Origin: Glutamicibacter sp. B1
GTDB taxonomy: Bacteria > Actinomycetota > Actinomycetes > Actinomycetales > Micrococcaceae
Direction of reading: 5' to 3'
Assembly (NCBI RefSeq): GCF_039602135.1
Contig: NZ_CP125942.1
Span: 1,116,001-1,180,000 of the forward strand
DNA length: 64,000 nucleotides
Of the stretch, positions 1 to 64,000 are shown one piece after another; the first letter of the stretch is position 1; every line of letters starts with the position of its first letter. The notes below the pieces were generated by a model. The model had not been told where the DNA came from. It saw only the letters and a list, made by a program, of their open reading frames with translations, and did not search any database. A program made the translations under genes and the position numbers.

Positions 1-918
<918 letters not shown>

Positions 919-921
919 GTA

Positions 922-3462
922 ATGCGTATTCCACTATCTTGGTTGCGCGAGTACGCGCAGGTACCAGCCGAAGCAACGGCTGAGGACGTCATGGCAGACC
1001 TGGTCAAGGTTGGGCTGGAAGAAGAAGACGTTCACCGCCCCACCGACGAGCTTTCTGGCCCGATTGTGGTCGGCCAGGTACTCTCGCTCGAAAAGGAAGT
1101 AGCCTCCAACGGCAAAACCATCAACTGGTGCCAGGTTCGTGTGGTTCCAGAAGGTGCCGAGCAGACCCTGACCGGCAAGGGCATCGACCCCTCCGGCGTG
1201 CAGGGCATTGTCTGTGGTGCCCACAACTTCGTGGAAGGCGACAAGGTTGTTGTCACCTTGCCAGGAGCCGTGCTGCCTGGAGACTTCAAGATCTCCCCAC
1301 GCAAAACCTACGGCCACACCTCGGCAGGTATGATCGCTTCCTCCCGTGAGCTGGGCATCGGCGATGACCACGACGGCATCATCGTGCTATCAAACTACGG
1401 GCTAGATCCGGAACTGGGCACCGATGTGTTCGAGCTGTTCGGCCTGAACGACCAGGCCGCTGAAATTAACGTCACCCCGGACCGCGGTTACTGCTTCTCC
1501 ATCCGTGGTGTGGCGCGCGAATACGCACTGGCTACCGGTACCTCCTTCACCGACCCAGCAACCACCGTTGCCGTGAGTGAAGCCAGCGAAGCTGGACACG
1601 AAGTCGTGCTGGCCGATCAGGCACCGATTTACGGTGTTCCAGGTTGCACCCGCTTCGTCACCCGTGAAGTCACCGGCATCAACCCTTCGCTGCCAACTCC
1701 ACGTTGGATGGCTTCGCGCCTGCAGCTTGCTGGCATGCGTTCCATCTCCTTGCCGGTGGACATCTCCAACTATGTGATGCTTGAACTCGGTGCACCACTG
1801 CACTTCTACGATGCTGACAAGCTCAACGGAGCGATCACCGTGCGCCGCGCTGAAGCTGGCGAGAAGTTGACGACCCTGGATGACAAGGAACGTGAACTCT
1901 CGGTTGAAGACCTCCTGATCACCGATGAGTCCGGTGCCCTGGGTATCGCAGGTGTCATGGGTGGGGCTTCGACTGAAGTCTCGGAGACGACCTCACGCGT
2001 TTTGATTGAGGCTGCACACTTTGATGCGGTCTCCATCGGTCGTTCGCGTCGCCGCCACAAGCTACCTTCTGAGGCTTCCAAGCGCTTCGAGCGTGGCGTT
2101 GATCCGCAGATCATGCAGATTGCAGCCCAGCGAGCAGTGAACCTGTTGGTTGAACTTGCCGGTGGTACTGAAACCGCTCAGATCACCGACGCCGGGGCAC
2201 AGCCTGCACCGACGCAGATTCAGTTGCCGGCTGGATTTGCTAGCGCACTGATCGGCGTGGATTACACCGATGAGCAGACCGTTGCTTCCTTGGAAGGCAT
2301 CGGGGCCAGCGTAGAGCAAAACAGCACCGGATTTTTGGTCACCGCCCCTAGCTGGCGCCCAGACCTAGCCATCAAGGAAGACCTGGTTGAGGAAGTAGCC
2401 CGTGTCGTGGGCTATGACAAGATTCCAGCAACCCTGCCGGTAGCACCTCCAGGCCGTGGCCTGACCCGCGCCCAGTCGCAGCGTCGCCGTGTACTGCAGG
2501 GCCTCGCAGATGCTGGTCTGACCGAGGTTCTGACCTACCCATTCGTTTCTGAGCTACAGAACAACACCTTTGGTGCTGCTCAGTCCGGAACCACGGTGAA
2601 GGCCATTTCCTTGGCGAATCCGATCTCCAAGGAATTCCGCTTCCTGCGCACCAGCTTGCTGCCGGGTCTGCTTGATACTGCGCGCCGTAACATCGGCCGT
2701 GGCTTCCGCGACCTTGCCTTGTACGAGGGTGGCTTGGTGTTCCTACCAGGCGAACAGCTCGGATCCACCGTACTTCCTCCACTGGGCGCCAAGCCAAGTG
2801 ATGAAGTACTGGCCGAATTGTTCAATGGCGTGCCAAACCAGCCATGGCATCTTGCCGCGGTTCTGACCGGCCATGAGGCGTCAGCTTCGGCAGGCTTCGC
2901 ACCACGCGCGTGGGACTGGGCTGACGCCTTGGACGTAGCGCAGAGTGTTGCCGGCATTCTCGGTGTCCAGCTCGAAGTGGCTCAGGGTGGCCACCAAGGC
3001 TTCCACCCGGGACGTGCAGCGCAGCTTTCGGTGGCCGGTGAAGTCATCGGTTATGCCGGTGAATTGCACCCGCAGCTACTCAAGGATTGGGACCTTCCAG
3101 CACGCACCGTTGCCATGGAATTGAACGCTGCTGCCCTGATGGAAGCTGCACCTGCAGTGGTCGTCGCCGAGCACCTGTCCACCCAGCCACTAGCCACCCA
3201 GGACGTGGCATTGGTTGTGGACCAGGATGTTGTCGCAGGCGAAGTGCTGGCTGCACTACGTGAGGGTGCAGGGGAGTTGCTCGAAGACATCGCACTGTTC
3301 GACGTCTACGAGGGTAAGGGCATTGAAGAAGGCAAGAAGTCCTTGGCCTTCGGCCTTCGCTTCCGTGCTACCGACCGTACCTTGACCGCTGATGAGGCGT
3401 CCGAGGCTCGCGCCGCAGCAGTGGCTGTGGCTACCGAGAAGTTCGGAGCTACCCAGCGCTAG
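922..3462 (+). CDS. pheT: Phenylalanine-tRNA ligase beta subunit
   Basis: Beta subunit of the phenylalanyl-tRNA synthetase (846 aa, normal for actinobacteria). In order I see an EMAP/OB-like tRNA-binding domain (about residues 40-155), the B3/B4 editing domain (about 210-390), B5 (about 400-480), the catalytic-like core, and a C-terminal ferredoxin-fold anticodon-binding domain (about 750-846). It binds tRNA-Phe and edits mischarged Tyr-tRNA-Phe. ATG start 3 nt after the pheS stop. A 14-bp perfect hairpin follows the gene, so the pheST operon probably ends here. Confidence 0.97.
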   Translation: MRIPLSWLREYAQVPAEATAEDVMADLVKVGLEEEDVHRPTDELSGPIVVGQVLSLEKEVASNGKTINWCQVRVVPEGAEQTLTGKGIDPSGVQGIVCGAHNFVEGDKVVVTLPGAVLPGDFKISPRKTYGHTSAGMIASSRELGIGDDHDGIIVLSNYGLDPELGTDVFELFGLNDQAAEINVTPDRGYCFSIRGVAREYALATGTSFTDPATTVAVSEASEAGHEVVLADQAPIYGVPGCTRFVTREVTGINPSLPTPRWMASRLQLAGMRSISLPVDISNYVMLELGAPLHFYDADKLNGAITVRRAEAGEKLTTLDDKERELSVEDLLITDESGALGIAGVMGGASTEVSETTSRVLIEAAHFDAVSIGRSRRRHKLPSEASKRFERGVDPQIMQIAAQRAVNLLVELAGGTETAQITDAGAQPAPTQIQLPAGFASALIGVDYTDEQTVASLEGIGASVEQNSTGFLVTAPSWRPDLAIKEDLVEEVARVVGYDKIPATLPVAPPGRGLTRAQSQRRRVLQGLADAGLTEVLTYPFVSELQNNTFGAAQSGTTVKAISLANPISKEFRFLRTSLLPGLLDTARRNIGRGFRDLALYEGGLVFLPGEQLGSTVLPPLGAKPSDEVLAELFNGVPNQPWHLAAVLTGHEASASAGFAPRAWDWADALDVAQSVAGILGVQLEVAQGGHQGFHPGRAAQLSVAGEVIGYAGELHPQLLKDWDLPARTVAMELNAAALMEAAPAVVVAEHLSTQPLATQDVALVVDQDVVAGEVLAALREGAGELLEDIALFDVYEGKGIEEGKKSLAFGLRFRATDRTLTADEASEARAAAVAVATEKFGATQR

Positions 3463-3477
3463 TCACGCCTTAATCGA

Positions 3478-3530
3478 TGCCCCGGTGCTTGTTCGGATGA
3501 CTTTCGACCAAGCACCGGGGCATTGCTGTT
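3478..3530 (+). terminator. Intrinsic terminator of pheST
   Basis: Perfect 14-bp inverted repeat (3478-3491 with 3509-3522, TGCCCCGGTGCTTG) with a 17-nt loop, followed by only a short T-rich stretch (TTGCTGTTT), as is common in high-GC actinobacteria. Confidence 0.8.
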
Positions 3531-3615
3531 TATCGCGGTGAACTAGTGGCGAGAAGGCGACTACACTTATTCTGGGAAACCTCTGAAAATTTGAGCTTCA
3601 AGGAAGTGATGGGTC

Positions 3616-3843
3616 GTGAAGGGACTGCGTTCTTGCGGTGCCGTGCTGTTGGTGTTGTTCCTCGGCCTAGTAGCTGTCGCAGTGCTGATCGCAGCTGGCT
3701 GGGGCGTGGTCGTCTTTATCGAACGTGGAGCCGGTGCACACCTGCAGGATGAGCCGACACCGACCTATCAGCCTGAAGAAGAAGCACCAGATCCTATGCG
3801 ACCAACGAGCTTCGGCCTGCTCCAAGAATCGGCAACCGTCTAG
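3616..3843 (+). CDS. Small single-pass membrane protein, unknown function
   Basis: 75-residue protein with GTG start; AGGAAG (3601-3606) lies 9 nt upstream. Residues about 8-34 form one hydrophobic segment (LLVLFLGLVAVAVLIAAGW) after two basic residues, so it is a signal anchor or lipoprotein-free membrane protein. The rest is a short proline/glutamate-rich tail. I recognise no family. The stop codon overlaps the convergent acetyltransferase stop by 4 nt. Coding status rests on the RBS, the membrane segment and the tight packing with neighbours. Confidence 0.6.
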   Translation: MKGLRSCGAVLLVLFLGLVAVAVLIAAGWGVVVFIERGAGAHLQDEPTPTYQPEEEAPDPMRPTSFGLLQESATV

Positions 3844-4301
3844 AGCTGTGGCGTTGCCTTGGTGAGGGTGATTATCGATTCATCCTGACTTTGAGCAATA
3901 AAACCATGGCGTTCCAAGATTTTGAGCGACGCTAGGTTTCCTGGAGCTACCCTCGCGATCAAATCGGTGCATCCCATTTCGTGGAGTTCCTCGATGCCGC
4001 GGGAGACTATAAGTTTGGCCAATCCTTGGCCCCAGAACTCCGGTGCTAGCCAATACCCGATTTCTGTCGCGTGAGTTCTCCGCATCGCAGTGAATAGTCC
4101 GAGGCGCACTTGATCTTGCCACACAATAAACCACGATATGTCCGTGCTTTGCATGGCTAGGGTGACACGTTGTGTTGAATATTCTCGGCTCCAAGGCTTG
4201 CCGTCACCAATGTGTGCGGTCACTCGGGGGTCTGCCCCGAGGTTCACTATGAAATCCGTGTCGGTTTCAGTAATTTTTTGTAGCTTCAATGAAGAACCCA
4301 T
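3840..4301 (-). CDS. GNAT family N-acetyltransferase (RimJ/RimL-like)
   Basis: Acetyl-CoA-dependent acetyltransferase of about 153 residues. The layout is that of RimJ-type proteins: an N-terminal strand (SLKLQKITETDTDF), the YWLAPEFWGQGLA segment that corresponds to the acetyl-CoA-binding motif A, and a C-terminal GNLASLKILERHGF motif in which N and S precede the pyrophosphate-contacting region. Substrate unknown: it could be a protein N-terminus or a small molecule. I prefer the ATG at 4301; an in-frame TTG at 4325 has no ribosome binding site and would add eight atypical residues. Convergent with the small membrane protein, sharing 4 nt. Confidence 0.85.
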   Translation of the reverse strand: MGSSLKLQKITETDTDFIVNLGADPRVTAHIGDGKPWSREYSTQRVTLAMQSTDISWFIVWQDQVRLGLFTAMRRTHATEIGYWLAPEFWGQGLAKLIVSRGIEELHEMGCTDLIARVAPGNLASLKILERHGFIAQSQDESIITLTKATPQL

Positions 4302-4342
4302 GTCCCCAGCGTATGGCAGGAGCAATGGGGTAAGAAATGCAG

Positions 4343-4382
4343 GTTAAACAAAAGCAGGGAACGAGTCATATCGTTCCCTGCT
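4343..4382 (-). terminator. Terminator of the phosphoribosyltransferase gene
   Basis: Perfect 12-bp stem (4353-4364 with 4371-4382, AGCAGGGAACGA) and 6-nt loop. Read on the minus strand it is followed by TTTTGTTTAA, a good Rho-independent terminator. Confidence 0.85.
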
Positions 4383-4389
4383 GTGTGCA

Positions 4390-4908
4390 CTACTTTGCGG
4401 TTGCGGTTACTGGTGGCATATCCGACCAAGGGAAGGTAATCCACTTGTCGGTGCGTCGCCATTCGTAGTCTGGAACCATGATGGTGCGTGGCTTGGTGTA
4501 GAGGCACACGGTCTTAACATTGGCGCCCCATGCTGAAACGAGATCAACGACCTTTTCCAAGGTGCGGCCCGAGTCAGAAACATCGTCAACGATCAGGATC
4601 TTCTTGTCGCGCAGATGGCCATCGTCCAACATCGGTGGAAGAACTACTGGCTCAGGGAGAACGGTGCCGATGCCGGTGTAGAACTCGACATTCAGGGCAC
4701 CGCAGGCCTTGACGCCCAGTGCGTAGGAGATTGAGCCGGCCAAGAGCAGGCCGCCACGTGCTACCGCCAAGACAATTTCAGGCTCGAAGCCACTATCAAC
4801 AATGGTCTGTGCAAGTTCGCGGGAGGCTTCACCGAAGGTATCCCAGGTGAGGATTTCGCGTTCTGGTTCTGAAAGGACGGATGCCCCGGAATCGTCAATG
4901 CTAGTCAT
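4390..4908 (-). CDS. Phosphoribosyltransferase (type I PRTase fold)
   Basis: 172-residue PRTase; the PRPP-binding loop ILIVDDVSDSGRT is at residues 104-116 and the substrate hood ends with KWITFPWSDMPP. Type I PRTases transfer phosphoribose from PRPP to a nucleobase. The C-terminal pattern (YTKPRTIMVPDYEWRRTDKW) resembles xanthine/hypoxanthine-type PRTases, but the base specificity cannot be settled by eye. The start ATG at 4908 has no Shine-Dalgarno sequence; a TAAAAT -10 hexamer (4915-4920 on the complement) lies 6 nt upstream, so the mRNA is probably leaderless. Single-gene unit with its own terminator. Confidence 0.88.
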   Translation of the reverse strand: MTSIDDSGASVLSEPEREILTWDTFGEASRELAQTIVDSGFEPEIVLAVARGGLLLAGSISYALGVKACGALNVEFYTGIGTVLPEPVVLPPMLDDGHLRDKKILIVDDVSDSGRTLEKVVDLVSAWGANVKTVCLYTKPRTIMVPDYEWRRTDKWITFPWSDMPPVTATAK

Positions 4909-5232
4909 TCTGCAATTTTACCGCCGTTTTCGATTCGACGGTGCAGTCATTAGTGCTCCAGCCAAATTTTCGATCACTACGCCGATGCTCTTTTGCTGAT
5001 TGACAAGGTAAAAAGCGAAGATCAAACGCAGGTTCTGAGCAATGCATCACGCGGTAGGGTAGTGGCCTTAGGAAACCTACGAGCAAGCCGAGAGAAGCTT
5101 GAACTACCCTCGTGCTACTAAGCCTATCCGGCACGTCAGATGCAACTGCGACAAAAAATCCCCTTTGATCGATAAACTACTATGAGTGGTCGTTCACTAA
5201 CCATCCAGAACAGGTCTTGAGGAGAAGCGAAC
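4909..5232. other. Intergenic region with a possible structured RNA
   Basis: 324 bp between two divergent genes. It contains the leaderless promoter of the phosphoribosyltransferase (4915-4920) and, at 5056-5110, a set of nested inverted repeats that could fold as a three-way junction: an 8-bp outer helix (5056-5063 with 5103-5110), a 4-bp hairpin (5069-5072 with 5076-5079) and a 5-bp hairpin (5084-5088 with 5097-5101). I see no ORF of merit. A TACTAT hexamer (5178-5183) could be the -10 of the downstream gene. Confidence 0.4.
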
Positions 5233-6747
5233 ATGGCACGAAGCATTCTAAGTAAACGAGTGGTTAGCGCCTTAGCGGTCCTCACCTTCGGCTTGCTGAG
5301 CGTGGTGACCCCGGCTCACGCCGTATCGGGTGTTCAAATTCGTGCCGGTGAAAATCTGGGCACGGTAAGCATCGATGACACTGCCGGAGTCATCAACCGC
5401 GATCGACTCCTAGATGCCTTGGACGATGTTGATTTTTATGAGCCAACCAACGTTGCTGTATACACGCGCGAAGGTGAATACTCCGATGACATCAATACCA
5501 AAACACTGGAATACGCTCGAGAACATCATCCCGATTGGATCTCATCCAAGACTGAAGACTACGGGGATTACTGGGCCGATGGACTGTTGATCATCACCCT
5601 GTCAGTTGAGGGCTCTGGTGATGGACAAATTGGTACGTACTTTGGTGAAGACCGAAAAGTCTCAACCGGCCAAATGGACAGCATTCATGAAGCCGGCTAC
5701 GACGATTTCAACCTATCGAGGTGGACCGACGGTGTGATCGCAGTAGCCACCAAGGCATCGAGCATCATGAACCGTCCGTGGTACAAGAGCCCAGCGCTCT
5801 GGTGGACCGTGGCCGCCGGTGGCGGTGGCACGGGAATCGTTGTCGCCAGTGTGGCTGCAGTGCGTTCCTCCCGTCGCAAGAGCTTCGCTGAGGAACTTCA
5901 GAGCGGAACAACGCATCTGACCAACGTGACCATGGACCTCGACGAAACCGAACTCGCTGCCAAGACCCTACCTACCGGGTCGAGCCATGCCGCAGAACTT
6001 GAACGCCGTTTTGCTGACTTCATGGTGAACTACCGTCAGTCCTTCGACGCGCAAGCCAAACTTGATGCTGCGGATAAGAAGTACCGGTCTTCGAGTGAAG
6101 GCGTAGAGGCAACCAAGAAATTCAAGACGGATGCAAAAAACCTGGACCGCACCGACGACGCGATCATTGCTGCTGCCGCGTTATACACTCGCTCGGCCTC
6201 GTGGGAAGAGGCCTGGCGCGCACAAACTCAGCCACTAGAAGATGACCTCACCCAGATTTCGACTCTCATTGATAATGTCGAACCGGAACTGCAGGCCAGC
6301 GCAGCAGCTTTAGCTTCTTACCGTGAGGATGCAACCGCCACGTTGGCCTCGCTCAGCACCAAGCTCAAGACCGAAGATATCGATGTTGACCAAGCTTTGG
6401 ACCAGCTTTCGGATCTTCGCAAAGAACTAACGCAGCGGCTCGACGAATTTGCTAAGGCTCAAATTGAGGCCTTTGCCGAGAACGAAGACGAGAAGGAACA
6501 AATGCGAGAAGCAATGGAACGCTCTCGCCAGTCAACGGATTATCACGGCTCACGAGGTGGAACAATCCTCGACGTACTAAATCCAGGAGCACTGTTTTGG
6601 AGCGTCAACAGTTATAACGCCGGATATTCTTCAGGCACCAGCTCTGTGGCTCAAGCCCGTGAATCCGCTAGTTCTTCTGGATCGATTTCGACAGGATATT
6701 CCGGAGGCGGCAGTTTCTCCGGTTCCGGCGGATCGTCTCGTTTCTAA
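5233..6747 (+). CDS. Secreted/membrane DUF5129-type, TPM-like protein
   Basis: 504 residues. Signal peptide 1-30 (KR followed by a hydrophobic core, cleavage after THP-AHA-type VTPAHA). An extracytoplasmic domain (about 31-185) has the TPM-like pattern of a NVAVYTREGEYSDD strand and a DGLLIITLS strand. A single membrane span (about 187-210, ALWWTVAAGGGGTGIVVASV) is followed by a long charged coiled-coil-like cytoplasmic region and a terminal Gly/Ser-rich tail ending GGSFSGSGGSSRF, as in many TPM proteins. I assign DUF5129 from memory; function unknown, possibly photosystem-repair/TPM phosphatase-like or an envelope scaffold. Good RBS (GAGGAG, 5219-5224). The PPTase gene starts 9 nt after the stop. 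Confidence 0.75.
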   Translation: MARSILSKRVVSALAVLTFGLLSVVTPAHAVSGVQIRAGENLGTVSIDDTAGVINRDRLLDALDDVDFYEPTNVAVYTREGEYSDDINTKTLEYAREHHPDWISSKTEDYGDYWADGLLIITLSVEGSGDGQIGTYFGEDRKVSTGQMDSIHEAGYDDFNLSRWTDGVIAVATKASSIMNRPWYKSPALWWTVAAGGGGTGIVVASVAAVRSSRRKSFAEELQSGTTHLTNVTMDLDETELAAKTLPTGSSHAAELERRFADFMVNYRQSFDAQAKLDAADKKYRSSSEGVEATKKFKTDAKNLDRTDDAIIAAAALYTRSASWEEAWRAQTQPLEDDLTQISTLIDNVEPELQASAAALASYREDATATLASLSTKLKTEDIDVDQALDQLSDLRKELTQRLDEFAKAQIEAFAENEDEKEQMREAMERSRQSTDYHGSRGGTILDVLNPGALFWSVNSYNAGYSSGTSSVAQARESASSSGSISTGYSGGGSFSGSGGSSRF

Positions 6748-6756
6748 CCGCGAAAC

Positions 6757-7434
6757 ATGCAGATTTTTCACACGCTGTTACCCGAGTCCATACGTGTAGT
6801 TGAAACGCGTTCAGAATTGGACCATGGGCAACGATACTGGCAAGAAGAACAGTACGTCGCCACCGCTGTAGAGTCTCGCCAACAAGAATTTCGCACCGTG
6901 AGGATTTGCGCGCGAGAGGCCTTGGCGGACTTTGGGTATGGGGATCATGTGCTGGTGCCTGATGCGCATCGGGCACCAGTATGGCCTGCCAATATTGTGG
7001 GCAGTATGACGCACTGTCCTGGCATGCGAGCGGCTGCGGTGGCTAGCTCCAGCCAGTTCGGCGGCATCGGAATTGATGCTGAACCACACGAGGTGTTGCC
7101 ACCAGAAGCGGTCGAGCTGATCCTCTTGCCTGCCGAACAGCAGGCGGTGGCACAGTTAGCGGCTGAAGATCCGAGCATCGCCTGGGACAAACTGATCTTC
7201 AGCGCCAAAGAAAGCGTCTTTAAGACCTGGTTCCCGTTAGCGAGGAAATGGTTAGATTTTCTCGAATGTGAAATCACGATAGACCAGCAGGCGAGAACAT
7301 TCTCCGCGCACCTACTGCGCACCGACACCCTTCACCAAGGCGTTGACCTGTCCCAGATTACTGGAACCTGGATGGCCGAGGGGAGTGTGGGTCAGGGCCT
7401 GTTGGCCACCGCGATCACCGTGCGATCAAACTGA
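6757..7434 (+). CDS. 4'-phosphopantetheinyl transferase (EntD/Sfp superfamily)
   Basis: 225 residues. Transfers the phosphopantetheine arm of CoA to the conserved serine of carrier domains. Both signature motifs are visible: GIGIDAEPHE (Mg ligands D107 and E109) and WDKLIFSAKESVFK (143-156, with the K-E-S box). The N-terminal REALADFG and SMTHCPG motifs are of the EntD subtype. No RBS of its own is obvious; translation may be coupled to the gene ending 9 nt upstream. The only carrier-domain protein in the window is the Pls-type NRPS 2.3 kb downstream, which is the likely client (inference). Confidence 0.92.
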   Translation: MQIFHTLLPESIRVVETRSELDHGQRYWQEEQYVATAVESRQQEFRTVRICAREALADFGYGDHVLVPDAHRAPVWPANIVGSMTHCPGMRAAAVASSSQFGGIGIDAEPHEVLPPEAVELILLPAEQQAVAQLAAEDPSIAWDKLIFSAKESVFKTWFPLARKWLDFLECEITIDQQARTFSAHLLRTDTLHQGVDLSQITGTWMAEGSVGQGLLATAITVRSN

Positions 7435-7440
7435 AACTAC

Positions 7441-8337
7441 TCAGAATTCTTCGCCGTGGGTAATGACCTTCGCCGCACGTCCCACAATGTGTGGGTCGGG
7501 CGAGCCGACCAGTTCGTGGTCTTTACCTTTGTAATCAAAGAGGTTCAGCACATGACGCATTGCCTGTAGGCGAGCACGCTTTTTGTCATTGGACTTCACC
7601 ACAGTCCACGGAGCATGATCTGTATCCGTCTTGAGGAACATTTCCTTTTTAGCTTCCGTGTACTTATCCCACTTATCTAGGGACTCGAGGTCCATAGGGG
7701 AGAGCTTCCACTGTCGTACCGGGTCGATACGTCGAATGGTGAAGCGGGTGAATTGTTCGCCAGCAGAGACCGAGAACCAGAACTTGATCAGATCAATGCC
7801 TTCATCCACCACAAGCTTCTCAAACAGTGGGGTTTGATTCAGGAAATGATCTACCTGTTCAGGGGTGCTAAATCCCATGACGCGTTCCACGCCGGCACGG
7901 TTGTACCAAGAACGGTCAAAGAGCACGATCTCGCCGGCTGACGGGAAATGCTGCACATAGCGCTGGTAGTACCACTGGGTGGACTCACGCTCGCTGGGCT
8001 TCTCCAAAGCAACAACTCGGGCACCACGTGGATTCAGGTGCTCGGTGAAGCGTTTGATCGTTCCACCCTTACCAGCGGCGTCACGGCCCTCAAAAACGAT
8101 CATGATGCGTCGGCCGTTGGCCTTGGCCCACTTCTGAAGTTTCAGCAGCTCAATCTGCAGTGCGCGCTTTTCAACCTCATAGGTGTCGCGGTCAAGCTTT
8201 TCATCGTAAGGGTAGTCCTCACGCCAGGTATCAACTACGCTGCCATCGGCGCGGAGCAACAATGGATCGTCATCATCGTCATCAAGTACCGTGAATCCGC
8301 GGAATGCTTCGTCGAGGAGGGGTATTTCTATACTCAT
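7441..8337 (-). CDS. ppk2: Polyphosphate kinase 2
   Basis: About 298 residues. PPK2 enzymes move phosphate between polyphosphate and nucleotides. The Walker A-type GRDAAGKGGTIKRF, the DRSWYNRAGVERVMGF motif (lid/Walker B) and the SPMDLESLDKWDKYTEAK block are all present, the pattern of the class I (NDP-phosphorylating) PPK2 family. The ATG at 8337 is chosen because everything upstream is non-conserved and would run into the aminopeptidase gene, which ends at 8412; AGG 10 nt upstream is a weak RBS. It lies convergent to the PPTase gene (6-nt gap). It could regenerate ATP for the adjacent NRPS, but that is only suggested by proximity. Confidence 0.93.
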   Translation of the reverse strand: MSIEIPLLDEAFRGFTVLDDDDDDPLLLRADGSVVDTWREDYPYDEKLDRDTYEVEKRALQIELLKLQKWAKANGRRIMIVFEGRDAAGKGGTIKRFTEHLNPRGARVVALEKPSERESTQWYYQRYVQHFPSAGEIVLFDRSWYNRAGVERVMGFSTPEQVDHFLNQTPLFEKLVVDEGIDLIKFWFSVSAGEQFTRFTIRRIDPVRQWKLSPMDLESLDKWDKYTEAKKEMFLKTDTDHAPWTVVKSNDKKRARLQAMRHVLNLFDYKGKDHELVGSPDPHIVGRAAKVITHGEEF

Positions 8338-8411
8338 GGTGGCAAGCCTAATTTTTATGGATGAACGGTTTTTGAACGGTGCCTGAACGCGTACGCGAGC
8401 TTCGAAGGAGT

Positions 8412-9713
8412 TTAAGCTGGGAAGTCCGGCAGGGGCAGCTCGTTGAGCCAAGCTTGCAAGATGCGATCGACATCTACACCGGTTGCATGCTTTTTCATAT
8501 GCTCAATGAACTTCGGCGTATCGACATTGCCATGCTGATATGTGCCCGTCCAATCACGCAGCATCTCGTAGAAATCCTTCTCACCCAATGCAACATACAA
8601 GGCATACAACGTCAGGGCACCGCGCTTGTAGACACGATCATCAAACATATCTTTGGGCCCAGGGTCCCCGATGTTGATGTCCTGAGGTAGGGCCTCGAGC
8701 ATCTCCCAAGCATCGCGGGCACGCTGTTGTAGTGGCATAATCTTGGCGTATTCCGAATAGACCCACTCGCTGAAGCAAGCGAAGCCTTCGTTGAGCCAGA
8801 TGTATTTCCACCGTGTCGGAGTCAGCGAATTGCCAAACCACTGGTGCGCGAATTCGTGAGCAATCAGCCGTTGTGCTTCCCAATCCACGGACAGATGGTT
8901 GCGCCCGAAAATGCTCAACCCCTGGGCTTCCAATGGAATCTCAAGTTCGTCGTCAACCACCACGATCTTGTAATTCTCAAAGGGGTAGGGCCCAAACTTA
9001 CGTTCAAAGATCTCGGCCATCTGGCTTTGCTTGGCGAACGCGCCACGCACCGCTAGATCGCTGCCCGGCACCGAATATGCCAGCAGGCGATGGCCAGTAT
9101 CGAAGGCGATTTCGTTATAACGTCCGATCTGCAGGGTCGCCAAATAGGTGGCCATGGGTTCACGCTGTTCGTACACCCAGGTGTCTCGGCTGGCAGAACG
9201 GCGGTGAGCAACCATATCGCCATTGGCCACTACCCGGTACCCGGCATCGGTGGACACCTCAAAACGGTAGGAGGACTTATGGCTGGGGTGATCATTACAC
9301 GGGAACCAGGTTGACGCGCCGACCGGCTGACCTGAGACCAGAACCCCGTCAGTGAGTTCTTCCCATCCCACTTCTCCCCATTGCCCGTTATCTACGTTGG
9401 GGTTGCCACCATAACGTAGCTGAAGCTCCAAGTGTTCTCCGGCTTTGACCCGCTGCGGGGTGGAGAGCACAATACGGTGGTGCTTTTTGCTCACGGAAAC
9501 CTTGCGTCCCTGACAGGTGGCCTTGATGACCCTGAGCCCCTTGAGGTTCAGGGCGATCTCGTTGAGGTCTTCGAGGGCACGAATGCGAAGCATTGCTCGC
9601 CCATCAAGGTAGTTGCTGGCAAGTTTCACCACGAGGTTCACATCATAATGTTCCACCGTATAGGTTCCGGAGCCGTAGTGCTTGGTGTACTCATCTAAAA
9701 TGCGATGGTGCAT
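8412..9713 (-). CDS. M1 family zinc metallo-aminopeptidase, PldII-like position
   Basis: 433 residues, shorter than classical PepN because it stops after the catalytic domain. Zinc site HEFAH (286-290) plus NEGFA (E309), with H286, H290 and E309 as ligands. The exopeptidase GAMEN motif is replaced by EAQGL (262-266). The N-terminal beta-saddle domain covers about 1-225. I see no signal peptide or membrane span. The start lies 12 bp downstream of the Pls-type synthetase stop on the same strand, so the two are probably co-transcribed. In epsilon-poly-lysine-producing Streptomyces the poly-lysine-degrading enzyme PldII is a zinc aminopeptidase next to pls (recalled knowledge), so a role in trimming or self-protection from a cationic polymer is plausible but unproven. 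Confidence 0.9.
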   Translation of the reverse strand: MHHRILDEYTKHYGSGTYTVEHYDVNLVVKLASNYLDGRAMLRIRALEDLNEIALNLKGLRVIKATCQGRKVSVSKKHHRIVLSTPQRVKAGEHLELQLRYGGNPNVDNGQWGEVGWEELTDGVLVSGQPVGASTWFPCNDHPSHKSSYRFEVSTDAGYRVVANGDMVAHRRSASRDTWVYEQREPMATYLATLQIGRYNEIAFDTGHRLLAYSVPGSDLAVRGAFAKQSQMAEIFERKFGPYPFENYKIVVVDDELEIPLEAQGLSIFGRNHLSVDWEAQRLIAHEFAHQWFGNSLTPTRWKYIWLNEGFACFSEWVYSEYAKIMPLQQRARDAWEMLEALPQDINIGDPGPKDMFDDRVYKRGALTLYALYVALGEKDFYEMLRDWTGTYQHGNVDTPKFIEHMKKHATGVDVDRILQAWLNELPLPDFPA

Positions 9714-9725
9714 CGGTGGGTTGCC

Positions 9726-12700
9726 TCAGGCTTCCTGTGGTACTGGCTGTGCTTCTTGCGTTTCGGCGGTAGTGTTCCAGCGTACAGCGGGATTACCTCG
9801 CCAGTAGGTATTGGCAGGCAAGACTTCACCGCGCAGGATCAAGCTGGCAGGACCGGTGGTCGTACCCTCAGAAATCTGGGCGGCCGGCAGAATCACACTG
9901 TGTGGGCCCAGGGTTGCACCGGCTCCCAAGGTGACCGCGTCAATGGACATGATGCGATCGTGGAAGAGGTGGGTTTGCAAGACGGAGCCACGATTCACCG
10001 TGGCGTGATCTTCCAGGGTCACCAGATCCGCTTCGGGGAACCAATAGCTTTCGCACCAAACACCGTGGCCGATCTTGGCGCCCTGTGCACGCAAGAACCA
10101 GACCAGTGCCGGAGTTCCTGAAGCCAGGCGTGCAAACCACTGAGCACAGACCAATTCGGTGAAGGAATCAACCATTTCGGTGCGCCAGATAAATGAGCTC
10201 CACAGGGTGTGCTCACCGGAACGGATCGGACCAACAACCAGCCACTTAGCTACTACGGCAACCGCTGCGGCCACGGCCCCAGCAAGTACCAGAACAGCAC
10301 CAGAAAGCAGCATGCTGACCCAAATGTTGGTGAAGCTAGCCATAGCGGCAAGGGCCCAGAGCACTCCTCCGGCAATCGCCACAGTAGTGAAGACCGCCAA
10401 GGAACGAGTCAGCTCCCAGAACGAACGCATGATCTTCAGTTTCAACCCAGGACGGTAGGTACGTTCGGACTCAGCTTCCACCGTGGTGCGGCGCAACTTA
10501 TTAGGTGGCGAACCGATCCACGAGGTACCGGCTTTCATCTTCTTCGGGGTGGCCGAGAGCACCGCGATCAATGAACGCTTCGGGACTCGACGACCAGCAT
10601 GCAGGATGCCGGAGTTACCCAGGAAGGCCTTCTTGCCCACACGAACCGGGGCGATATGCATCCAGCCACCACCAAGCTCATAGGAGGCGACCATGGTGTC
10701 ATCGGCCAGGAACGCTCCCGAAGAGATGGTCGTCATCTTCGGGATCAACAGGACGGTCGAGATTTCCACGTCGCGTCCCACCTTCGCTCCCAAGAGGCGC
10801 AGCCAGATTGGAGTGAACAGTGAAGCGTAGAGCGGGAAGAGCTGATCGCGGGCGGTATCAAGTACACGTTCGGTGGCCCATGCCTGCCAACCGACCCGTG
10901 AGGTGACCGGGTGCCACCCCTCAACCAGGCCGATAGACAGCAGACGCACGATGAGGATGGTCAACACCATGCTCGACAGGAACCAGACGATTGCTGCCAG
11001 AAGGACGGCAGGGATGAAACGCCAACCAATGTCGGCCAGTGAATGTACCGGGCGCAGCATCGGGGTGACGGCGGAGAACGCCAACACCACAGGGATCCAC
11101 TGCCACAGATTCAATACGATGGAACCAAGACCTGCCAGAACACGTGGCAGCTTGCGGTAGACCGGTTCGGCCTCTGGCCATTTTGGTTTGGCCTTGGACT
11201 GACGGGTGGCCGGGGAACCGGCATAGCGTGAATGATCGCGGGTGCTGCCGTACACCGCGGAACCAGCATCGACAATGGTGTGGGCGCCGATCACGGCTCC
11301 TGGAACCAAGATACTGCGGGCACCGATGGAGGCGTGGGCACCGACCTCGATGGCACCAACGTGCAGCTTATCGCCGTCGATCCAGTAACCACTGACATCG
11401 ACCTCGGGTTCGATGGTCGCGCCGGGGCCCACGGTGAGCATGCCGGTCACCGGTGGCAAGCTGTGCAAGGTGGCAGTCTTATCGATCTTCGCACCCAGCA
11501 TGCGGGCGTACCACGGAAGAAGTGGCGCACTGGACAGTGAAATTGGGTCCACCACATCAGCTACGTGCTGCGCTAACCAGAGTCGCAGGTGCACCGAACC
11601 GGAACGCGGATAAACACCAGGTGTTAGTCCGTGCAACAACAACTTATTGGCCACGATGGATAGGACCATTCGTCCTACCGGTGTGACAAAGAGCAGCCAC
11701 AATCCGGCGATCACATACCACGGGGTGGGTAGGGCTTCTTCAAAGACTCCCAGAGCGACCAATGCGGCGTGGCCGATGAGGAGGTAGGTGAACCAACGTA
11801 GGCCTGAAAGGATAAAGAGTGGGAAGGAAACCAAGGTCTGCGCCAGCTGCGTCATGCGTTTGGTACGGCGCACGGTGCGTGGTTCTACCGGTTCACTACT
11901 CACCTGTTGCCCACCGAGGTATTCCACCAGGGCACCAAAACGTGGGTAGTCATAGAGCTCTGCCACCGTCATATCCGGGTAGCGAACGCGCAACGCGGAG
12001 ACTAATTGGGCTGCTGAGAGCGATCCACCACCGGCAGCAAAGAAGTCCGCGTCAAAGCCGGACACCGAAGCACCCAAAGCACCTTGCCAGGCTTCGGCAA
12101 TGAACTCACCAACTTCATCAAGCTGTGGAAGTTCCCCGGAAGAGTCATTGCTTTCGGCTCCCGGCAAAGGCCAAGGCAAGGCGTTGCGGTCGACCTTGCC
12201 ACTGGTTTTCATCGGCAGGTGATCCATGACTGCCAAGATAGGCACCATGGGTGCTGGCAAGTCTTCGAGCAGTGCGGTGCGGGCCGCGGAAAGATCGTAG
12301 TCTTCGGGGGCTTGGAGGTAGCCGACGAGGATCTTGTTGCCGGTCGCGGTTTCACGCACGGCCACCGCGGCGGAGGAGACACCGGCCAAGGAATTCAGGG
12401 CCGCATCAATTTCGCCGAGTTCGATGCGGCGTCCACCGATTTTCACCTGGTCATCCACGCGTCCGATGAAGATCAGACCCAGCGGGTCGTTGACCACCAT
12501 GTCGCCGGAGCGGTAGGCGCGATCCCAGCCGAGGGTGGGCATCGGCGCATACTTTTCTGCGTCCTTTTCCGGATCAAGGTAACGGGCTAGTCCTACGCCG
12601 CCGATGATCAGTTCACCGGATTCGCCCTCGGCCACAGGGATGCCCTGCGGGTCAACGACTGCAAGGTCCCAGCCGGCTAGTGGTAGGCCGATGCGGACCG

Positions 12701-13661
12701 GCAGGCTGCCATCCATGGTGGCACCACAAGCTACTACTGTGGCTTCGGTCGGACCGTAGGTGTTCCAGACTTCGCGTCCGTCGGTGGCCAAACGTCCGGC
12801 CAGTTCTGGTGGGCAGGCTTCGCCACCAAAAATCAGCAGGCGGACCGAGTCCAAGGCTTGGGCTGGCCAGAGGGCTGCCAAGGTGGGGACGGTGGAGACC
12901 GCGGTGATCGAACGTGAAATCAGCCAAGGACCTAGGTCCATGCCGCTGCGAACGAGGGCGCGCGGGGCCGGGACCAGGCAGGCGCCATTACGCCAGGCGA
13001 TCCACATTTCTTCGCAGGAAGCGTCGAAGGCTACCGAGAGTCCGGCGAGCACACGGTCGGTGGTGTTCAGCGGGTCAGCAGGAAGGAACATCTGCGCTTC
13101 GGCGTCGACGAAGGCTGCCGCCGAACGGTGGGATACGGCAACACCCTTAGGCTTGCCGGTGGAACCGGAAGTGAAAATAATCCAGGCGTCGTCTTCAAGC
13201 CCGGGTAGCCGAGGCGAAGCAAAAGGCTTGGGCCTCTGGGCGTTGACCACGATGGTGTCGGTGCCCTTGACGATGCCGGCGACTTCGGCCTCGGTGAAGA
13301 CCGTTTTGGCTCGTTCATCCGGGTCGTCGGCATCCACTGGTACGTAAGCGGCGCCGATCCAAAGGATCGCGAGGATCCATTCGTACAGGTGACGGGTGCC
13401 CGATTCGACGCGCACGCCAATGCGGTCACCGGCACCTAGGCCCTGCTCATGCAGGCGCAGGGCCTTGGCTTTGACCTCATCAAGTAGCTCGGCATAACTC
13501 TCGGTCCGCTCGCCATCATCAATGGCCGGCGCATCAGGGTGTGCCTGTGCGGTGGCCTGGAGGATGTCGATGAGGGTCCGGGGAGCCGGGGCTAGGGCAC
13601 CGGAAGGAAATTGGGGGGCGTAAATCTCTTCATCCGGCGCAGGAGTTTGATCGTTGTTCAT
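9726..13661 (-). CDS. pls: Pls-type membrane non-ribosomal peptide synthetase (poly-amino acid synthetase)
   Basis: About 1311 residues with the architecture of epsilon-poly-L-lysine synthetase. Adenylation domain: A3 IIFTSGSTGKPKGVAVSH near 163, A10 SGKVDRNALP near 484. Thiolation domain: Ser about 547 in GGGSLSAAQ. Then six membrane segments alternate with three left-handed beta-helix-like blocks. There is no condensation or thioesterase domain. By hand alignment to GrsA the specificity residues read D-A-E-S-I-G-T-V-V-K; the Glu after FDASC would suit a basic side chain. It acts in the membrane. I chose ATG 13661 as start; in-frame ATGs at 13676 and 13772 exist upstream. The M1 peptidase follows after 12 bp. 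Confidence 0.9.
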   Translation of the reverse strand: MNNDQTPAPDEEIYAPQFPSGALAPAPRTLIDILQATAQAHPDAPAIDDGERTESYAELLDEVKAKALRLHEQGLGAGDRIGVRVESGTRHLYEWILAILWIGAAYVPVDADDPDERAKTVFTEAEVAGIVKGTDTIVVNAQRPKPFASPRLPGLEDDAWIIFTSGSTGKPKGVAVSHRSAAAFVDAEAQMFLPADPLNTTDRVLAGLSVAFDASCEEMWIAWRNGACLVPAPRALVRSGMDLGPWLISRSITAVSTVPTLAALWPAQALDSVRLLIFGGEACPPELAGRLATDGREVWNTYGPTEATVVACGATMDGSLPVRIGLPLAGWDLAVVDPQGIPVAEGESGELIIGGVGLARYLDPEKDAEKYAPMPTLGWDRAYRSGDMVVNDPLGLIFIGRVDDQVKIGGRRIELGEIDAALNSLAGVSSAAVAVRETATGNKILVGYLQAPEDYDLSAARTALLEDLPAPMVPILAVMDHLPMKTSGKVDRNALPWPLPGAESNDSSGELPQLDEVGEFIAEAWQGALGASVSGFDADFFAAGGGSLSAAQLVSALRVRYPDMTVAELYDYPRFGALVEYLGGQQVSSEPVEPRTVRRTKRMTQLAQTLVSFPLFILSGLRWFTYLLIGHAALVALGVFEEALPTPWYVIAGLWLLFVTPVGRMVLSIVANKLLLHGLTPGVYPRSGSVHLRLWLAQHVADVVDPISLSSAPLLPWYARMLGAKIDKTATLHSLPPVTGMLTVGPGATIEPEVDVSGYWIDGDKLHVGAIEVGAHASIGARSILVPGAVIGAHTIVDAGSAVYGSTRDHSRYAGSPATRQSKAKPKWPEAEPVYRKLPRVLAGLGSIVLNLWQWIPVVLAFSAVTPMLRPVHSLADIGWRFIPAVLLAAIVWFLSSMVLTILIVRLLSIGLVEGWHPVTSRVGWQAWATERVLDTARDQLFPLYASLFTPIWLRLLGAKVGRDVEISTVLLIPKMTTISSGAFLADDTMVASYELGGGWMHIAPVRVGKKAFLGNSGILHAGRRVPKRSLIAVLSATPKKMKAGTSWIGSPPNKLRRTTVEAESERTYRPGLKLKIMRSFWELTRSLAVFTTVAIAGGVLWALAAMASFTNIWVSMLLSGAVLVLAGAVAAAVAVVAKWLVVGPIRSGEHTLWSSFIWRTEMVDSFTELVCAQWFARLASGTPALVWFLRAQGAKIGHGVWCESYWFPEADLVTLEDHATVNRGSVLQTHLFHDRIMSIDAVTLGAGATLGPHSVILPAAQISEGTTTGPASLILRGEVLPANTYWRGNPAVRWNTTAETQEAQPVPQEA

Positions 13662-13859
13662 TATGAACGGATCCATCCCTTCATTTAACTGCGTAAGTGG
13701 AATCGGAACACTGGGGGAGAGCGTTCCAACAATGAAATGGATCCTGGAGGGGGTGGATCTAAGATCCAGCAACTATTTAATACGATCTACGTGAGCGTTT
13801 TAGCGTAATCAAGCTGAACTGTCGGCTAAGTCTCATTGGTTTCGCTTCTGCTACGTGGC

Positions 13860-13898
13860 GAGCCCGGGACATTTGATGGTACATTGTGCCCCGGGCTC
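13860..13898 (-). terminator. Hairpin downstream of the quinone oxidoreductase gene
   Basis: Perfect 9-bp GC stem (13860-13868 with 13890-13898, GAGCCCGGG) just after the minus-strand stop at 13910. No T-run follows, so it is a terminator-like hairpin rather than a classical one. Confidence 0.55.
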
Positions 13899-13909
13899 AA
13901 AACTGGTAC

Positions 13910-14878
13910 TTACGGTAACAAGATGACCTTTCCGGTGGTGGTGCGCGATTCTAGTGCCGTGTGTGCGGCGCCCGCTTCAGAAAGCGGATACTGGGCTCCG
14001 ATGCGTACATCGATCTTGCCGGTGGCCACCCAGCCGACCATGTCGCCAAAGCGCCAGTGCATTTCCTGCTGTGAGGTGAGGAAGTCTGCCAACTTTGGGC
14101 GAGTGACGGTCAAGGATCCGCCGGCGTTTAAGCGTTGTAGGTCAAAGGCGGGGACCTGACCGCTGGCCCCGCCAAAGAGCACCAAGGTTCCACGGCGTCG
14201 TAATGCTGCCAATGAGGTATCAAAGGTATCTTTACCGATCCCGTCATAGACCGCATGAACACCTTGGCCGTCGGTGACCTTGTCGACGGTTTCGGCGACC
14301 TTGTCATAGTCCACCACGTAGTCGGCACCGGCGGCCTTGGCCAGGTCCTTCTTTTCTTGGGTGGACGCAGTGGTGATCACGGTGGCGCCCTTGAGCTTGA
14401 GCAGCTGGGTGAGGATCAGTCCCACACCGCCGGCGCCAGCATAGGTGAGGATGACATCGCCTTCATGGACCATATAGCTGGAGTGAACCAGGTAGTGCGC
14501 GGTCATTCCCTGTAGCGGTAGGGCCGCAGCGATATGTAGATCAACTGAGTCCGGGACCTTGGCGGTCAAATCCGCAGGGACCAGGGCGTATTGCGAATAC
14601 CCAGCGACGCCTGAGGCGGTGGCAACCCGGTCGCCGAGCGCGAAGTTTTGTACGCCTTCACCGATTTGCTCTACCACTCCTGAGAATTCTGAGCCCGGGA
14701 CAAAGGGGTAGTCAACGGTGTACACGCCACTGCGCTGATAGGTTTCAATAAAGTTCACTCCGGTGGCTGCGACCTTGATCAGTAACTCACCGGCGCCCGG
14801 GGTAGGAACCGGGATTTGGGTTTGCTGCAATCCAGTGGCGTCGGTTGGCTCGTTAACCACGATGGCTTGTTGCTGCAT
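13910..14878 (-). CDS. qor: NADPH:quinone reductase-type zinc-free alcohol dehydrogenase family protein
   Basis: 322-residue medium-chain dehydrogenase/reductase. The N-terminal GroES-like domain contains the quinone oxidoreductase pattern TGVNFIETYQRSG and PFVPGSEFSGVV; the Rossmann motif YAGAGGVGLILTQLLK follows, and RPKLADFLTSQQE marks the QOR family. The catalytic zinc ligands of alcohol dehydrogenases are missing, as expected for this group. It reduces quinones or enones with NADPH. RBS GAGGAG lies 10 nt upstream of the ATG. It is divergent from argC, with which it shares a 175-bp promoter region, and does not look functionally linked to the neighbouring NRPS. Confidence 0.92.
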   Translation of the reverse strand: MQQQAIVVNEPTDATGLQQTQIPVPTPGAGELLIKVAATGVNFIETYQRSGVYTVDYPFVPGSEFSGVVEQIGEGVQNFALGDRVATASGVAGYSQYALVPADLTAKVPDSVDLHIAAALPLQGMTAHYLVHSSYMVHEGDVILTYAGAGGVGLILTQLLKLKGATVITTASTQEKKDLAKAAGADYVVDYDKVAETVDKVTDGQGVHAVYDGIGKDTFDTSLAALRRRGTLVLFGGASGQVPAFDLQRLNAGGSLTVTRPKLADFLTSQQEMHWRFGDMVGWVATGKIDVRIGAQYPLSEAGAAHTALESRTTTGKVILLP

Positions 14879-15004
14879 GGTGTGGTGCTCCTCAAATGCG
14901 CGGTGTCCCGGGGGATTTTTGGTCGGTCTCTATGGTCAGTTTAGGACTTTGCTTGCTGTGGTGGGGGTAGGTTTTGCGGATGTCGCGGTAGGTGACGAAG
15001 TATT

Positions 15005-15053
15005 TTATGAATATTTATTAGCGTCCATGCATAATTCGCGATAGAATCTGGTC
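15005..15053 (+). promoter_or_regulatory. argC promoter with ARG boxes and leaderless start
   Basis: An AT-rich ARG-box-like element ATGAATATTTATTA (15007-15020) is followed by a second half-site TGCATAATTCGC (15028-15039) and a -10 hexamer TAGAAT (15042-15047). The initiation codon begins 6 nt after that hexamer, where transcription itself should start, and there is no Shine-Dalgarno sequence. The same ATGAATATTTAT core occurs upstream of argH, and argR is in this operon, so ArgR-arginine repression is expected. Confidence 0.75.
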
Positions 15054-16085
15054 ATGACGATTTCAGTAGCTGTCTCCGGCGCCAGCGGATATGCCGGCGG
15101 CGAGGTCCTTCGCATTCTTGCGGCCCATCCAGAAGTAGAGATCGGTGCCATCACGGCGCACTCTCAAGCCGGACAACGACTTGGTTCGATCGCACCGCAC
15201 CTGCACGCGCTCGCCGACCGCGTCCTGGTTGATACCACGGTAGAAAACCTCGCCGGGCACGACGTCGTATTTTTGGCGCTACCCCACGGCGCCTCAGCCG
15301 CCGTGGCCGCAGCCCTGCCAGAAAACACCCTGGTCATCGATGCTGGGGCGGATCACCGCCTCGAATCGGCCGCCGCCTGGGAGAAGTTCTACGGATCCGA
15401 GCATGCCGGCTTCTGGCCCTACGGGCTACCCGAACTTCCCGGACAACGCGAAAAACTTGTCGGAACAAAACGCGTGGCCGTGCCAGGGTGTTACCCCACC
15501 GGTGGCCAGTTGGCCCTCGCCCCAGGCTTCGGCGCTGGTTTACTAGAATCCGATGATGTCGTGATCGTCTCGGCCTCCGGCACCTCCGGCGCCGGCAAAT
15601 CGCTGAAACCCAATCTGCTCGGCAGCGAAGTCATGGGCTCGATGAGCACCTACGGCGTGGGTGGCATCCACCGCCACATTCCAGAAATGGAACAAGGCTT
15701 CTCCAAACTGGCCGGGGAAGAAGTGACCGTCTCCTTCACCCCTACCTTGGCCCCGATGCCCCGTGGCATCTTGACCACCGCCACCGCCAAGGTCAAGGCC
15801 GGGGTGAGCGAAGCCCAATTGCGAACCGCCTGGGAACAGGCCTACGCCAACGAGCAATTTGTGCACCTGCTTCCCGAAGGCCAGTGGCCCACCACCGGTG
15901 CGGTCCAAGGCTCCAATCACGTCCAACTGCAGCTAGCCTTCGACACCCACGCCAACCGCGTAATCGTCACCGCTGCCCTGGATAACCTCACCAAGGGCAC
16001 CGCAGGTGCCGCCGTCCAGTCCATGAATATTGCCCTGGGCCTACCAGAAAACACCGGATTGCTCATGCAAGGAGTCGCACCGTGA
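15054..16085 (+). CDS. argC: N-acetyl-gamma-glutamyl-phosphate reductase
   Basis: 343 residues. Third step of arginine biosynthesis: NADPH-dependent reduction of N-acetylglutamyl phosphate to the semialdehyde. The Rossmann motif [10 protein letters not shown] is at 8-16 and the catalytic Cys146 sits in [12 protein letters not shown]; the C-terminal dimerisation domain is complete. First gene of argCJBDFR; argJ starts inside its stop codon (GTGA overlap), which implies translational coupling. The promoter carries ARG boxes and the mRNA appears leaderless. Confidence 0.97.
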
Positions 16086-17296
16086 GCCTCGCCCACACCA
16101 ATACCCATCCCTCAGCCACTGCCACCGGAGTGACCGCTCCGGCCGGTTTTAGTGCCGCAGGGGTCACAGCTGGCCTGAAATCCACCGGCAAAAACGATGT
16201 GGTCCTGGTCCAGAACCACGGCCCGAACTTCACCGCCGCCGGCGTCTTCACCTCCAACCGCGTAGCAGCAGCCCCGGTGCACTGGTCCAAGCAGGTGCTA
16301 AGTGATGGCCGCGTCGATGCAGTCCTCCTGAACTCCGGTGGTGCCAATGCCTGCACCGGCGCCGAAGGCTTCGGCAATACCCACCGCAGTGCCGAATACG
16401 TCGCCGAGCTGCTGTCCGTGTCCGCGTCCGATGTGGCCGTGGCTTCCACCGGGTTGATCGGCGTGCAGCTGCCCATGGATAAGTTGCTGCCCGGGGTAAA
16501 GGCTGCCGCCGCGGCGCTAGCCACCGATCAGGGTGCCTCCGATGAGGCAGCCGCCGGCATCATGACCACCGACACCGTGCCAAAACTGGTCTCACGTGTG
16601 GTGGGCCCAGCAGGTTCCACCCAGATCACCATCGGCGGCATGGCCAAGGGCGCTGGCATGCTGGCCCCAGCCCTGGCCACGATGCTCGTGGTATTGACCA
16701 CCGACGCGGTACTCACCAGCGAACAGGCCGATACCGCCCTGCGCGCGGCCACCGCCATGAGCTTTGACCGGGCCGACTCCGATGGCTGCATGTCCACCAA
16801 TGACACCGTGCTGCTCCTGGCTTCCGGCGCCTCGGGCACCACACCTGACATGGCCGAATTCACCGCCGCACTGACCGATGCCTGCTGCGAACTGGCAGCG
16901 AAGCTGATCGAGGACGCCGAGGGGGCCGATCACACGATCGCCATCCGCACCTACAATGCCGCCAGCGAGGCCGACGCCCTAGAAGTCTCCAAAGCCGTCT
17001 CGCGTTCCAACCTGGTGAAAACCGCGGTGTTTGGCAAGGACCCCAACTGGGGGCGCGTGCTCTCCGAGGTGGGCACCACCAAGGCCGCCTTCGAACCCGA
17101 TGAGCTGAACGTGTCCATCAACTCCGTGATGGTCTGCAAAAACGGTGGGGTAGGGGAAGACCGCAACCTGGTCTCGCTCGAAGAACGCAATGTGTCGATC
17201 GAGATCGATCTGAACGCCGGCACGGCCGAAGCCACGGTGCTGACCAACGACCTGACCCACGACTACGTTCACGAAAACTCCGCCTACTCCAGCTAG
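16082..17296 (+). CDS. argJ: Bifunctional glutamate N-acetyltransferase / ornithine acetyltransferase
   Basis: 404 residues. Moves the acetyl group from N-acetylornithine to glutamate (cyclic pathway) and may also use acetyl-CoA. It is an N-terminal nucleophile enzyme that self-cleaves before the conserved Thr; here the [14 protein letters not shown] stretch puts the nucleophile at about Thr200. Other family marks are [13 protein letters not shown] and the C-terminal DPNWGR. GTG start overlaps the argC stop by 4 nt. Because ArgJ is present, an ArgE deacetylase is not needed. Confidence 0.97.
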
Positions 17297-17307
17297 GAAC
17301 GATCCAC

Positions 17308-18248
17308 ATGGCTCAAAGCATCCGCACCAACCTGGATTCTGCCCAGTCCAAAGCCGAAGCGCTCATCGAGGCACTGCCCTGGATCCAGCGTTTCGCCGGA
17401 ACCACCATGGTCATCAAATACGGTGGCAACGCTATGGTCAACGATGAATTGCGTCGCGCCTTCGCCGAAGACATCGTGTTCCTGCGCCACGCCGGGGTCA
17501 ACCCGGTGGTCGTGCACGGTGGCGGGGCCCCAGATTAATAAGATGCTCGACACCCTAGGGATCGAATCCGAATTCCGTGGCGGACTGCGCGTGACCACCC
17601 CCGAAGCCATGGACGTGGTGCGCATGGTGCTCACCGGTCAGGTGCAACGTGACCTGGTGGGCCTGATCAACTCGCACGGCCCGTACTCGGTGGGCATGTC
17701 CGGTGAAGATGGGGCCACCCTTGCAAGCGGTCCGCACCGGAACCATCGTCGACGGCCTGCCGGTGGATTTGGGTCTGGTTGGCGAAGTCACCCGGGTGCG
17801 CACCGACCAGGTTGACTCGCTGGTGGATGCCGGAATGATCCCGGTGATCTCCACGGTCGCCCCGGAATTTGATGAAGCCGGCGAACCCACCGGCGCGGTG
17901 CTCAACGTTAACGCCGACACCGCAGCGGCCGCCCTGGCCAGTGCCCTGGGCGCCACCAAATTGGTGATCCTCACCGACGTGGAGGGACTGTACGCTGCCT
18001 GGCCGGATAAGTCCTCGCTGATCAGCTCGATCACCAACGACGAGCTGCGCGAAATGCTGCCCAGCCTCGAATCCGGCATGATCCCCAAAATGGGGGCGTG
18101 CCTCAAAGCCGTCGACGAGGGCGTGGGCCAGGCCCACATCGTCGACGGCCGAGCCCCGCATTCGATGCTGCTAGAAATCTTCACCACCGCCGGCGTGGGC
18201 ACCCAGGTGCTCCCGGCCTCCCACCACAACTTTAAGGAAAACCAGTGA
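17308..18248 (+). pseudogene. argB: Acetylglutamate kinase with two +1 frameshifts
   Basis: Second step of arginine biosynthesis (phosphorylation of N-acetylglutamate). Three successive frames are needed to read the family sequence. Frame 1 runs from the ATG through VIKYGGNAM to [14 protein letters not shown]. The next continues as [13 protein letters not shown] to GMSGEDGAT. The third carries [15 protein letters not shown] to the end. Each break is explained by one extra base: four G where three are expected (17524-17527), and CTTG for CTG/TTG near 17719-17723. With both removed the protein would be about 312 residues, complete and with normal motifs. Either two sequencing errors or a recent pseudogene. 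argD starts in its stop codon. Confidence 0.85.
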
Positions 18249-19513
18249 GCGATCCAGCGACGCACACGCCACAGACCACCGATTTGGCCGCCGATTTGGC
18301 CAGCGATGAGGTCCATGAGCTCTCCCAGCTTTCCTCATCGGCCCTCTCACAGCGCTACCAGCAGTCCCTGCTCGGTGTTTTTGGCACCCCGCAGCGGGTA
18401 TTGGTACGAGGCGCCGGTTGCCACGTGTGGGATGCCGACGGTAAACAGTACCTCGATCTGCTTGGCGGCATTGCGGTCAACACCCTTGGCCATGCCAACC
18501 CGTTGCTGACCAGTGTGATCACCAGCCAATTGGCGACCTTGGGGCATGTTTCCAACTTCTTCACCTCCCCAAGCCAGATCGCCCTGGCCGAGAAACTGCT
18601 CGAAATCTCCGGCGCCCCGGCCGGCTCCAAGGTGTTCTTCGCTAACTCCGGCACCGAAGCCAATGAGGCCGCACTGAAGCTGACTCGACGCAACACCGGT
18701 ACCCCTGAAGCACCGCGCACCAAGGTGATCGCCCTAGAACAGGCCTTCCATGGACGAACCCTCGGCGCACTGTCGCTGACGCATAAAGAAAAGTACCGCG
18801 CACCCTTCGCACCGCTGCCCGAAAACGTCACCTGGATCCCGGCCGGCGACATCGAGGCGCTGCGCGCTGCGGTAGATCAGAGCGTTGCTGCGGTGTTCAT
18901 CGAGCCGATCCAGGGCGAGGCCGGGGTGAAAATGCTTTCGGCACGGTACCTTCAGGCAGCCCGCGAGATCACCCGTGAGGCCGGCGCCCTGCTGGTCTTC
19001 GACGAGGTACAAACCGGCATGGGCCGCACCGGCTCCTTCTTCGCCTCCACCCCGGTCATTCCCGATGTGATGACTCTGGCTAAGGGGTTGGGCGGTGGCT
19101 TCCCGATCGGCGCGATGATCGTCTTCGGTGAAGAGAACTGCGCGCGGTTGACCCCGGGCGATCACGGCACCACCTTTGGCGGCAACCCGATGGCCTGCGC
19201 CGCCGGGCTCGCGGTGATTCACACCATCGAATCCCAGAACCTGCTCGAAGCGGTGAAAACCAACGGGACCTGGCTGCGCGAACAGCTCTCAGGGATCCCC
19301 GGGGTCAGCCAGGTGCGTGGGGCAGGACTGCTCACGGCCTTTGAACTGGCCGAAGCCAATGCGCCGAAGCTGGTTTCGGTGGCGCTGGATGCCGGGTTCA
19401 TCATCAACGCCACCGACGAGAACACCATCCGCCTGGCCCCACCACTGGTGATCACCCAAGAGCAGCTGGAAACTTTCCTCACCGCCCTGCCACAGCTGAT
19501 CGCCAACGCCTAA
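18245..19513 (+). CDS. argD: Acetylornithine aminotransferase
   Basis: 422 residues, class III PLP-dependent transaminase. Converts N-acetylglutamate semialdehyde to N-acetylornithine with glutamate as amino donor. PLP site motifs: [14 protein letters not shown] (Asp binds the pyridine N) and [14 protein letters not shown] (Schiff-base Lys). About 35 N-terminal residues (Ala/Ser/Asp-rich) precede the usual start [18 protein letters not shown] start overlaps the argB stop, with AAGGAAA just upstream. An internal start nearer the conserved region cannot be excluded. Confidence 0.95.
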
Positions 19514-19564
19514 AAAATTCGCAGCCACCGATTGCGACCTTAACGTACGAAAAGGATCCCCACG

Positions 19565-20524
19565 ATGAGCGCAACCCGCCACTTTTTGACCGATCTGGAT
19601 TTCACCCCCGACGAGCAGTCCAAGGTGCTCGATCTGGCCGCCAAGATGAAGGCCGACAAGTACGGTTTCACCCCGTTCGCCGGCCCACAAACCGTCGCGG
19701 TCTTCTTCGACAAAACTTCCACCCGCACCCGCGTTTCCTTCCACGCCGGCATTGCCGAGCTGGGCGGATCACCACTGATCATCAACTCCGGTGAATCCCA
19801 GCTAGGCCATAAGGAGTCCATCTCAGACTCCGCGAAGGTGCTCGAACGCATGGTCTCCACCATCGTGTGGCGCACCTACGCCCAGTCCGGGCTGGAAGAA
19901 ATGGCTGCGAACTCTGCGGTGCCGGTGATCAATGCGCTCTCCGATGACTACCACCCGTGCCAGTTGATCGCCGATCTACTCACCGTGCGCGAGCACAAGG
20001 GAGCCACCGCCGGGCTGACCATGAGCTACCTGGGCGACGCGGCGAACAACATGGCCAACTCCTACCTGCTGGCCGGGGTCACCGCCGGAATGCACGTGCG
20101 CATTGCCGGCCCCGAAGGCTACCTGCCCGCCGAATCGATCGTCACCGCCGCCCAGGAACGCGCGAAGCTCACCGGGGGATCGGTCACCATCACCACCGAC
20201 GCCACCGCCGCGCTGAAGGATGCCGACGTGGTGGTCACCGATACCTGGGTCTCCATGGGGCAAGAAGATGAAAAGGAAGCACGCCTGAAGTTGTTCACCG
20301 ATTACTCGGTGACCAGCGAGGCGATGAAGCTGGCCAAGGAGGATGCGATCGTGCTGCACTGCCTGCCGGCCTACCGCGGCTACGAAATCGATGCCGAGGT
20401 GATCGACGGGCCACAGTCGGTGGTCTTCGATGAGGCCGAAAACCGCGTGCACGCTCAAAAAGCCATCATGACCTGGCTGATGGTCGCCTCGGGCTTGGCC
20501 GAAGATCCGCGAGTGGAGCTCTAA
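19565..20524 (+). CDS. argF: Ornithine carbamoyltransferase
   Basis: 319 residues. Makes citrulline from ornithine and carbamoyl phosphate. Carbamoyl-phosphate site STRTR at 52-56 and ornithine/zinc-type site HCLPA at 265-269, both intact. AAAGGA lies upstream of the ATG. A 51-nt gap separates it from argD, and argR starts 1 nt after its stop. Confidence 0.97.
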   Translation: MSATRHFLTDLDFTPDEQSKVLDLAAKMKADKYGFTPFAGPQTVAVFFDKTSTRTRVSFHAGIAELGGSPLIINSGESQLGHKESISDSAKVLERMVSTIVWRTYAQSGLEEMAANSAVPVINALSDDYHPCQLIADLLTVREHKGATAGLTMSYLGDAANNMANSYLLAGVTAGMHVRIAGPEGYLPAESIVTAAQERAKLTGGSVTITTDATAALKDADVVVTDTWVSMGQEDEKEARLKLFTDYSVTSEAMKLAKEDAIVLHCLPAYRGYEIDAEVIDGPQSVVFDEAENRVHAQKAIMTWLMVASGLAEDPRVEL

Positions 20525-20525
20525 G

Positions 20526-21029
20526 ATGTCCAGCCAGCCAAGTACCAAAACTGCCCGGCAGGCCCGCATTCGAGCCTTTTTGGGAAATAATTCGGTCAAG
20601 TCCCAGGCCGAGTTGCTCGGGTTGCTCAAAGACGACGGTCTTGAAGTCACCCAGGCCACGCTCTCTCGGGACCTGGTGGAAATTGGCGCGGTGCGTATCC
20701 GCGACCATTCCGGTCAGCTGATCTACGCGGTGCGCCAGGAAGGTGGGGATCGCTCCCCGCAGACCGCCATCACCCAGGAAGTGCTCGACGCGCGACTGGC
20801 GAAGATCTGTGCCGAACAGCTGGTCACCGCCGAAGCCTCCGGGAACATCGTGGTGCTGCGTACCCCGCCGGGCGCGGCGAACCTGCTGGCCCTGGCCATC
20901 GACCACTCGCAGATGCCCTCGATCCTAGGCTGCATCGCGGGGGATGACACCATCATGGTGACCACCCGTGACGTTGCCGGTGGCGCAGAAGTCGCCGCCC
21001 GCTTCCTGCAATTGGCCGAACCGCGCTAG
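20526..21029 (+). CDS. argR: Arginine repressor
   Basis: 167 residues. N-terminal winged helix (SQAELLGLLKDDG and VTQATLSRDLVEIGAVR), then a C-terminal hexamerisation/arginine-binding domain with NIVVLRTPPGAANLLALAID and GCIAGDDTIMV (the GDDT residues contact arginine). It represses the arg genes when arginine is abundant; ARG-box-like sites lie before argC and argH. Last gene of argCJBDFR; a strong hairpin follows. Confidence 0.97.
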   Translation: MSSQPSTKTARQARIRAFLGNNSVKSQAELLGLLKDDGLEVTQATLSRDLVEIGAVRIRDHSGQLIYAVRQEGGDRSPQTAITQEVLDARLAKICAEQLVTAEASGNIVVLRTPPGAANLLALAIDHSQMPSILGCIAGDDTIMVTTRDVAGGAEVAARFLQLAEPR

Positions 21030-21054
21030 CACCCGCCTCCGGCCCCGCGCTTAT

Positions 21055-21095
21055 CCGCCACGCACTTATCCACAGTGCGTGGCGGTGTGCTGTTT
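21055..21095 (+). terminator. Terminator of argCJBDFR
   Basis: Perfect 11-bp stem (21055-21065 with 21075-21085, CCGCCACGCAC) with a 9-nt loop, followed by TGTGCTGTTT. It separates the arg operon from the DUF222 gene. Confidence 0.8.
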
Positions 21096-21125
21096 AACCG
21101 GTCGAATCCGCCGCACTATCGACCC

Positions 21126-22925
21126 ATGGATCTATTGCAGCTCTCGCACCGGCTCACCGAGCTGGCCACCGACGTGGCCCAACGCGCCGGTCAGCGCCCG
21201 GACCTGAACGCGTCAGAGCTGACCGCGCCGGAACTACTGCACGCTCAATCCCTCTGCCTGCAACTGCTGAATCAACTGTCCGCCCAGGCCGAGCACCTGA
21301 ATGATCCGCGAGCCGCGCTGGCCTATGCCCATTTCGCGCAGGCTTTTAGCTACCAAGCCACCCGTTCGAACATCATCGCCGCCAGCCTGGTTGAAACCAC
21401 CGCCGCGCACGGCCTGGATCTGGATGAATTTGACGATCTGCACGCTGGTCGCACCGACTTCAGCGCAGAACCACGCTTCGCCGCCGGCCGCACGGTCTAT
21501 CAAGACGCTGCCAGTGTGCTCTCCAACCTGCTGGATATGAACTATTTTGAGGCCGCACGCCGGGTGAAGGATGCGCATTTGCTTCACGCACGACGCGATC
21601 AGAACTCTGCGCCCTGCGCCCCGCGCTTCGGGCTCTTGGCCGAACATTTTGCCACCGGCGCGCAACCATCGCCGGAGGATGATGCTCCAACTGACGTTTC
21701 GGCTTCTTCATCCGATTCCGCATCCGCGCCGTGGAGTCCACCAGACCTGCACTACCTGCGCGACCCACGTGAAGTGCTCAAAGCCGCGCGAGCCTTAGAT
21801 AGGTTCGAACCCGAAGACACCACCTTTGACGGCCTGCCGACCACGGCCACCGCTACCGGGCCCGACGGCGTACTACTTGAAGAACACGCCAGCGAAATGC
21901 TGCTTGAACCCTCGGTGCGCAGCCGGCAAAAGCACCTGAACACCCTCATTAAGGAATACAAGGACCTGCACCAGGAGACTCAAACACCAGCACTGGGGCT
22001 TTTCCGAGGCAAGGTCATCAACGGTGTCCACGAATTTATCGTTCGCGTAACTTCCCTGGATGCCGAACTGTGGAACTCGCTCATCGCTCAGGCCGATAAC
22101 AAGCGCACCCAAGCCGGAGCAGCTGCCCGCCAAACGGAGCAAAACTCCCAGCCCGAAGCATCCGATCAGGCCGGACAATCCGAACAAACTTCTGCAGCAA
22201 CCGCAGAGCAAGATACCGCAGAGGTCGAACCTCAGGTCGACGAACTCTGGCACAGCGATCAGCCGATTCCTGAGTGGGCGCGCGGAGCACAAACACCTGC
22301 CGACCCCGCAGCTGCCTCCGATGAAGCAGCTTCGGGAGGACCCGCACCAACGATGCCAAGCAACTGCACCGTGGCTCAGCGGAGAATGAACGCGCTCAAC
22401 GCGGTACTACGCAATATCGATCCGGAAAATAGCACAAAACGCATCACTCCGGAAATTGTGGTGCATGCCAGCTATCAAGACCTGGCCGATCTGGGCTCGC
22501 TGAGCGGTGTCACCGCGCACGGGGTGAAACTCTCCGCGGGCGAACTACGCATCATGCTATGCGAAGCGAAAGTCTTAAGCCCGATCTACAACGCCGATGG
22601 GGTCATCATGGACATCGGTCGAGACGCCCGGCTCTTCCCACGCTGGATGAAGCTGGCCGCTCGTGACCGAGACGGTGGCTGTTTGGTCCCCGGTTGTACC
22701 GAGGAGCCAGCACTACTGGACTACCACCACTTCAAACCCTGGTCCAAAGGCGGGCATACGCGCCTGCAGGATTGCTGTCCGTTGTGTAGGAGTCATCACG
22801 TGATGGTCCATAACGGGTATTTAAGGCTTGTGAAGGTCAAGGGATTGCCCTACGTCATACTGCCCAAGCATCTCGACCCCGATCAGCAACCGCGGCGCAA
22901 TACCTACTTCTCCCGCGCCGGATAG
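21126..22925 (+). CDS. DUF222 / HNH endonuclease domain protein
   Basis: 599 residues if started at ATG 21126; the earlier GTG lies inside the terminator hairpin and is unlikely. An N-terminal alpha-helical DUF222 region (about 1-300) is followed by a Glu/Gln/Ala-rich low-complexity linker (about 335-430) and a C-terminal HNH domain (about 513-570) with CLVPGC, LDYHHFKPWSKGG and CCPLCRSHH, so zinc-coordinating cysteines and catalytic histidines are present. This actinobacterial family (13E12-like) is often multicopy; its function is unknown, nuclease or mobile-element-related. It sits where argG is expected in related genomes. Confidence 0.9.
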   Translation: MDLLQLSHRLTELATDVAQRAGQRPDLNASELTAPELLHAQSLCLQLLNQLSAQAEHLNDPRAALAYAHFAQAFSYQATRSNIIAASLVETTAAHGLDLDEFDDLHAGRTDFSAEPRFAAGRTVYQDAASVLSNLLDMNYFEAARRVKDAHLLHARRDQNSAPCAPRFGLLAEHFATGAQPSPEDDAPTDVSASSSDSASAPWSPPDLHYLRDPREVLKAARALDRFEPEDTTFDGLPTTATATGPDGVLLEEHASEMLLEPSVRSRQKHLNTLIKEYKDLHQETQTPALGLFRGKVINGVHEFIVRVTSLDAELWNSLIAQADNKRTQAGAAARQTEQNSQPEASDQAGQSEQTSAATAEQDTAEVEPQVDELWHSDQPIPEWARGAQTPADPAAASDEAASGGPAPTMPSNCTVAQRRMNALNAVLRNIDPENSTKRITPEIVVHASYQDLADLGSLSGVTAHGVKLSAGELRIMLCEAKVLSPIYNADGVIMDIGRDARLFPRWMKLAARDRDGGCLVPGCTEEPALLDYHHFKPWSKGGHTRLQDCCPLCRSHHVMVHNGYLRLVKVKGLPYVILPKHLDPDQQPRRNTYFSRAG

Positions 22926-23004
22926 CACGCCACCTTTTTTGAGCGCACGCGTTTGACTGCACGCGCTGACTAACTTCCGCACGGCATCACACTGTCTGGA
23001 GGCA

Positions 23005-23044
23005 GAAAATTGCCGCGCCCGTTCTTGATGAAGGGGCGCGGCAA
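23005..23044 (-). terminator. Terminator between convergent DUF222 and macro-domain genes
   Basis: Perfect 11-bp GC-rich stem (23010-23020 with 23034-23044, TTGCCGCGCCC) and 13-nt loop. On the minus strand it is followed by ATTTTC, so it mainly serves the macro-domain gene but may act in both directions. Confidence 0.75.
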
Positions 23045-23070
23045 CATTTGTGTCTAGAGCATTCCGAACA

Positions 23071-23622
23071 TCAGGCCGCCACTTCTTCAATGGCGTCTAG
23101 ATCAAAGGCCCGCTCGAAAGCGGCCTGAACTTCATCGGTGTGCGCGACCAACACAATTTTGTGGATCGGCGAAATATGCTTGTTGGTGTCGATCCACCGT
23201 TCAATGGCTTCATGAGCAATGTCGGCCACCTGCTGTGGATCCCAGCCGAAAGCCCCGGCCCCGATTGCGGGGAACGCGATCGAATGCGCATCATGACGTG
23301 CAGCCACGTACAGCGAGTTCACAAAGCAATCGCCGAGAATTTTTGGGTTCGGCTTGATCAGCGCCAGATTAGGTGCGGCCGTATGGATGACCCATTTCGC
23401 GTCCAAGGCCCCGGCCTTCGTTGCCACAGCAATTCCCGAGGGGATACCGTCCGGATAGCGCTGTGCACGAACTTCGCGGCAGGCAGCCAACAGGCTAGGG
23501 CCAGCTGCTTCATGAATCGCTCCGTCAACACCGCCACCGCCGAGCAATGAAGGATTTGCGGCGTTCACAATGGCATCAACGTGCAGGGTGGTGATGTCAC
23601 CCCGGTACAACTGGATTTCCAT
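23071..23622 (-). CDS. Macro domain protein, O-acetyl-ADP-ribose deacetylase type
   Basis: 183 residues. MacroD-type fold that binds ADP-ribose and usually removes O-acetyl or ADP-ribosyl groups. Signatures: VDAIVNAANPSLLGGGGVDG (15-34) with the catalytic/binding Asn and Asp, GIAVATKAGALDAKWVIHTA, and AFPAIGAGAFGW near the phosphate loop. GGAGGT lies 7 nt upstream of the ATG. No DraT/sirtuin partner is adjacent, so the natural substrate is not indicated. Convergent with the DUF222 gene; divergent from argH. Confidence 0.93.
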   Translation of the reverse strand: MEIQLYRGDITTLHVDAIVNAANPSLLGGGGVDGAIHEAAGPSLLAACREVRAQRYPDGIPSGIAVATKAGALDAKWVIHTAAPNLALIKPNPKILGDCFVNSLYVAARHDAHSIAFPAIGAGAFGWDPQQVADIAHEAIERWIDTNKHISPIHKIVLVAHTDEVQAAFERAFDLDAIEEVAA

Positions 23623-23737
23623 TTCGTACCTCCGAAGTTAGATCCGATTCGGTTATGGCAACACCATACGCCCGGGTGCTGTGGACTGGAAGAGGTTAAA
23701 CATCGAGTTTCCTGCGTGTCGCAGTGGAAAGAAAAAA

Positions 23738-25255
<1,518 letters not shown>

Positions 25256-25284
25256 ACACTACTTCGGGCGCTTCGCCTGAGCTT

Positions 25285-25326
25285 AGCGGCCATCGTGCAA
25301 AGACTTTTGTGCGGTGGCCGCTTGCT
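25285..25326 (+). terminator. Terminator of argH
   Basis: Long imperfect stem: AGCGGCCA (25285-25292) pairs with TGGCCGCT (25315-25322), extended inward through wobble pairs. Followed by TGCTTA. Confidence 0.65.
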
Positions 25327-25346
25327 TATTACCCGACCACCCACGC

Positions 25347-25359
25347 TAAAGTGTGTCCT
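25347..25359 (+). promoter_or_regulatory. -10 element of a leaderless gene
   Basis: TAAAGT (25347-25352) is 7 nt before ATG 25360, with no Shine-Dalgarno sequence between. Supports a leaderless mRNA and fixes this start codon. Confidence 0.65.
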
Positions 25360-26100
25360 ATGGCACAACTTCTGGCTCCCGCGGACCTCATTGCACAAGT
25401 CACCACTGCATTGGACGAACTTTCTGATCAGCTGCGCGAGCTGGCGCTAGCCGATTATTCCAAGCCCAGCTCATTGCCGGGATGGAACACGGCTCAGCTC
25501 GTTGCCCATCTGGCGTCCTTTGCCAAGGCTGCAGTGCGTCAATTTGACAGCGCCGGGCAGCAAGAATTGCCGCCGATGTACGACGGGGGAGCCGAGGGGC
25601 GGATCGAAGCTATCAACATGACAGCGTTGATGCGCCCCGAGTCTTTACAAGCTTTAGCCCTCGATGCTCTGAGCCAACTGCGCTTGACGCTACCGTCTGC
25701 ACAACAGAAATGGGACGCTGCTGTGGGCTATCGTCCGGGAGCGCAAGTGGCCGACTTGGTGTACGCGACCTGGCGAGAAATGCTCATCCACGCCACCGAT
25801 CTGGATCATATGGTGCGCCCTGCAGCCTCGTGGCCTGCTGAATTTTGCGCTCACCTGTTCCGGGCGCTTGAAGCCCGCGTGCCTCAAAGCATGCGTCTGG
25901 TTCTGCAACCTCATGGTAAACCCCGGATTGTCTTGGGCGAAGGGGAGAAATCCTGGGTGCTTTCGGGGACCGATTTCGATCTGGCGGCCTGGCTCGCAGG
26001 TCGAGAAATGCCAGGTTCAATCCGCGTCACGGCCGCGGCCGACGGGGCTGCCGATCCAGAATTATTACCTTGGCCCAGCGACCGACTGATGCAACGTTAA
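25360..26100 (+). CDS. Mycothiol-dependent maleylpyruvate isomerase family protein (DinB-like)
   Basis: 246 residues. N-terminal MDMPI/DinB-like four-helix domain with the family pattern SSLPGWNTAQLVAHLA, and REMLIHATDLD with the metal-binding His. A C-terminal SCP2-like segment follows (RLVLQPHG to LAAWLAG). Family members use mycothiol, the actinobacterial thiol, for isomerisation or conjugation; the exact substrate is unknown. Start chosen from the leaderless promoter just upstream; an earlier in-frame codon at 25309 overlaps the argH terminator and is unlikely. Confidence 0.85.
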   Translation: MAQLLAPADLIAQVTTALDELSDQLRELALADYSKPSSLPGWNTAQLVAHLASFAKAAVRQFDSAGQQELPPMYDGGAEGRIEAINMTALMRPESLQALALDALSQLRLTLPSAQQKWDAAVGYRPGAQVADLVYATWREMLIHATDLDHMVRPAASWPAEFCAHLFRALEARVPQSMRLVLQPHGKPRIVLGEGEKSWVLSGTDFDLAAWLAGREMPGSIRVTAAADGAADPELLPWPSDRLMQR

Positions 26101-26192
26101 CCACTCGATTGCATGAGCTGGACTCAAAGTGTGCTCATGATTATGCACTCTGACGCATCATCTGCGGCGCAAAAGGACTAAAATTGCTAGGC

Positions 26193-26732
26193 GTGACTAC
26201 TTCTGAGAACATTAGCGACCTGCTGGACCGACTAAGCAAGATCGTCCCGGACTACCCACAGCCCGGAATCTCCTTCAAGGACCTGACTCCGGTCTTCGCC
26301 GATCCGGTGGGTTTGCGTCGCATGGTGGATGAACTGATCGCTCCTTTTGAAGGACAGTTCGATATTGTCGCCGGTCTTGAAGCCCGCGGGTTCGTCCTGG
26401 CTGCGGCCGCGGCCTACGCTTCGGGCAAGGGCATGCTGACTATCCGCAAAGCCGGCAAGCTACCGCGCGAGGTGTACCGCGATGAGTACACCCTCGAATA
26501 TGGCACCAGCTGCCTCGAAGTGCATAAAGACGAAATCGCTCCCGGAACCCGGGTACTGATCCTCGACGACGTTTTGGCCACCGGCGGAACCGTGGGTTCA
26601 TCGGTACGTTTGATCGAAAAGACCGGCGCCACCGTCGCTGGGATCGGCGTGGTGCTAGAGCTCGACGGCCTGGACGGTCGCGGCAAGCTAGAAGGCCACC
26701 GCGTGCATTCACTGCAGGTCGTACACTCCTAA
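26193..26732 (+). CDS. apt: Adenine phosphoribosyltransferase
   Basis: About 179 residues. Salvages adenine to AMP with PRPP. PRPP loop VLILDDVLATGGT, N-terminal FKDLTPVF and VAGLEARGFVL, and the flexible loop RKAGKLPREVYRDEY are all typical of Apt. Start uncertain: GTG 26193 is 8 nt after a TAAAAT hexamer (26179-26184), so it may be leaderless; a TTG at 26184 preceded by AAAGGA would add three residues. In many actinobacteria apt is next to relA; here it is followed by helD. Confidence 0.93.
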   Translation: MTTSENISDLLDRLSKIVPDYPQPGISFKDLTPVFADPVGLRRMVDELIAPFEGQFDIVAGLEARGFVLAAAAAYASGKGMLTIRKAGKLPREVYRDEYTLEYGTSCLEVHKDEIAPGTRVLILDDVLATGGTVGSSVRLIEKTGATVAGIGVVLELDGLDGRGKLEGHRVHSLQVVHS

Positions 26733-26983
26733 AACTAGTGCCGAACCCGGTAATAGTGCGCAGTGTTTCACGCCTCTGGCGAACAACCTGCGACCACGAG
26801 TGGAACACGGAACGAACATTCCTCGACCCAGTGGCGCACAATGGGCGAGCAACAGGCTGAAGTCAGGCCAACCGCCGGTGTCTCAGGCTTAACTGCTCGG
26901 TGCGGGCGCGGTAGGTAGATTACCGGACAGCGATTAAAGGCGCGTATCATTATCTGTCCTGTGATTTTGCGCAGGAGCCGATT

Positions 26984-29257
26984 GTGAGCGCGAGGGGAAC
27001 TAGGTTGACCGAGACGATCGAACGCGACTTGTTAGCTGAATCCGAATATGTGGGGCGCTTGTATGAGCGTCTAGATGAGTTGCGCGCCGAAAAGGTTGAG
27101 CAGCTGGAACGTACCCGCGCCCAGGGGGCGATCGGAACCTTCCAGAATATGTCCGAACGTGATTCCTTCGCCACCCTCTACGAGGATAGGATCGCCCAAC
27201 TTGATGCGGTTCAGGACCGGCTGGTTTTTGGGCGACTCGATATGGGTGGGGCCGCCAAAGAGCAAGGTCCACGCTACATCGGGCGCATCGGCCTGTCCGA
27301 TGAGGACCTGAACCGCCTGATGATCGACTGGCGAGCCACCGAGGCCGCACCGTTCTACCAAGCCACCGCGCTGAACCCGCGTGGGGTGCGCCGTCGTCGC
27401 CACCTGATGCTCAAAGGCCGATCCGTGGCCGGGATCGAAGACGACGTGCTCGATGAAACCTGGCTGGATGAGGGGCATACCCATCACGGTGAGGGCGCCC
27501 TGATGGCTGCGCTGCGCGAAAAGCGCACCGGACGCATGGGCGATATTGTCGGCACCATTCAAGCCGAACAGGATGCCATCATCCGTGCCGAACTTCCCGG
27601 AGCGGTGGTCGTCCAAGGTGGTCCGGGTACCGGTAAAACGGCGGTGGCCCTGCACCGTGCGGCGTTTTTGCTCTACGAATACCGCGAACGGCTCAAAAAC
27701 GCCGGCGTGCTGATCGTCGGCCCGTCAAACTCTTTTATGCGCTATATCGAACGCGTGCTGCCATCCCTGGGCGAAACCGGCGTCGTGATGTCCTCGGTGG
27801 GCGAGCTGTACCACGGGGTGTACGCGGTGCCAGAAACCAACCGCACGGTGGCTCGGCTCAAGGGTCAACTTTCGATGGCCAAGGTTATCGCTAACGCGGT
27901 GCGCAATCGCCAGCGACTGATCCCCGAAGACCGGATCGTCGTGGTGGAGGGCACCCGCCTGACCGTGACCCCCAAAATGGTTAAAAATGCCCGCGAACGC
28001 GCCCGCCACACCCACAAGCCGTATAACGAAGCCCGCGAAACCTTCGTGAAAGTACTCGTGGGTGACCTAGCTGAACAGCTACGTCGCAAACTCGAAGAAT
28101 CTGCCGGGCAGTCTTCGACCACTGACCGCTCATATTTGCCGCAGGAAGTTCGTGAGTCCTACGACGTGCGCGTGCTGCTGAACCTGTGCTGGATGCCGCT
28201 GACCCCGCAACAACTGGTCGCCGAGCTCTTGGCCGCCCCGCACCTTTTGGCGGCCGCCGCCCCGCAGCTCAAAGAGTCTGAGCGTGACGCCCTGTACCGG
28301 CGCAGGACCGAGCCGTTCACCGAAGCTGATGTGCCCCTGCTTGATGAGGCGGCACAATTGCTCGGTGATTTCGCCGATCCGCACGCGGCGGCCCACACCG
28401 CGCAGTACGAGGCAGATGTCGAAAACGCTAAGGCTGCGTTGAACAACATGCACACCATGTTGGAAAACGCGGGGATCGACGGGGTCGTCACCGCCGAGCA
28501 GGTGGCCGGGGTGAACCAGGAAACAGCTGCTGTACTGACCTCCGCCGAACGCGCGGTCGCCGATCGTACCTGGGCGTACGGGCATATCGTCGTTGATGAA
28601 GCGCAGGAGCTTTCGCCCATGCAGTGGCGCCTATTGGTGCGTCGTTGCCCGATGAAGTCTTTCACCATTGTGGGCGATATTGCGCAGACCTCTGCGGCTT
28701 CGGGCGCCAGTAGCTGGGCCCAAGCCCTAGAACCCTTCTTTGGCGACCGTTTTGAGCTAGAAGAATTGACGGTCAATTACCGTACGCCGGCGCAGATCGC
28801 CGATGCTGCAGTTCGCGTAGCGCAGGCTGCCGGCTTGCGCATCACCACCCCGCAGGCGGTGCGCGAAGGGGATTGGCCACCGGTCATCACCAAAACTACG
28901 CCGGACAATCTAGAAGCAACGGTCCTTGAAACGCTGGCAACTGAGCTGGAATATTCAGCCGGTGGTCTGCAAGCGGTCATTGTTCCGCAACACGAGCTTG
29001 CCCGGATCCGTTCGGCGGTCACCGATGTCTATGGCGATCGTGTGGGAAGCGGTTCGGGCGGTATGAGCCAGGACATCGTGGTGATTTCCGCGCGCGAATC
29101 AAAGGGCTTGGAATTTGATGGTGTGCTGATTCTCGAACCGGCGGCCCTAGTTGCCGAAGTTGATGGTGGCGTGGGCGACTTGTATGTGGCCATGACGCGT
29201 ACCACCCAGCGGCTTCATGTGGTGCACAGCCAAGCGTTGCCACAGGGAATGAACTGA
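26984..29257 (+). CDS. helD: HelD-type UvrD/Rep superfamily helicase associated with RNA polymerase
   Basis: 757 residues. HelD recycles stalled RNA polymerase by inserting arms into the secondary and primary channels; some actinobacterial relatives (HelR) protect against rifamycins. N-terminal charged coiled coil (about 1-75, the secondary-channel arm), Walker A GGPGTGKTAVALHR at about 211, a split helicase domain with a long central insertion, motif II VDEAQELSPMQW at about 537, and C-terminal motifs (ARESKGLEFDGV, YVAMTRTTQRLHV). GTG start with AGGAG upstream. No rifamycin-associated element palindrome is seen, so I cannot say whether it is of the HelR type. Confidence 0.9.
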   Translation: MSARGTRLTETIERDLLAESEYVGRLYERLDELRAEKVEQLERTRAQGAIGTFQNMSERDSFATLYEDRIAQLDAVQDRLVFGRLDMGGAAKEQGPRYIGRIGLSDEDLNRLMIDWRATEAAPFYQATALNPRGVRRRRHLMLKGRSVAGIEDDVLDETWLDEGHTHHGEGALMAALREKRTGRMGDIVGTIQAEQDAIIRAELPGAVVVQGGPGTGKTAVALHRAAFLLYEYRERLKNAGVLIVGPSNSFMRYIERVLPSLGETGVVMSSVGELYHGVYAVPETNRTVARLKGQLSMAKVIANAVRNRQRLIPEDRIVVVEGTRLTVTPKMVKNARERARHTHKPYNEARETFVKVLVGDLAEQLRRKLEESAGQSSTTDRSYLPQEVRESYDVRVLLNLCWMPLTPQQLVAELLAAPHLLAAAAPQLKESERDALYRRRTEPFTEADVPLLDEAAQLLGDFADPHAAAHTAQYEADVENAKAALNNMHTMLENAGIDGVVTAEQVAGVNQETAAVLTSAERAVADRTWAYGHIVVDEAQELSPMQWRLLVRRCPMKSFTIVGDIAQTSAASGASSWAQALEPFFGDRFELEELTVNYRTPAQIADAAVRVAQAAGLRITTPQAVREGDWPPVITKTTPDNLEATVLETLATELEYSAGGLQAVIVPQHELARIRSAVTDVYGDRVGSGSGGMSQDIVVISARESKGLEFDGVLILEPAALVAEVDGGVGDLYVAMTRTTQRLHVVHSQALPQGMN

Positions 29258-29314
29258 ACACCCACATGTGACCAAGGGCTGAGACCGGTAACTGGAACTT
29301 GCCTAGGGCCACGG

Positions 29315-29418
29315 GATAATCTGGAAACTGCGCGCCGATGAGGCAACCCCAACTTTCGGCGCACCAGCAGATGCGTGTGAGCTGATCACACGTATTAGGG
29401 GCAGATCGAAGACAGAAA
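29315..29418 (+). promoter_or_regulatory. tyrS promoter and structured leader
   Basis: GATAAT (29315-29320) is a likely -10. The leader holds two hairpins: a 7-bp GCGCCGA/TCGGCGC stem and a perfect 7-bp CGTGTGA/TCACACG stem with a 5-nt loop, just before the start. I looked for the T-box consensus and did not find it. Confidence 0.45.
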
Positions 29419-30753
29419 ATGGTCACAGTGAGCATGTCTGATACCAAGCAGAACCCCGTGATTGCGGGACAGAGTAACGACGCATCTTTTCCGAACGTCT
29501 GGCAGGAACTGAAGTGGCGCGGCCTCGTGCACGTTTCTACCGATGAGACCGAGCTGGAACGAGCCCTGTCCGAAGAGACTGTGACTTACTATTGCGGGTT
29601 CGATCCGACTGCGCCCTCCCTGCACCTAGGCAATCTCGTGCAGTTGCTGAATATGCGTCGCCTGCAGCTGGCCGGCCACAAGCCACTGGCTCTGGTCGGC
29701 GGTTCCACCGGTCTGATTGGCGATCCACGCCAAACCGCAGAGCGCACCTTGAACACCAAAGAGACCGTGAACGAATGGGTCGCCAAGCTGCAGTCTCAGG
29801 TTTCCCGCTTCCTCTCCGCTGAGGGGGACAACGCAGTGCGCCTGGTGAACAACCTAGATTGGACTCAACAGCTTTCGGCTCTGGATTTCCTGCGCGATGT
29901 TGGCAAGTACTTCCGTGTGGGCACCATGGTCAAGAAGGAGATCGTCGCCGCGCGTCTGAACTCCGACGAAGGCATCAGCTACACCGAGTTCTCCTACCAG
30001 GTGCTTCAGGGCTACGACTTCTTGGAGCTCAACCGTCAGTACGGTTGCACTTTGCAGACCGGCGGTTCGGACCAGTGGGGCAACCTGACCAGTGGCACCG
30101 ATCTGATCCGCAAGGTTCAGGGCAACTCCGTACATGCGTATGGCACCCCGCTGATCACCAACTCGGATGGCACCAAGTTTGGTAAGTCCGAGGGTAATGC
30201 GATTTGGCTGGATGCTGACATGTGCAGCCCGTACACCTTCTACCAGTTCTGGTTGAACACTGCCGATGCCGATGTGATCGACCGCTTGAAGGTCTTCACG
30301 TTCCTGACCCGAGAGCAGATCGCCGAACTGGAGACCGAGGTTGCCGAGCGTCCGTTCAAGCGCGTTGCCCAGCGCACCCTAGCTTGGGAAGTGACTTCCT
30401 TGGTCCACGGTGAGCAGGCGACCGAGCAGGTTATCGCTGCCTCCGCAGCGGTATTCGGCAATGGTGATTTGAGCGCCATCGACCTGCCAACTTTGGAATC
30501 GGTCATTGCTGAATTGCCAACGGCAAAGGTCACCGTCGACGATCTCGGCATCTTGAACGTGCTGCAGTCTTCGGGTCTGAGCAAGTCGCAGTCTGAGGCT
30601 CGACGTACTGTCACCGAGGGTGGCGCCTACGTGAACAACGAAAAAGCTGACGGCATCGACACTGTTCTGAGCGAATCGGATTTCCTGCACGGCCGATACG
30701 CAATCCTGCGTCGCGGTAAGAAGAACATGGCAGTGGTCGAGCTAGCTCAATAG
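29419..30753 (+). CDS. tyrS: Tyrosine-tRNA ligase
   Basis: 444 residues, class I synthetase of the bacterial TyrRS type. The HIGH-like motif PSLHLGNLVQLL, the tyrosine-binding region with YDFLELNRQYGC and GGSDQWGNLTSG, and the KMSKS-like KFGKSEG are present. A C-terminal S4-type RNA-binding domain ends the protein (SQSEARRTVTEGGAYVNNEK). Weak RBS; ATG 29434 is an alternative start five codons in. A strong terminator follows, isolating it from the rRNA operon. Confidence 0.96.
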   Translation: MVTVSMSDTKQNPVIAGQSNDASFPNVWQELKWRGLVHVSTDETELERALSEETVTYYCGFDPTAPSLHLGNLVQLLNMRRLQLAGHKPLALVGGSTGLIGDPRQTAERTLNTKETVNEWVAKLQSQVSRFLSAEGDNAVRLVNNLDWTQQLSALDFLRDVGKYFRVGTMVKKEIVAARLNSDEGISYTEFSYQVLQGYDFLELNRQYGCTLQTGGSDQWGNLTSGTDLIRKVQGNSVHAYGTPLITNSDGTKFGKSEGNAIWLDADMCSPYTFYQFWLNTADADVIDRLKVFTFLTREQIAELETEVAERPFKRVAQRTLAWEVTSLVHGEQATEQVIAASAAVFGNGDLSAIDLPTLESVIAELPTAKVTVDDLGILNVLQSSGLSKSQSEARRTVTEGGAYVNNEKADGIDTVLSESDFLHGRYAILRRGKKNMAVVELAQ

Positions 30754-30775
30754 CCATAAATACCGACGCACTACA

Positions 30776-30830
30776 CGAAACCACCAAAAAATGTTGTGAA
30801 CCAGCACACTTTTTTGGTGGTTTTGTTGTA
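30776..30830 (+). terminator. Strong terminator of tyrS
   Basis: Perfect 14-bp stem (30778-30791 with 30810-30823, AAACCACCAAAAAA) with T-rich tail TTTTGTTG. Nearly symmetric, so it could also act on the other strand. Confidence 0.9.
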
Positions 30831-30894
30831 TCCGGTAACGAAAACTCCAAGTCACCCACGGAATTAGCCTGAATTTGCGACACGTTTGCCGATT

Positions 30895-31125
30895 TTGCCT
30901 CTGGTGGGAATCCGTGTAAAGTTTTATCTCGCGCCGCTGATCCGGACGGGCCGAAATGGTCTGAAGGAAACAGTGGGGTGAACGAGCTGGAAACGTCGAG
31001 TTGACTTTGGTTGACGCGGTGGTAAGCTTGAAAAGTTGCTCCGGAGCGAAGCAGTCACTGGTTTTGTGGTGGTTGTGGTGTCGAGAGTGTTTGTTGTTTG
31101 AGAACTCAATAGTGTGCCAAGTTTG
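30895..31125 (+). promoter_or_regulatory. rRNA operon promoters and leader
   Basis: Two promoter-like pairs: TTGCCT (30895-30900) with TAAAGT (30917-30922), and TTGACT (31001-31006) with TAAGCT (31023-31028), both with 16-bp spacing. Downstream, around 31090-31125, the leader contains TTGAGAACTCAATAGTGTG, a sequence typical of Micrococcaceae/Streptomyces rrn leaders that is linked to antitermination or processing. The 370 bp to the 16S gene hold no ORF. Confidence 0.7.
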
Positions 31126-31273
31126 TTGATACCGAATTATTTTTATTTGGTGAATACATAACATTTGCTTGAGGCATTACACCCCCGTGTAGTGTTCTTG
31201 AGTGTTTTTTATTCGCCAGGATTTTTTCATTGATTCTCCCTTATTTTCCGAGGGGTTTCGGTGGCTTTTTGTT

Positions 31274-36536
<5,263 letters not shown>

Positions 36537-36688
36537 ACAACTATAAAACAATAATTTGCTAGCAAAGTTAGTATGCTGTTCGCGTTCACTATGCGGTTAC
36601 GAGACAACAACCTCGAACCATAAAAACATGAGATAAGTTTTAACACCGGAAACATGACCAAGAGTAATGGTTTGTGTGCTTCGTGATT

Positions 36689-36807
36689 GTTACGGCGGTC
36701 ATAGCGTGGGGGAAACGCCCGGTCCCATACCGAACCCGGAAGCTAAGGCCCATTGCGCCGATGGTACTGCACTCGTGAGGGTGTGGGAGAGTAGGTCACC
36801 GCCGGAC
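36689..36807 (+). rRNA. rrf: 5S ribosomal RNA
   Basis: About 119 nt, from TTACGGCGGTCATAGCG to GTAGGTCACCGCCGGA. Contains the canonical CCCATACCGAACCCGGAAG loop. Last gene of the rRNA operon. Confidence 0.96.
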
Positions 36808-36827
36808 TTAACCTAAAGAATATGGTT

Positions 36828-36870
36828 TGAGGCCCTGGACACTATGGTGTTCAGGGCCTCACCTGTTTAA
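36828..36870 (+). terminator. rRNA operon terminator
   Basis: 15-bp stem with one G-T wobble (36828-36842 with 36847-36861, core TGAGGCCCTG), 4-nt loop, followed by CCTGTTT. Confidence 0.85.
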
Positions 36871-37142
36871 CCACACGGCCGACCAGTTTACGTATGCTTG
36901 CCGTAGCACAGGCAGGAATGCTTTAGTGATCTCTGATCGCTCGAAGAGTATGCCTGCGGCCCGACATTATTGAGTGTCTTACCACATTGGGCTCTTTCCT
37001 CTATGGTATATGTCTTTACTCCCGTAGAATTAAGACCAGTTACACGTGCCGTTGGAGCACGCTTATTTGTTAATAGTGAAGTGCATTGCGCAAGCGATCA
37101 CGAAGGTTGCGGTATTGAGATTGCCGCTGAAGGAGACATTAA
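36871..37142 (+). other. Intergenic region upstream of the repeat/TPR gene
   Basis: About 270 bp without a plausible gene. It should hold the promoter of the downstream gene, but no clear -35/-10 pair stands out. A good RBS (GAAGGAG) lies at 37129-37135, 7 nt before ATG 37143. Confidence 0.5.
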
Positions 37143-39026
37143 ATGTCTAACGATTTCCGCCGTAGTTCAGACAATGGACGAGGCGACTTCCGGAACTCAG
37201 ATTCAAACCGCAACAATTCCCGCGATGGCTTTAAGCGTCGCGACGATCGGGGCGACTTTAAGCGCAACGATGAGCGTGGTGGCTTCAAGCGCAATGATGA
37301 TCGCGGTAACTTCCGCAATGACCGTCGCGATGACAACCGCGGTGGCTTTAAGCGCAATGATGAAAACCGTGGTGGCTTCCGCCAAGACCGCGATGACAAC
37401 CGTGGCGGGTTCAAGCGCAATGACGACCGCGGTAACTTCCGTAATGACCGTCGCGATGACAACCGCGGTGGGTTCAAGCGTAACGATGATCGTGGCAACT
37501 TCCGTAATGATCGCCGCGATGACAACCGTGGTGGCTTCCGCCAAGACCGCGACGATAACCGTGGCGGGTTCAAGCGCAATGACGACCGTGGTAACTTCCG
37601 CAATGACCGTCGCGATGACAACCGCGGTGGGTTCAAGCGCAATGACGATCGTGGTAACTTCCGTAACGACCGTCGTGATGACAACCGTGGCGGCTTCCGC
37701 CAAGACCGCGACGATAACCGTGGCGGGTTCAAGCGCAATGACGACCGTGGCACTTTCCGCAATGATCGCCGCGATGACAACCGCGGTGGGTTCAAGCGCA
37801 ATGACGATCGTGGTAACTTCCGTAACGACCGTCGTGATGACAACCGTGGTAGCTTCAAGCGCAATGACGATCGTGGCAATTTCCGTAACGACCGTCGTGA
37901 TGACAACCGTGGCGGTTTCAAGCGCAATGACGATCGTGGCAATTTCCGTAACGACCGTCGTGATGACAACCGTGGCGGTTTCAAGCGCAATGACGATCGT
38001 CGCGATGATAACCGTGGTGGCTTCAAGCGTAATGATGATCGCGGCAACTTCCGTAAGGATGATCGTTCCAAGGGCGATCGCCCAGCGCGCGGAAAGCGTT
38101 TCGAAGATCCCCGCGCAGGAGAGGCACGCCCTCACAACCCAGGTGATCTGCGCATCTCAAACCGCGCCGATCGTTCGCAGTCCCCAGATATCGATGAAGA
38201 CGTCACCGGTAAGGAACTGGATCGCGTCGCTCGTGCTCAGCTGCGTTACCTGGAAGAACGCTCCGCAAGTTGGGTTGCAAAGCACCTGGTGATGGCCGGT
38301 CGCCTGCTTGAGGAAGATCCAGAACTTGCCTACGAGCACACCTTAGCCGCATCGCGTCGTGGTGGTCGTGTGGCTGTTGTCCGCGAAGCTGTGGGTATTG
38401 CTGCCTATCACGCCGGCAAGTACGCTGATGCGCTACGCGAACTGCGCACTCACCGCCGTATTTCGGGTTCGGATTACAACCTGCCACTGATCGCAGATTC
38501 TCTGCGTGCCCTGGGTCGCCCAGAAAAGGCCATCGAATTGGCGCATGCTGAGGAATCGGCAAACCTTGAACCTGCAGTGAAGGTCGAAATGCAGATCGTG
38601 GCTGCCGGTGCCTATGGCGATCAGGGCAAGCTCAATGAGGCCTTGGCTGAGCTGGAGTCATTGGAGCAGCTGAACTTCAACCGTGCCTTCTCCTTCAGCC
38701 CTCGTTTGTTCACCGCATATGCCGATCTGCTCTCAGCCGCCGGTCGTACCGAAGACGCCAAGCGCTGGAACGCACAGGTAGAAGTCGCGGAACGCGCGTT
38801 GGGCATCGAGCAGGAAACCGAATCATTCATCATGGACTTGGCTCCAGAAATGGATGAAGAGGAAGAAGCTCCTCGTGCCAAAGACCTGATCGAATCCGAT
38901 GAGGACGAAGACCAGGAGCAAGAAGCCGAACAAAACGGTGTCGACGCGGAAGACGGTCTAGCCGAGATCGCTGAATCCGAGGCTGAGGGCGAGCCAGCGC
39001 AGGATGAGGACGACGCCTCGAAGTAA
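37143..39026 (+). CDS. RG-rich tandem-repeat protein with TPR domain and acidic tail
   Basis: 627 residues. Residues about 29-310 are a low-complexity repeat array built of a 21-residue unit (GFKRNDDRGNF followed by RNDRRDDNRG) and an 11-residue unit (GFRQDRDDNRG). Residues about 345-560 are helical tetratricopeptide-like repeats, and the last 65 residues are strongly acidic. This TPR family sits between tyrS and the HAD phosphatase in actinobacteria (Rv1691 position, from memory) but the long RG-rich N-terminus is unusual. It is likely disordered and nucleic-acid binding; location next to the rRNA operon may be coincidence. Clear RBS. Confidence 0.85.
   Translation: MSNDFRRSSDNGRGDFRNSDSNRNNSRDGFKRRDDRGDFKRNDERGGFKRNDDRGNFRNDRRDDNRGGFKRNDENRGGFRQDRDDNRGGFKRNDDRGNFRNDRRDDNRGGFKRNDDRGNFRNDRRDDNRGGFRQDRDDNRGGFKRNDDRGNFRNDRRDDNRGGFKRNDDRGNFRNDRRDDNRGGFRQDRDDNRGGFKRNDDRGTFRNDRRDDNRGGFKRNDDRGNFRNDRRDDNRGSFKRNDDRGNFRNDRRDDNRGGFKRNDDRGNFRNDRRDDNRGGFKRNDDRRDDNRGGFKRNDDRGNFRKDDRSKGDRPARGKRFEDPRAGEARPHNPGDLRISNRADRSQSPDIDEDVTGKELDRVARAQLRYLEERSASWVAKHLVMAGRLLEEDPELAYEHTLAASRRGGRVAVVREAVGIAAYHAGKYADALRELRTHRRISGSDYNLPLIADSLRALGRPEKAIELAHAEESANLEPAVKVEMQIVAAGAYGDQGKLNEALAELESLEQLNFNRAFSFSPRLFTAYADLLSAAGRTEDAKRWNAQVEVAERALGIEQETESFIMDLAPEMDEEEEAPRAKDLIESDEDEDQEQEAEQNGVDAEDGLAEIAESEAEGEPAQDEDDASK
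37227..38070 (+). repeat. Coding tandem repeats, 63-bp and 33-bp units
   Basis: Nine near-complete 63-bp units and three 33-bp units, arranged A, short unit, B-A-A-B-A-A-B-A-A-A-A and a degenerate end, all in the frame of the RG-rich protein. Units differ mostly at third codon positions (for example AATGACGAC against AATGATGAT), so the repeat is old enough to have drifted or is kept by selection on the protein. Confidence 0.9.
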
Positions 39027-39075
39027 GCTGAGGTTGTAACAGCTAATCACTTAAAGAAGTAGGAACCACCACCGA

Positions 39076-40083
39076 ATGCTGATTTCTGGATTTGATGCAG
39101 TCCTCTCCGACCTCGACGGGGTTGTTTACGCTGGCCCAAACGCCATCGACGACGCCGTGGAGTCGCTGAACACCCTGGCAGAAGTGAATGTCACTTTGGC
39201 GTTCATTACCAATAATGCGGGGCGTTCGCCGATGTCAGTGGCGGCGCATTTGCGTCAGCTCGGGGTCAAGACCAGCGCAGAACAGGTGTTTGGTTCAGCA
39301 GATGCGGGTGCCGAAATGCTCGCGCGTGAACTGAATCCAGGCTCCAAGGTATTGGTGGTGGGTTCCCCCTACTTACGTGAATGTATTGCAGTACGCGGGT
39401 TGGAAGTAGTTGAATCGCATACCGACGAACCCGCGGCGGTGATCCAGGGGTTCGACCCAGATATGTCCTGGAAGAACCTGGCCGAGGCCAGTTACGCCAT
39501 TAACCGTGGTGCTGCCTGGGTCGCGACCAATACGGACCTGACGATTCCACGTGCCGAGGGCATTGCCCCGGGTAATGGATCGTTGGTCAACGCGGTCACG
39601 CTGGCCACCGGCGTTGAGCCACGGGTCGCCGGCAAACCGGAATCCTATCTTTTTGCGCGGGCCGCGGATCGACTTGATTCGCATCGTCCGCTGGTGATCG
39701 GCGATCGACTGGACACCGATATCCTCGGTGGATTCCGCGCCGGATTCTCCACCGCTTTGGTGCTCACCGGTGTGGACTCGCCGCGTACCGCACTGGGCGC
39801 TCCCGTAGAACAGCGTCCAAACTATCTCATCAATACGTTGGCCGACCTGTATCGTCCGTACCCGACCATCAAGGTTTTGGGCTACGGGGTGCAGGTAGGT
39901 GAAGCGGTGGCCAAAGTCAGTGATGGTGCCATCGAGGTCTCGGGCAGTGAGTCAGATTTGAACGCCTGGCGTGCAGCATGCCATGCCTGGTGGCTGGCGC
40001 ATCCACGTCAGAGCGGGCATGAACAACCCGAGATCCGCTTTACCGACCGCGGCCTGGACACCCTACGCCGAGTTCGGGGCTAA
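39076..40083 (+). CDS. HAD-IIA family phosphatase (NagD/PGP-like)
   Basis: 335 residues. HAD motif I DLDGVVYAG (nucleophile Asp and acid/base Asp), motif II FITNNAGRS, and the motif III/IV region GKPESYLFARAADRL with VIGDRLDTDILGG. The cap is of the NagD/p-nitrophenylphosphatase type. Rv1692, the mycobacterial counterpart in this position, is described as a glycerol-3-phosphate phosphatase, which is a reasonable guess here. ATG start; AAGAAGTAGGA upstream gives a fair RBS. A small gene follows after 2 nt. Confidence 0.9.
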   Translation: MLISGFDAVLSDLDGVVYAGPNAIDDAVESLNTLAEVNVTLAFITNNAGRSPMSVAAHLRQLGVKTSAEQVFGSADAGAEMLARELNPGSKVLVVGSPYLRECIAVRGLEVVESHTDEPAAVIQGFDPDMSWKNLAEASYAINRGAAWVATNTDLTIPRAEGIAPGNGSLVNAVTLATGVEPRVAGKPESYLFARAADRLDSHRPLVIGDRLDTDILGGFRAGFSTALVLTGVDSPRTALGAPVEQRPNYLINTLADLYRPYPTIKVLGYGVQVGEAVAKVSDGAIEVSGSESDLNAWRAACHAWWLAHPRQSGHEQPEIRFTDRGLDTLRRVRG

Positions 40084-40085
40084 GC

Positions 40086-40259
40086 ATGATGCCACAGTCC
40101 CCACAACCAACGCCCGGTCCACGAGGCATAGACCAGGCGCAGGTGGAACAGGCACTGTCCTCGCTGGCCGAACATGACATCACCGAACATGCAGGCATCT
40201 ACGAACAGTTGCTTCAAGGCCTGCAGCAAGAACTTAACCAGACGGAGCATGGCCGGTGA
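40086..40259 (+). CDS. Small conserved protein between HAD phosphatase and tlyA (57 aa)
   Basis: 57 codons from ATG 40086 to TGA 40257-40259, easily missed because of its length. The protein has a Pro/Gln-rich start (MPQSPQPTPGPRG) and an amphipathic helical remainder (VEQALSSLAEHDITEHAGIY). It begins 2 nt after the phosphatase stop and its stop overlaps the tlyA GTG start, so it is embedded in a coupled operon. M. tuberculosis has a 58-residue hypothetical gene (Rv1693) in exactly this place, as I recall. Function unknown. Confidence 0.8.
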   Translation: MMPQSPQPTPGPRGIDQAQVEQALSSLAEHDITEHAGIYEQLLQGLQQELNQTEHGR

Positions 40260-41044
40260 AACGGCTCGATCAAGAACTAGTTACCCGCGGGTTGGCCCGC
40301 TCACGAACCGAAGCCGCCAAACTCGTCGATGCCGGGCGCGTACTGCTAGCTGGGCAGCCGGTGGCTAAAGTTTCAAAAAAGGTTTCGGACTCCGATCAAC
40401 TAGTTGTTCTGGCCAGCGAAGGCGAAGAATATGTCTCGCGTGCCGGACATAAGCTCGCCGGAGCACTAGATGTTTTTACCACCATCAACCCAACTGGCTT
40501 GCGCTGCCTTGACGCCGGCGCATCGACCGGTGGATTTACCGATGTTTTGCTGCGCCGCGGTGCGCAACACGTAGTGGCAGTCGATGTTGGGCATGGCCAG
40601 CTGGTGCCCGAAATTCGGAATGACCCGCGTGTCTCGGTCCATGAAGGGCTCAACGTCCGATACCTCACGCCCGAAGATATTGGGGGAGTTGTCGACCTGG
40701 TAGTAGCTGATTTGTCCTTTATTTCGCTGCGCTTGGTGATCGATGCCTTGGCCGGCGCCACCAAACCTGGCGGATCCTTGGTGCTGATGGTTAAGCCACA
40801 GTTCGAAGTCGGGCGCGATCACCTGAACCGTACCGGAGTCGTCACCGATCCCGCCTTGCGCCAATCATCGGTCGAAGCGGTCATTTCGAGCGCGCGTGAT
40901 GCGGGGCTGAGCCTGAAAGGTTTGGCACGAAGTCCGTTGCCGGGCCAGGACGGTAACGTGGAATTTTTCCTCTGGTTGCTGGCGGATAAGGATGCACAGC
41001 GGCGCGATGTTCCAGTGATCATGGAGAACGTTGACTATTCTTAG
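40256..41044 (+). CDS. tlyA: TlyA rRNA 2'-O-methyltransferase / hemolysin-like protein
   Basis: 262 residues. An N-terminal S4 RNA-binding domain (RLDQELVTRGLARSRTEAAK) is joined to an RrmJ/FtsJ-like SAM methyltransferase with motif I LDAGASTGGFTDVLL and catalytic-type Lys/Asp residues (DLVVADLSFISLR, MVKPQFEVG). TlyA methylates 16S C1409 and 23S C1920, and its presence makes cells sensitive to capreomycin/viomycin. GTG start overlaps the small upstream gene by 4 nt. Confidence 0.95.
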   Translation: MKRLDQELVTRGLARSRTEAAKLVDAGRVLLAGQPVAKVSKKVSDSDQLVVLASEGEEYVSRAGHKLAGALDVFTTINPTGLRCLDAGASTGGFTDVLLRRGAQHVVAVDVGHGQLVPEIRNDPRVSVHEGLNVRYLTPEDIGGVVDLVVADLSFISLRLVIDALAGATKPGGSLVLMVKPQFEVGRDHLNRTGVVTDPALRQSSVEAVISSARDAGLSLKGLARSPLPGQDGNVEFFLWLLADKDAQRRDVPVIMENVDYS

Positions 41045-41118
41045 AGGTGACGTGCATTAGCCGGGGTCGAACGCCTGGGTCATTTTGCACCTCACGATCC
41101 TGAGAGGGGCCGCCCGCC

Positions 41119-42147
41119 TTGCGCCGAATCCTAGTTTTCACCCACACCGGACGCCAAGAAGCGATTGCCGCGGCCATAGAAACCTGTTCGCTGCTCATCT
41201 CCGCTGGCGCCATTACGGTGATGCGTCGCAAAGATCATGAGGCCATGACCGAAGCGGTTGGCACAGCGATCTCACCGATCGAAATCCTAGGTGAAAACTG
41301 CCAGATCGACGATGTTGATTTGGGTGTGGTGCTCGGGGGAGACGGATCGGTGCTTCGTGCCGCCGAACTGGTCCGCGAAGCCCCACTGCCACTGGTTGGC
41401 GTGAATCTCGGGCATGTAGGTTTCCTTGCCGAAGCTGAACGTAGTGAGCTGGCGGCAACCGTGGACGCGCTGGTCAACCAGACCTATACCGTAGAAGAAC
41501 GAATGACCATCGAGGTCAAAGTTTGGCTCGATAACGTATGTCTTGCTGAAACTTGGGCTCTAAACGAAGCTGCGGTGGAAAAGGCCAATCGTGAGCGCAT
41601 GATCGAAGTGGTGATCGAGGTTGACGGCCGCCCTATTTCGACTTTTGGTTGTGACGGCGTGGTGATGGCAACTCCCACTGGATCAACCGCCTATTCTTTC
41701 TCTGCCGGTGGTCCGGTGGTATGGCCGGATGTGGCGGCCTTGATTATGGTGCCGATCTCCGCTCACGCACTTTTCGCCAAGCCACTAGTGGTTTCTCCTG
41801 ATTCGGTGATGGCCGTGGAAATCCTGACACGTACCGATGCCGGGGCCGTGTTGTGGTGCGATGGGCGACGCACTATTGAGTTACCGCCCGGCGCCCGCGT
41901 GGAGGTCACCCGCAGTAACCATCCAGTGTATTTGGCGCGCCTGAACACCACCCCGTTCTCCGAGCGACTGGTCAATAAGTTCGAATTGCCGATCACCGGT
42001 TGGCGTGGGCCAGCGAAAGAAGATAGTCGTCGACCCGCGACCACTGCCCTTCCCGTGATTGGCCCGGGATTGCAAAGCATCGAGCCTCATCACCGAGACG
42101 AACCGGGAATTCCGATGGTCGCTCGACCTGAAGATAGTTCGGAATAA
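41119..42147 (+). CDS. nadK: NAD kinase
   Basis: 342 residues. Phosphorylates NAD to NADP. GGDGSVLRAAE (ATP/polyphosphate site), NLGHVGFLAE, TPTGSTAYSFSAGGP (NAD-binding loop) and the C-terminal LWCDGRR segment are present. TTG start; GAGAGGGG about 9 nt upstream supports it. 74 nt after tlyA in the tlyA-nadK-recN order typical of actinobacteria. Confidence 0.95.
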   Translation: MRRILVFTHTGRQEAIAAAIETCSLLISAGAITVMRRKDHEAMTEAVGTAISPIEILGENCQIDDVDLGVVLGGDGSVLRAAELVREAPLPLVGVNLGHVGFLAEAERSELAATVDALVNQTYTVEERMTIEVKVWLDNVCLAETWALNEAAVEKANRERMIEVVIEVDGRPISTFGCDGVVMATPTGSTAYSFSAGGPVVWPDVAALIMVPISAHALFAKPLVVSPDSVMAVEILTRTDAGAVLWCDGRRTIELPPGARVEVTRSNHPVYLARLNTTPFSERLVNKFELPITGWRGPAKEDSRRPATTALPVIGPGLQSIEPHHRDEPGIPMVARPEDSSE

Positions 42148-42177
42148 CCGCGTTTCTTCAAAAAAGTTTCCACACAC

Positions 42178-42218
42178 TCGAACATAGTTCCGAAAAATGA
42201 GGTTAGAACACATATACT
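42178..42218 (+). promoter_or_regulatory. SOS box-like LexA site and promoter of recN
   Basis: TCGAACATAGTTCCGA (42178-42193) differs at one position from the actinobacterial LexA consensus TCGAAC-N4-(G/T)TTCGA. A -10-like TATACT (42213-42218) follows, so LexA bound here would cover the -35 region. Confidence 0.75.
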
Positions 42219-42262
42219 AAATTCGCACGGTACGACTTGAACTCGACATTCGGGAGCAGGCA

Positions 42263-44005
42263 ATGATTCAGGAAATCCAGATCTCCAACCTCGGAGTGAT
42301 CACCGAAGCGACGCTACCGCTAGGTCCGGGGCTCACGGTGGTTACCGGTGAGACCGGTGCGGGTAAAACCATGGTGATCACCGCGCTGTCCTTGCTACTG
42401 GGGCGTAGAGCAGATGCCGGTGCCGTGCGTAATGGGGCCAAACATGCCTTAGCTGAGGCGGTGGTGCACCTGCCACCAGACCATCATGTTCTTGATGCCG
42501 CGAGCCAAGCTGGAGCCTTTATTGAACCGGCCGGTGAATGTAGCGAACTGCTGCTTTCGCGATCCCTATCAGCCCAGGGTCGTTCACGTGCCACCATTGG
42601 CGGGCGTAGTGCGCCGGTAGGCCTGTTGGCCGAACTGGGGCATGACCTCGTTGCAGTGCACGGCCAGTCCGATCAAATTCGCCTCAAAGAACCAGTGGCT
42701 CAGCGAGACGCCTTGGACCGCTTTGCTGGTCAATCGCTGGCCCGCCTACTGAGTAACTACCAGCGCTCATATCGACAGTGGCGTGCCGCGGTCAAAGAAC
42801 TCTCGGGTCTAAAGACCGAATCGCGCAACCGCGTACGGGAAGCCGAAAATTTGCGTTTGGCCCTAGACGAGATCGATTCGCTGGATCCGCAGCCGGGCGA
42901 AGATGAAACCCTGCGCGAGCAGTCCATCAAGCTGGGCAATGTTGAGTCACTGCGATCGGCCAGCCAGCAAGCACAGGTTGTGATCGACTCCGAAGATTTT
43001 GAGAACCCCGGAATCACAACTCTGGTGGAAACCGCTAGGGGAGTGCTCGCACAGGCCAGTGGCGACGATCCGGTACTTTCATCATTTGCCGAACGAGCAG
43101 CCGAGTTAGGCATCCTCGCCTCCGAGCTGTCCAGTGACCTAGCTGCCTACGCCGCGGACCTGGACGAAGAAGGCCCGGAGCGTTTGGCACAAATTGAGGC
43201 GCGCCGGGCGGATCTCAATAAGCTCATGCGCAAATATGCGCCCAGTATTGATGAAGTGATCACGTGGGCTTCTGAAGCTCGTACCCGTCTGGAGCAACTC
43301 GGCGGTGACGATTCACGGATCGAAGAGCTTGAAAGCGAAGTCGTTGAGCTTGAACATCGCGTAGCCTCGCTGGCCTCGGAGCTATCGGAATCTCGCCGAA
43401 AAGCCGCCAAGAAGCTTTCATCCCGGGTCTCGGCCGAATTAAAAGCGCTGGCGATGCCCGACGCTCAGCTTGTTATTGAAGTTCTTGAATTGGAGGAGCC
43501 AGGTGCCTTTGGCCAAGATGCCATCTCAATGCTCCTTTCGCCTCATGCTGGAGCCTCGGCCCGCCCATTGGGCAAGGGTGCCAGTGGTGGTGAACTTTCG
43601 CGCGTTATGTTGGCCATTGAGGTAGTGCTGGCGGCGGTTGATCCAGTACCGACCTTTGTCTTTGACGAAGTCGACCAGGGTGTCGGCGGCAAGGCGGCAG
43701 TAGCCATTGGCGAACGCCTTGCGATGCTTGCGCGGCATGTGCAGGTCATTGTGGTGACGCACCTTCCCCAAGTGGCTGCTTATGCGGATCGTCATATCCG
43801 CGTCATCAAAAATTCGGACGCAAAATCGAAGTCCGGTGCAGGTTACACCGCAAGCGACGTGATTAGCCTTGATCAAGAGGCGAGGGTCAAGGAACTGGCA
43901 CGAATGCTGGCAGGTCAAGAAGAATCGGACACGGCGCAAGCGCATGCCGAAGAGTTGCTCGCCGAAGCTCAGGTTCTAGTGTCATCGCTCACCACCGCGA
44001 AGTAA
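42263..44005 (+). CDS. recN: DNA repair protein RecN
   Basis: 580 residues, SMC-like ATPase for double-strand break repair. Walker A GETGAGKT in the first 40 residues, a long coiled-coil centre (about 150-390), ABC signature GASGGELSRVMLAIE and Walker B FVFDEVDQGVGG, then the HLPQVAAYADRHIRV His-switch. RBS GGGAGCAGG upstream of ATG. The upstream SOS-like box fits DNA-damage induction. In many relatives steA/steB-type genes lie between recN and pyrG; here they are missing. Confidence 0.96.
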   Translation: MIQEIQISNLGVITEATLPLGPGLTVVTGETGAGKTMVITALSLLLGRRADAGAVRNGAKHALAEAVVHLPPDHHVLDAASQAGAFIEPAGECSELLLSRSLSAQGRSRATIGGRSAPVGLLAELGHDLVAVHGQSDQIRLKEPVAQRDALDRFAGQSLARLLSNYQRSYRQWRAAVKELSGLKTESRNRVREAENLRLALDEIDSLDPQPGEDETLREQSIKLGNVESLRSASQQAQVVIDSEDFENPGITTLVETARGVLAQASGDDPVLSSFAERAAELGILASELSSDLAAYAADLDEEGPERLAQIEARRADLNKLMRKYAPSIDEVITWASEARTRLEQLGGDDSRIEELESEVVELEHRVASLASELSESRRKAAKKLSSRVSAELKALAMPDAQLVIEVLELEEPGAFGQDAISMLLSPHAGASARPLGKGASGGELSRVMLAIEVVLAAVDPVPTFVFDEVDQGVGGKAAVAIGERLAMLARHVQVIVVTHLPQVAAYADRHIRVIKNSDAKSKSGAGYTASDVISLDQEARVKELARMLAGQEESDTAQAHAEELLAEAQVLVSSLTTAK

Positions 44006-44124
44006 CCTTCGGGCTAAAAGCCTTGATGAATGCCCAAATCGTGAAGACGCTAGGGCTTCGCGTGACGGTGCACTAGAGTTTTAGAAAGATGCGAAATATT
44101 GGATTGGTGATAGGATGAAATCCC

Positions 44125-45804
44125 GTGGTGCAGCGTAATTCAACTCGTGATTCTCGGTCGTCTGAAACGACAAAGCATATCTTCGTCACCGGTGGTGTGG
44201 CCTCTTCCCTGGGTAAGGGATTGACGGCATCCAGCCTCGGACATCTACTTCGAGCTCGTGGTCTCTCCGTGACCATGCAGAAGCTCGACCCGTACCTGAA
44301 CGTCGATCCAGGTACCATGAACCCTTTCCAGCACGGTGAAGTCTTCGTAACTGATGACGGCGCCGAGACAGACCTGGACATCGGACACTACGAACGTTTC
44401 TTGGATGAAAACCTTCCTGGAACAGCTAACGTAACTACCGGTCAGGTTTACTCAACCGTTCTTGAACGCGAACGCCGTGGTGAATACCTAGGCGATACCG
44501 TTCAGGTCATTCCGCATATTACCGATGAGATCAAGCGTCGTATGCGCTTGGCAGCGACCGACCCAGCTAAGGGCAAATCAGCTCCCGATGTGATCATCAC
44601 CGAAATCGGTGGAACCGTCGGCGATATCGAGTCGCAACCGTTCTTGGAAGCAGCTCGTCAGGTCCGTCAGGATATCGGACGCAAGAATGCTTTCTTCGTT
44701 CACGTCTCCTTGGTTCCGTTTATCGGCCCTAGCCACGAACTGAAGACCAAGCCAACCCAGCACTCTGTAGCTGCGTTGCGTTCCATCGGTATTCAGCCAG
44801 ACTCCCTCGTGATTCGTTCGGATCGTCCGATTCCAGCGGAAATGCGCGCCAAGCTTGGCCGTACTTGCGACGTTGACACCGAAGCGGTCATCAACTGCGC
44901 TGATGCTCCAAGCATCTACGACATTCCTAAGGTTATTCACTCCCAGGGCTTGGACGCATATATCGTTCAGACCTTGGAACTGAAATTCCGCGATGTTGAC
45001 TGGACCTCCTGGGATCGCCTGCTAGAGGTTGTACATAACCCAAGCACTGAACTGACCGTGGCTTTGGTTGGTAAGTACATTGACCTTCCGGATGCTTACC
45101 TTTCGGTGACTGAAGCACTGCGTGCCGGTGGTTTCGCCAACAACGCTAAGGTCAACATCCGTTGGGTTCCGGCCGATGATTGCGCCACCGAAGCTGGAGC
45201 CGCCAAGGCTCTTGAGGGTGCTGAAGCAATTTGTGTACCTGGTGGTTTCGGTATTCGTGGACTTGAAGGCAAGCTCGGTGCGCTGCGTTTCGCTCGCGAA
45301 AACAAGTTGCCAACTCTTGGTCTTTGCCTTGGTCTGCAGTCCATGGTCATTGAATACGCACGAAACGTAGCAGGCCTTGAAGGTGCTTCGTCTACCGAAT
45401 TCGATCCAGAAACCACCACCCCGGTCATCGCGACCATGGAGGAACAGCTGGCGATCGTTGATGGAAAGGGCGATCTTGGTGGAACCATGCGTCTTGGCCT
45501 CTACGATGCCAAATTGGCTGAAGGCTCGGTTCTGGCAGCTACCTACGGCACGACCGATGTTGCAGAACGTCACCGTCACCGTTACGAAGTCAACAACGCC
45601 TACCGTGCTCAGCTTGAGGAAGCCGGACTGGTCTTCTCAGGCACCTCACCTGACGGTAGCCTGGTCGAGTTCGTGGAACTGCCAAAGGACGTACACCCTT
45701 ACTATGTCTCCACTCAGGCGCACCCAGAACTCTCCAGCCGACCAACCCGTCCACACCCAATGTTCGCGGGACTAGTCGCGGCTGCCTTGGAACAGCGTAA
45801 CTAG
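44125..45804 (+). CDS. pyrG: CTP synthase
   Basis: 559 residues. Glutamine-dependent amination of UTP to CTP. N-terminal synthetase domain with [16 protein letters not shown] (P-loop) and [15 protein letters not shown]-terminal class I glutaminase with PGGFGIRG, nucleophile Cys about 401 in GLCLGLQSM, and His/Glu about 533/535 in [12 protein letters not shown] start. The codon pattern is less GC-rich than in the arg genes, as expected for a highly expressed gene. Confidence 0.97.
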
Positions 45805-45840
45805 AAGAAGTCGGCAGACTGAATTCTCTGCAAGCACTTG

Positions 45841-45880
45841 CGCGCCGGTCACTCTTGACCGGCGCGTAGCTGTTTAAGCT
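45841..45880 (+). terminator. Terminator of pyrG
   Basis: Perfect 11-bp stem (45841-45851 with 45856-45866, CGCGCCGGTCA) and 4-nt loop, followed by TAGCTGTTTAAG. Confidence 0.8.
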
Positions 45881-45920
45881 TGAAAAGAAGGACAACTTTT
45901 ACTATCAAAGGATGAGCTTG

Positions 45921-46565
45921 GTGCCGATGCCTCCGATTACTGACGAATTTTCTCCGCGCGAACTGCTCAGCCGGGAAACGGTGTATGAAGGTCGGATCTG
46001 GAATGTTGTTCACGATTCGGTGAAGCTTTCGGAAACTGGTGGAACCATCCAGCGCGACTACATCAGCCACCCCGGCGCGGTCAGCGTTTTGGTGATGGAT
46101 GCCAATGAGCGCGTCCTACTGGTCAACCAATACCGCCATCCGGTTGGAATGCGTCTATGGGAGATCCCGGCAGGGCTTTTGGACGTCGATGGTGAAGAAC
46201 CGCTAGACGCAGCCAAGCGAGAGCTCTGGGAAGAAGCTGATCGAACCGCCAACCACTGGGCTATCCTGACCGACGTCTTCCTCAGCCCGGGATCTTCCGC
46301 GGAAGCCGTTCGTGTCTACCTCGCACGTGATCCTCAGCTCGTTCCTGAAGATCAGCGCCATGTACGCACCGAAGAAGAGGCGGAAATGATCAGCACCTGG
46401 GTTCCGCTCGAAGAAGCTGTTGCGGCGGTGCTGGCCGGAAAAATTCACAATCCAACGGCGATGATCGCACTGTTGGCGGCCCAAGCTGCACGCGCGAGCA
46501 AGTACACGAACCTCCGTGACGCCAACGAACCATTCGACGTTCATCCCTACCTGCGCGAAGGATGA
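45921..46565 (+). CDS. NUDIX hydrolase, ADP-ribose pyrophosphatase type
   Basis: About 214 residues. Resembles NudF/ADP-ribose pyrophosphatases: LLVNQYRHPVGMRLWEIPAG, then the Nudix box containing EEPLDAAKRELWEEADRT with the metal-binding REL-WEE, and YLARDP downstream. It hydrolyses ADP-ribose or related nucleoside diphosphates. I prefer GTG 45921 because AAAGG (45907-45911) is 9 nt upstream; ATG 45912 is the alternative. It overlaps xerD by 4 nt, and this NUDIX-xerD pair is conserved after pyrG (Rv1700-Rv1701). Confidence 0.9.
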   Translation: MPMPPITDEFSPRELLSRETVYEGRIWNVVHDSVKLSETGGTIQRDYISHPGAVSVLVMDANERVLLVNQYRHPVGMRLWEIPAGLLDVDGEEPLDAAKRELWEEADRTANHWAILTDVFLSPGSSAEAVRVYLARDPQLVPEDQRHVRTEEEAEMISTWVPLEEAVAAVLAGKIHNPTAMIALLAAQAARASKYTNLRDANEPFDVHPYLREG

Positions 46566-47485
46566 GCGAACCCTTTGGGCGGGCCGTCAAGCAGTACTTG
46601 CAGTATCTAGCCATCGAACGTGGACTCGCTGAAAATACCCTTGCTTCGTACCGTCGGGACCTCACCCGATACGTCGAAGCTTTACAGGCTTACCAGCTAA
46701 GCGACCCACAACAGATTACCGAATCCACCATCAGTGGGTACTTACAGGACCTTTCACGTGGCGACGAAAACCACAAACCATTAGGCGCACGCTCAGTAGC
46801 TCGTCACGCCGTAGCGATCCGGCAACTGCACAAATACTGGGAGCTGGAAGGAATCTGCGCTCCCAACCCTGCACGAGAAATTCAGCCACCTGCGATTGGT
46901 CAGTCCCTGCCAAAAGCGATTTCCATTGCGCAGGTGACACGGCTGCTCGATTCAGTGAGTACTGAAACTCCTGCTGGATTACGTGATCGCGCGATCCTTG
47001 AGTTTCTGTATGCGACCGGCGCCCGCATTTCAGAAGTCGTCGATCTCGACGTGGACGATCTTCATTTTGCTGAGGATGCAGTGGTCCGGCTCTTTGGTAA
47101 AGGTTCCAAAGAACGAATTGTTCCTGTTGGGGGATATGCGCAAAGAGCCGTTAGCGACTATTTGGTACGCTCTCGCCCAGGTCTAGCGGTGAAGGGCAAA
47201 GGCACGCCTGCTCTGTTCCTCAACCAACGTGGTGGTCGACTGTCCCGACAGTCCGTCTGGCTGTTAATCAGCAAGGCAGCCCAGCGCTCAGGTATCAATA
47301 TGGAAGTCTCGCCACATACCTTGCGCCATTCCTTCGCGACCCACTTATTAGAGGGCGGAGCCGATGTTCGTGTGGTCCAAGAACTGCTCGGTCACGCATC
47401 GGTGACGACGACGCAGATCTACACCAAGGTGACCGTAGACTCGCTGCGCGAGGCTTATCAGTTGGCCCACCCGAGGGTTAGATGA
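46562..47485 (+). CDS. xerD: Site-specific tyrosine recombinase XerD
   Basis: 307 residues. N-terminal core-binding SAM-like domain (about 1-95) and catalytic domain with Arg in ATGARISE (about 153), Lys in GKGSKERIVP, HTLRHSFATHLL (His/Arg), LLGHASVTTTQIYTKV with the Tyr nucleophile at about 288. Resolves chromosome dimers at dif with XerC and FtsK. ATG overlaps the NUDIX stop and the next NUDIX gene overlaps its stop, giving a three-gene coupled unit. Confidence 0.95.
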   Translation: MSEPFGRAVKQYLQYLAIERGLAENTLASYRRDLTRYVEALQAYQLSDPQQITESTISGYLQDLSRGDENHKPLGARSVARHAVAIRQLHKYWELEGICAPNPAREIQPPAIGQSLPKAISIAQVTRLLDSVSTETPAGLRDRAILEFLYATGARISEVVDLDVDDLHFAEDAVVRLFGKGSKERIVPVGGYAQRAVSDYLVRSRPGLAVKGKGTPALFLNQRGGRLSRQSVWLLISKAAQRSGINMEVSPHTLRHSFATHLLEGGADVRVVQELLGHASVTTTQIYTKVTVDSLREAYQLAHPRVR

Positions 47486-47994
47486 CTGTGAACGACGAAG
47501 GTTTTGTGAGTAATCCTCGACCGGTGGCCTTGGTTGCATTGCTCGCCCAACGAGATGGCCATGCAGAAATTCTGCTGGGACGAAAGCTTCGCGGATTTGG
47601 ACAGGGCAAGATCGTTCTCCCGGGTGGAAAAGTGGAGCCGGGGGAGTCGACCATTGACGCAGCGACCCGAGAATTCTTCGAAGAAACCGGCCTGCAAGTT
47701 TCACGGCAAGAACTAGAAGCCACTGCGCTAATCAAGTTCAGGTTTAGTGCACTCCCGGCAGCTGACATGGATTGCATGGCCTTTATCGCCCGCAGTGCGT
47801 CAGGAGAAGAAAGCACCAGTGATGAACTTGAACCACTGTGGGTTCGAATTGATCAACTGCCGACTGACCAAATGTGGCAAGACTCTAAATTGTGGTTGCC
47901 CCAACTTGCTGACGGTCAACGGTTCAGCGTAACGATCGTTGTGGCAGATGATCATGAGTCTGTGCAGTCAATAACCTTTGAGCCTTGGGATTAG
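47482..47994 (+). CDS. NUDIX hydrolase, MutT/8-oxo-dGTPase-like
   Basis: 170 residues. Canonical Nudix box GGKVEPGESTIDAATREFFE followed by ETGL, preceded by LLGRKLRGFGQGKIVLPGG as in MutT/MTH1-like enzymes (the MTH1-type GFGxGK stretch is notable). It probably cleans oxidised nucleotides, but substrate specificity of NUDIX proteins cannot be read by eye. ATG overlaps the xerD stop; its own stop overlaps the convergent XRE gene stop by 4 nt. Confidence 0.9.
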   Translation: MTVNDEGFVSNPRPVALVALLAQRDGHAEILLGRKLRGFGQGKIVLPGGKVEPGESTIDAATREFFEETGLQVSRQELEATALIKFRFSALPAADMDCMAFIARSASGEESTSDELEPLWVRIDQLPTDQMWQDSKLWLPQLADGQRFSVTIVVADDHESVQSITFEPWD

Positions 47995-48230
47995 CCTTCG
48001 ACAGAATGCGGGCTATCTGGCTCCGAGTCCGGCTCGAAGACTAACAGATCGCCTGGTTGGCACTGCAGCTCGCGACAAAGTGCTTCTAACGTACTAAAAC
48101 GAACTGCCTTGGCACGCCCGTTTTTGAGTACCGCCAGATTTGCTGGCGTGATGCCGATTTTCTCAGACAACTCGCCGACGCCCATTTTTCGTTTGGCTAG
48201 CATGACGTCGATATTTACGAGAATCCCCAT
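47991..48230 (-). CDS. XRE family regulator (YozG-like)
   Basis: 79 residues, one Cro/CI-type helix-turn-helix: LAKRKMGVGELSEKIGITPANLAVLKNGRAKAVRF split over helices 1-4, then TLEALCRELQCQPGDLL. This small family is regularly paired with DUF2975 membrane proteins. It lies directly downstream of, and abuts, the DUF2975 gene, and probably binds the palindrome upstream of that gene as an autoregulator (inference). Confidence 0.92.
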   Translation of the reverse strand: MGILVNIDVMLAKRKMGVGELSEKIGITPANLAVLKNGRAKAVRFSTLEALCRELQCQPGDLLVFEPDSEPDSPHSVEG

Positions 48231-48727
48231 TAGATCACGCCACCGAGCTCGGTGCGAAGCTCTGCTGCTTGGGCTTCGGTCATGGTTGCTTGTTCCAGAA
48301 GTTGTCGCAGAACAAGGACGATAATGCTGATACCAACCATCAATAATCCGGCTCCGCCAACCAGAAGCGCAACGCCCGGAGCGATCTGGGTAGTCGTGGC
48401 AAAGATCGCGGCAAGGGCGAACGTGGCGATGGAACCAACGGCGAACGCCAAGATGATTGGCCGTACGTAGCCTAAGGATGCGGGATCAAAGACGGTTCCG
48501 CGCTTAACCCTCGTCGCCAGTTTCCAAACGCAAAAGACGCAGGTTTCAATGATGAGCCCTGCAAGAAAAAGATAGCTAAGGAAAGAGCCTTGGATAAGCC
48601 GGTCGTCCGTGTTGCCTGAAGAATCATGGATCAAGATCATCGGGATCATGATGAGTTGCACGAACAGCGTTCCCGCCAAAATTACGGTCAGAACTACTTT
48701 TAGACCGACAATACTGAATTTTCCCAT
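48230..48727 (-). CDS. DUF2975 membrane protein (YoaS-like)
   Basis: About 165 residues with four predicted membrane spans (FSIVGLKVVLTVILAGTLFV; SYLFLAGLIIETCVFCVW; PIILAFAVGSIATFALAAIF; VALLVGGAGLLMVGISIIVL). Function unknown; always seen with an XRE regulator such as the one downstream. I take ATG 48727, with AAGG 10 nt upstream; GTG 48733 is possible. Confidence 0.88.
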   Translation of the reverse strand: MGKFSIVGLKVVLTVILAGTLFVQLIMIPMILIHDSSGNTDDRLIQGSFLSYLFLAGLIIETCVFCVWKLATRVKRGTVFDPASLGYVRPIILAFAVGSIATFALAAIFATTTQIAPGVALLVGGAGLLMVGISIIVLVLRQLLEQATMTEAQAAELRTELGGVI

Positions 48728-48739
48728 GAGCACGAGACC

Positions 48740-48777
48740 TTATCGTTCCTCGAAGTGTTTCTATCGTTAAACGATAG
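48740..48777 (-). promoter_or_regulatory. Palindromic operator upstream of the DUF2975-XRE unit
   Basis: CTATCGTTAAACGATAG (48761-48777) is a perfect inverted repeat with a single-base centre, 34 bp upstream of the DUF2975 start, and a further TATCGTT half-site lies at 48741-48747. The likely binder is the XRE protein of the same unit. Confidence 0.7.
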
Positions 48778-48839
48778 AATTGCAGGTCGGATCTCGCAAC
48801 TCCCCGCTACCGGTCTCAGGCGTACGGTATCTAGAAAGA

Positions 48840-48889
48840 CGCAAAACGGCCACGGGGCCAAAGCTGAATTTGGTGTCCCGCGGCCGTTA
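48840..48889 (-). terminator. Terminator of the prp operon
   Basis: Hairpin with AACGGCC/GGCCGTT (48845-48851 with 48882-48888) extended inward by CGGG/CCCG and CCAAA/TTTGG. On the minus strand a TTTT run follows. Confidence 0.75.
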
Positions 48890-48906
48890 TAAGGCGCAAA
48901 TACTTT

Positions 48907-50046
48907 TTAGAGTGCGCGCTGCTCCGAGCCGTTGTAGGCAGAGAGCGGGCGAATCAGCGCGTTAGCCGCGCGCTGTTCGAAGATATGGCTAGTCCAACCA
49001 GTAATACGTGCCGCGATGAAGATCGGGGTGAACATCTCGGTATCGAAGCCCATCAGGTGATAAGTTGGCCCGGCAGGGTAGTCCAGGTTCGGCTTAATCG
49101 ACTTCGCCTCATCCATGGCTGCTTCCAAACCGTCGTATAGCCCCAACATTTCGTGGCGACCATAGTGCTCGATCATCCGGTCCAATGCGGCTTTCATGGT
49201 CGGCACACGGGAATCGCCGTGCTTGTACACTCGGTGTCCGAAGCCCATGACCTTCTTTTTCGCAGCCAGGGCTTCTTCCATCCAAGCCTTGGCGCGTTTC
49301 GCCGCATCTTCACGGGACTCGTCCTTATTGATGCCAATTTCAGTGAACGTATGCATCACTGCTTCATTGGCCCCGCCATGAAGGGGTCCCTTGAGTGCAC
49401 CAATGGCACCGGTGACGGCCGAATGAAGATCCGACAGGGTTGAGGTGATCACTCTGGCGGTGAACGTCGAAGCGTTAAACGAGTGTTCCGCGTAGAGGAC
49501 CATGGAAACTCGGAATGCATCAACTACCTCGGGGGCGGCTTCTTCGCCAAAAGTCATCCAGAGGAAGTTAGACGAGTAATCCAGATCCTCGCGTGGTGCA
49601 ACAACGTCCAGTCCGCGGCGCCGGCGCTGATCGTAGGCAACAACAGCTGGGAAGGCCGCGAAGAGCTCTTTGGCTTTGAGCAGCTCAGCCTCCGGTGAAG
49701 AATTCTCCGCTTCAGGATGATTGGCGCCGATGACCGAAACTGCGGTGCGGCCAACGTCCATCGGATGGCAGTCGGTGGGGAGCAGATCGATAGCAGCCTT
49801 GACCCGCGGATCCAAAGCTCGATTGGCTCTTTCGAACGCACTGAACTCGGTGAGTTCACTTTGGGAGGGTAATTCGCCGGTCCACAACAGGAGTGCGACC
49901 TCTTCGAAAGATTTGTTGGCGGCCAGGTCCTGAACCGGGTATCCGCGATATAACAGTGAGTTCGTTTCTGGGTTGACCTTGGAGACGGCGGTGTAGTCAA
50001 CGACGACGCCTGCCAGGCCTTTTTTGATTTCCTCGGTGGTAGTCAT
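48907..50046 (-). CDS. prpC: 2-methylcitrate synthase / citrate synthase II
   Basis: 379 residues. Condenses propionyl-CoA with oxaloacetate (2-methylcitrate), with residual citrate synthase activity. Active-site motifs PLHGGANEAVMHT, GFGHRVYKHGDSR and the catalytic Asp region near MGFDTEMFTPIFIAARITGW are present. The N-terminus (KKGLAGVVVDYTAVSKVNPET) is typical of PrpC rather than GltA, and the neighbours prpB/prpD confirm the role. RBS GAGGAG upstream. Confidence 0.93.
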   Translation of the reverse strand: MTTTEEIKKGLAGVVVDYTAVSKVNPETNSLLYRGYPVQDLAANKSFEEVALLLWTGELPSQSELTEFSAFERANRALDPRVKAAIDLLPTDCHPMDVGRTAVSVIGANHPEAENSSPEAELLKAKELFAAFPAVVAYDQRRRRGLDVVAPREDLDYSSNFLWMTFGEEAAPEVVDAFRVSMVLYAEHSFNASTFTARVITSTLSDLHSAVTGAIGALKGPLHGGANEAVMHTFTEIGINKDESREDAAKRAKAWMEEALAAKKKVMGFGHRVYKHGDSRVPTMKAALDRMIEHYGRHEMLGLYDGLEAAMDEAKSIKPNLDYPAGPTYHLMGFDTEMFTPIFIAARITGWTSHIFEQRAANALIRPLSAYNGSEQRAL

Positions 50047-50088
50047 TCTTACTCCTCTTCATTGCCGGAGAACTAATGCTTTGCTGGC

Positions 50089-50115
50089 GCGCCGGCCGGG
50101 AATACCGACCGGCGC
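50089..50115 (-). other. Stem-loop in the prpB-prpC intergenic gap
   Basis: GCGCCGG-C-CGG (50089-50099) pairs with CCG-A-CCGGCGC (50105-50115), one mismatch, 5-nt loop. No T-run, so it may stabilise the prpDB transcript or reduce read-through into prpC. Confidence 0.5.
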
Positions 50116-50142
50116 ACGGGGTGTTGCTGATGTGGCGCGTTC

Positions 50143-51072
50143 CTAGAGGTTCGCGCTATTGGAATCAATGTCCAGGGTCGGGACCTGGAAATTGAAAATT
50201 CCGGTATCAAAGCGGTTGTAAGCTTCGTAGTCCACGAGCTCATAGAGACGTGATCTAGTTAACATGTTATCCACTTCGCGTTGTTGGGTGCCATCTTCGC
50301 TGATGGCATCCAGTACACGCTCGGCCGCACCCATGGCGCTACGCAACAGGGTGACCGGGTAAATGATCAATGCGACCCCGGCGTCGGCCAATTCTTGGCG
50401 GTTGAAAAGTTCAGACTTGCCGAACTCCGTCATGTTCGCCAGAACTGGAACATCCACCGCGTTACATACTGCCTCAAACTCGGCGACGTTCTTCATCGCT
50501 TCGGGGAAGATCGCATCGGCGCCGGCATCCACCATGGCCTTGGCGCGGTCGATCGCTGAGTCCAGTCCTTCGACCGCACGAATATCAGTGCGGGCCATGA
50601 TCAGGAAGTTCTCATCGATACGTGCGTCGGCAGCGGCTGCGATGCGCTTGAGCATGGTGTCGGTATCCACCACGTTCTTGCCATCTAAGTGACCGCAGCG
50701 TTTCGGATTGAACTGGTCCTCGATGTGGCAGCCGGCAAGACCTGCGTATTCCAACTCCTGGATGGTGCGCGCCACGTTCATGGGCTCGCCAAAACCGGTG
50801 TCGGCATCCACAATCGCCGGCAGGTCACTCATGCGGGCGATCTGCCCAGCACGCGTGGCCACCTCGGTGAGTGAAGTCAAACCGATGTCTGGCAGGCCTA
50901 GATCATTGGCGAGTACCGCGCCGGAGATATAGATTCCGTCGAACTGTTTCTCGCTGATGAGCTTGGCCGAGAGCGGATTGAAGGCGCCGGGGAACTGGCG
51001 GGCAGCCCCGGGAGTGAGCATTTCACGTAGTGCCTGACGCTTTGCTGCGGGGGTGGTTGTTGAGTACAGCAT
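50143..51072 (-). CDS. prpB: 2-methylisocitrate lyase
   Basis: 309 residues of the isocitrate lyase/PEP mutase superfamily. Splits methylisocitrate into pyruvate and succinate. Metal and active-site motifs IVDADTGFGEPMNVARTI and KRCGHLDGK (the K-x-CGH signature, Cys as catalytic base) at about 123. ATG directly abuts the prpD stop codon, so translation is coupled. Confidence 0.96.
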   Translation of the reverse strand: MLYSTTTPAAKRQALREMLTPGAARQFPGAFNPLSAKLISEKQFDGIYISGAVLANDLGLPDIGLTSLTEVATRAGQIARMSDLPAIVDADTGFGEPMNVARTIQELEYAGLAGCHIEDQFNPKRCGHLDGKNVVDTDTMLKRIAAAADARIDENFLIMARTDIRAVEGLDSAIDRAKAMVDAGADAIFPEAMKNVAEFEAVCNAVDVPVLANMTEFGKSELFNRQELADAGVALIIYPVTLLRSAMGAAERVLDAISEDGTQQREVDNMLTRSRLYELVDYEAYNRFDTGIFNFQVPTLDIDSNSANL

Positions 51073-52590
51073 TTAGAACAAGCCCTTCGGAGCGGCTTCC
51101 AGATCGATCACGCCGGCGGCGGCCACGATATTCAGCTGGTCTAGTTCGCCAGCGCCAAGGTTTTCCAGGTTTTCGGCAGCGGCGATGAAACGGTCGATTT
51201 CCGCCTCGTCCACCAGACCGGTGGCCAGGGTGCGGAACTTGTTGATGTACTGTTCGCGGGCGAAGGGGCGAGCGCCCAGTGGGTGGGCGTCGGCCACGGC
51301 GATTTCATCGGTGATGATGGTGCCATCGTTCAGGGTAATCTCTACCGAACCGCCGAAGGCCTTCTCGGAGATGTCGAGCGAGTGGTAACGACGGGTCCAC
51401 TCTGGGTCTTCTTCGGTGGTGACCTTGTGCCACAACTCTACGGTGTCGGCGCGTCCAGCACGCTGCGGCGAGTAGGAATCCACGTGGTGCCACGCACCGT
51501 CCTGCAGGGCGACCGTGAAGATGTACGGGATGGAGTGGTCCAGGGTCTCACGCGAAGCGGTTGGATCGTATTTCTGTGGGTCGTTGGCTCCGGAGCCGAT
51601 GACGTAGTGGGTGTGGTGGCTGGTCTTGATTAATACCGACTTCACGTTCTTTGGATCGGCGGCTTCTGGGTGTTCGCCGTGCAGCTTGCGGGCAAGGTCG
51701 ATCCAAGCCTGTGCCTGATATTCGGCGGAGTGTTCCTTGGTGTAGGTGTCCAGGATGGCTCGTTTGGCTTCGCCTGCTTCTGGCAGTGGCACCTCATAGG
51801 CAGCATCCGGACCATCGAGCAGCCAGGCGATGACGCCGTCTTCACCTTCATAGATCGGCACTGGGGAAGTCTGTCCGCGCATGGCGCGGTCCGCGGCTTC
51901 GACGGCCATCTTGCCGGCGAAAGCTGGAGCATGTGCCTTCCAGGTGGAGATCTCGCCCTTGCGCGATTGGCGGGTCGCGGTGGTGGTGTGCAGGCCTTGA
52001 CCGACGGCCTGGAAGATCGTTTCGATATCTAGACCCAGTAGGGTGCCGATGCCGGCAGCTGCCGATGGGCCGAGGTGTGCCACGTGATCGATCTTGTGCT
52101 TGTGCAAGCAGATGGCTTTGACAAGGTCCACCTGGATTTCGTAGCCGGTGGCAATGCCTCGGATGAGGTCCTTGCCCGATGCGCCGGCGTGCTGAGCCAC
52201 GGCAAGGATCGGTGGAATGTTGTCGCCTGGGTGGGAATACTCGGCAGCAAGGAAGGTGTCGTGGTAGTCGAGCTCGCGGACTGCTACACCGTTGGCCCAA
52301 GCAGCCCACTCTGGGGAGACTTTGTCGGTGATGCCAAAAACAGAAGCGCCAGCGCCACCGGACGATGGCCCGTGGGTCAGTGCCTGCGCGCGGGCGGCGA
52401 TGATTGGTCCACGGTTCAGCGAAGCAATGGCTACCGAGGCATTGTCAATAATGCGGTTGATGATCATCTCGCGCACCTCGTCGGTAACTTCTACCGGGTC
52501 GGCGGCGACGGTGGCGATCTTGTGAGCCAGTTGGTCTTCACGGGCTAAGTTTTCTTCGGAGCGGTAAACGCGTACAGGATGCTTGATCAT
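51073..52590 (-). CDS. prpD: 2-methylcitrate dehydratase (MmgE/PrpD family)
   Basis: About 505 residues. Dehydrates 2-methylcitrate in the methylcitrate cycle. Family marks: [37 protein letters not shown], and the C-terminal dimerisation region ending [13 protein letters not shown] 52590 has AAAGG 8 nt upstream; another ATG at 52596 overlaps the stop of the gntR gene but sits too close to that RBS. Operon order gntR-prpD-prpB-prpC. Confidence 0.95.
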
Positions 52591-52592
52591 AT

Positions 52593-53240
52593 TCATTGCC
52601 TTTCTGAACCGGCCGAATGGGCCATGATGTGGGTTAAAGATTGGTGAAGATGCACGATCGTGGCCGCGGAAGCGACCTCGGGGTTTCCGCTAGCGATGGC
52701 TCGTGCGATGGCAGCGTGTTCACGCGCGGATTCTTTGAGGCGGCGCGGATTGTCCTTGGCCATGCGGCGCACCCGTTGCAGGTTCACCCGTAGCGTGCGT
52801 AGAGCGCTGGACAGGTACTTGTTGTTTGCCGCCTCGTCGATGGAGTCGTCCAGTAGTTGAGTCAGCTGGTAGTACGCCTCGCGAGATCCTGGGCTCTTCA
52901 CTTCGTGGGCGGCCGCGTCAAAGCGTCCGGCTAATTCAGCGAAACTCTCACGGTGCGTTGAGCGAGCAGCTTCTTTGGCGCTGGCGCATTCCAACGCTAC
53001 GCGCAGCACAAAGAGGTCTTCGACGTGGTCATCACTGACTTCCGAAACGACCGTGCCTCGTCCGCGCTGTTGTACTGCCAAGCCGTCGGCGACCAATCGG
53101 CCCAGCGCCTCACGCACCGGTGTGCGTGAAACTCCTAGGCGTTCTGATTGCTCGACTTCTGCAAGTACGGTGCCCGGAGCTATGCGCCATTCGACGATGT
53201 CGGTGCGCAGACTTTCGTAAGCCTTGTCACTTGCCCTCAT
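52593..53240 (-). CDS. GntR family (FCD) transcriptional regulator of the prp genes
   Basis: 215 residues. N-terminal winged helix ([31 protein letters not shown]) with the RTPVREAL recognition motif, followed by an all-helical FCD ligand-binding domain. Such regulators respond to carboxylates. First gene of the prpDBC operon and divergent from prpE; two identical TGTATACAT elements in the divergent region are its likely operators. It replaces the sigma54-type PrpR of enterobacteria. Confidence 0.93.
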
Positions 53241-53246
53241 ACTGCA

Positions 53247-53322
53247 ATTGTATACATAGAATTCTCGAAATTGGGGAAAGTGGCAAAAAATTCCGACTTG
53301 CTCGCAGTTTGTGTATACATTG
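53247..53322. promoter_or_regulatory. Paired GntR-type operators between prp operon and prpE
   Basis: TGTATACAT occurs at 53249-53257 and again at 53312-53320, both with a GTATAC palindromic core as in FCD-type GntR operators. They are 63 bp apart (six helical turns), one near each divergent promoter. Confidence 0.75.
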
Positions 53323-53425
53323 CTCTTGCGATGCTGTGATCGGGGTCATAGTGTTAAAGCCGAGGGCAATCTTGCCCACTCATGCAGGTGCCGGGCGATG
53401 ACGCCCGCGTCAGGAGGAAAGAACC

Positions 53426-55342
53426 ATGGCACAGGAATATCGTCGGGCCTTCGCCCAGGCCACCAACGACCCAGCTAGTTTCTGGCTAGAAGCAGCTAAA
53501 GACCTTCAGTGGGATACCGCACCACTTATAGCGATCGACGATTCCCGTAAGCCACTGTATTCATGGTTCCCAGACGGACAACTAAACCTCTCGAACAATG
53601 CACTGGACCGGCATGTGGCGGCGGGCCGGGGCGAGAATATTGCCCTGATCTACGATTCCGCGATGCTCGGGAGCGTTCATAAATACAGCTATGCGCAGCT
53701 ACTGCGTGAAGTTGAAACCTTCGCTGGCGTGTTGGTCGCCCGCGGCATCACCATGGGAGATCGCGTTCTGATTTACCTGCCCATGATCCCGCAAGCGGTC
53801 ATCGCCATGCTTGCTTGCGCCCGACTTGGGGTCGTGCATTCTGTGGTTTTTGGTGGTTTTGCCCCTAAAGAGTTGGCGGCGCGCATCACTGACTGTGCAC
53901 CGGTCGCGATCATTACAGCCTCCGGCGGCATAGAACCGAGTCGCCGCATCGAATACCTGCCTGCGGTCGCTGAAGCGCTGTCGTTGGCGCAACCAGCGGT
54001 CAAAGATGTGATTGTTGCTCACCGCGACGGGTTCGAACATGAGATCTCCGAGTATCAGAACCAACCCATCAATGGCCAAAATATCACCTGGTTGGATTGG
54101 GATCAGCAGGCGCGCGAGGCCAGCCCGGCCGGTGCAGTATCGCTGCCCTCCACCCACCCGCTCTACGTGTTGTATACCTCGGGCACGACCGGGGCGCCCA
54201 AGGGGGTCGTGCGCGATACCGGTGGTTACGGGACCGCGCTGCAATACTCGATGAACGCGATCTACGACGTGCACCCGGGGGACACCATGTTCACCGCCTC
54301 CGATGTGGGCTGGGTGGTAGGGCACTCCTATATTGTGTACGCACCACTGATCGCCGGCGCTACCACGGTGCTTTACGAGGGCAAGCCCGTGGGCACCCCG
54401 GATGCCGGAGTCTTTGGTCGAATTATCGAAGACCATAAGGTCACCATGATGTTTACCGCACCCACGGCCCTGCGCGCAGTGCGCAAGGCTGACCCGGCAG
54501 GTCAGCTGATCGCCGGTCATGATCTTTCCAGTTTGCGGTCCTTGTTTGTTGCCGGCGAGCGCTTGGATCCAGATACCTACCACTTTGCCACCGAGCTATT
54601 TCAGGTTCCGGTGGTGGATAACTGGTGGCAAACCGAAACTGGGTGGCCGATCGCCTCCAATCCTTTGGGGCTAGAAGAGTTGCCGGCCAAGGCGGGATCG
54701 CCCACCACTCCGGTGCCCGGTTTTGACGTTCAGGTTCGTGATGCCTTAGGTGAAGAACTGCAGGCGGGGCAAGAAGGGAATATTGTTGTACGACTGCCCC
54801 TGCCTCCGGGTGCGTTGACCACGCTCTGGGGTAATGATCAGCGGTTTATTGACACCTATCTATCGCAGATCGAGGGCTGCTATCTGACCGGAGACTCGGG
54901 GTTCCTGGACGAGGACGGGTACCTGTTTGTGATGGGTCGTACCGATGATGTCATCAACGTCTCCGGGCACCGGTTGTCCACCGGGGCCATGGAGCAGGTG
55001 TTAGCCAGTCATCCTGCGGTCGCCGAGTGTGCGGTCATTGGGCTGGCCGATGCCCTGAAGGGCCAACGGGCCAGTGGGTATGTGGTGCTGAAATCAGGTG
55101 TAGCCATCGAGCACGACGCGCTCGCCAAAGAAATTATTGCCCTAGTGAGACAACATATTGGTGCGGTGGCTGACTTTCGTGAAGTGACGGTGGTTTCGGC
55201 CTTGCCAAAGACCCGTTCGGGCAAGATCTTGCGCAAAACTATGCGCCAAATCGCCGATGGTAAAGAATACACAGTTCCCTCAACCATTGAGGATGTGGCG
55301 GTACTCGATGATCTGGTTCCGTTATTGCGCCCCGGAACGTAG
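53426..55342 (+). CDS. prpE: Propionyl-CoA synthetase
   Basis: 638 residues of the acyl-AMP ligase family. Activates propionate to propionyl-CoA, which feeds PrpC. P-loop-like A3 motif YTSGTTGAPKGVVRDTGGYG at about 249 (the RDTGGYG variant marks PrpE against AcsA), GDSGFLDEDGYLFVMGRTDD, and A10 KTRSGKILRKTM with the catalytic Lys near 603. RBS GGAGGAAAG. Transcribed away from gntR-prpDBC. Confidence 0.95.
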   Translation: MAQEYRRAFAQATNDPASFWLEAAKDLQWDTAPLIAIDDSRKPLYSWFPDGQLNLSNNALDRHVAAGRGENIALIYDSAMLGSVHKYSYAQLLREVETFAGVLVARGITMGDRVLIYLPMIPQAVIAMLACARLGVVHSVVFGGFAPKELAARITDCAPVAIITASGGIEPSRRIEYLPAVAEALSLAQPAVKDVIVAHRDGFEHEISEYQNQPINGQNITWLDWDQQAREASPAGAVSLPSTHPLYVLYTSGTTGAPKGVVRDTGGYGTALQYSMNAIYDVHPGDTMFTASDVGWVVGHSYIVYAPLIAGATTVLYEGKPVGTPDAGVFGRIIEDHKVTMMFTAPTALRAVRKADPAGQLIAGHDLSSLRSLFVAGERLDPDTYHFATELFQVPVVDNWWQTETGWPIASNPLGLEELPAKAGSPTTPVPGFDVQVRDALGEELQAGQEGNIVVRLPLPPGALTTLWGNDQRFIDTYLSQIEGCYLTGDSGFLDEDGYLFVMGRTDDVINVSGHRLSTGAMEQVLASHPAVAECAVIGLADALKGQRASGYVVLKSGVAIEHDALAKEIIALVRQHIGAVADFREVTVVSALPKTRSGKILRKTMRQIADGKEYTVPSTIEDVAVLDDLVPLLRPGT

Positions 55343-55353
55343 CGATGTGTGGG

Positions 55354-56103
55354 TTATGCGCGCGGGGCTATCTGGTATTCATATTCTGGGCGTCCCCGCG
55401 TGCCATGCCGGGGTTGTTTGATCACGTTTTTGGCGTCGAAGAGGTGCTCTAAATAGCGTCGGGCGGTTACCCGCGAGATGCCGAGTTCTTCTCCAAGTTC
55501 GGTCGCTGAGAGGCGACGTTCGGGCTGGCTGGCTAGGTGTTCGGTGATTTGCGTGAGGGTTTCGGCAATGAGCCCCTTGGGCAATGATGCTGACGCGGTG
55601 GAGGTGCGCAACGCGGAAAAGGCAGTATCCAGGGCGGCTTGGCTGGTATCGGAGCCGGTCGAATGCATGCTGGCCATGAAGCGTCGGTGGTTTTCGAGCT
55701 TTTCGCTGAAGGCGGCGAAGGTGAAGGGCTTGATCAGGTATTGAGTGATGCCCGTGGCGACCGCGGAGCGGACCACTGCGAGGTCGCGCACGGCGGTGAT
55801 GGCGATGATGTCGGTGGTCAGACCCAGGCCGCGCATCCTTTTAGCGACGTCGATGCCATGCAGATCGGGCAATGTCATATCCAAGAGGACCAGGTCAAAG
55901 GGGGAGCCCGAACGCTGGGCACGGGTCAACAGGCTGAGCGCTTCTTGGCCATTGTTGGCGATCGCCCCGGTATGAAAACCGGCGACCCGGTTGACGTATT
56001 TGGCATGTGAGAGCGCGGTTTCCGGTTCGTCATCCACCACCAAGACAATGATCTTCTGGTTCGCCGACGCAGCATGTGGGGCAGTGAGGCGGGGTTCTGT
56101 CAT
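55354..56103 (-). CDS. CitB/DcuR-type response regulator
   Basis: 249 residues. Receiver domain with acidic pair D24/D25, phospho-acceptor D75 (LVLLDMTLPD) and K125 (YLIKPF); C-terminal helix-turn-helix (SATELGEELGISRVTARRYL). Partner of the kinase whose gene ends 13 nt upstream. Probably controls the divergent dctA, as related systems do for C4-dicarboxylates or citrate. Confidence 0.93.
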   Translation of the reverse strand: MTEPRLTAPHAASANQKIIVLVVDDEPETALSHAKYVNRVAGFHTGAIANNGQEALSLLTRAQRSGSPFDLVLLDMTLPDLHGIDVAKRMRGLGLTTDIIAITAVRDLAVVRSAVATGITQYLIKPFTFAAFSEKLENHRRFMASMHSTGSDTSQAALDTAFSALRTSTASASLPKGLIAETLTQITEHLASQPERRLSATELGEELGISRVTARRYLEHLFDAKNVIKQPRHGTRGRPEYEYQIAPRA

Positions 56104-56116
56104 GGGCTCTCCTTGG

Positions 56117-57814
56117 CTAGTTGGCCTTCGCTAGCGGCAGGGTCACGGTGAAGATCGCCCCGGCATCATTGTCAACATTCATTGTGCCACCTAGTCGCAA
56201 CACCGCCTGCTGGACCAGTGCCAGTCCCAGTCCGCGCGGTGCCGAGCCTTTTTTGGTGCTCACCCCAAAGCGGAGCAGCTGATCTAAAAATTCTGGTTCG
56301 ATCCCGGGTCCGGAATCGGCCACGGAAATGATCAGTTCTTCGGGCAGGGCCGTGACTTCGACCCACACGGTCGCCTCCTGAGTACCAGCAGAAACGTCTA
56401 ATGCGTTATCTAAGAGGTTGCCGACGATGGTGACCATATCGGTGGCGGCGATGGCATCGGCCGGAATGATCCCTTGCGCGGTGATATCTAGCTTGACCCC
56501 ACGTTCGTGAGCCTGGGCGGTTTTGGCCACCAACAAACTGGACAGGTAGGCATCGTCGATGGAGTGGACGATCGCGTCGGTCAGTTTTTGTGAGTGCTGA
56601 CGATCGTCCACGGCGAAGGCCAACGCGCGATCGCTTTGCCCGTTTTCGATCAGCGTGGCGATGGTGTGTAAGCGGTTGGCGTGTTCGTGGGTTTGCGCTC
56701 GCAGGGCGGTGGAGAAGGTCTTCAGTGATTGCACCTCGCTGGCCAGTTCTTGCACCTCGGTCAAATCCCGTAGCGTCATGACCTGACCGGTCAGCGGTTG
56801 CACGCCGAGCCACCGCAGCGGAGTGTCGGCACGTTTGGGTAGTCCGGCATTGGTTAATCGCGCCGGGCCCTGGGAAATGGATAGGACGCTGCGCGCTCCC
56901 AAGTGGATTTCGTCTTTACAGCTGCGACCGGTGCGCATCAGCGTGCTCAGGGTTTCAGGAATCTGGATTTGCGATAGGTCTAGGCCGTTCGGTGGCACCT
57001 GCTCGGGTAGGTCCAGCAGTCTGGCGGCCTCTTGGTTGTAGAGCACGATGCGATGTCGTCGATCCAGCAGGACCAGTCCTTCGCGCACCGAGTGCAAGGC
57101 GGAGAAGTAAAAGGCGTAGAGCCGGCGCAGCCCGTGCGGACCAAATCCGAGGGTTGCCTTGTTGATGTAGCGCGAGAAGGACCAAGAAGTGAATCCGGCC
57201 AGCAGTAGGGCCAAGGCGGAAACCAACAGAATTTGTGGAAGTTCACTGCGGTAGATGGTCTGCAGGTTTTCTAGGGTAATACCTGAGGCCACCAGCCCGA
57301 CGAGTTTTCCATCGTGATAGACCGGAGCGATGGTTCTCACCGACAGCCCCAGGGTGCCTAAAGCTACTTCGTTGTAGGTCTGACCGGATAGGGCTTGGGC
57401 GGTGGAGCCAGAGTATTTTTGCCCGATCCGTTCGGGGTTGGGATGGGTCACCCGCACGGTGTCCGGGGTCATGATCGAAATAAAATCTATCCCCTGCCCG
57501 CGGTCCAAAATCTTGTTGGTATAGGGCTGGAGCAGTGCTGAGGGATTCTCGCCGGCCAGCGCATTGCCAACGAAGGGGTCATTGGCCAAGGTGATGGAGA
57601 TGGTCGCGACCGTGGCCTGCTTGTCCTCCAGAATGACTCGAGCTTGCTGCTGATAGGTCGACACGGCCATGCCGATCACCACGAGGACAACAACCAGCAT
57701 TTGCGCGGCAAAGATCAACACCGCAAAGGACCAGCCATTGCGGGTCAGGGGAGCGGGGATGGCATCGTTGCGACCGGCTGGGGTCGCGGACAGATCGGTG
57801 AAGTGGTCAGTCAT
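56117..57814 (-). CDS. CitA/DcuS-type sensor histidine kinase
   Basis: About 565 residues. Membrane span 29-51, an extracytoplasmic PDC/sCache sensor domain (about 52-190), a second span at about 191-213, a cytoplasmic PAS domain (DRRHRIVLYNQEAARLLDLP), a Spo0B-like H-box ALRAQTHEHANRLHTIATLI, then the HATPase with NLLDNALDVS, DSGPGIEPEF and APRGLGLALV. Senses a small carboxylate outside the cell (by family). ATG 57814 has AAAGGAG 9 nt upstream; the earlier start at 57877 lacks support. Confidence 0.93.
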   Translation of the reverse strand: MTDHFTDLSATPAGRNDAIPAPLTRNGWSFAVLIFAAQMLVVVLVVIGMAVSTYQQQARVILEDKQATVATISITLANDPFVGNALAGENPSALLQPYTNKILDRGQGIDFISIMTPDTVRVTHPNPERIGQKYSGSTAQALSGQTYNEVALGTLGLSVRTIAPVYHDGKLVGLVASGITLENLQTIYRSELPQILLVSALALLLAGFTSWSFSRYINKATLGFGPHGLRRLYAFYFSALHSVREGLVLLDRRHRIVLYNQEAARLLDLPEQVPPNGLDLSQIQIPETLSTLMRTGRSCKDEIHLGARSVLSISQGPARLTNAGLPKRADTPLRWLGVQPLTGQVMTLRDLTEVQELASEVQSLKTFSTALRAQTHEHANRLHTIATLIENGQSDRALAFAVDDRQHSQKLTDAIVHSIDDAYLSSLLVAKTAQAHERGVKLDITAQGIIPADAIAATDMVTIVGNLLDNALDVSAGTQEATVWVEVTALPEELIISVADSGPGIEPEFLDQLLRFGVSTKKGSAPRGLGLALVQQAVLRLGGTMNVDNDAGAIFTVTLPLAKAN

Positions 57815-57991
57815 CTCGCGCTGCTCCTTTCTAGATCTGAGCCTTTGAGTAGTTGGGCGTGACCAATATGAACGCAATAGAGATGCACATCACTTCCGAG
57901 TGCACCATTGAACAGAACGATTCTACGTAATACCGGCTTGGCAAGGATGCCAACAGCGGTATTTGGCACTTTTCAAGGGTAGGGCAAGGAC

Positions 57992-59290
57992 ATGACTGTC
58001 ACCGAAGACATGAAACCGGGCGGCAACAGCGCCGCAGACACAACGAAGAAAAAAGACCGTACTCACTGGCTGTACATTATGGTGATCGCTGCCGTGGTTC
58101 TCGGCGCAGCGATCGGCCTCATTGCCCCGGAAGTTGGCAAGTCGCTGAAGCCTCTGGGCACCGCCTTTGTGGCCTTGATCAAGATGATCATCGCTCCAGT
58201 CATTTTCTGCACCATTGTTTTGGGCATTGGCTCCGTGGCCAAGGCTGCGACCGTTGGCAAGGTCGGCGGTTTGGCATTGCTGTACTTCGTGACCATGTCG
58301 ACCTTTGCTCTGGCCATCGGCCTGATCGTTGGTAACCTGATTCACCCAGGTGAGGGCCTGCAGCTCAAGCCATATGAAGCTGCCAGCGGTTCGGATTCGA
58401 ACGCCACAGTTGATTTCTTGATGTCGCTGATCCCTGGTGATCTTCCGGTGCTGCCAACCCTGGTCGTTGCACTACTGGTTGGTTTTGCCCTGCAGGGCAT
58501 GGGTAAGGCTGGCGAGCCGGTCCTGATCGGCATCCAGCACATTCAGAAGGTCGTCTTCCGCATCATGATGATGATCATGTGGGTTGCTCCTATTGGTGCT
58601 TTTGGTGCGATCGCCGCGGTGGTTGGCGCGACCGGTTGGGCTGCCATTGGCTCGATGGCAATCCTCATGGGTGCCTTCTACCTGACCTGTGCACTATTCA
58701 TCATCGTCATTCTGGGCTCCCTGTTGCGTGTGGTCACCGGACTGAACATCTTCGCGCTGCTCAAGTACCTGGCTCGCGAGTACCTGTTGATCTTCTCCAC
58801 CTCATCCTCCGAGTCGGCCTTGCCACGTTTGATCGCCAAGATGGAACACGCTGGCGTTTCCAAGCCGGTTGTCGGCATTACGGTACCCACCGGTTATTCC
58901 TTCAACCTTGATGGCACCGCGATCTACCTGACCATGTCGGCGCTGTTCGTCTCGACCGCCATGGGCATGCCGATGAACTTGGGTGAGCAGATCGGCCTGT
59001 TGGTCTTCATGATCATCGCTTCCAAGGGTGCTGCCGGTGTGACCGGCGCGGGCCTGGCAACCCTGGCTGCTGGTCTGCAGGCGCACCGTCCCGAATTGTT
59101 GGAAGGCATGGGCGTGATCGTGGGCATTGATAAGTTCATGTCCGAGGCTCGTGCGCTGACCAACTTCACCGGTAACGCTGTCGCCACCTTGCTGATTGGC
59201 AAATGGACCAAGGAAATTGACCTGGACCAGGCCAAGGCGGTGCTTTCCGGAGCCCGACCATTCGACGAAACCAGCGTTGAAGGACACTAA
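57992..59290 (+). CDS. dctA: C4-dicarboxylate:cation symporter
   Basis: 432 residues of the glutamate/dicarboxylate DAACS family. About eight membrane segments plus re-entrant loops: the serine-rich HP1 loop STSSSESALPRL, the TM7 motif NLDGTAIYLTMSALF, and NFTGNAVATLLIGKW near TM8. Imports succinate, fumarate or malate with cations. Divergent from the two-component system that probably regulates it; RBS AAGGACATG is very close to the start. Confidence 0.94.
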   Translation: MTVTEDMKPGGNSAADTTKKKDRTHWLYIMVIAAVVLGAAIGLIAPEVGKSLKPLGTAFVALIKMIIAPVIFCTIVLGIGSVAKAATVGKVGGLALLYFVTMSTFALAIGLIVGNLIHPGEGLQLKPYEAASGSDSNATVDFLMSLIPGDLPVLPTLVVALLVGFALQGMGKAGEPVLIGIQHIQKVVFRIMMMIMWVAPIGAFGAIAAVVGATGWAAIGSMAILMGAFYLTCALFIIVILGSLLRVVTGLNIFALLKYLAREYLLIFSTSSSESALPRLIAKMEHAGVSKPVVGITVPTGYSFNLDGTAIYLTMSALFVSTAMGMPMNLGEQIGLLVFMIIASKGAAGVTGAGLATLAAGLQAHRPELLEGMGVIVGIDKFMSEARALTNFTGNAVATLLIGKWTKEIDLDQAKAVLSGARPFDETSVEGH

Positions 59291-59299
59291 GCGCTAACG

Positions 59300-59336
59300 A
59301 AAAATCCGTTACCCACCTCGGGTAGCGGATTTTTTG
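59300..59336 (+). terminator. Terminator of dctA
   Basis: 15-bp stem with one wobble (59300-59314 with 59320-59334), 5-nt loop and a T6 run. The best Rho-independent terminator in the window. Confidence 0.92.
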
Positions 59337-59379
59337 TGCCCCTTTTGGTGGGCGACCTGTTCATCCGATGCGGCACAGC

Positions 59380-59391
59380 TAGGATCGGGAT
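59380..59391 (+). promoter_or_regulatory. -10 element of a leaderless deaminase gene
   Basis: TAGGAT (59380-59385) lies 6 nt before ATG 59392 with no Shine-Dalgarno sequence. Confidence 0.6.
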
Positions 59392-59841
59392 ATGGATCTA
59401 GACGGTTTTTACGACCCGCACGCCCTGATCGAACTAAACGACGCGGAACAAGAACTCGTGGAGTTTGCGCGAAGAACCATTGATGCCTCCACCGATGCGG
59501 TGCCCGGTGGCGACGGTCTACACACCATGGGCAGTGCGGTCCTTGATGCCACCGGCAGTATGCACGCAGGGGTGAACCTCTATCACTTCACCGGCGGACC
59601 CTGTGCTGAATTAGTCGCACTGGCCACCGCACGGGCTTCCGGTGCCCGCGCGCCTGAGGTGATTGTGGCGGTGGGCAATGAAGGACGCGGGATCAAGAAT
59701 CCCTGCGGTCGGTGCAGGCAAGTCATGGCCGATAGCTATCCTCAGCTGCGGGTTATCGTCGATACCCCAATTGGGGCGCGCACCGTGAAAATTGCCCAGC
59801 TTCTGCCGTTAGGTTTTGATTGGGTCGCCGAACAGGCTTAG
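59392..59841 (+). CDS. Blasticidin-S-deaminase-like cytidine deaminase family protein
   Basis: 149 residues, zinc-dependent deaminase fold. Zinc ligands C71 (in FTGGPCAEL, with catalytic E73), C105 and C108 (PCGRCRQV). The stretch GVNLYHFTGGPCAEL and VGNEGRGIKNPCGRCRQV is close to the fungal blasticidin S deaminase I remember (GVNVYHFTGGPCAEL, GNENRGILSPCGRCRQV), including the position of the loop. It may therefore deaminate cytosine-nucleoside antibiotics, or act as a plain cytidine deaminase; activity is unproven. Leaderless start. Its stop overlaps the convergent VOC gene by 4 nt. Confidence 0.88.
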   Translation: MDLDGFYDPHALIELNDAEQELVEFARRTIDASTDAVPGGDGLHTMGSAVLDATGSMHAGVNLYHFTGGPCAELVALATARASGARAPEVIVAVGNEGRGIKNPCGRCRQVMADSYPQLRVIVDTPIGARTVKIAQLLPLGFDWVAEQA

Positions 59842-60176
59842 GCCACCACGGAAGAGAGAACGACGCGGTTACCATCGGGATCTACCAGCTGAAGAATCTG
59901 TGCTCCACCACCTGGTTGAAGTCCTTGATGTTCGATGCCGAGCTGCAATAGACGTTGAGCCTGCGCTGGCAAGTCGGACACTTCAAGTACCACTGTGCTG
60001 TGCCCTGATCTTTGCGGTTCGCACCAGACTTGGATGCCAAACCCCGGGCCAAGATGCCATTCGAGCAGTCCGTCCATCGGTCGGCGGTCAGGTTTTCGAG
60101 CAAAAAGCTTCGTATACCAGGACTCGGCACGTTGCAGGTCGCTGACCGTACAGTTCCCAAGCAAGCCAGAAAACAT
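59838..60176 (-). CDS. VOC/glyoxalase superfamily protein
   Basis: About 112 residues, two beta-alpha-beta-beta-beta modules: FSGLLGNCTVSDLQRAESWY with DGLLEWHLGPGFGIQVW, and STVVLEVSDLPAQAQRLLQL with QILQLVDPDGNRVVL. Such proteins can be glyoxalases, dioxygenases or antibiotic-binding proteins; the LVDPDGN pattern is general. ATG 60176 is preceded by GGAGTGAGG; ATG 60227 would add residues without family match. Convergent, 4-nt overlap, with the deaminase gene. Confidence 0.85.
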   Translation of the reverse strand: MFSGLLGNCTVSDLQRAESWYTKLFARKPDRRPMDGLLEWHLGPGFGIQVWCEPQRSGHSTVVLEVSDLPAQAQRLLQLGIEHQGLQPGGGAQILQLVDPDGNRVVLSSVVA

Positions 60177-60503
60177 TGACCTCACTCCTGACAGGCTAGT
60201 GTTGAGCTTGCCCATCCATTGCAACACCGCCAGTTCCTCGGCACCAGCCGTGAGGGGGAATCACCAGCAAATGCGTAAGAAGCACAGTAATCAGCTTGGG
60301 GTGGGTTCGGCGAAATGACCGGTGCCGTGGGAACGCGGGTTCACGTTCAGCTCGCATACAACATTTGAGTTAAGGTTCAAGGTAAAGGCTCGCCGTGTAG
60401 AACCCCAAAAAGCCCAGTTCTTTTGCTCCGCCCGATAACCTTGAATTGAGCTTAAGGCTCGAAGAATTTAGGTCGATCCAACGGGAAGTGTGGTTAACCC
60501 ATC
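60177..60503. other. Intergenic region before parA
   Basis: About 325 bp between divergent genes, no ORF of merit. Two related elements stand out: TGAGTTAAGGTTCAAG (60366-60381) and TGAGCTTAAGGCTCGAAG (60447-60464), about 81 bp apart, the second an inverted repeat (GAGC-TTAAG-GCTC). They could be operator sites, but I cannot assign a binder. Confidence 0.35.
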
Positions 60504-61400
60504 GTGAGCGAGGAACAGGGAAACAAGCACCGCGGCGCAGGGATGCTCAAAGAGCCCCGCCCGGTGGGTCCAACCGGTAAACCGTTGACGGAATTCCCGG
60601 TGCCTGCACCACTGCCATCGCACGGCCCGGCCCGCGTGATTGCCATGGTTAACCAGAAGGGTGGCGTAGGTAAAACTACCTCCACCATCAACCTGGCCGC
60701 CGCGCTCGCCGAATACGGACGCAAGGTGCTCTTGGTGGACTTCGACCCACAGGGTGCACTGTCGGCCGGTTTTGGAACCAACCCGCACGAAATGGACATC
60801 ACCGTGTACAACGTGCTGATGGACCGACAGGTGAAAATCACCGATGCGATCTTGCATACCGACGTGGAAAACATCGATCTGTTGCCGGCGAACATCGACT
60901 TGTCGGCCGCCGAGGTACAGCTGGTCAACGAGGTTGCCCGCGAACAGGTCCTCGAACGCGCGCTGCGCCACGTGATCGACGACTACGATGTGGTGCTCAT
61001 CGACTGCCAGCCATCCCTGGGTCTGCTGACCATCAACGCTTTGACCGCGGCCCACGGTGTCATCATTCCGTTGACCGCAGAGTTCTTCGCCCTGCGCGCG
61101 GTAGCACTGCTGATGGAAACCATTGACAAGGTCAAGGACCGTCTGAATCAGGTGCTGGAACTTGATGGCGTCGTAGCCACCATGTACGACGCCCGCACCT
61201 TGCACAGCCGCGAAGTGATCACCCGACTGGATGAAGCCTTCGGCGACAAGCTCTTTGAAACGGTCATCAAGCGAACGATCAAGTTCGCCGATGCCAACGT
61301 GGCCGCCGAACCGATCACTACCTATGCGGCGAATCACCCGGGTGCCGAGGCCTACCGCAATCTGGCTCGCGAATTGATTTGGCGCGGTGGCGCCCCATAA
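60504..61400 (+). CDS. parA: ParA/Soj family ATPase of the scpAB locus
   Basis: 298 residues. Deviant Walker A KGGVGKTT at 52-59, Walker A' VLLVDFDPQG, and Walker B VVLIDCQPSLGLLT. About 45 N-terminal residues are disordered. This ParA copy precedes scpA in actinobacteria (Rv1708) and is distinct from the parAB system at the origin; it probably aids chromosome segregation with ScpAB. GTG start chosen from ORF extent, the RBS is distant. The scpA ATG overlaps its stop (TAATG). Confidence 0.93.
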   Translation: MSEEQGNKHRGAGMLKEPRPVGPTGKPLTEFPVPAPLPSHGPARVIAMVNQKGGVGKTTSTINLAAALAEYGRKVLLVDFDPQGALSAGFGTNPHEMDITVYNVLMDRQVKITDAILHTDVENIDLLPANIDLSAAEVQLVNEVAREQVLERALRHVIDDYDVVLIDCQPSLGLLTINALTAAHGVIIPLTAEFFALRAVALLMETIDKVKDRLNQVLELDGVVATMYDARTLHSREVITRLDEAFGDKLFETVIKRTIKFADANVAAEPITTYAANHPGAEAYRNLARELIWRGGAP

Positions 61401-62299
61401 TGAGCACCACGCTCACCGAAGAAACCGCCAACGATTTCAACAAACCAGCAGACGCTGAACAGGAATCGGCTGGCGGTTTTCGCCTTGCCCTAGAGAATTT
61501 TAATGGGCCCTTTGACGTGTTGCTGCACCTGATCACCCAGCGCGAGCTAGATATCACCGAGGTGGCATTGGCCGAGGTCACCGACGAATTTATCGCTTAT
61601 CTGCGTCAGCTGCAGGCCAGCATGGCTGAGGGCAATGACGGGATGAAGGTGCTAGATGAGACCACCGAATTTCTGGTGGTCGCCTCCACACTGCTGGATT
61701 TGAAAGCGGCCAGGTTACTTCCGCGCGGTGAAATGGCCGATGAGGAAGACTTTGAGCTGCTGGAAGCCAGGGACCTGCTTTTTGCTCGGCTCTTGCAGTA
61801 CAAGGCGTTTAAGCAGGCCGCCGAATTCTTGGGCGAACGCTATGAGACCGAAGGCTCTCGCCACCCCCGTGAGGTGTCCCTAGAACCGCAATTCGCCTCC
61901 TTGCTGCCCGAACTTATTTTCACCATTGGGCCCGATGCCCTGGCTGCGCTGGCGGCCAACGCCTTGGCACCCAAGCCCGAGCCGATCACCGAGGTAGGGA
62001 TCGGACACCTGCACGGAGCCAACGTCACCATCGCCGAAGAAGCCGAGTCGATGACCGCGTTGCTTCAAGAACGAGGCCCGCTGGACTTCCGCGATTTGAT
62101 CGCCGATGCTTCAGAGCATCTGGTGGTCGTGGTGCGTTTTCTGGCATTGTTGGAGATGTTCCGGCAACGAGCCATTAGCTTCGAACAGGAAAATCCGCTC
62201 GGAGCACTGCGCATCGCACTGGCTTCGGAGTCCACCTTTGATGCCGACGCGGTCCAAGATGAGTATGAGGGGAGTGCTGGTGAGGTGAATCATGAGTGA
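61400..62299 (+). CDS. scpA: Segregation and condensation protein A
   Basis: 299 residues, kleisin subunit bridging the SMC heads. N-terminal FNGPFDVLLHLITQRELDIT is the conserved SMC-neck-binding part; the C-terminal winged helix (FLALLEMFRQRAISFEQENPL) binds the other head. ATG overlaps the parA stop; scpB starts 8 nt before its stop. Confidence 0.95.
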   Translation: MSTTLTEETANDFNKPADAEQESAGGFRLALENFNGPFDVLLHLITQRELDITEVALAEVTDEFIAYLRQLQASMAEGNDGMKVLDETTEFLVVASTLLDLKAARLLPRGEMADEEDFELLEARDLLFARLLQYKAFKQAAEFLGERYETEGSRHPREVSLEPQFASLLPELIFTIGPDALAALAANALAPKPEPITEVGIGHLHGANVTIAEEAESMTALLQERGPLDFRDLIADASEHLVVVVRFLALLEMFRQRAISFEQENPLGALRIALASESTFDADAVQDEYEGSAGEVNHE

Positions 62300-62882
62300 G
62301 ATTGCACCCATTGATCAGCTGCCAGGAGGCCTAGAATCGGGTCTTGAAGCGGTGCTGATGGTCGCTGATATCCCCGTCAGTTCGGCACGTTTGGCCGAAA
62401 TCTTTCAGGTGCCTACGGACAGGGTTGCCCAGACACTAGAGAAGTTGGCAACCGAGTATGATGGTAAGGATCGCCCGCGCGGATTTGAACTGCGTCGTGT
62501 CGCCTCCGGGTGGCGTTTCTATACGCGCAGCGATTATGCCGATTTCGTCTCCAGCTTTGTGCTTGATGGACAGAGCGCGCGCTTGTCGCAGGCCGCCTTG
62601 GAAACACTGGCTGTCATTGCTTACCGACAGCCGGTTTCGCGTGGACGTATTTCGGCGATTCGAGGTGTGAACGTCGATTCGGTGGTGCGCACATTGCTCA
62701 CCCGCGGATTGATCACGGAGTATCCAGAAACTGGTGACGGCGGCGCAACGCTGTACCAAACCACTGAATACTTCCTGGAACGACTGGGATTGGGCTCGCT
62801 AGATGAGTTGCCTGCGCTATCCCCGTATCTTCCTGGGGTTGCCGATCTTGAATCGCTCGATTCGGCAACCTACGACGACTAA
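62292..62882 (+). CDS. scpB: Segregation and condensation protein B
   Basis: 196 residues, two winged-helix domains (GLESGLEAVLMVADIPVSSARL and QAALETLAVIAYRQPVSRGR). Dimeric accessory protein that binds ScpA in the condensin complex. The signature IAYRQPVSR-ISAIRGVN-DSVVRTLL is intact. Overlaps scpA by 8 nt. Confidence 0.95.
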   Translation: MSEIAPIDQLPGGLESGLEAVLMVADIPVSSARLAEIFQVPTDRVAQTLEKLATEYDGKDRPRGFELRRVASGWRFYTRSDYADFVSSFVLDGQSARLSQAALETLAVIAYRQPVSRGRISAIRGVNVDSVVRTLLTRGLITEYPETGDGGATLYQTTEYFLERLGLGSLDELPALSPYLPGVADLESLDSATYDD

Positions 62883-62982
62883 GTAGCAGCCAAAAAGGCA
62901 GCTACACCGGACTAAGAATGCGTGAAGCCCCACACCGATGGGTCCGCGCAGGTCAACGCAACAGCAAGGGACACAGGCAAGC

Positions 62983-64000
62983 ATGAGCAGGGGATCATCC
63001 TCCGGCCGCACACCACGCGGCAACAATTCCAACTTTGGCGGCAAATCAGCATCTGGTCGCGGCAAGCAGACCGGCGGCAAGGCCCAGGGTGGCAAGTCTT
63101 ACGGCGAGAAGCCTTACGACAAGTCTGCCTCCGGCAAGCCAGGTGCCAAGTCGAACTCGGCCAAATCAAACTCCGCCAAGCGCAATACTTCGGCAACTCG
63201 TAAAAACTCCGAGCGTGCCTTCGGCAAGGAGCGCTTCGGCAACTCCGTACCGACCAACTATGCGCGTCCAACCCAGCGCGCCCGCGCCCAGGCTCGCGCC
63301 GAGAATCAAGCAGCCCGCGAAGTCAACGGCGAAATGCAGGACGGCATCCGTCTGCAGAAGGCCATGGCCAACGCTGGTGTGGCTTCACGTCGCGTGTGCG
63401 AAGAGATGATTCTCGAAGGCCGCGTTGAGGTCAACGGCAGCCTCGTCGTAGAACTTGGTACCCGTGTGGACCCTGCCAAGGATTCCATCCACGTTGATGG
63501 CATGCGCATCCAGATGAACCAGGCCAACCGCTACTACGTGTTCAACAAGCCGAAGCACGTCATGAGCACGATGGATGACCCTGAAGGCCGTCGCACCATT
63601 GCCGACTACTTCAAGAACGAGCACCACTCCCAGCGCCTGTTCCACGTCGGCCGCCTGGACTACAAGACTGAGGGCCTGCTGATCCTGACTAACGATGGCG
63701 AATTGGCTAACCGCCTACAGCACCCTAAGTATGAGGTGCCCAAGACCTACCTGGTGCAGATCCCTGGCCCACTGCCTCGTGCGGTGAGCAACCAGCTGCG
63801 TGAAGGCATCAAGCTCGAAGATGGCTGGATCAAGGTTGATGACCTGAAGATCATTGCCACCACCCCGAAAAACGTGATGGTTGAAGTGACCCTGCACTCG
63901 GGCCGCAACCGCATCGTTCGCCGCATGTTTGACGCCGTGGGCCACCCGGTTCAGCGTCTGGTGCGCGTGGCCGTGGGACCGATCCAGCTCGGCGATCAGA
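62983..64000 (+). CDS. rluB: Pseudouridine synthase RluB family, 3' end outside window
   Basis: 339 residues seen, still open at base 64000. About 110 N-terminal residues are a Lys/Gly/Ser-rich disordered tail. Then an S4 domain (IRLQKAMANAGVASRRVCEE) and the RsuA/RluB catalytic domain with nucleophile Asp in GRLDYKTEGLL and the motif HSGRNRIVRRMFDAVGHPV. Makes a pseudouridine in 23S rRNA (helix 90 area, by family). Start ATG 62983, 100 nt after scpB, as in Rv1711. AAGGGA lies somewhat far upstream. Confidence 0.95.
   Translation, partial: MSRGSSSGRTPRGNNSNFGGKSASGRGKQTGGKAQGGKSYGEKPYDKSASGKPGAKSNSAKSNSAKRNTSATRKNSERAFGKERFGNSVPTNYARPTQRARAQARAENQAAREVNGEMQDGIRLQKAMANAGVASRRVCEEMILEGRVEVNGSLVVELGTRVDPAKDSIHVDGMRIQMNQANRYYVFNKPKHVMSTMDDPEGRRTIADYFKNEHHSQRLFHVGRLDYKTEGLLILTNDGELANRLQHPKYEVPKTYLVQIPGPLPRAVSNQLREGIKLEDGWIKVDDLKIIATTPKNVMVEVTLHSGRNRIVRRMFDAVGHPVQRLVRVAVGPIQLGDQ

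Follow-up and report, generated by a model that had tools for sequence, protein, structure and literature searches.

A predicted epsilon-poly-L-lysine synthetase gene linked to peptidase, polyphosphate kinase 2 and phosphopantetheinyl transferase genes in Glutamicibacter sp. B1

Organization of the pls locus

The analysed window (64,000 nucleotides of the Glutamicibacter sp. B1 genome) carries a gene, pls (9726..13661, minus strand), encoding a predicted epsilon-poly-L-lysine synthetase of 1311 aa with the domain order A-T-C1/C2/C3 and six membrane helices. The expected product, epsilon-polylysine, is a natural food preservative. The start codon was assigned to ATG 13661 and the stop codon to 9728-9726; mechanical ORF calling, starting from a TTG, gave 1348 aa.

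The pls gene is accompanied by genes encoding: (i) an M1 zinc peptidase of 433 aa (8412..9713, minus strand; Peptidase_M1, 107.8 bits), located 12 bp after pls; (ii) a polyphosphate kinase 2 (PPK2) of 298 aa (7441..8337, minus strand), located 74 bp after the M1 gene; (iii) an Sfp-type 4'-phosphopantetheinyl transferase (PPTase; 6757..7434, plus strand; 4PPT_N 88.3 and ACPS 52.9 bits, both above cut-off), convergent to the PPK2 gene with 6 bp between their ends; and (iv) upstream of pls, a quinone reductase-like protein of the zinc-binding dehydrogenase family (13910..14878, minus strand). The genes argC, argJ, a class III aminotransferase gene (probably argD) and argF are placed directly upstream. 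Scanning the window for tRNAs yielded 0 genes.

The M1 peptidase, whose HEFAH-18-E signature is intact, is the probable counterpart of Streptomyces PldII, serving polymer degradation and self-protection. Among the 80 named relatives (the 80 best-scoring of 179, a set biased to close kin), 76 have its gene immediately 3' of pls in the same orientation, five Streptomyces/Kitasatospora loci included. The location of PldII is described, in an excerpt of PMC9223678, as outside the membrane; inspection by eye of the M1 protein and its homologues revealed no obvious hydrophobic export signal. At locus L134, a DUF222/HNH gene follows a protein devoid of an A domain.

The PPK2 protein is a predicted kinase matching the TIGR03707 equivalog, which we take to represent class I PPK2, with 376.5 bits (cut-off 301.8), and contains the Walker A sequence GRDAAGKG as well as DRSWY; a start at ATG 8337 was favoured over the ORF beginning with TTG 8451. 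The PPTase is the sole PF17837 match in the genome, in which PF00550 carriers are two in number: Pls and a 108-aa ORF of acyl-carrier-protein size. In other genera, a PPTase above the Pfam cut-off was found beside the M1 gene in 6 of the 10 loci scanned. The quinone reductase-like gene, probably a conserved flank outside pls function, is retained in four pls-negative genomes of the host genus. Whether PPK2 is present or not, either this gene or argC precedes pls in 13 of the 15 representative loci.

Linkage of PPK2 with pls across genomes

Genomes were counted as pls-positive on a match to TIGR02353 ('Pls/PosA family non-ribosomal peptide synthetase'; NCBIfam), the A domain not being confirmed in each, and as pls-negative when there was no such match at E <= 1e-80. 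Among the matches listed, 140 of 245 host-family genomes were pls-positive. PPK2 was sought in 94 genomes: 80 from outside the host genus with listed coordinates (from the 140 positives) and 14 of the host genus. PPK2 follows pls in the same orientation, at a distance within 10 kb, in 38 of the 77 host-family genomes with both genes, and these cases span nine genera; in the 24 linked cases outside the host genus the pls ORFs comprise 1313-1591 aa. For 37 of the 77 genomes no PPK2 was located inside this 10-kb range (some linked cases may be masked where draft contigs end), and 17 of the 94 pls-positive genomes lack a PPK2 match at the chosen cut-off; PPK2 is therefore dispensable in general.

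Within the host genus, PPK2 is present in 14/14 pls-positive genomes, which are not independent of one another, and in 0/4 pls-negative ones, which perhaps are not independent either. One of the pls-negative genomes carries a deletion scar, at which most of pls, the M1 peptidase gene, the PPK2 gene and the end of the PPTase gene are gone together. The idea that PPK2 is merely a resident of the pheT-argC site was rejected, because PPK2 was seen near argC in none of the nine pls-negative genomes with both genes (four with the two far apart on one contig, five with them on separate contigs); the association of PPK2 is thus with pls, not with this position. PPK2 is carried by 10 of the 20 genomes without a TIGR02353 match.

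The arrangement was also compared in representative loci of other genera (L142-L157, 16 of pls type; L157, a distant match, was excluded, giving the counts of 15). PPK2 stands close behind the M1 gene only in the host genus and genus g23; in 8 of the 9 linked representatives outside the host genus the two genes are 0.8 to 7 kb apart, several of these gaps being filled by an opposite-strand gene, and 6 of the 15 loci carry pls and the M1 gene without PPK2 within the piece of DNA compared. On the Pls tree, the PPK2-linked arrangement (15 rows, Arthrobacter sp. C2, L046, included) changes about 4 times, versus 12.3 when shuffled. The wide gaps, the loci without PPK2 and the changes on the tree all favour an explanation in which PPK2 is an unrelated neighbour and the functional operon, like that of Streptomyces, consists of pls and the M1 gene, helped by the PPTase. 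Against it stand the 38 same-strand downstream cases in nine genera, the 0/9 result for PPK2 near argC and the co-loss of PPK2 with pls in the host genus. We give this explanation a substantial chance, although one short of even.

Domain structure, substrate and predicted product of Pls

The A domain (12159..13598, minus strand; residues ~22-501) and the carrier domain (11910..12107, minus strand; residues ~519-584) of Pls were recognized by Pfam as AMP-binding (200.1 bits, residues 35-360) and PP-binding (38.2 bits, residues 520-582), the latter with the putative phosphopantetheine attachment site, Ser547, inside a GGGSL sequence. The same scan of the protein showed no condensation or thioesterase domain and, apart from the above, a slightly sub-threshold Hexapep hit (26.3 against a cut-off of 27). 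This bears out the sequence-only reading, which had described an A-T architecture lacking condensation and thioesterase domains, and its assignment to the Pls type agrees with the TIGR02353 score of 630.5 bits (cut-off 423.1; residues 607-1292), a value well beyond what chance would give.

The C-terminal polymerisation domain (9729..11864, minus strand; residues 600-1311) is predicted to consist of three membrane-helix pairs and three left-handed beta-helices. A hydropathy scan detected three hydrophobic pairs in Pls. When residues 600-1311 were modelled with AlphaFold2 (mean pLDDT 89.7, pTM 0.88), six long helical spans were obtained, some of them broken (model residues 3-37, 49-76, 238-270, 280-310, 474-511 and 514-544), with three beta-rich blocks between them. 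In a Foldseek search of the PDB the top matches were left-handed beta-helix acyltransferases, each spanning only part of the model. The six membrane spans and three beta-helix blocks proposed earlier are consequently upheld at the level of prediction. A QTHLF-D-R motif (residues 1229-1236) is invariant and lies in the third beta-helix block; its His1231 is unique to this block, the equivalent residue of blocks one and two being Tyr.

The pocket code, taken from conserved motifs and an alignment to the structure 7wew, reads D-A-E-S-I-G-T-V-V-K (residues 213, 214, 217, 256, 277, 279, 301, 309, 310 and 489 of Pls, chosen to correspond to the GrsA code positions). The sequence-only reading had arrived at the same residues and had likened them to DAESIGSV, which it gave as the lysine code of bacitracin synthetase. 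The code is common to 95 of 97 aligned rows; one doubtful record (L114) was excluded from alignments A1 and A2 but is still included among the 80 relatives and the 97 rows. In a search of solved structures, 7wew was by far the top match (619.6 bits), followed by a two-module gramicidin synthase (379.9 bits). The record of 7wew names the molecule only ('Epsilon-poly-L-lysine synthase'), and we take it to be the Streptomyces albulus enzyme; its code is identical to that of the window Pls, and the A domains share 62% identity over 487 residues. The identical code and the Ala at the chain-length position (code position 2) narrow the substrate from the lysine, ornithine or diaminobutyrate proposed before to, likely, L-lysine, and the predicted formation of a cationic isopeptide polymer is likewise supported by the sequence.

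A lysine-activating enzyme might also make short oligomers or a cell-bound modification and no free long polymer, any antimicrobial activity being incidental. Consistent with this, no polymer was detectable, according to excerpts of the report, from Corynebacterium variabile itself (PMC8117764), and the in vitro product of PosA is described as having 7-12 units (PMC10522769). However, the C. variabile enzyme is reported to form epsilon-polylysine in S. coelicolor, the product matching 26-35 residues (PMC8117764), and we consider short or cell-bound products unlikely. Since polymer was undetectable both in C. variabile and in C. glutamicum carrying the C. variabile pls gene (PMC8117764), the window locus may, by analogy, be silent.

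Still less probable, and in our view very unlikely, is a PosA-like synthetase of delta-poly-L-ornithine, or of a Dab or Dap polymer, with the neighbouring arg genes supplying ornithine. Besides the presence of these genes just upstream, the code of Acinetobacter baumannii PosA is reported to have been first matched to the bacitracin lysine domain as well (PMC10522769). Nevertheless, position 2 of the window code is Ala, in contrast to the Met described for PosA and the Phe of PDAP/PDAB enzymes, and position 9 is Val, in contrast to the ornithine-binding Ser of PosA (DMEHNGTVSK; PMC10522769); the A domain matches PosA chain 8g95 with 181.7 bits versus 619.6 for 7wew. Moreover, argC and argJ have kept their position in each of the four host-genus genomes without pls. 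On this ground and on the code, an ornithine substrate deduced from the arg neighbours was rejected. A synthetase of epsilon-poly-beta-lysine fed by lysine 2,3-aminomutase, which would share the family and backbone chemistry, is highly improbable in view of its reported code, DGESISVVNK (PMC10522769), and the absence of an aminomutase among the 11 neighbouring ORFs scanned, direct neighbours included.

Proposed biosynthetic unit and known systems

In our opinion the locus very probably encodes an epsilon-poly-L-lysine synthetase within a unit composed of pls, the M1 peptidase gene and the PPK2 gene, together with the convergent PPTase gene; the architecture, the code identity, the conserved neighbourhood and the co-loss were observed directly. 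By homology we infer the following steps. The PPTase would arm Ser547, and the A domain would activate L-lysine with ATP and load it onto the carrier. Next, the C-terminal domain, three-lobed and anchored in the membrane, would link the lysine on the carrier to an epsilon-amine, either that of free lysine or that of the chain being elongated; the third beta-helix is perhaps where this takes place. The polymer would be released outside, and the M1 peptidase may trim or remove it in self-protection. As adenylation yields AMP and PPi, PPK2 would probably remake ATP from polyphosphate for this costly synthesis.

The window Pls is not a new kind of enzyme. It shares the A-T-C1C2C3 layout and the pocket code with S. 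albulus Pls, as well as a degrading-peptidase gene placed next in the operon (described in PMC4361855), and differs in its non-filamentous actinobacterial host, the PPK2 gene behind the peptidase gene and the adjacent PPTase gene. That such an enzyme occurs outside Streptomyces, as the sequence-only reading had inferred, is true and already published: Jiang et al. (2021; PMC8117764) reported Pls-type enzymes in coryneform genera, Glutamicibacter among them, and described the pls-peptidase operon. By that description C. variabile Pls (WP_041630296.1) resembles the window Pls in its coryneform host, architecture and operon; its product is experimentally proven, whereas that of the window Pls is predicted, and the excerpts on its locus mention no polyphosphate kinase or PPTase. 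The delta-poly-L-ornithine synthetase PosA of A. baumannii (PDB 8g95-8g98) has the same family and domain order, and is described as having a different code, a single-gene operon and ornithine as substrate (PMC10522769). Our literature search found no report of a PPK2 and PPTase part of the pls unit.

Glutamicibacter sp. B1 probably joins the polylysine makers from non-filamentous genera, as foreseen by earlier work, and the His motif found in just one of the three beta-helices of its Pls offers a defined point from which to approach the unsolved mechanism of polymerisation. Tentatively, and with the odds somewhat against it, epsilon-polylysine formation in Micrococcaceae may be the task of a natural unit of four parts (Pls, PPK2, a dedicated PPTase and the M1 peptidase), the polymer being paid for with polyphosphate and the unit being liable to loss as one piece, PPK2 either recharging ATP or setting the level of polyphosphate that the polycation meets. 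Since PPK2 is co-lost with Pls, its role could be tested by one gene deletion. In S. albulus, ATP regeneration by PPK2 is man-made, C. glutamicum PPK2B engineered in with an AMP phosphotransferase having reportedly raised the epsilon-polylysine yield by 21% (PMC10012588); the PPK2 gene of the window lies naturally downstream of pls, which suggests that nature may already use this ATP-supply trick.

Pls protein and its predicted substrate

The pls gene (13661-9726, minus strand) is a single open frame of 1311 residues. A Pfam scan of its product detected AMP-binding and carrier domains and neither a condensation nor a thioesterase domain, and residues 607-1292 matched NCBIfam TIGR02353, the C-terminal domain defining the family of Pls and PosA (delta-poly-L-ornithine synthetase), with 630.5 bits (curated cut-off 423.1), which bears out the A-T layout proposed in the sequence-only reading. 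The six membrane spans and three beta-helix blocks of that reading were also recovered: three hydrophobic pairs (six spans) were distinguished by a hydropathy scan, and a confident model of residues 600-1311, built from 65 aligned sequences (mean pLDDT 89.7, pTM 0.88), contains three pairs of helices with a beta-rich block after each. Profile matches of the C-terminal part included left-handed beta-helix serine and maltose acetyltransferases and gamma-carbonic anhydrases; Foldseek matches, which span only portions of it (0.13 to 0.56 in TM-score by target among the matches listed), included left-handed beta-helix maltose O-acetyltransferase, AntD, LpxA/LpxD and GlmU. A comparable structure prediction has already been published for PosA (PMC10522769).

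The pocket code, DAESIGTVVK, proved to be as first read: all ten positions are the same in 7wew, the A domain of 'epsilon-poly-L-lysine synthase' and the best solved match of Pls (62% identity, 487 residues). In contrast, the ornithine-using PosA is reported to carry DMEHNGTVSK, and Ala, Met and Phe at code position 2 are assigned there to lysine, ornithine and shorter diamino acids, respectively (PMC10522769). The earlier suggestion of lysine (or ornithine/diaminobutyrate) activation and a cationic polymer is supported by these codes, and the predicted substrate is narrowed to lysine. DAESIGTVVK was common to 95 of 97 aligned rows (the window, 95 loci, several of them the same genomes fetched twice, and 7wew), the other two having DAESIGTVIK. 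These two rows are a second, distant Pls paralogue present in two Glutamicibacter genomes (L132:5211-9098 and L133:10997-14833); it shares 48% identity with the window Pls in the best segment, and the 20 kb fetched around it gave no match to the window's M1 peptidase or PPK2 genes.

Among the best 80 of 179 named relatives, Arthrobacter sp. NIO-1057 is nearest (99%), and strains of Glutamicibacter and Arthrobacter come next (81-91%). TIGR02353 was matched over the cut-off in 14 of 18 Glutamicibacter genomes and in 140 of 245 Micrococcaceae genomes. Occurrence outside Streptomyces is thus confirmed, yet it was already reported: Jiang et al. (2021; PMC8117764) list Pls in Corynebacterium, Brevibacterium, Arthrobacter, Glutamicibacter and others, and show that the one from C. 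variabile makes epsilon-polylysine in S. coelicolor, so the window Pls is a further case of a known enzyme type. One contig, L114, which bears the label Vibrio cholerae strain 35D, carries a pls 60% identical and an M1 gene 50% identical to those of the window; this record is probably contaminated or mislabelled.

Third-block motif and mechanism

Enzymes of the Pls/PosA family act by adenylation, carrier loading and the repeated forming of amide bonds, in which the membrane domain takes part. In the third block, Q1229, T1230, H1231, L1232, F1233, D1235 and R1236 are invariant among 65 aligned sequences. By eye, the corresponding segments in the first and second blocks are SGYWIDGD and ASYELGGG, where a Tyr takes the position of His1231; His is also conserved elsewhere in Pls (e.g., H691). 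Neither in the distant match L157 was this motif (QTHLFHD) found, nor in two proteins (L134:7552-10722 in G097 and L135:7492-11103 in G168) with Pls-type membrane domains and three or four tandem carrier motifs, which also lack adenylation core motifs (the L134 protein was scanned whole against families). Judged by these absences, the motif is a mark of the Pls group and not of the whole family. Further ORFs of ~1040-1160 aa among the family TIGR02353 matches listed may be of the same A-domain-less type. Acyltransferases of the left-handed beta-helix fold assemble as trimers whose active sites lie at the subunit interfaces, and by this analogy the three C-terminal blocks of Pls would form a one-chain pseudo-trimer, whose working site would involve the third block.

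Peptidase and phosphopantetheinyl transferase genes

An M1 zinc peptidase gene (8412-9713, minus strand, as pls) with an intact HEFAH-18-E motif lies 12 bp after pls. It directly follows pls in 76 of the 80 named relatives (best 80 of 179); in L070 it is farther away, and in L071, L103 and L113 none was found. A pls-peptidase operon was described by Jiang et al. (2021; PMC8117764), and in S. albulus pldII, encoding a polylysine-degrading peptidase, is reported to overlap pls by 4 bp (PMC4361855). PldII is described as required for self-protection and located outside the membrane (PMC9223678), whereas no obvious hydrophobic start was seen by eye in 16 M1 sequences (L050 only partly matched).

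Convergent with pls-M1-PPK2 is an Sfp-type PPTase gene (6757-7434, plus strand), ending 6 bp from the kinase gene. Besides Pls, the window's genome has one other carrier-protein match, a 108-aa ORF, and its one PF17837 PPTase adjoins pls; this PPTase therefore very probably serves Pls. In other genera, M1-neighbouring ORFs were scanned in 10 of 15 representative loci: PPTases over the Pfam cut-off were found in L142, L146 and L147 (with PPK2) and in L151, L152 and L153 (without), weak matches under the cut-off in L144 and L148, a GPP34 gene in L149, and an ORF without a match in L156. PF17837 occurs in 11 of 18 Glutamicibacter genomes, comprising 10 of the 14 pls-positive ones and, among the pls-negative ones, only a fragment in G007; pls-positive G002, G010, G012 and G017 lack it but have a second PF01648 match. 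In nine genomes checked, PF01648 matches numbered two or three in five pls-positive genomes and one in G003, G008 and G009; G007 has one plus the PPTase fragment.

Elsewhere in the window (48907-55342), genes of the citrate synthase and PEP mutase/isocitrate lyase families and of MmgE/PrpD type form a group resembling the methylcitrate cycle, next to an acetyl-CoA synthetase-like gene in divergent orientation.

Linkage with polyphosphate kinase

The polyphosphate kinase 2 gene (PPK2; 7441-8337, minus strand, as pls) starts with ATG at 8337, 74 bp after M1. Within Glutamicibacter, PPK2 is present in 14/14 pls-positive versus 0/4 pls-negative genomes. In G007, pls residues 1-83 (80% identity) abut PPTase residues 2-180 (58%), facing each other (L139:11231-12011), and the remainder of pls, M1, PPK2 and the PPTase end were not found between these halves. 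This scar, known from one draft genome in which an assembly error is possible, outlines the lost unit, the deletion having joined the pls start to the PPTase start.

Compared by coordinates, 77 of 94 pls-positive genomes carry a TIGR03707 PPK2, which in 40 of the 77 lies within 10 kb of a TIGR02353 match (chance expectation about half a genome, by rough arithmetic with ~1.2 kinase genes per 4-Mb genome). In 38 of these 40, from nine genera, it is downstream of pls on the same strand; in the remaining two it is on the opposite strand, that of G097 adjoining an A-domain-less protein. M1 lies between pls and PPK2 in 14 Glutamicibacter loci, one with a wider M1-PPK2 gap, and in nine linked loci of other genera (L142-L150), where this gap measures <0.1 kb in one genus (g23) and ~0.8 kb in six further loci, the remaining two having gaps of 4.3 and 7.1 kb. 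Other orientations were also observed, with PPK2 on the opposite strand in L103 (Corynebacterium phoceense) and L113 (C. uropygiale) and upstream of pls in L054 (Arthrobacter rhizosphaerae); these pairs perhaps arose separately.

PPK2 occurs in 10 of 20 pls-negative control genomes, and in none of the nine that also match argC were the two seen close together, although pls has a quinone reductase-like gene or argC beside it in 13 of the 15 representative loci; the kinase thus follows pls and not the site. The link clusters on a 40-row Pls tree (~4 changes vs. 12.3 in shuffles), and an early origin followed by losses is therefore possible.

The open-literature matches listed for pls with polyphosphate kinase were engineering work or nothing relevant; C. 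glutamicum PPK2B with AMP phosphotransferase is reported to raise the yield in S. albulus (PMC10012588). The enzyme itself offers little novelty, and the neighbourhood holding kinase and PPTase, in which PPK2 would provide ATP from polyphosphate, a moderate degree of it.
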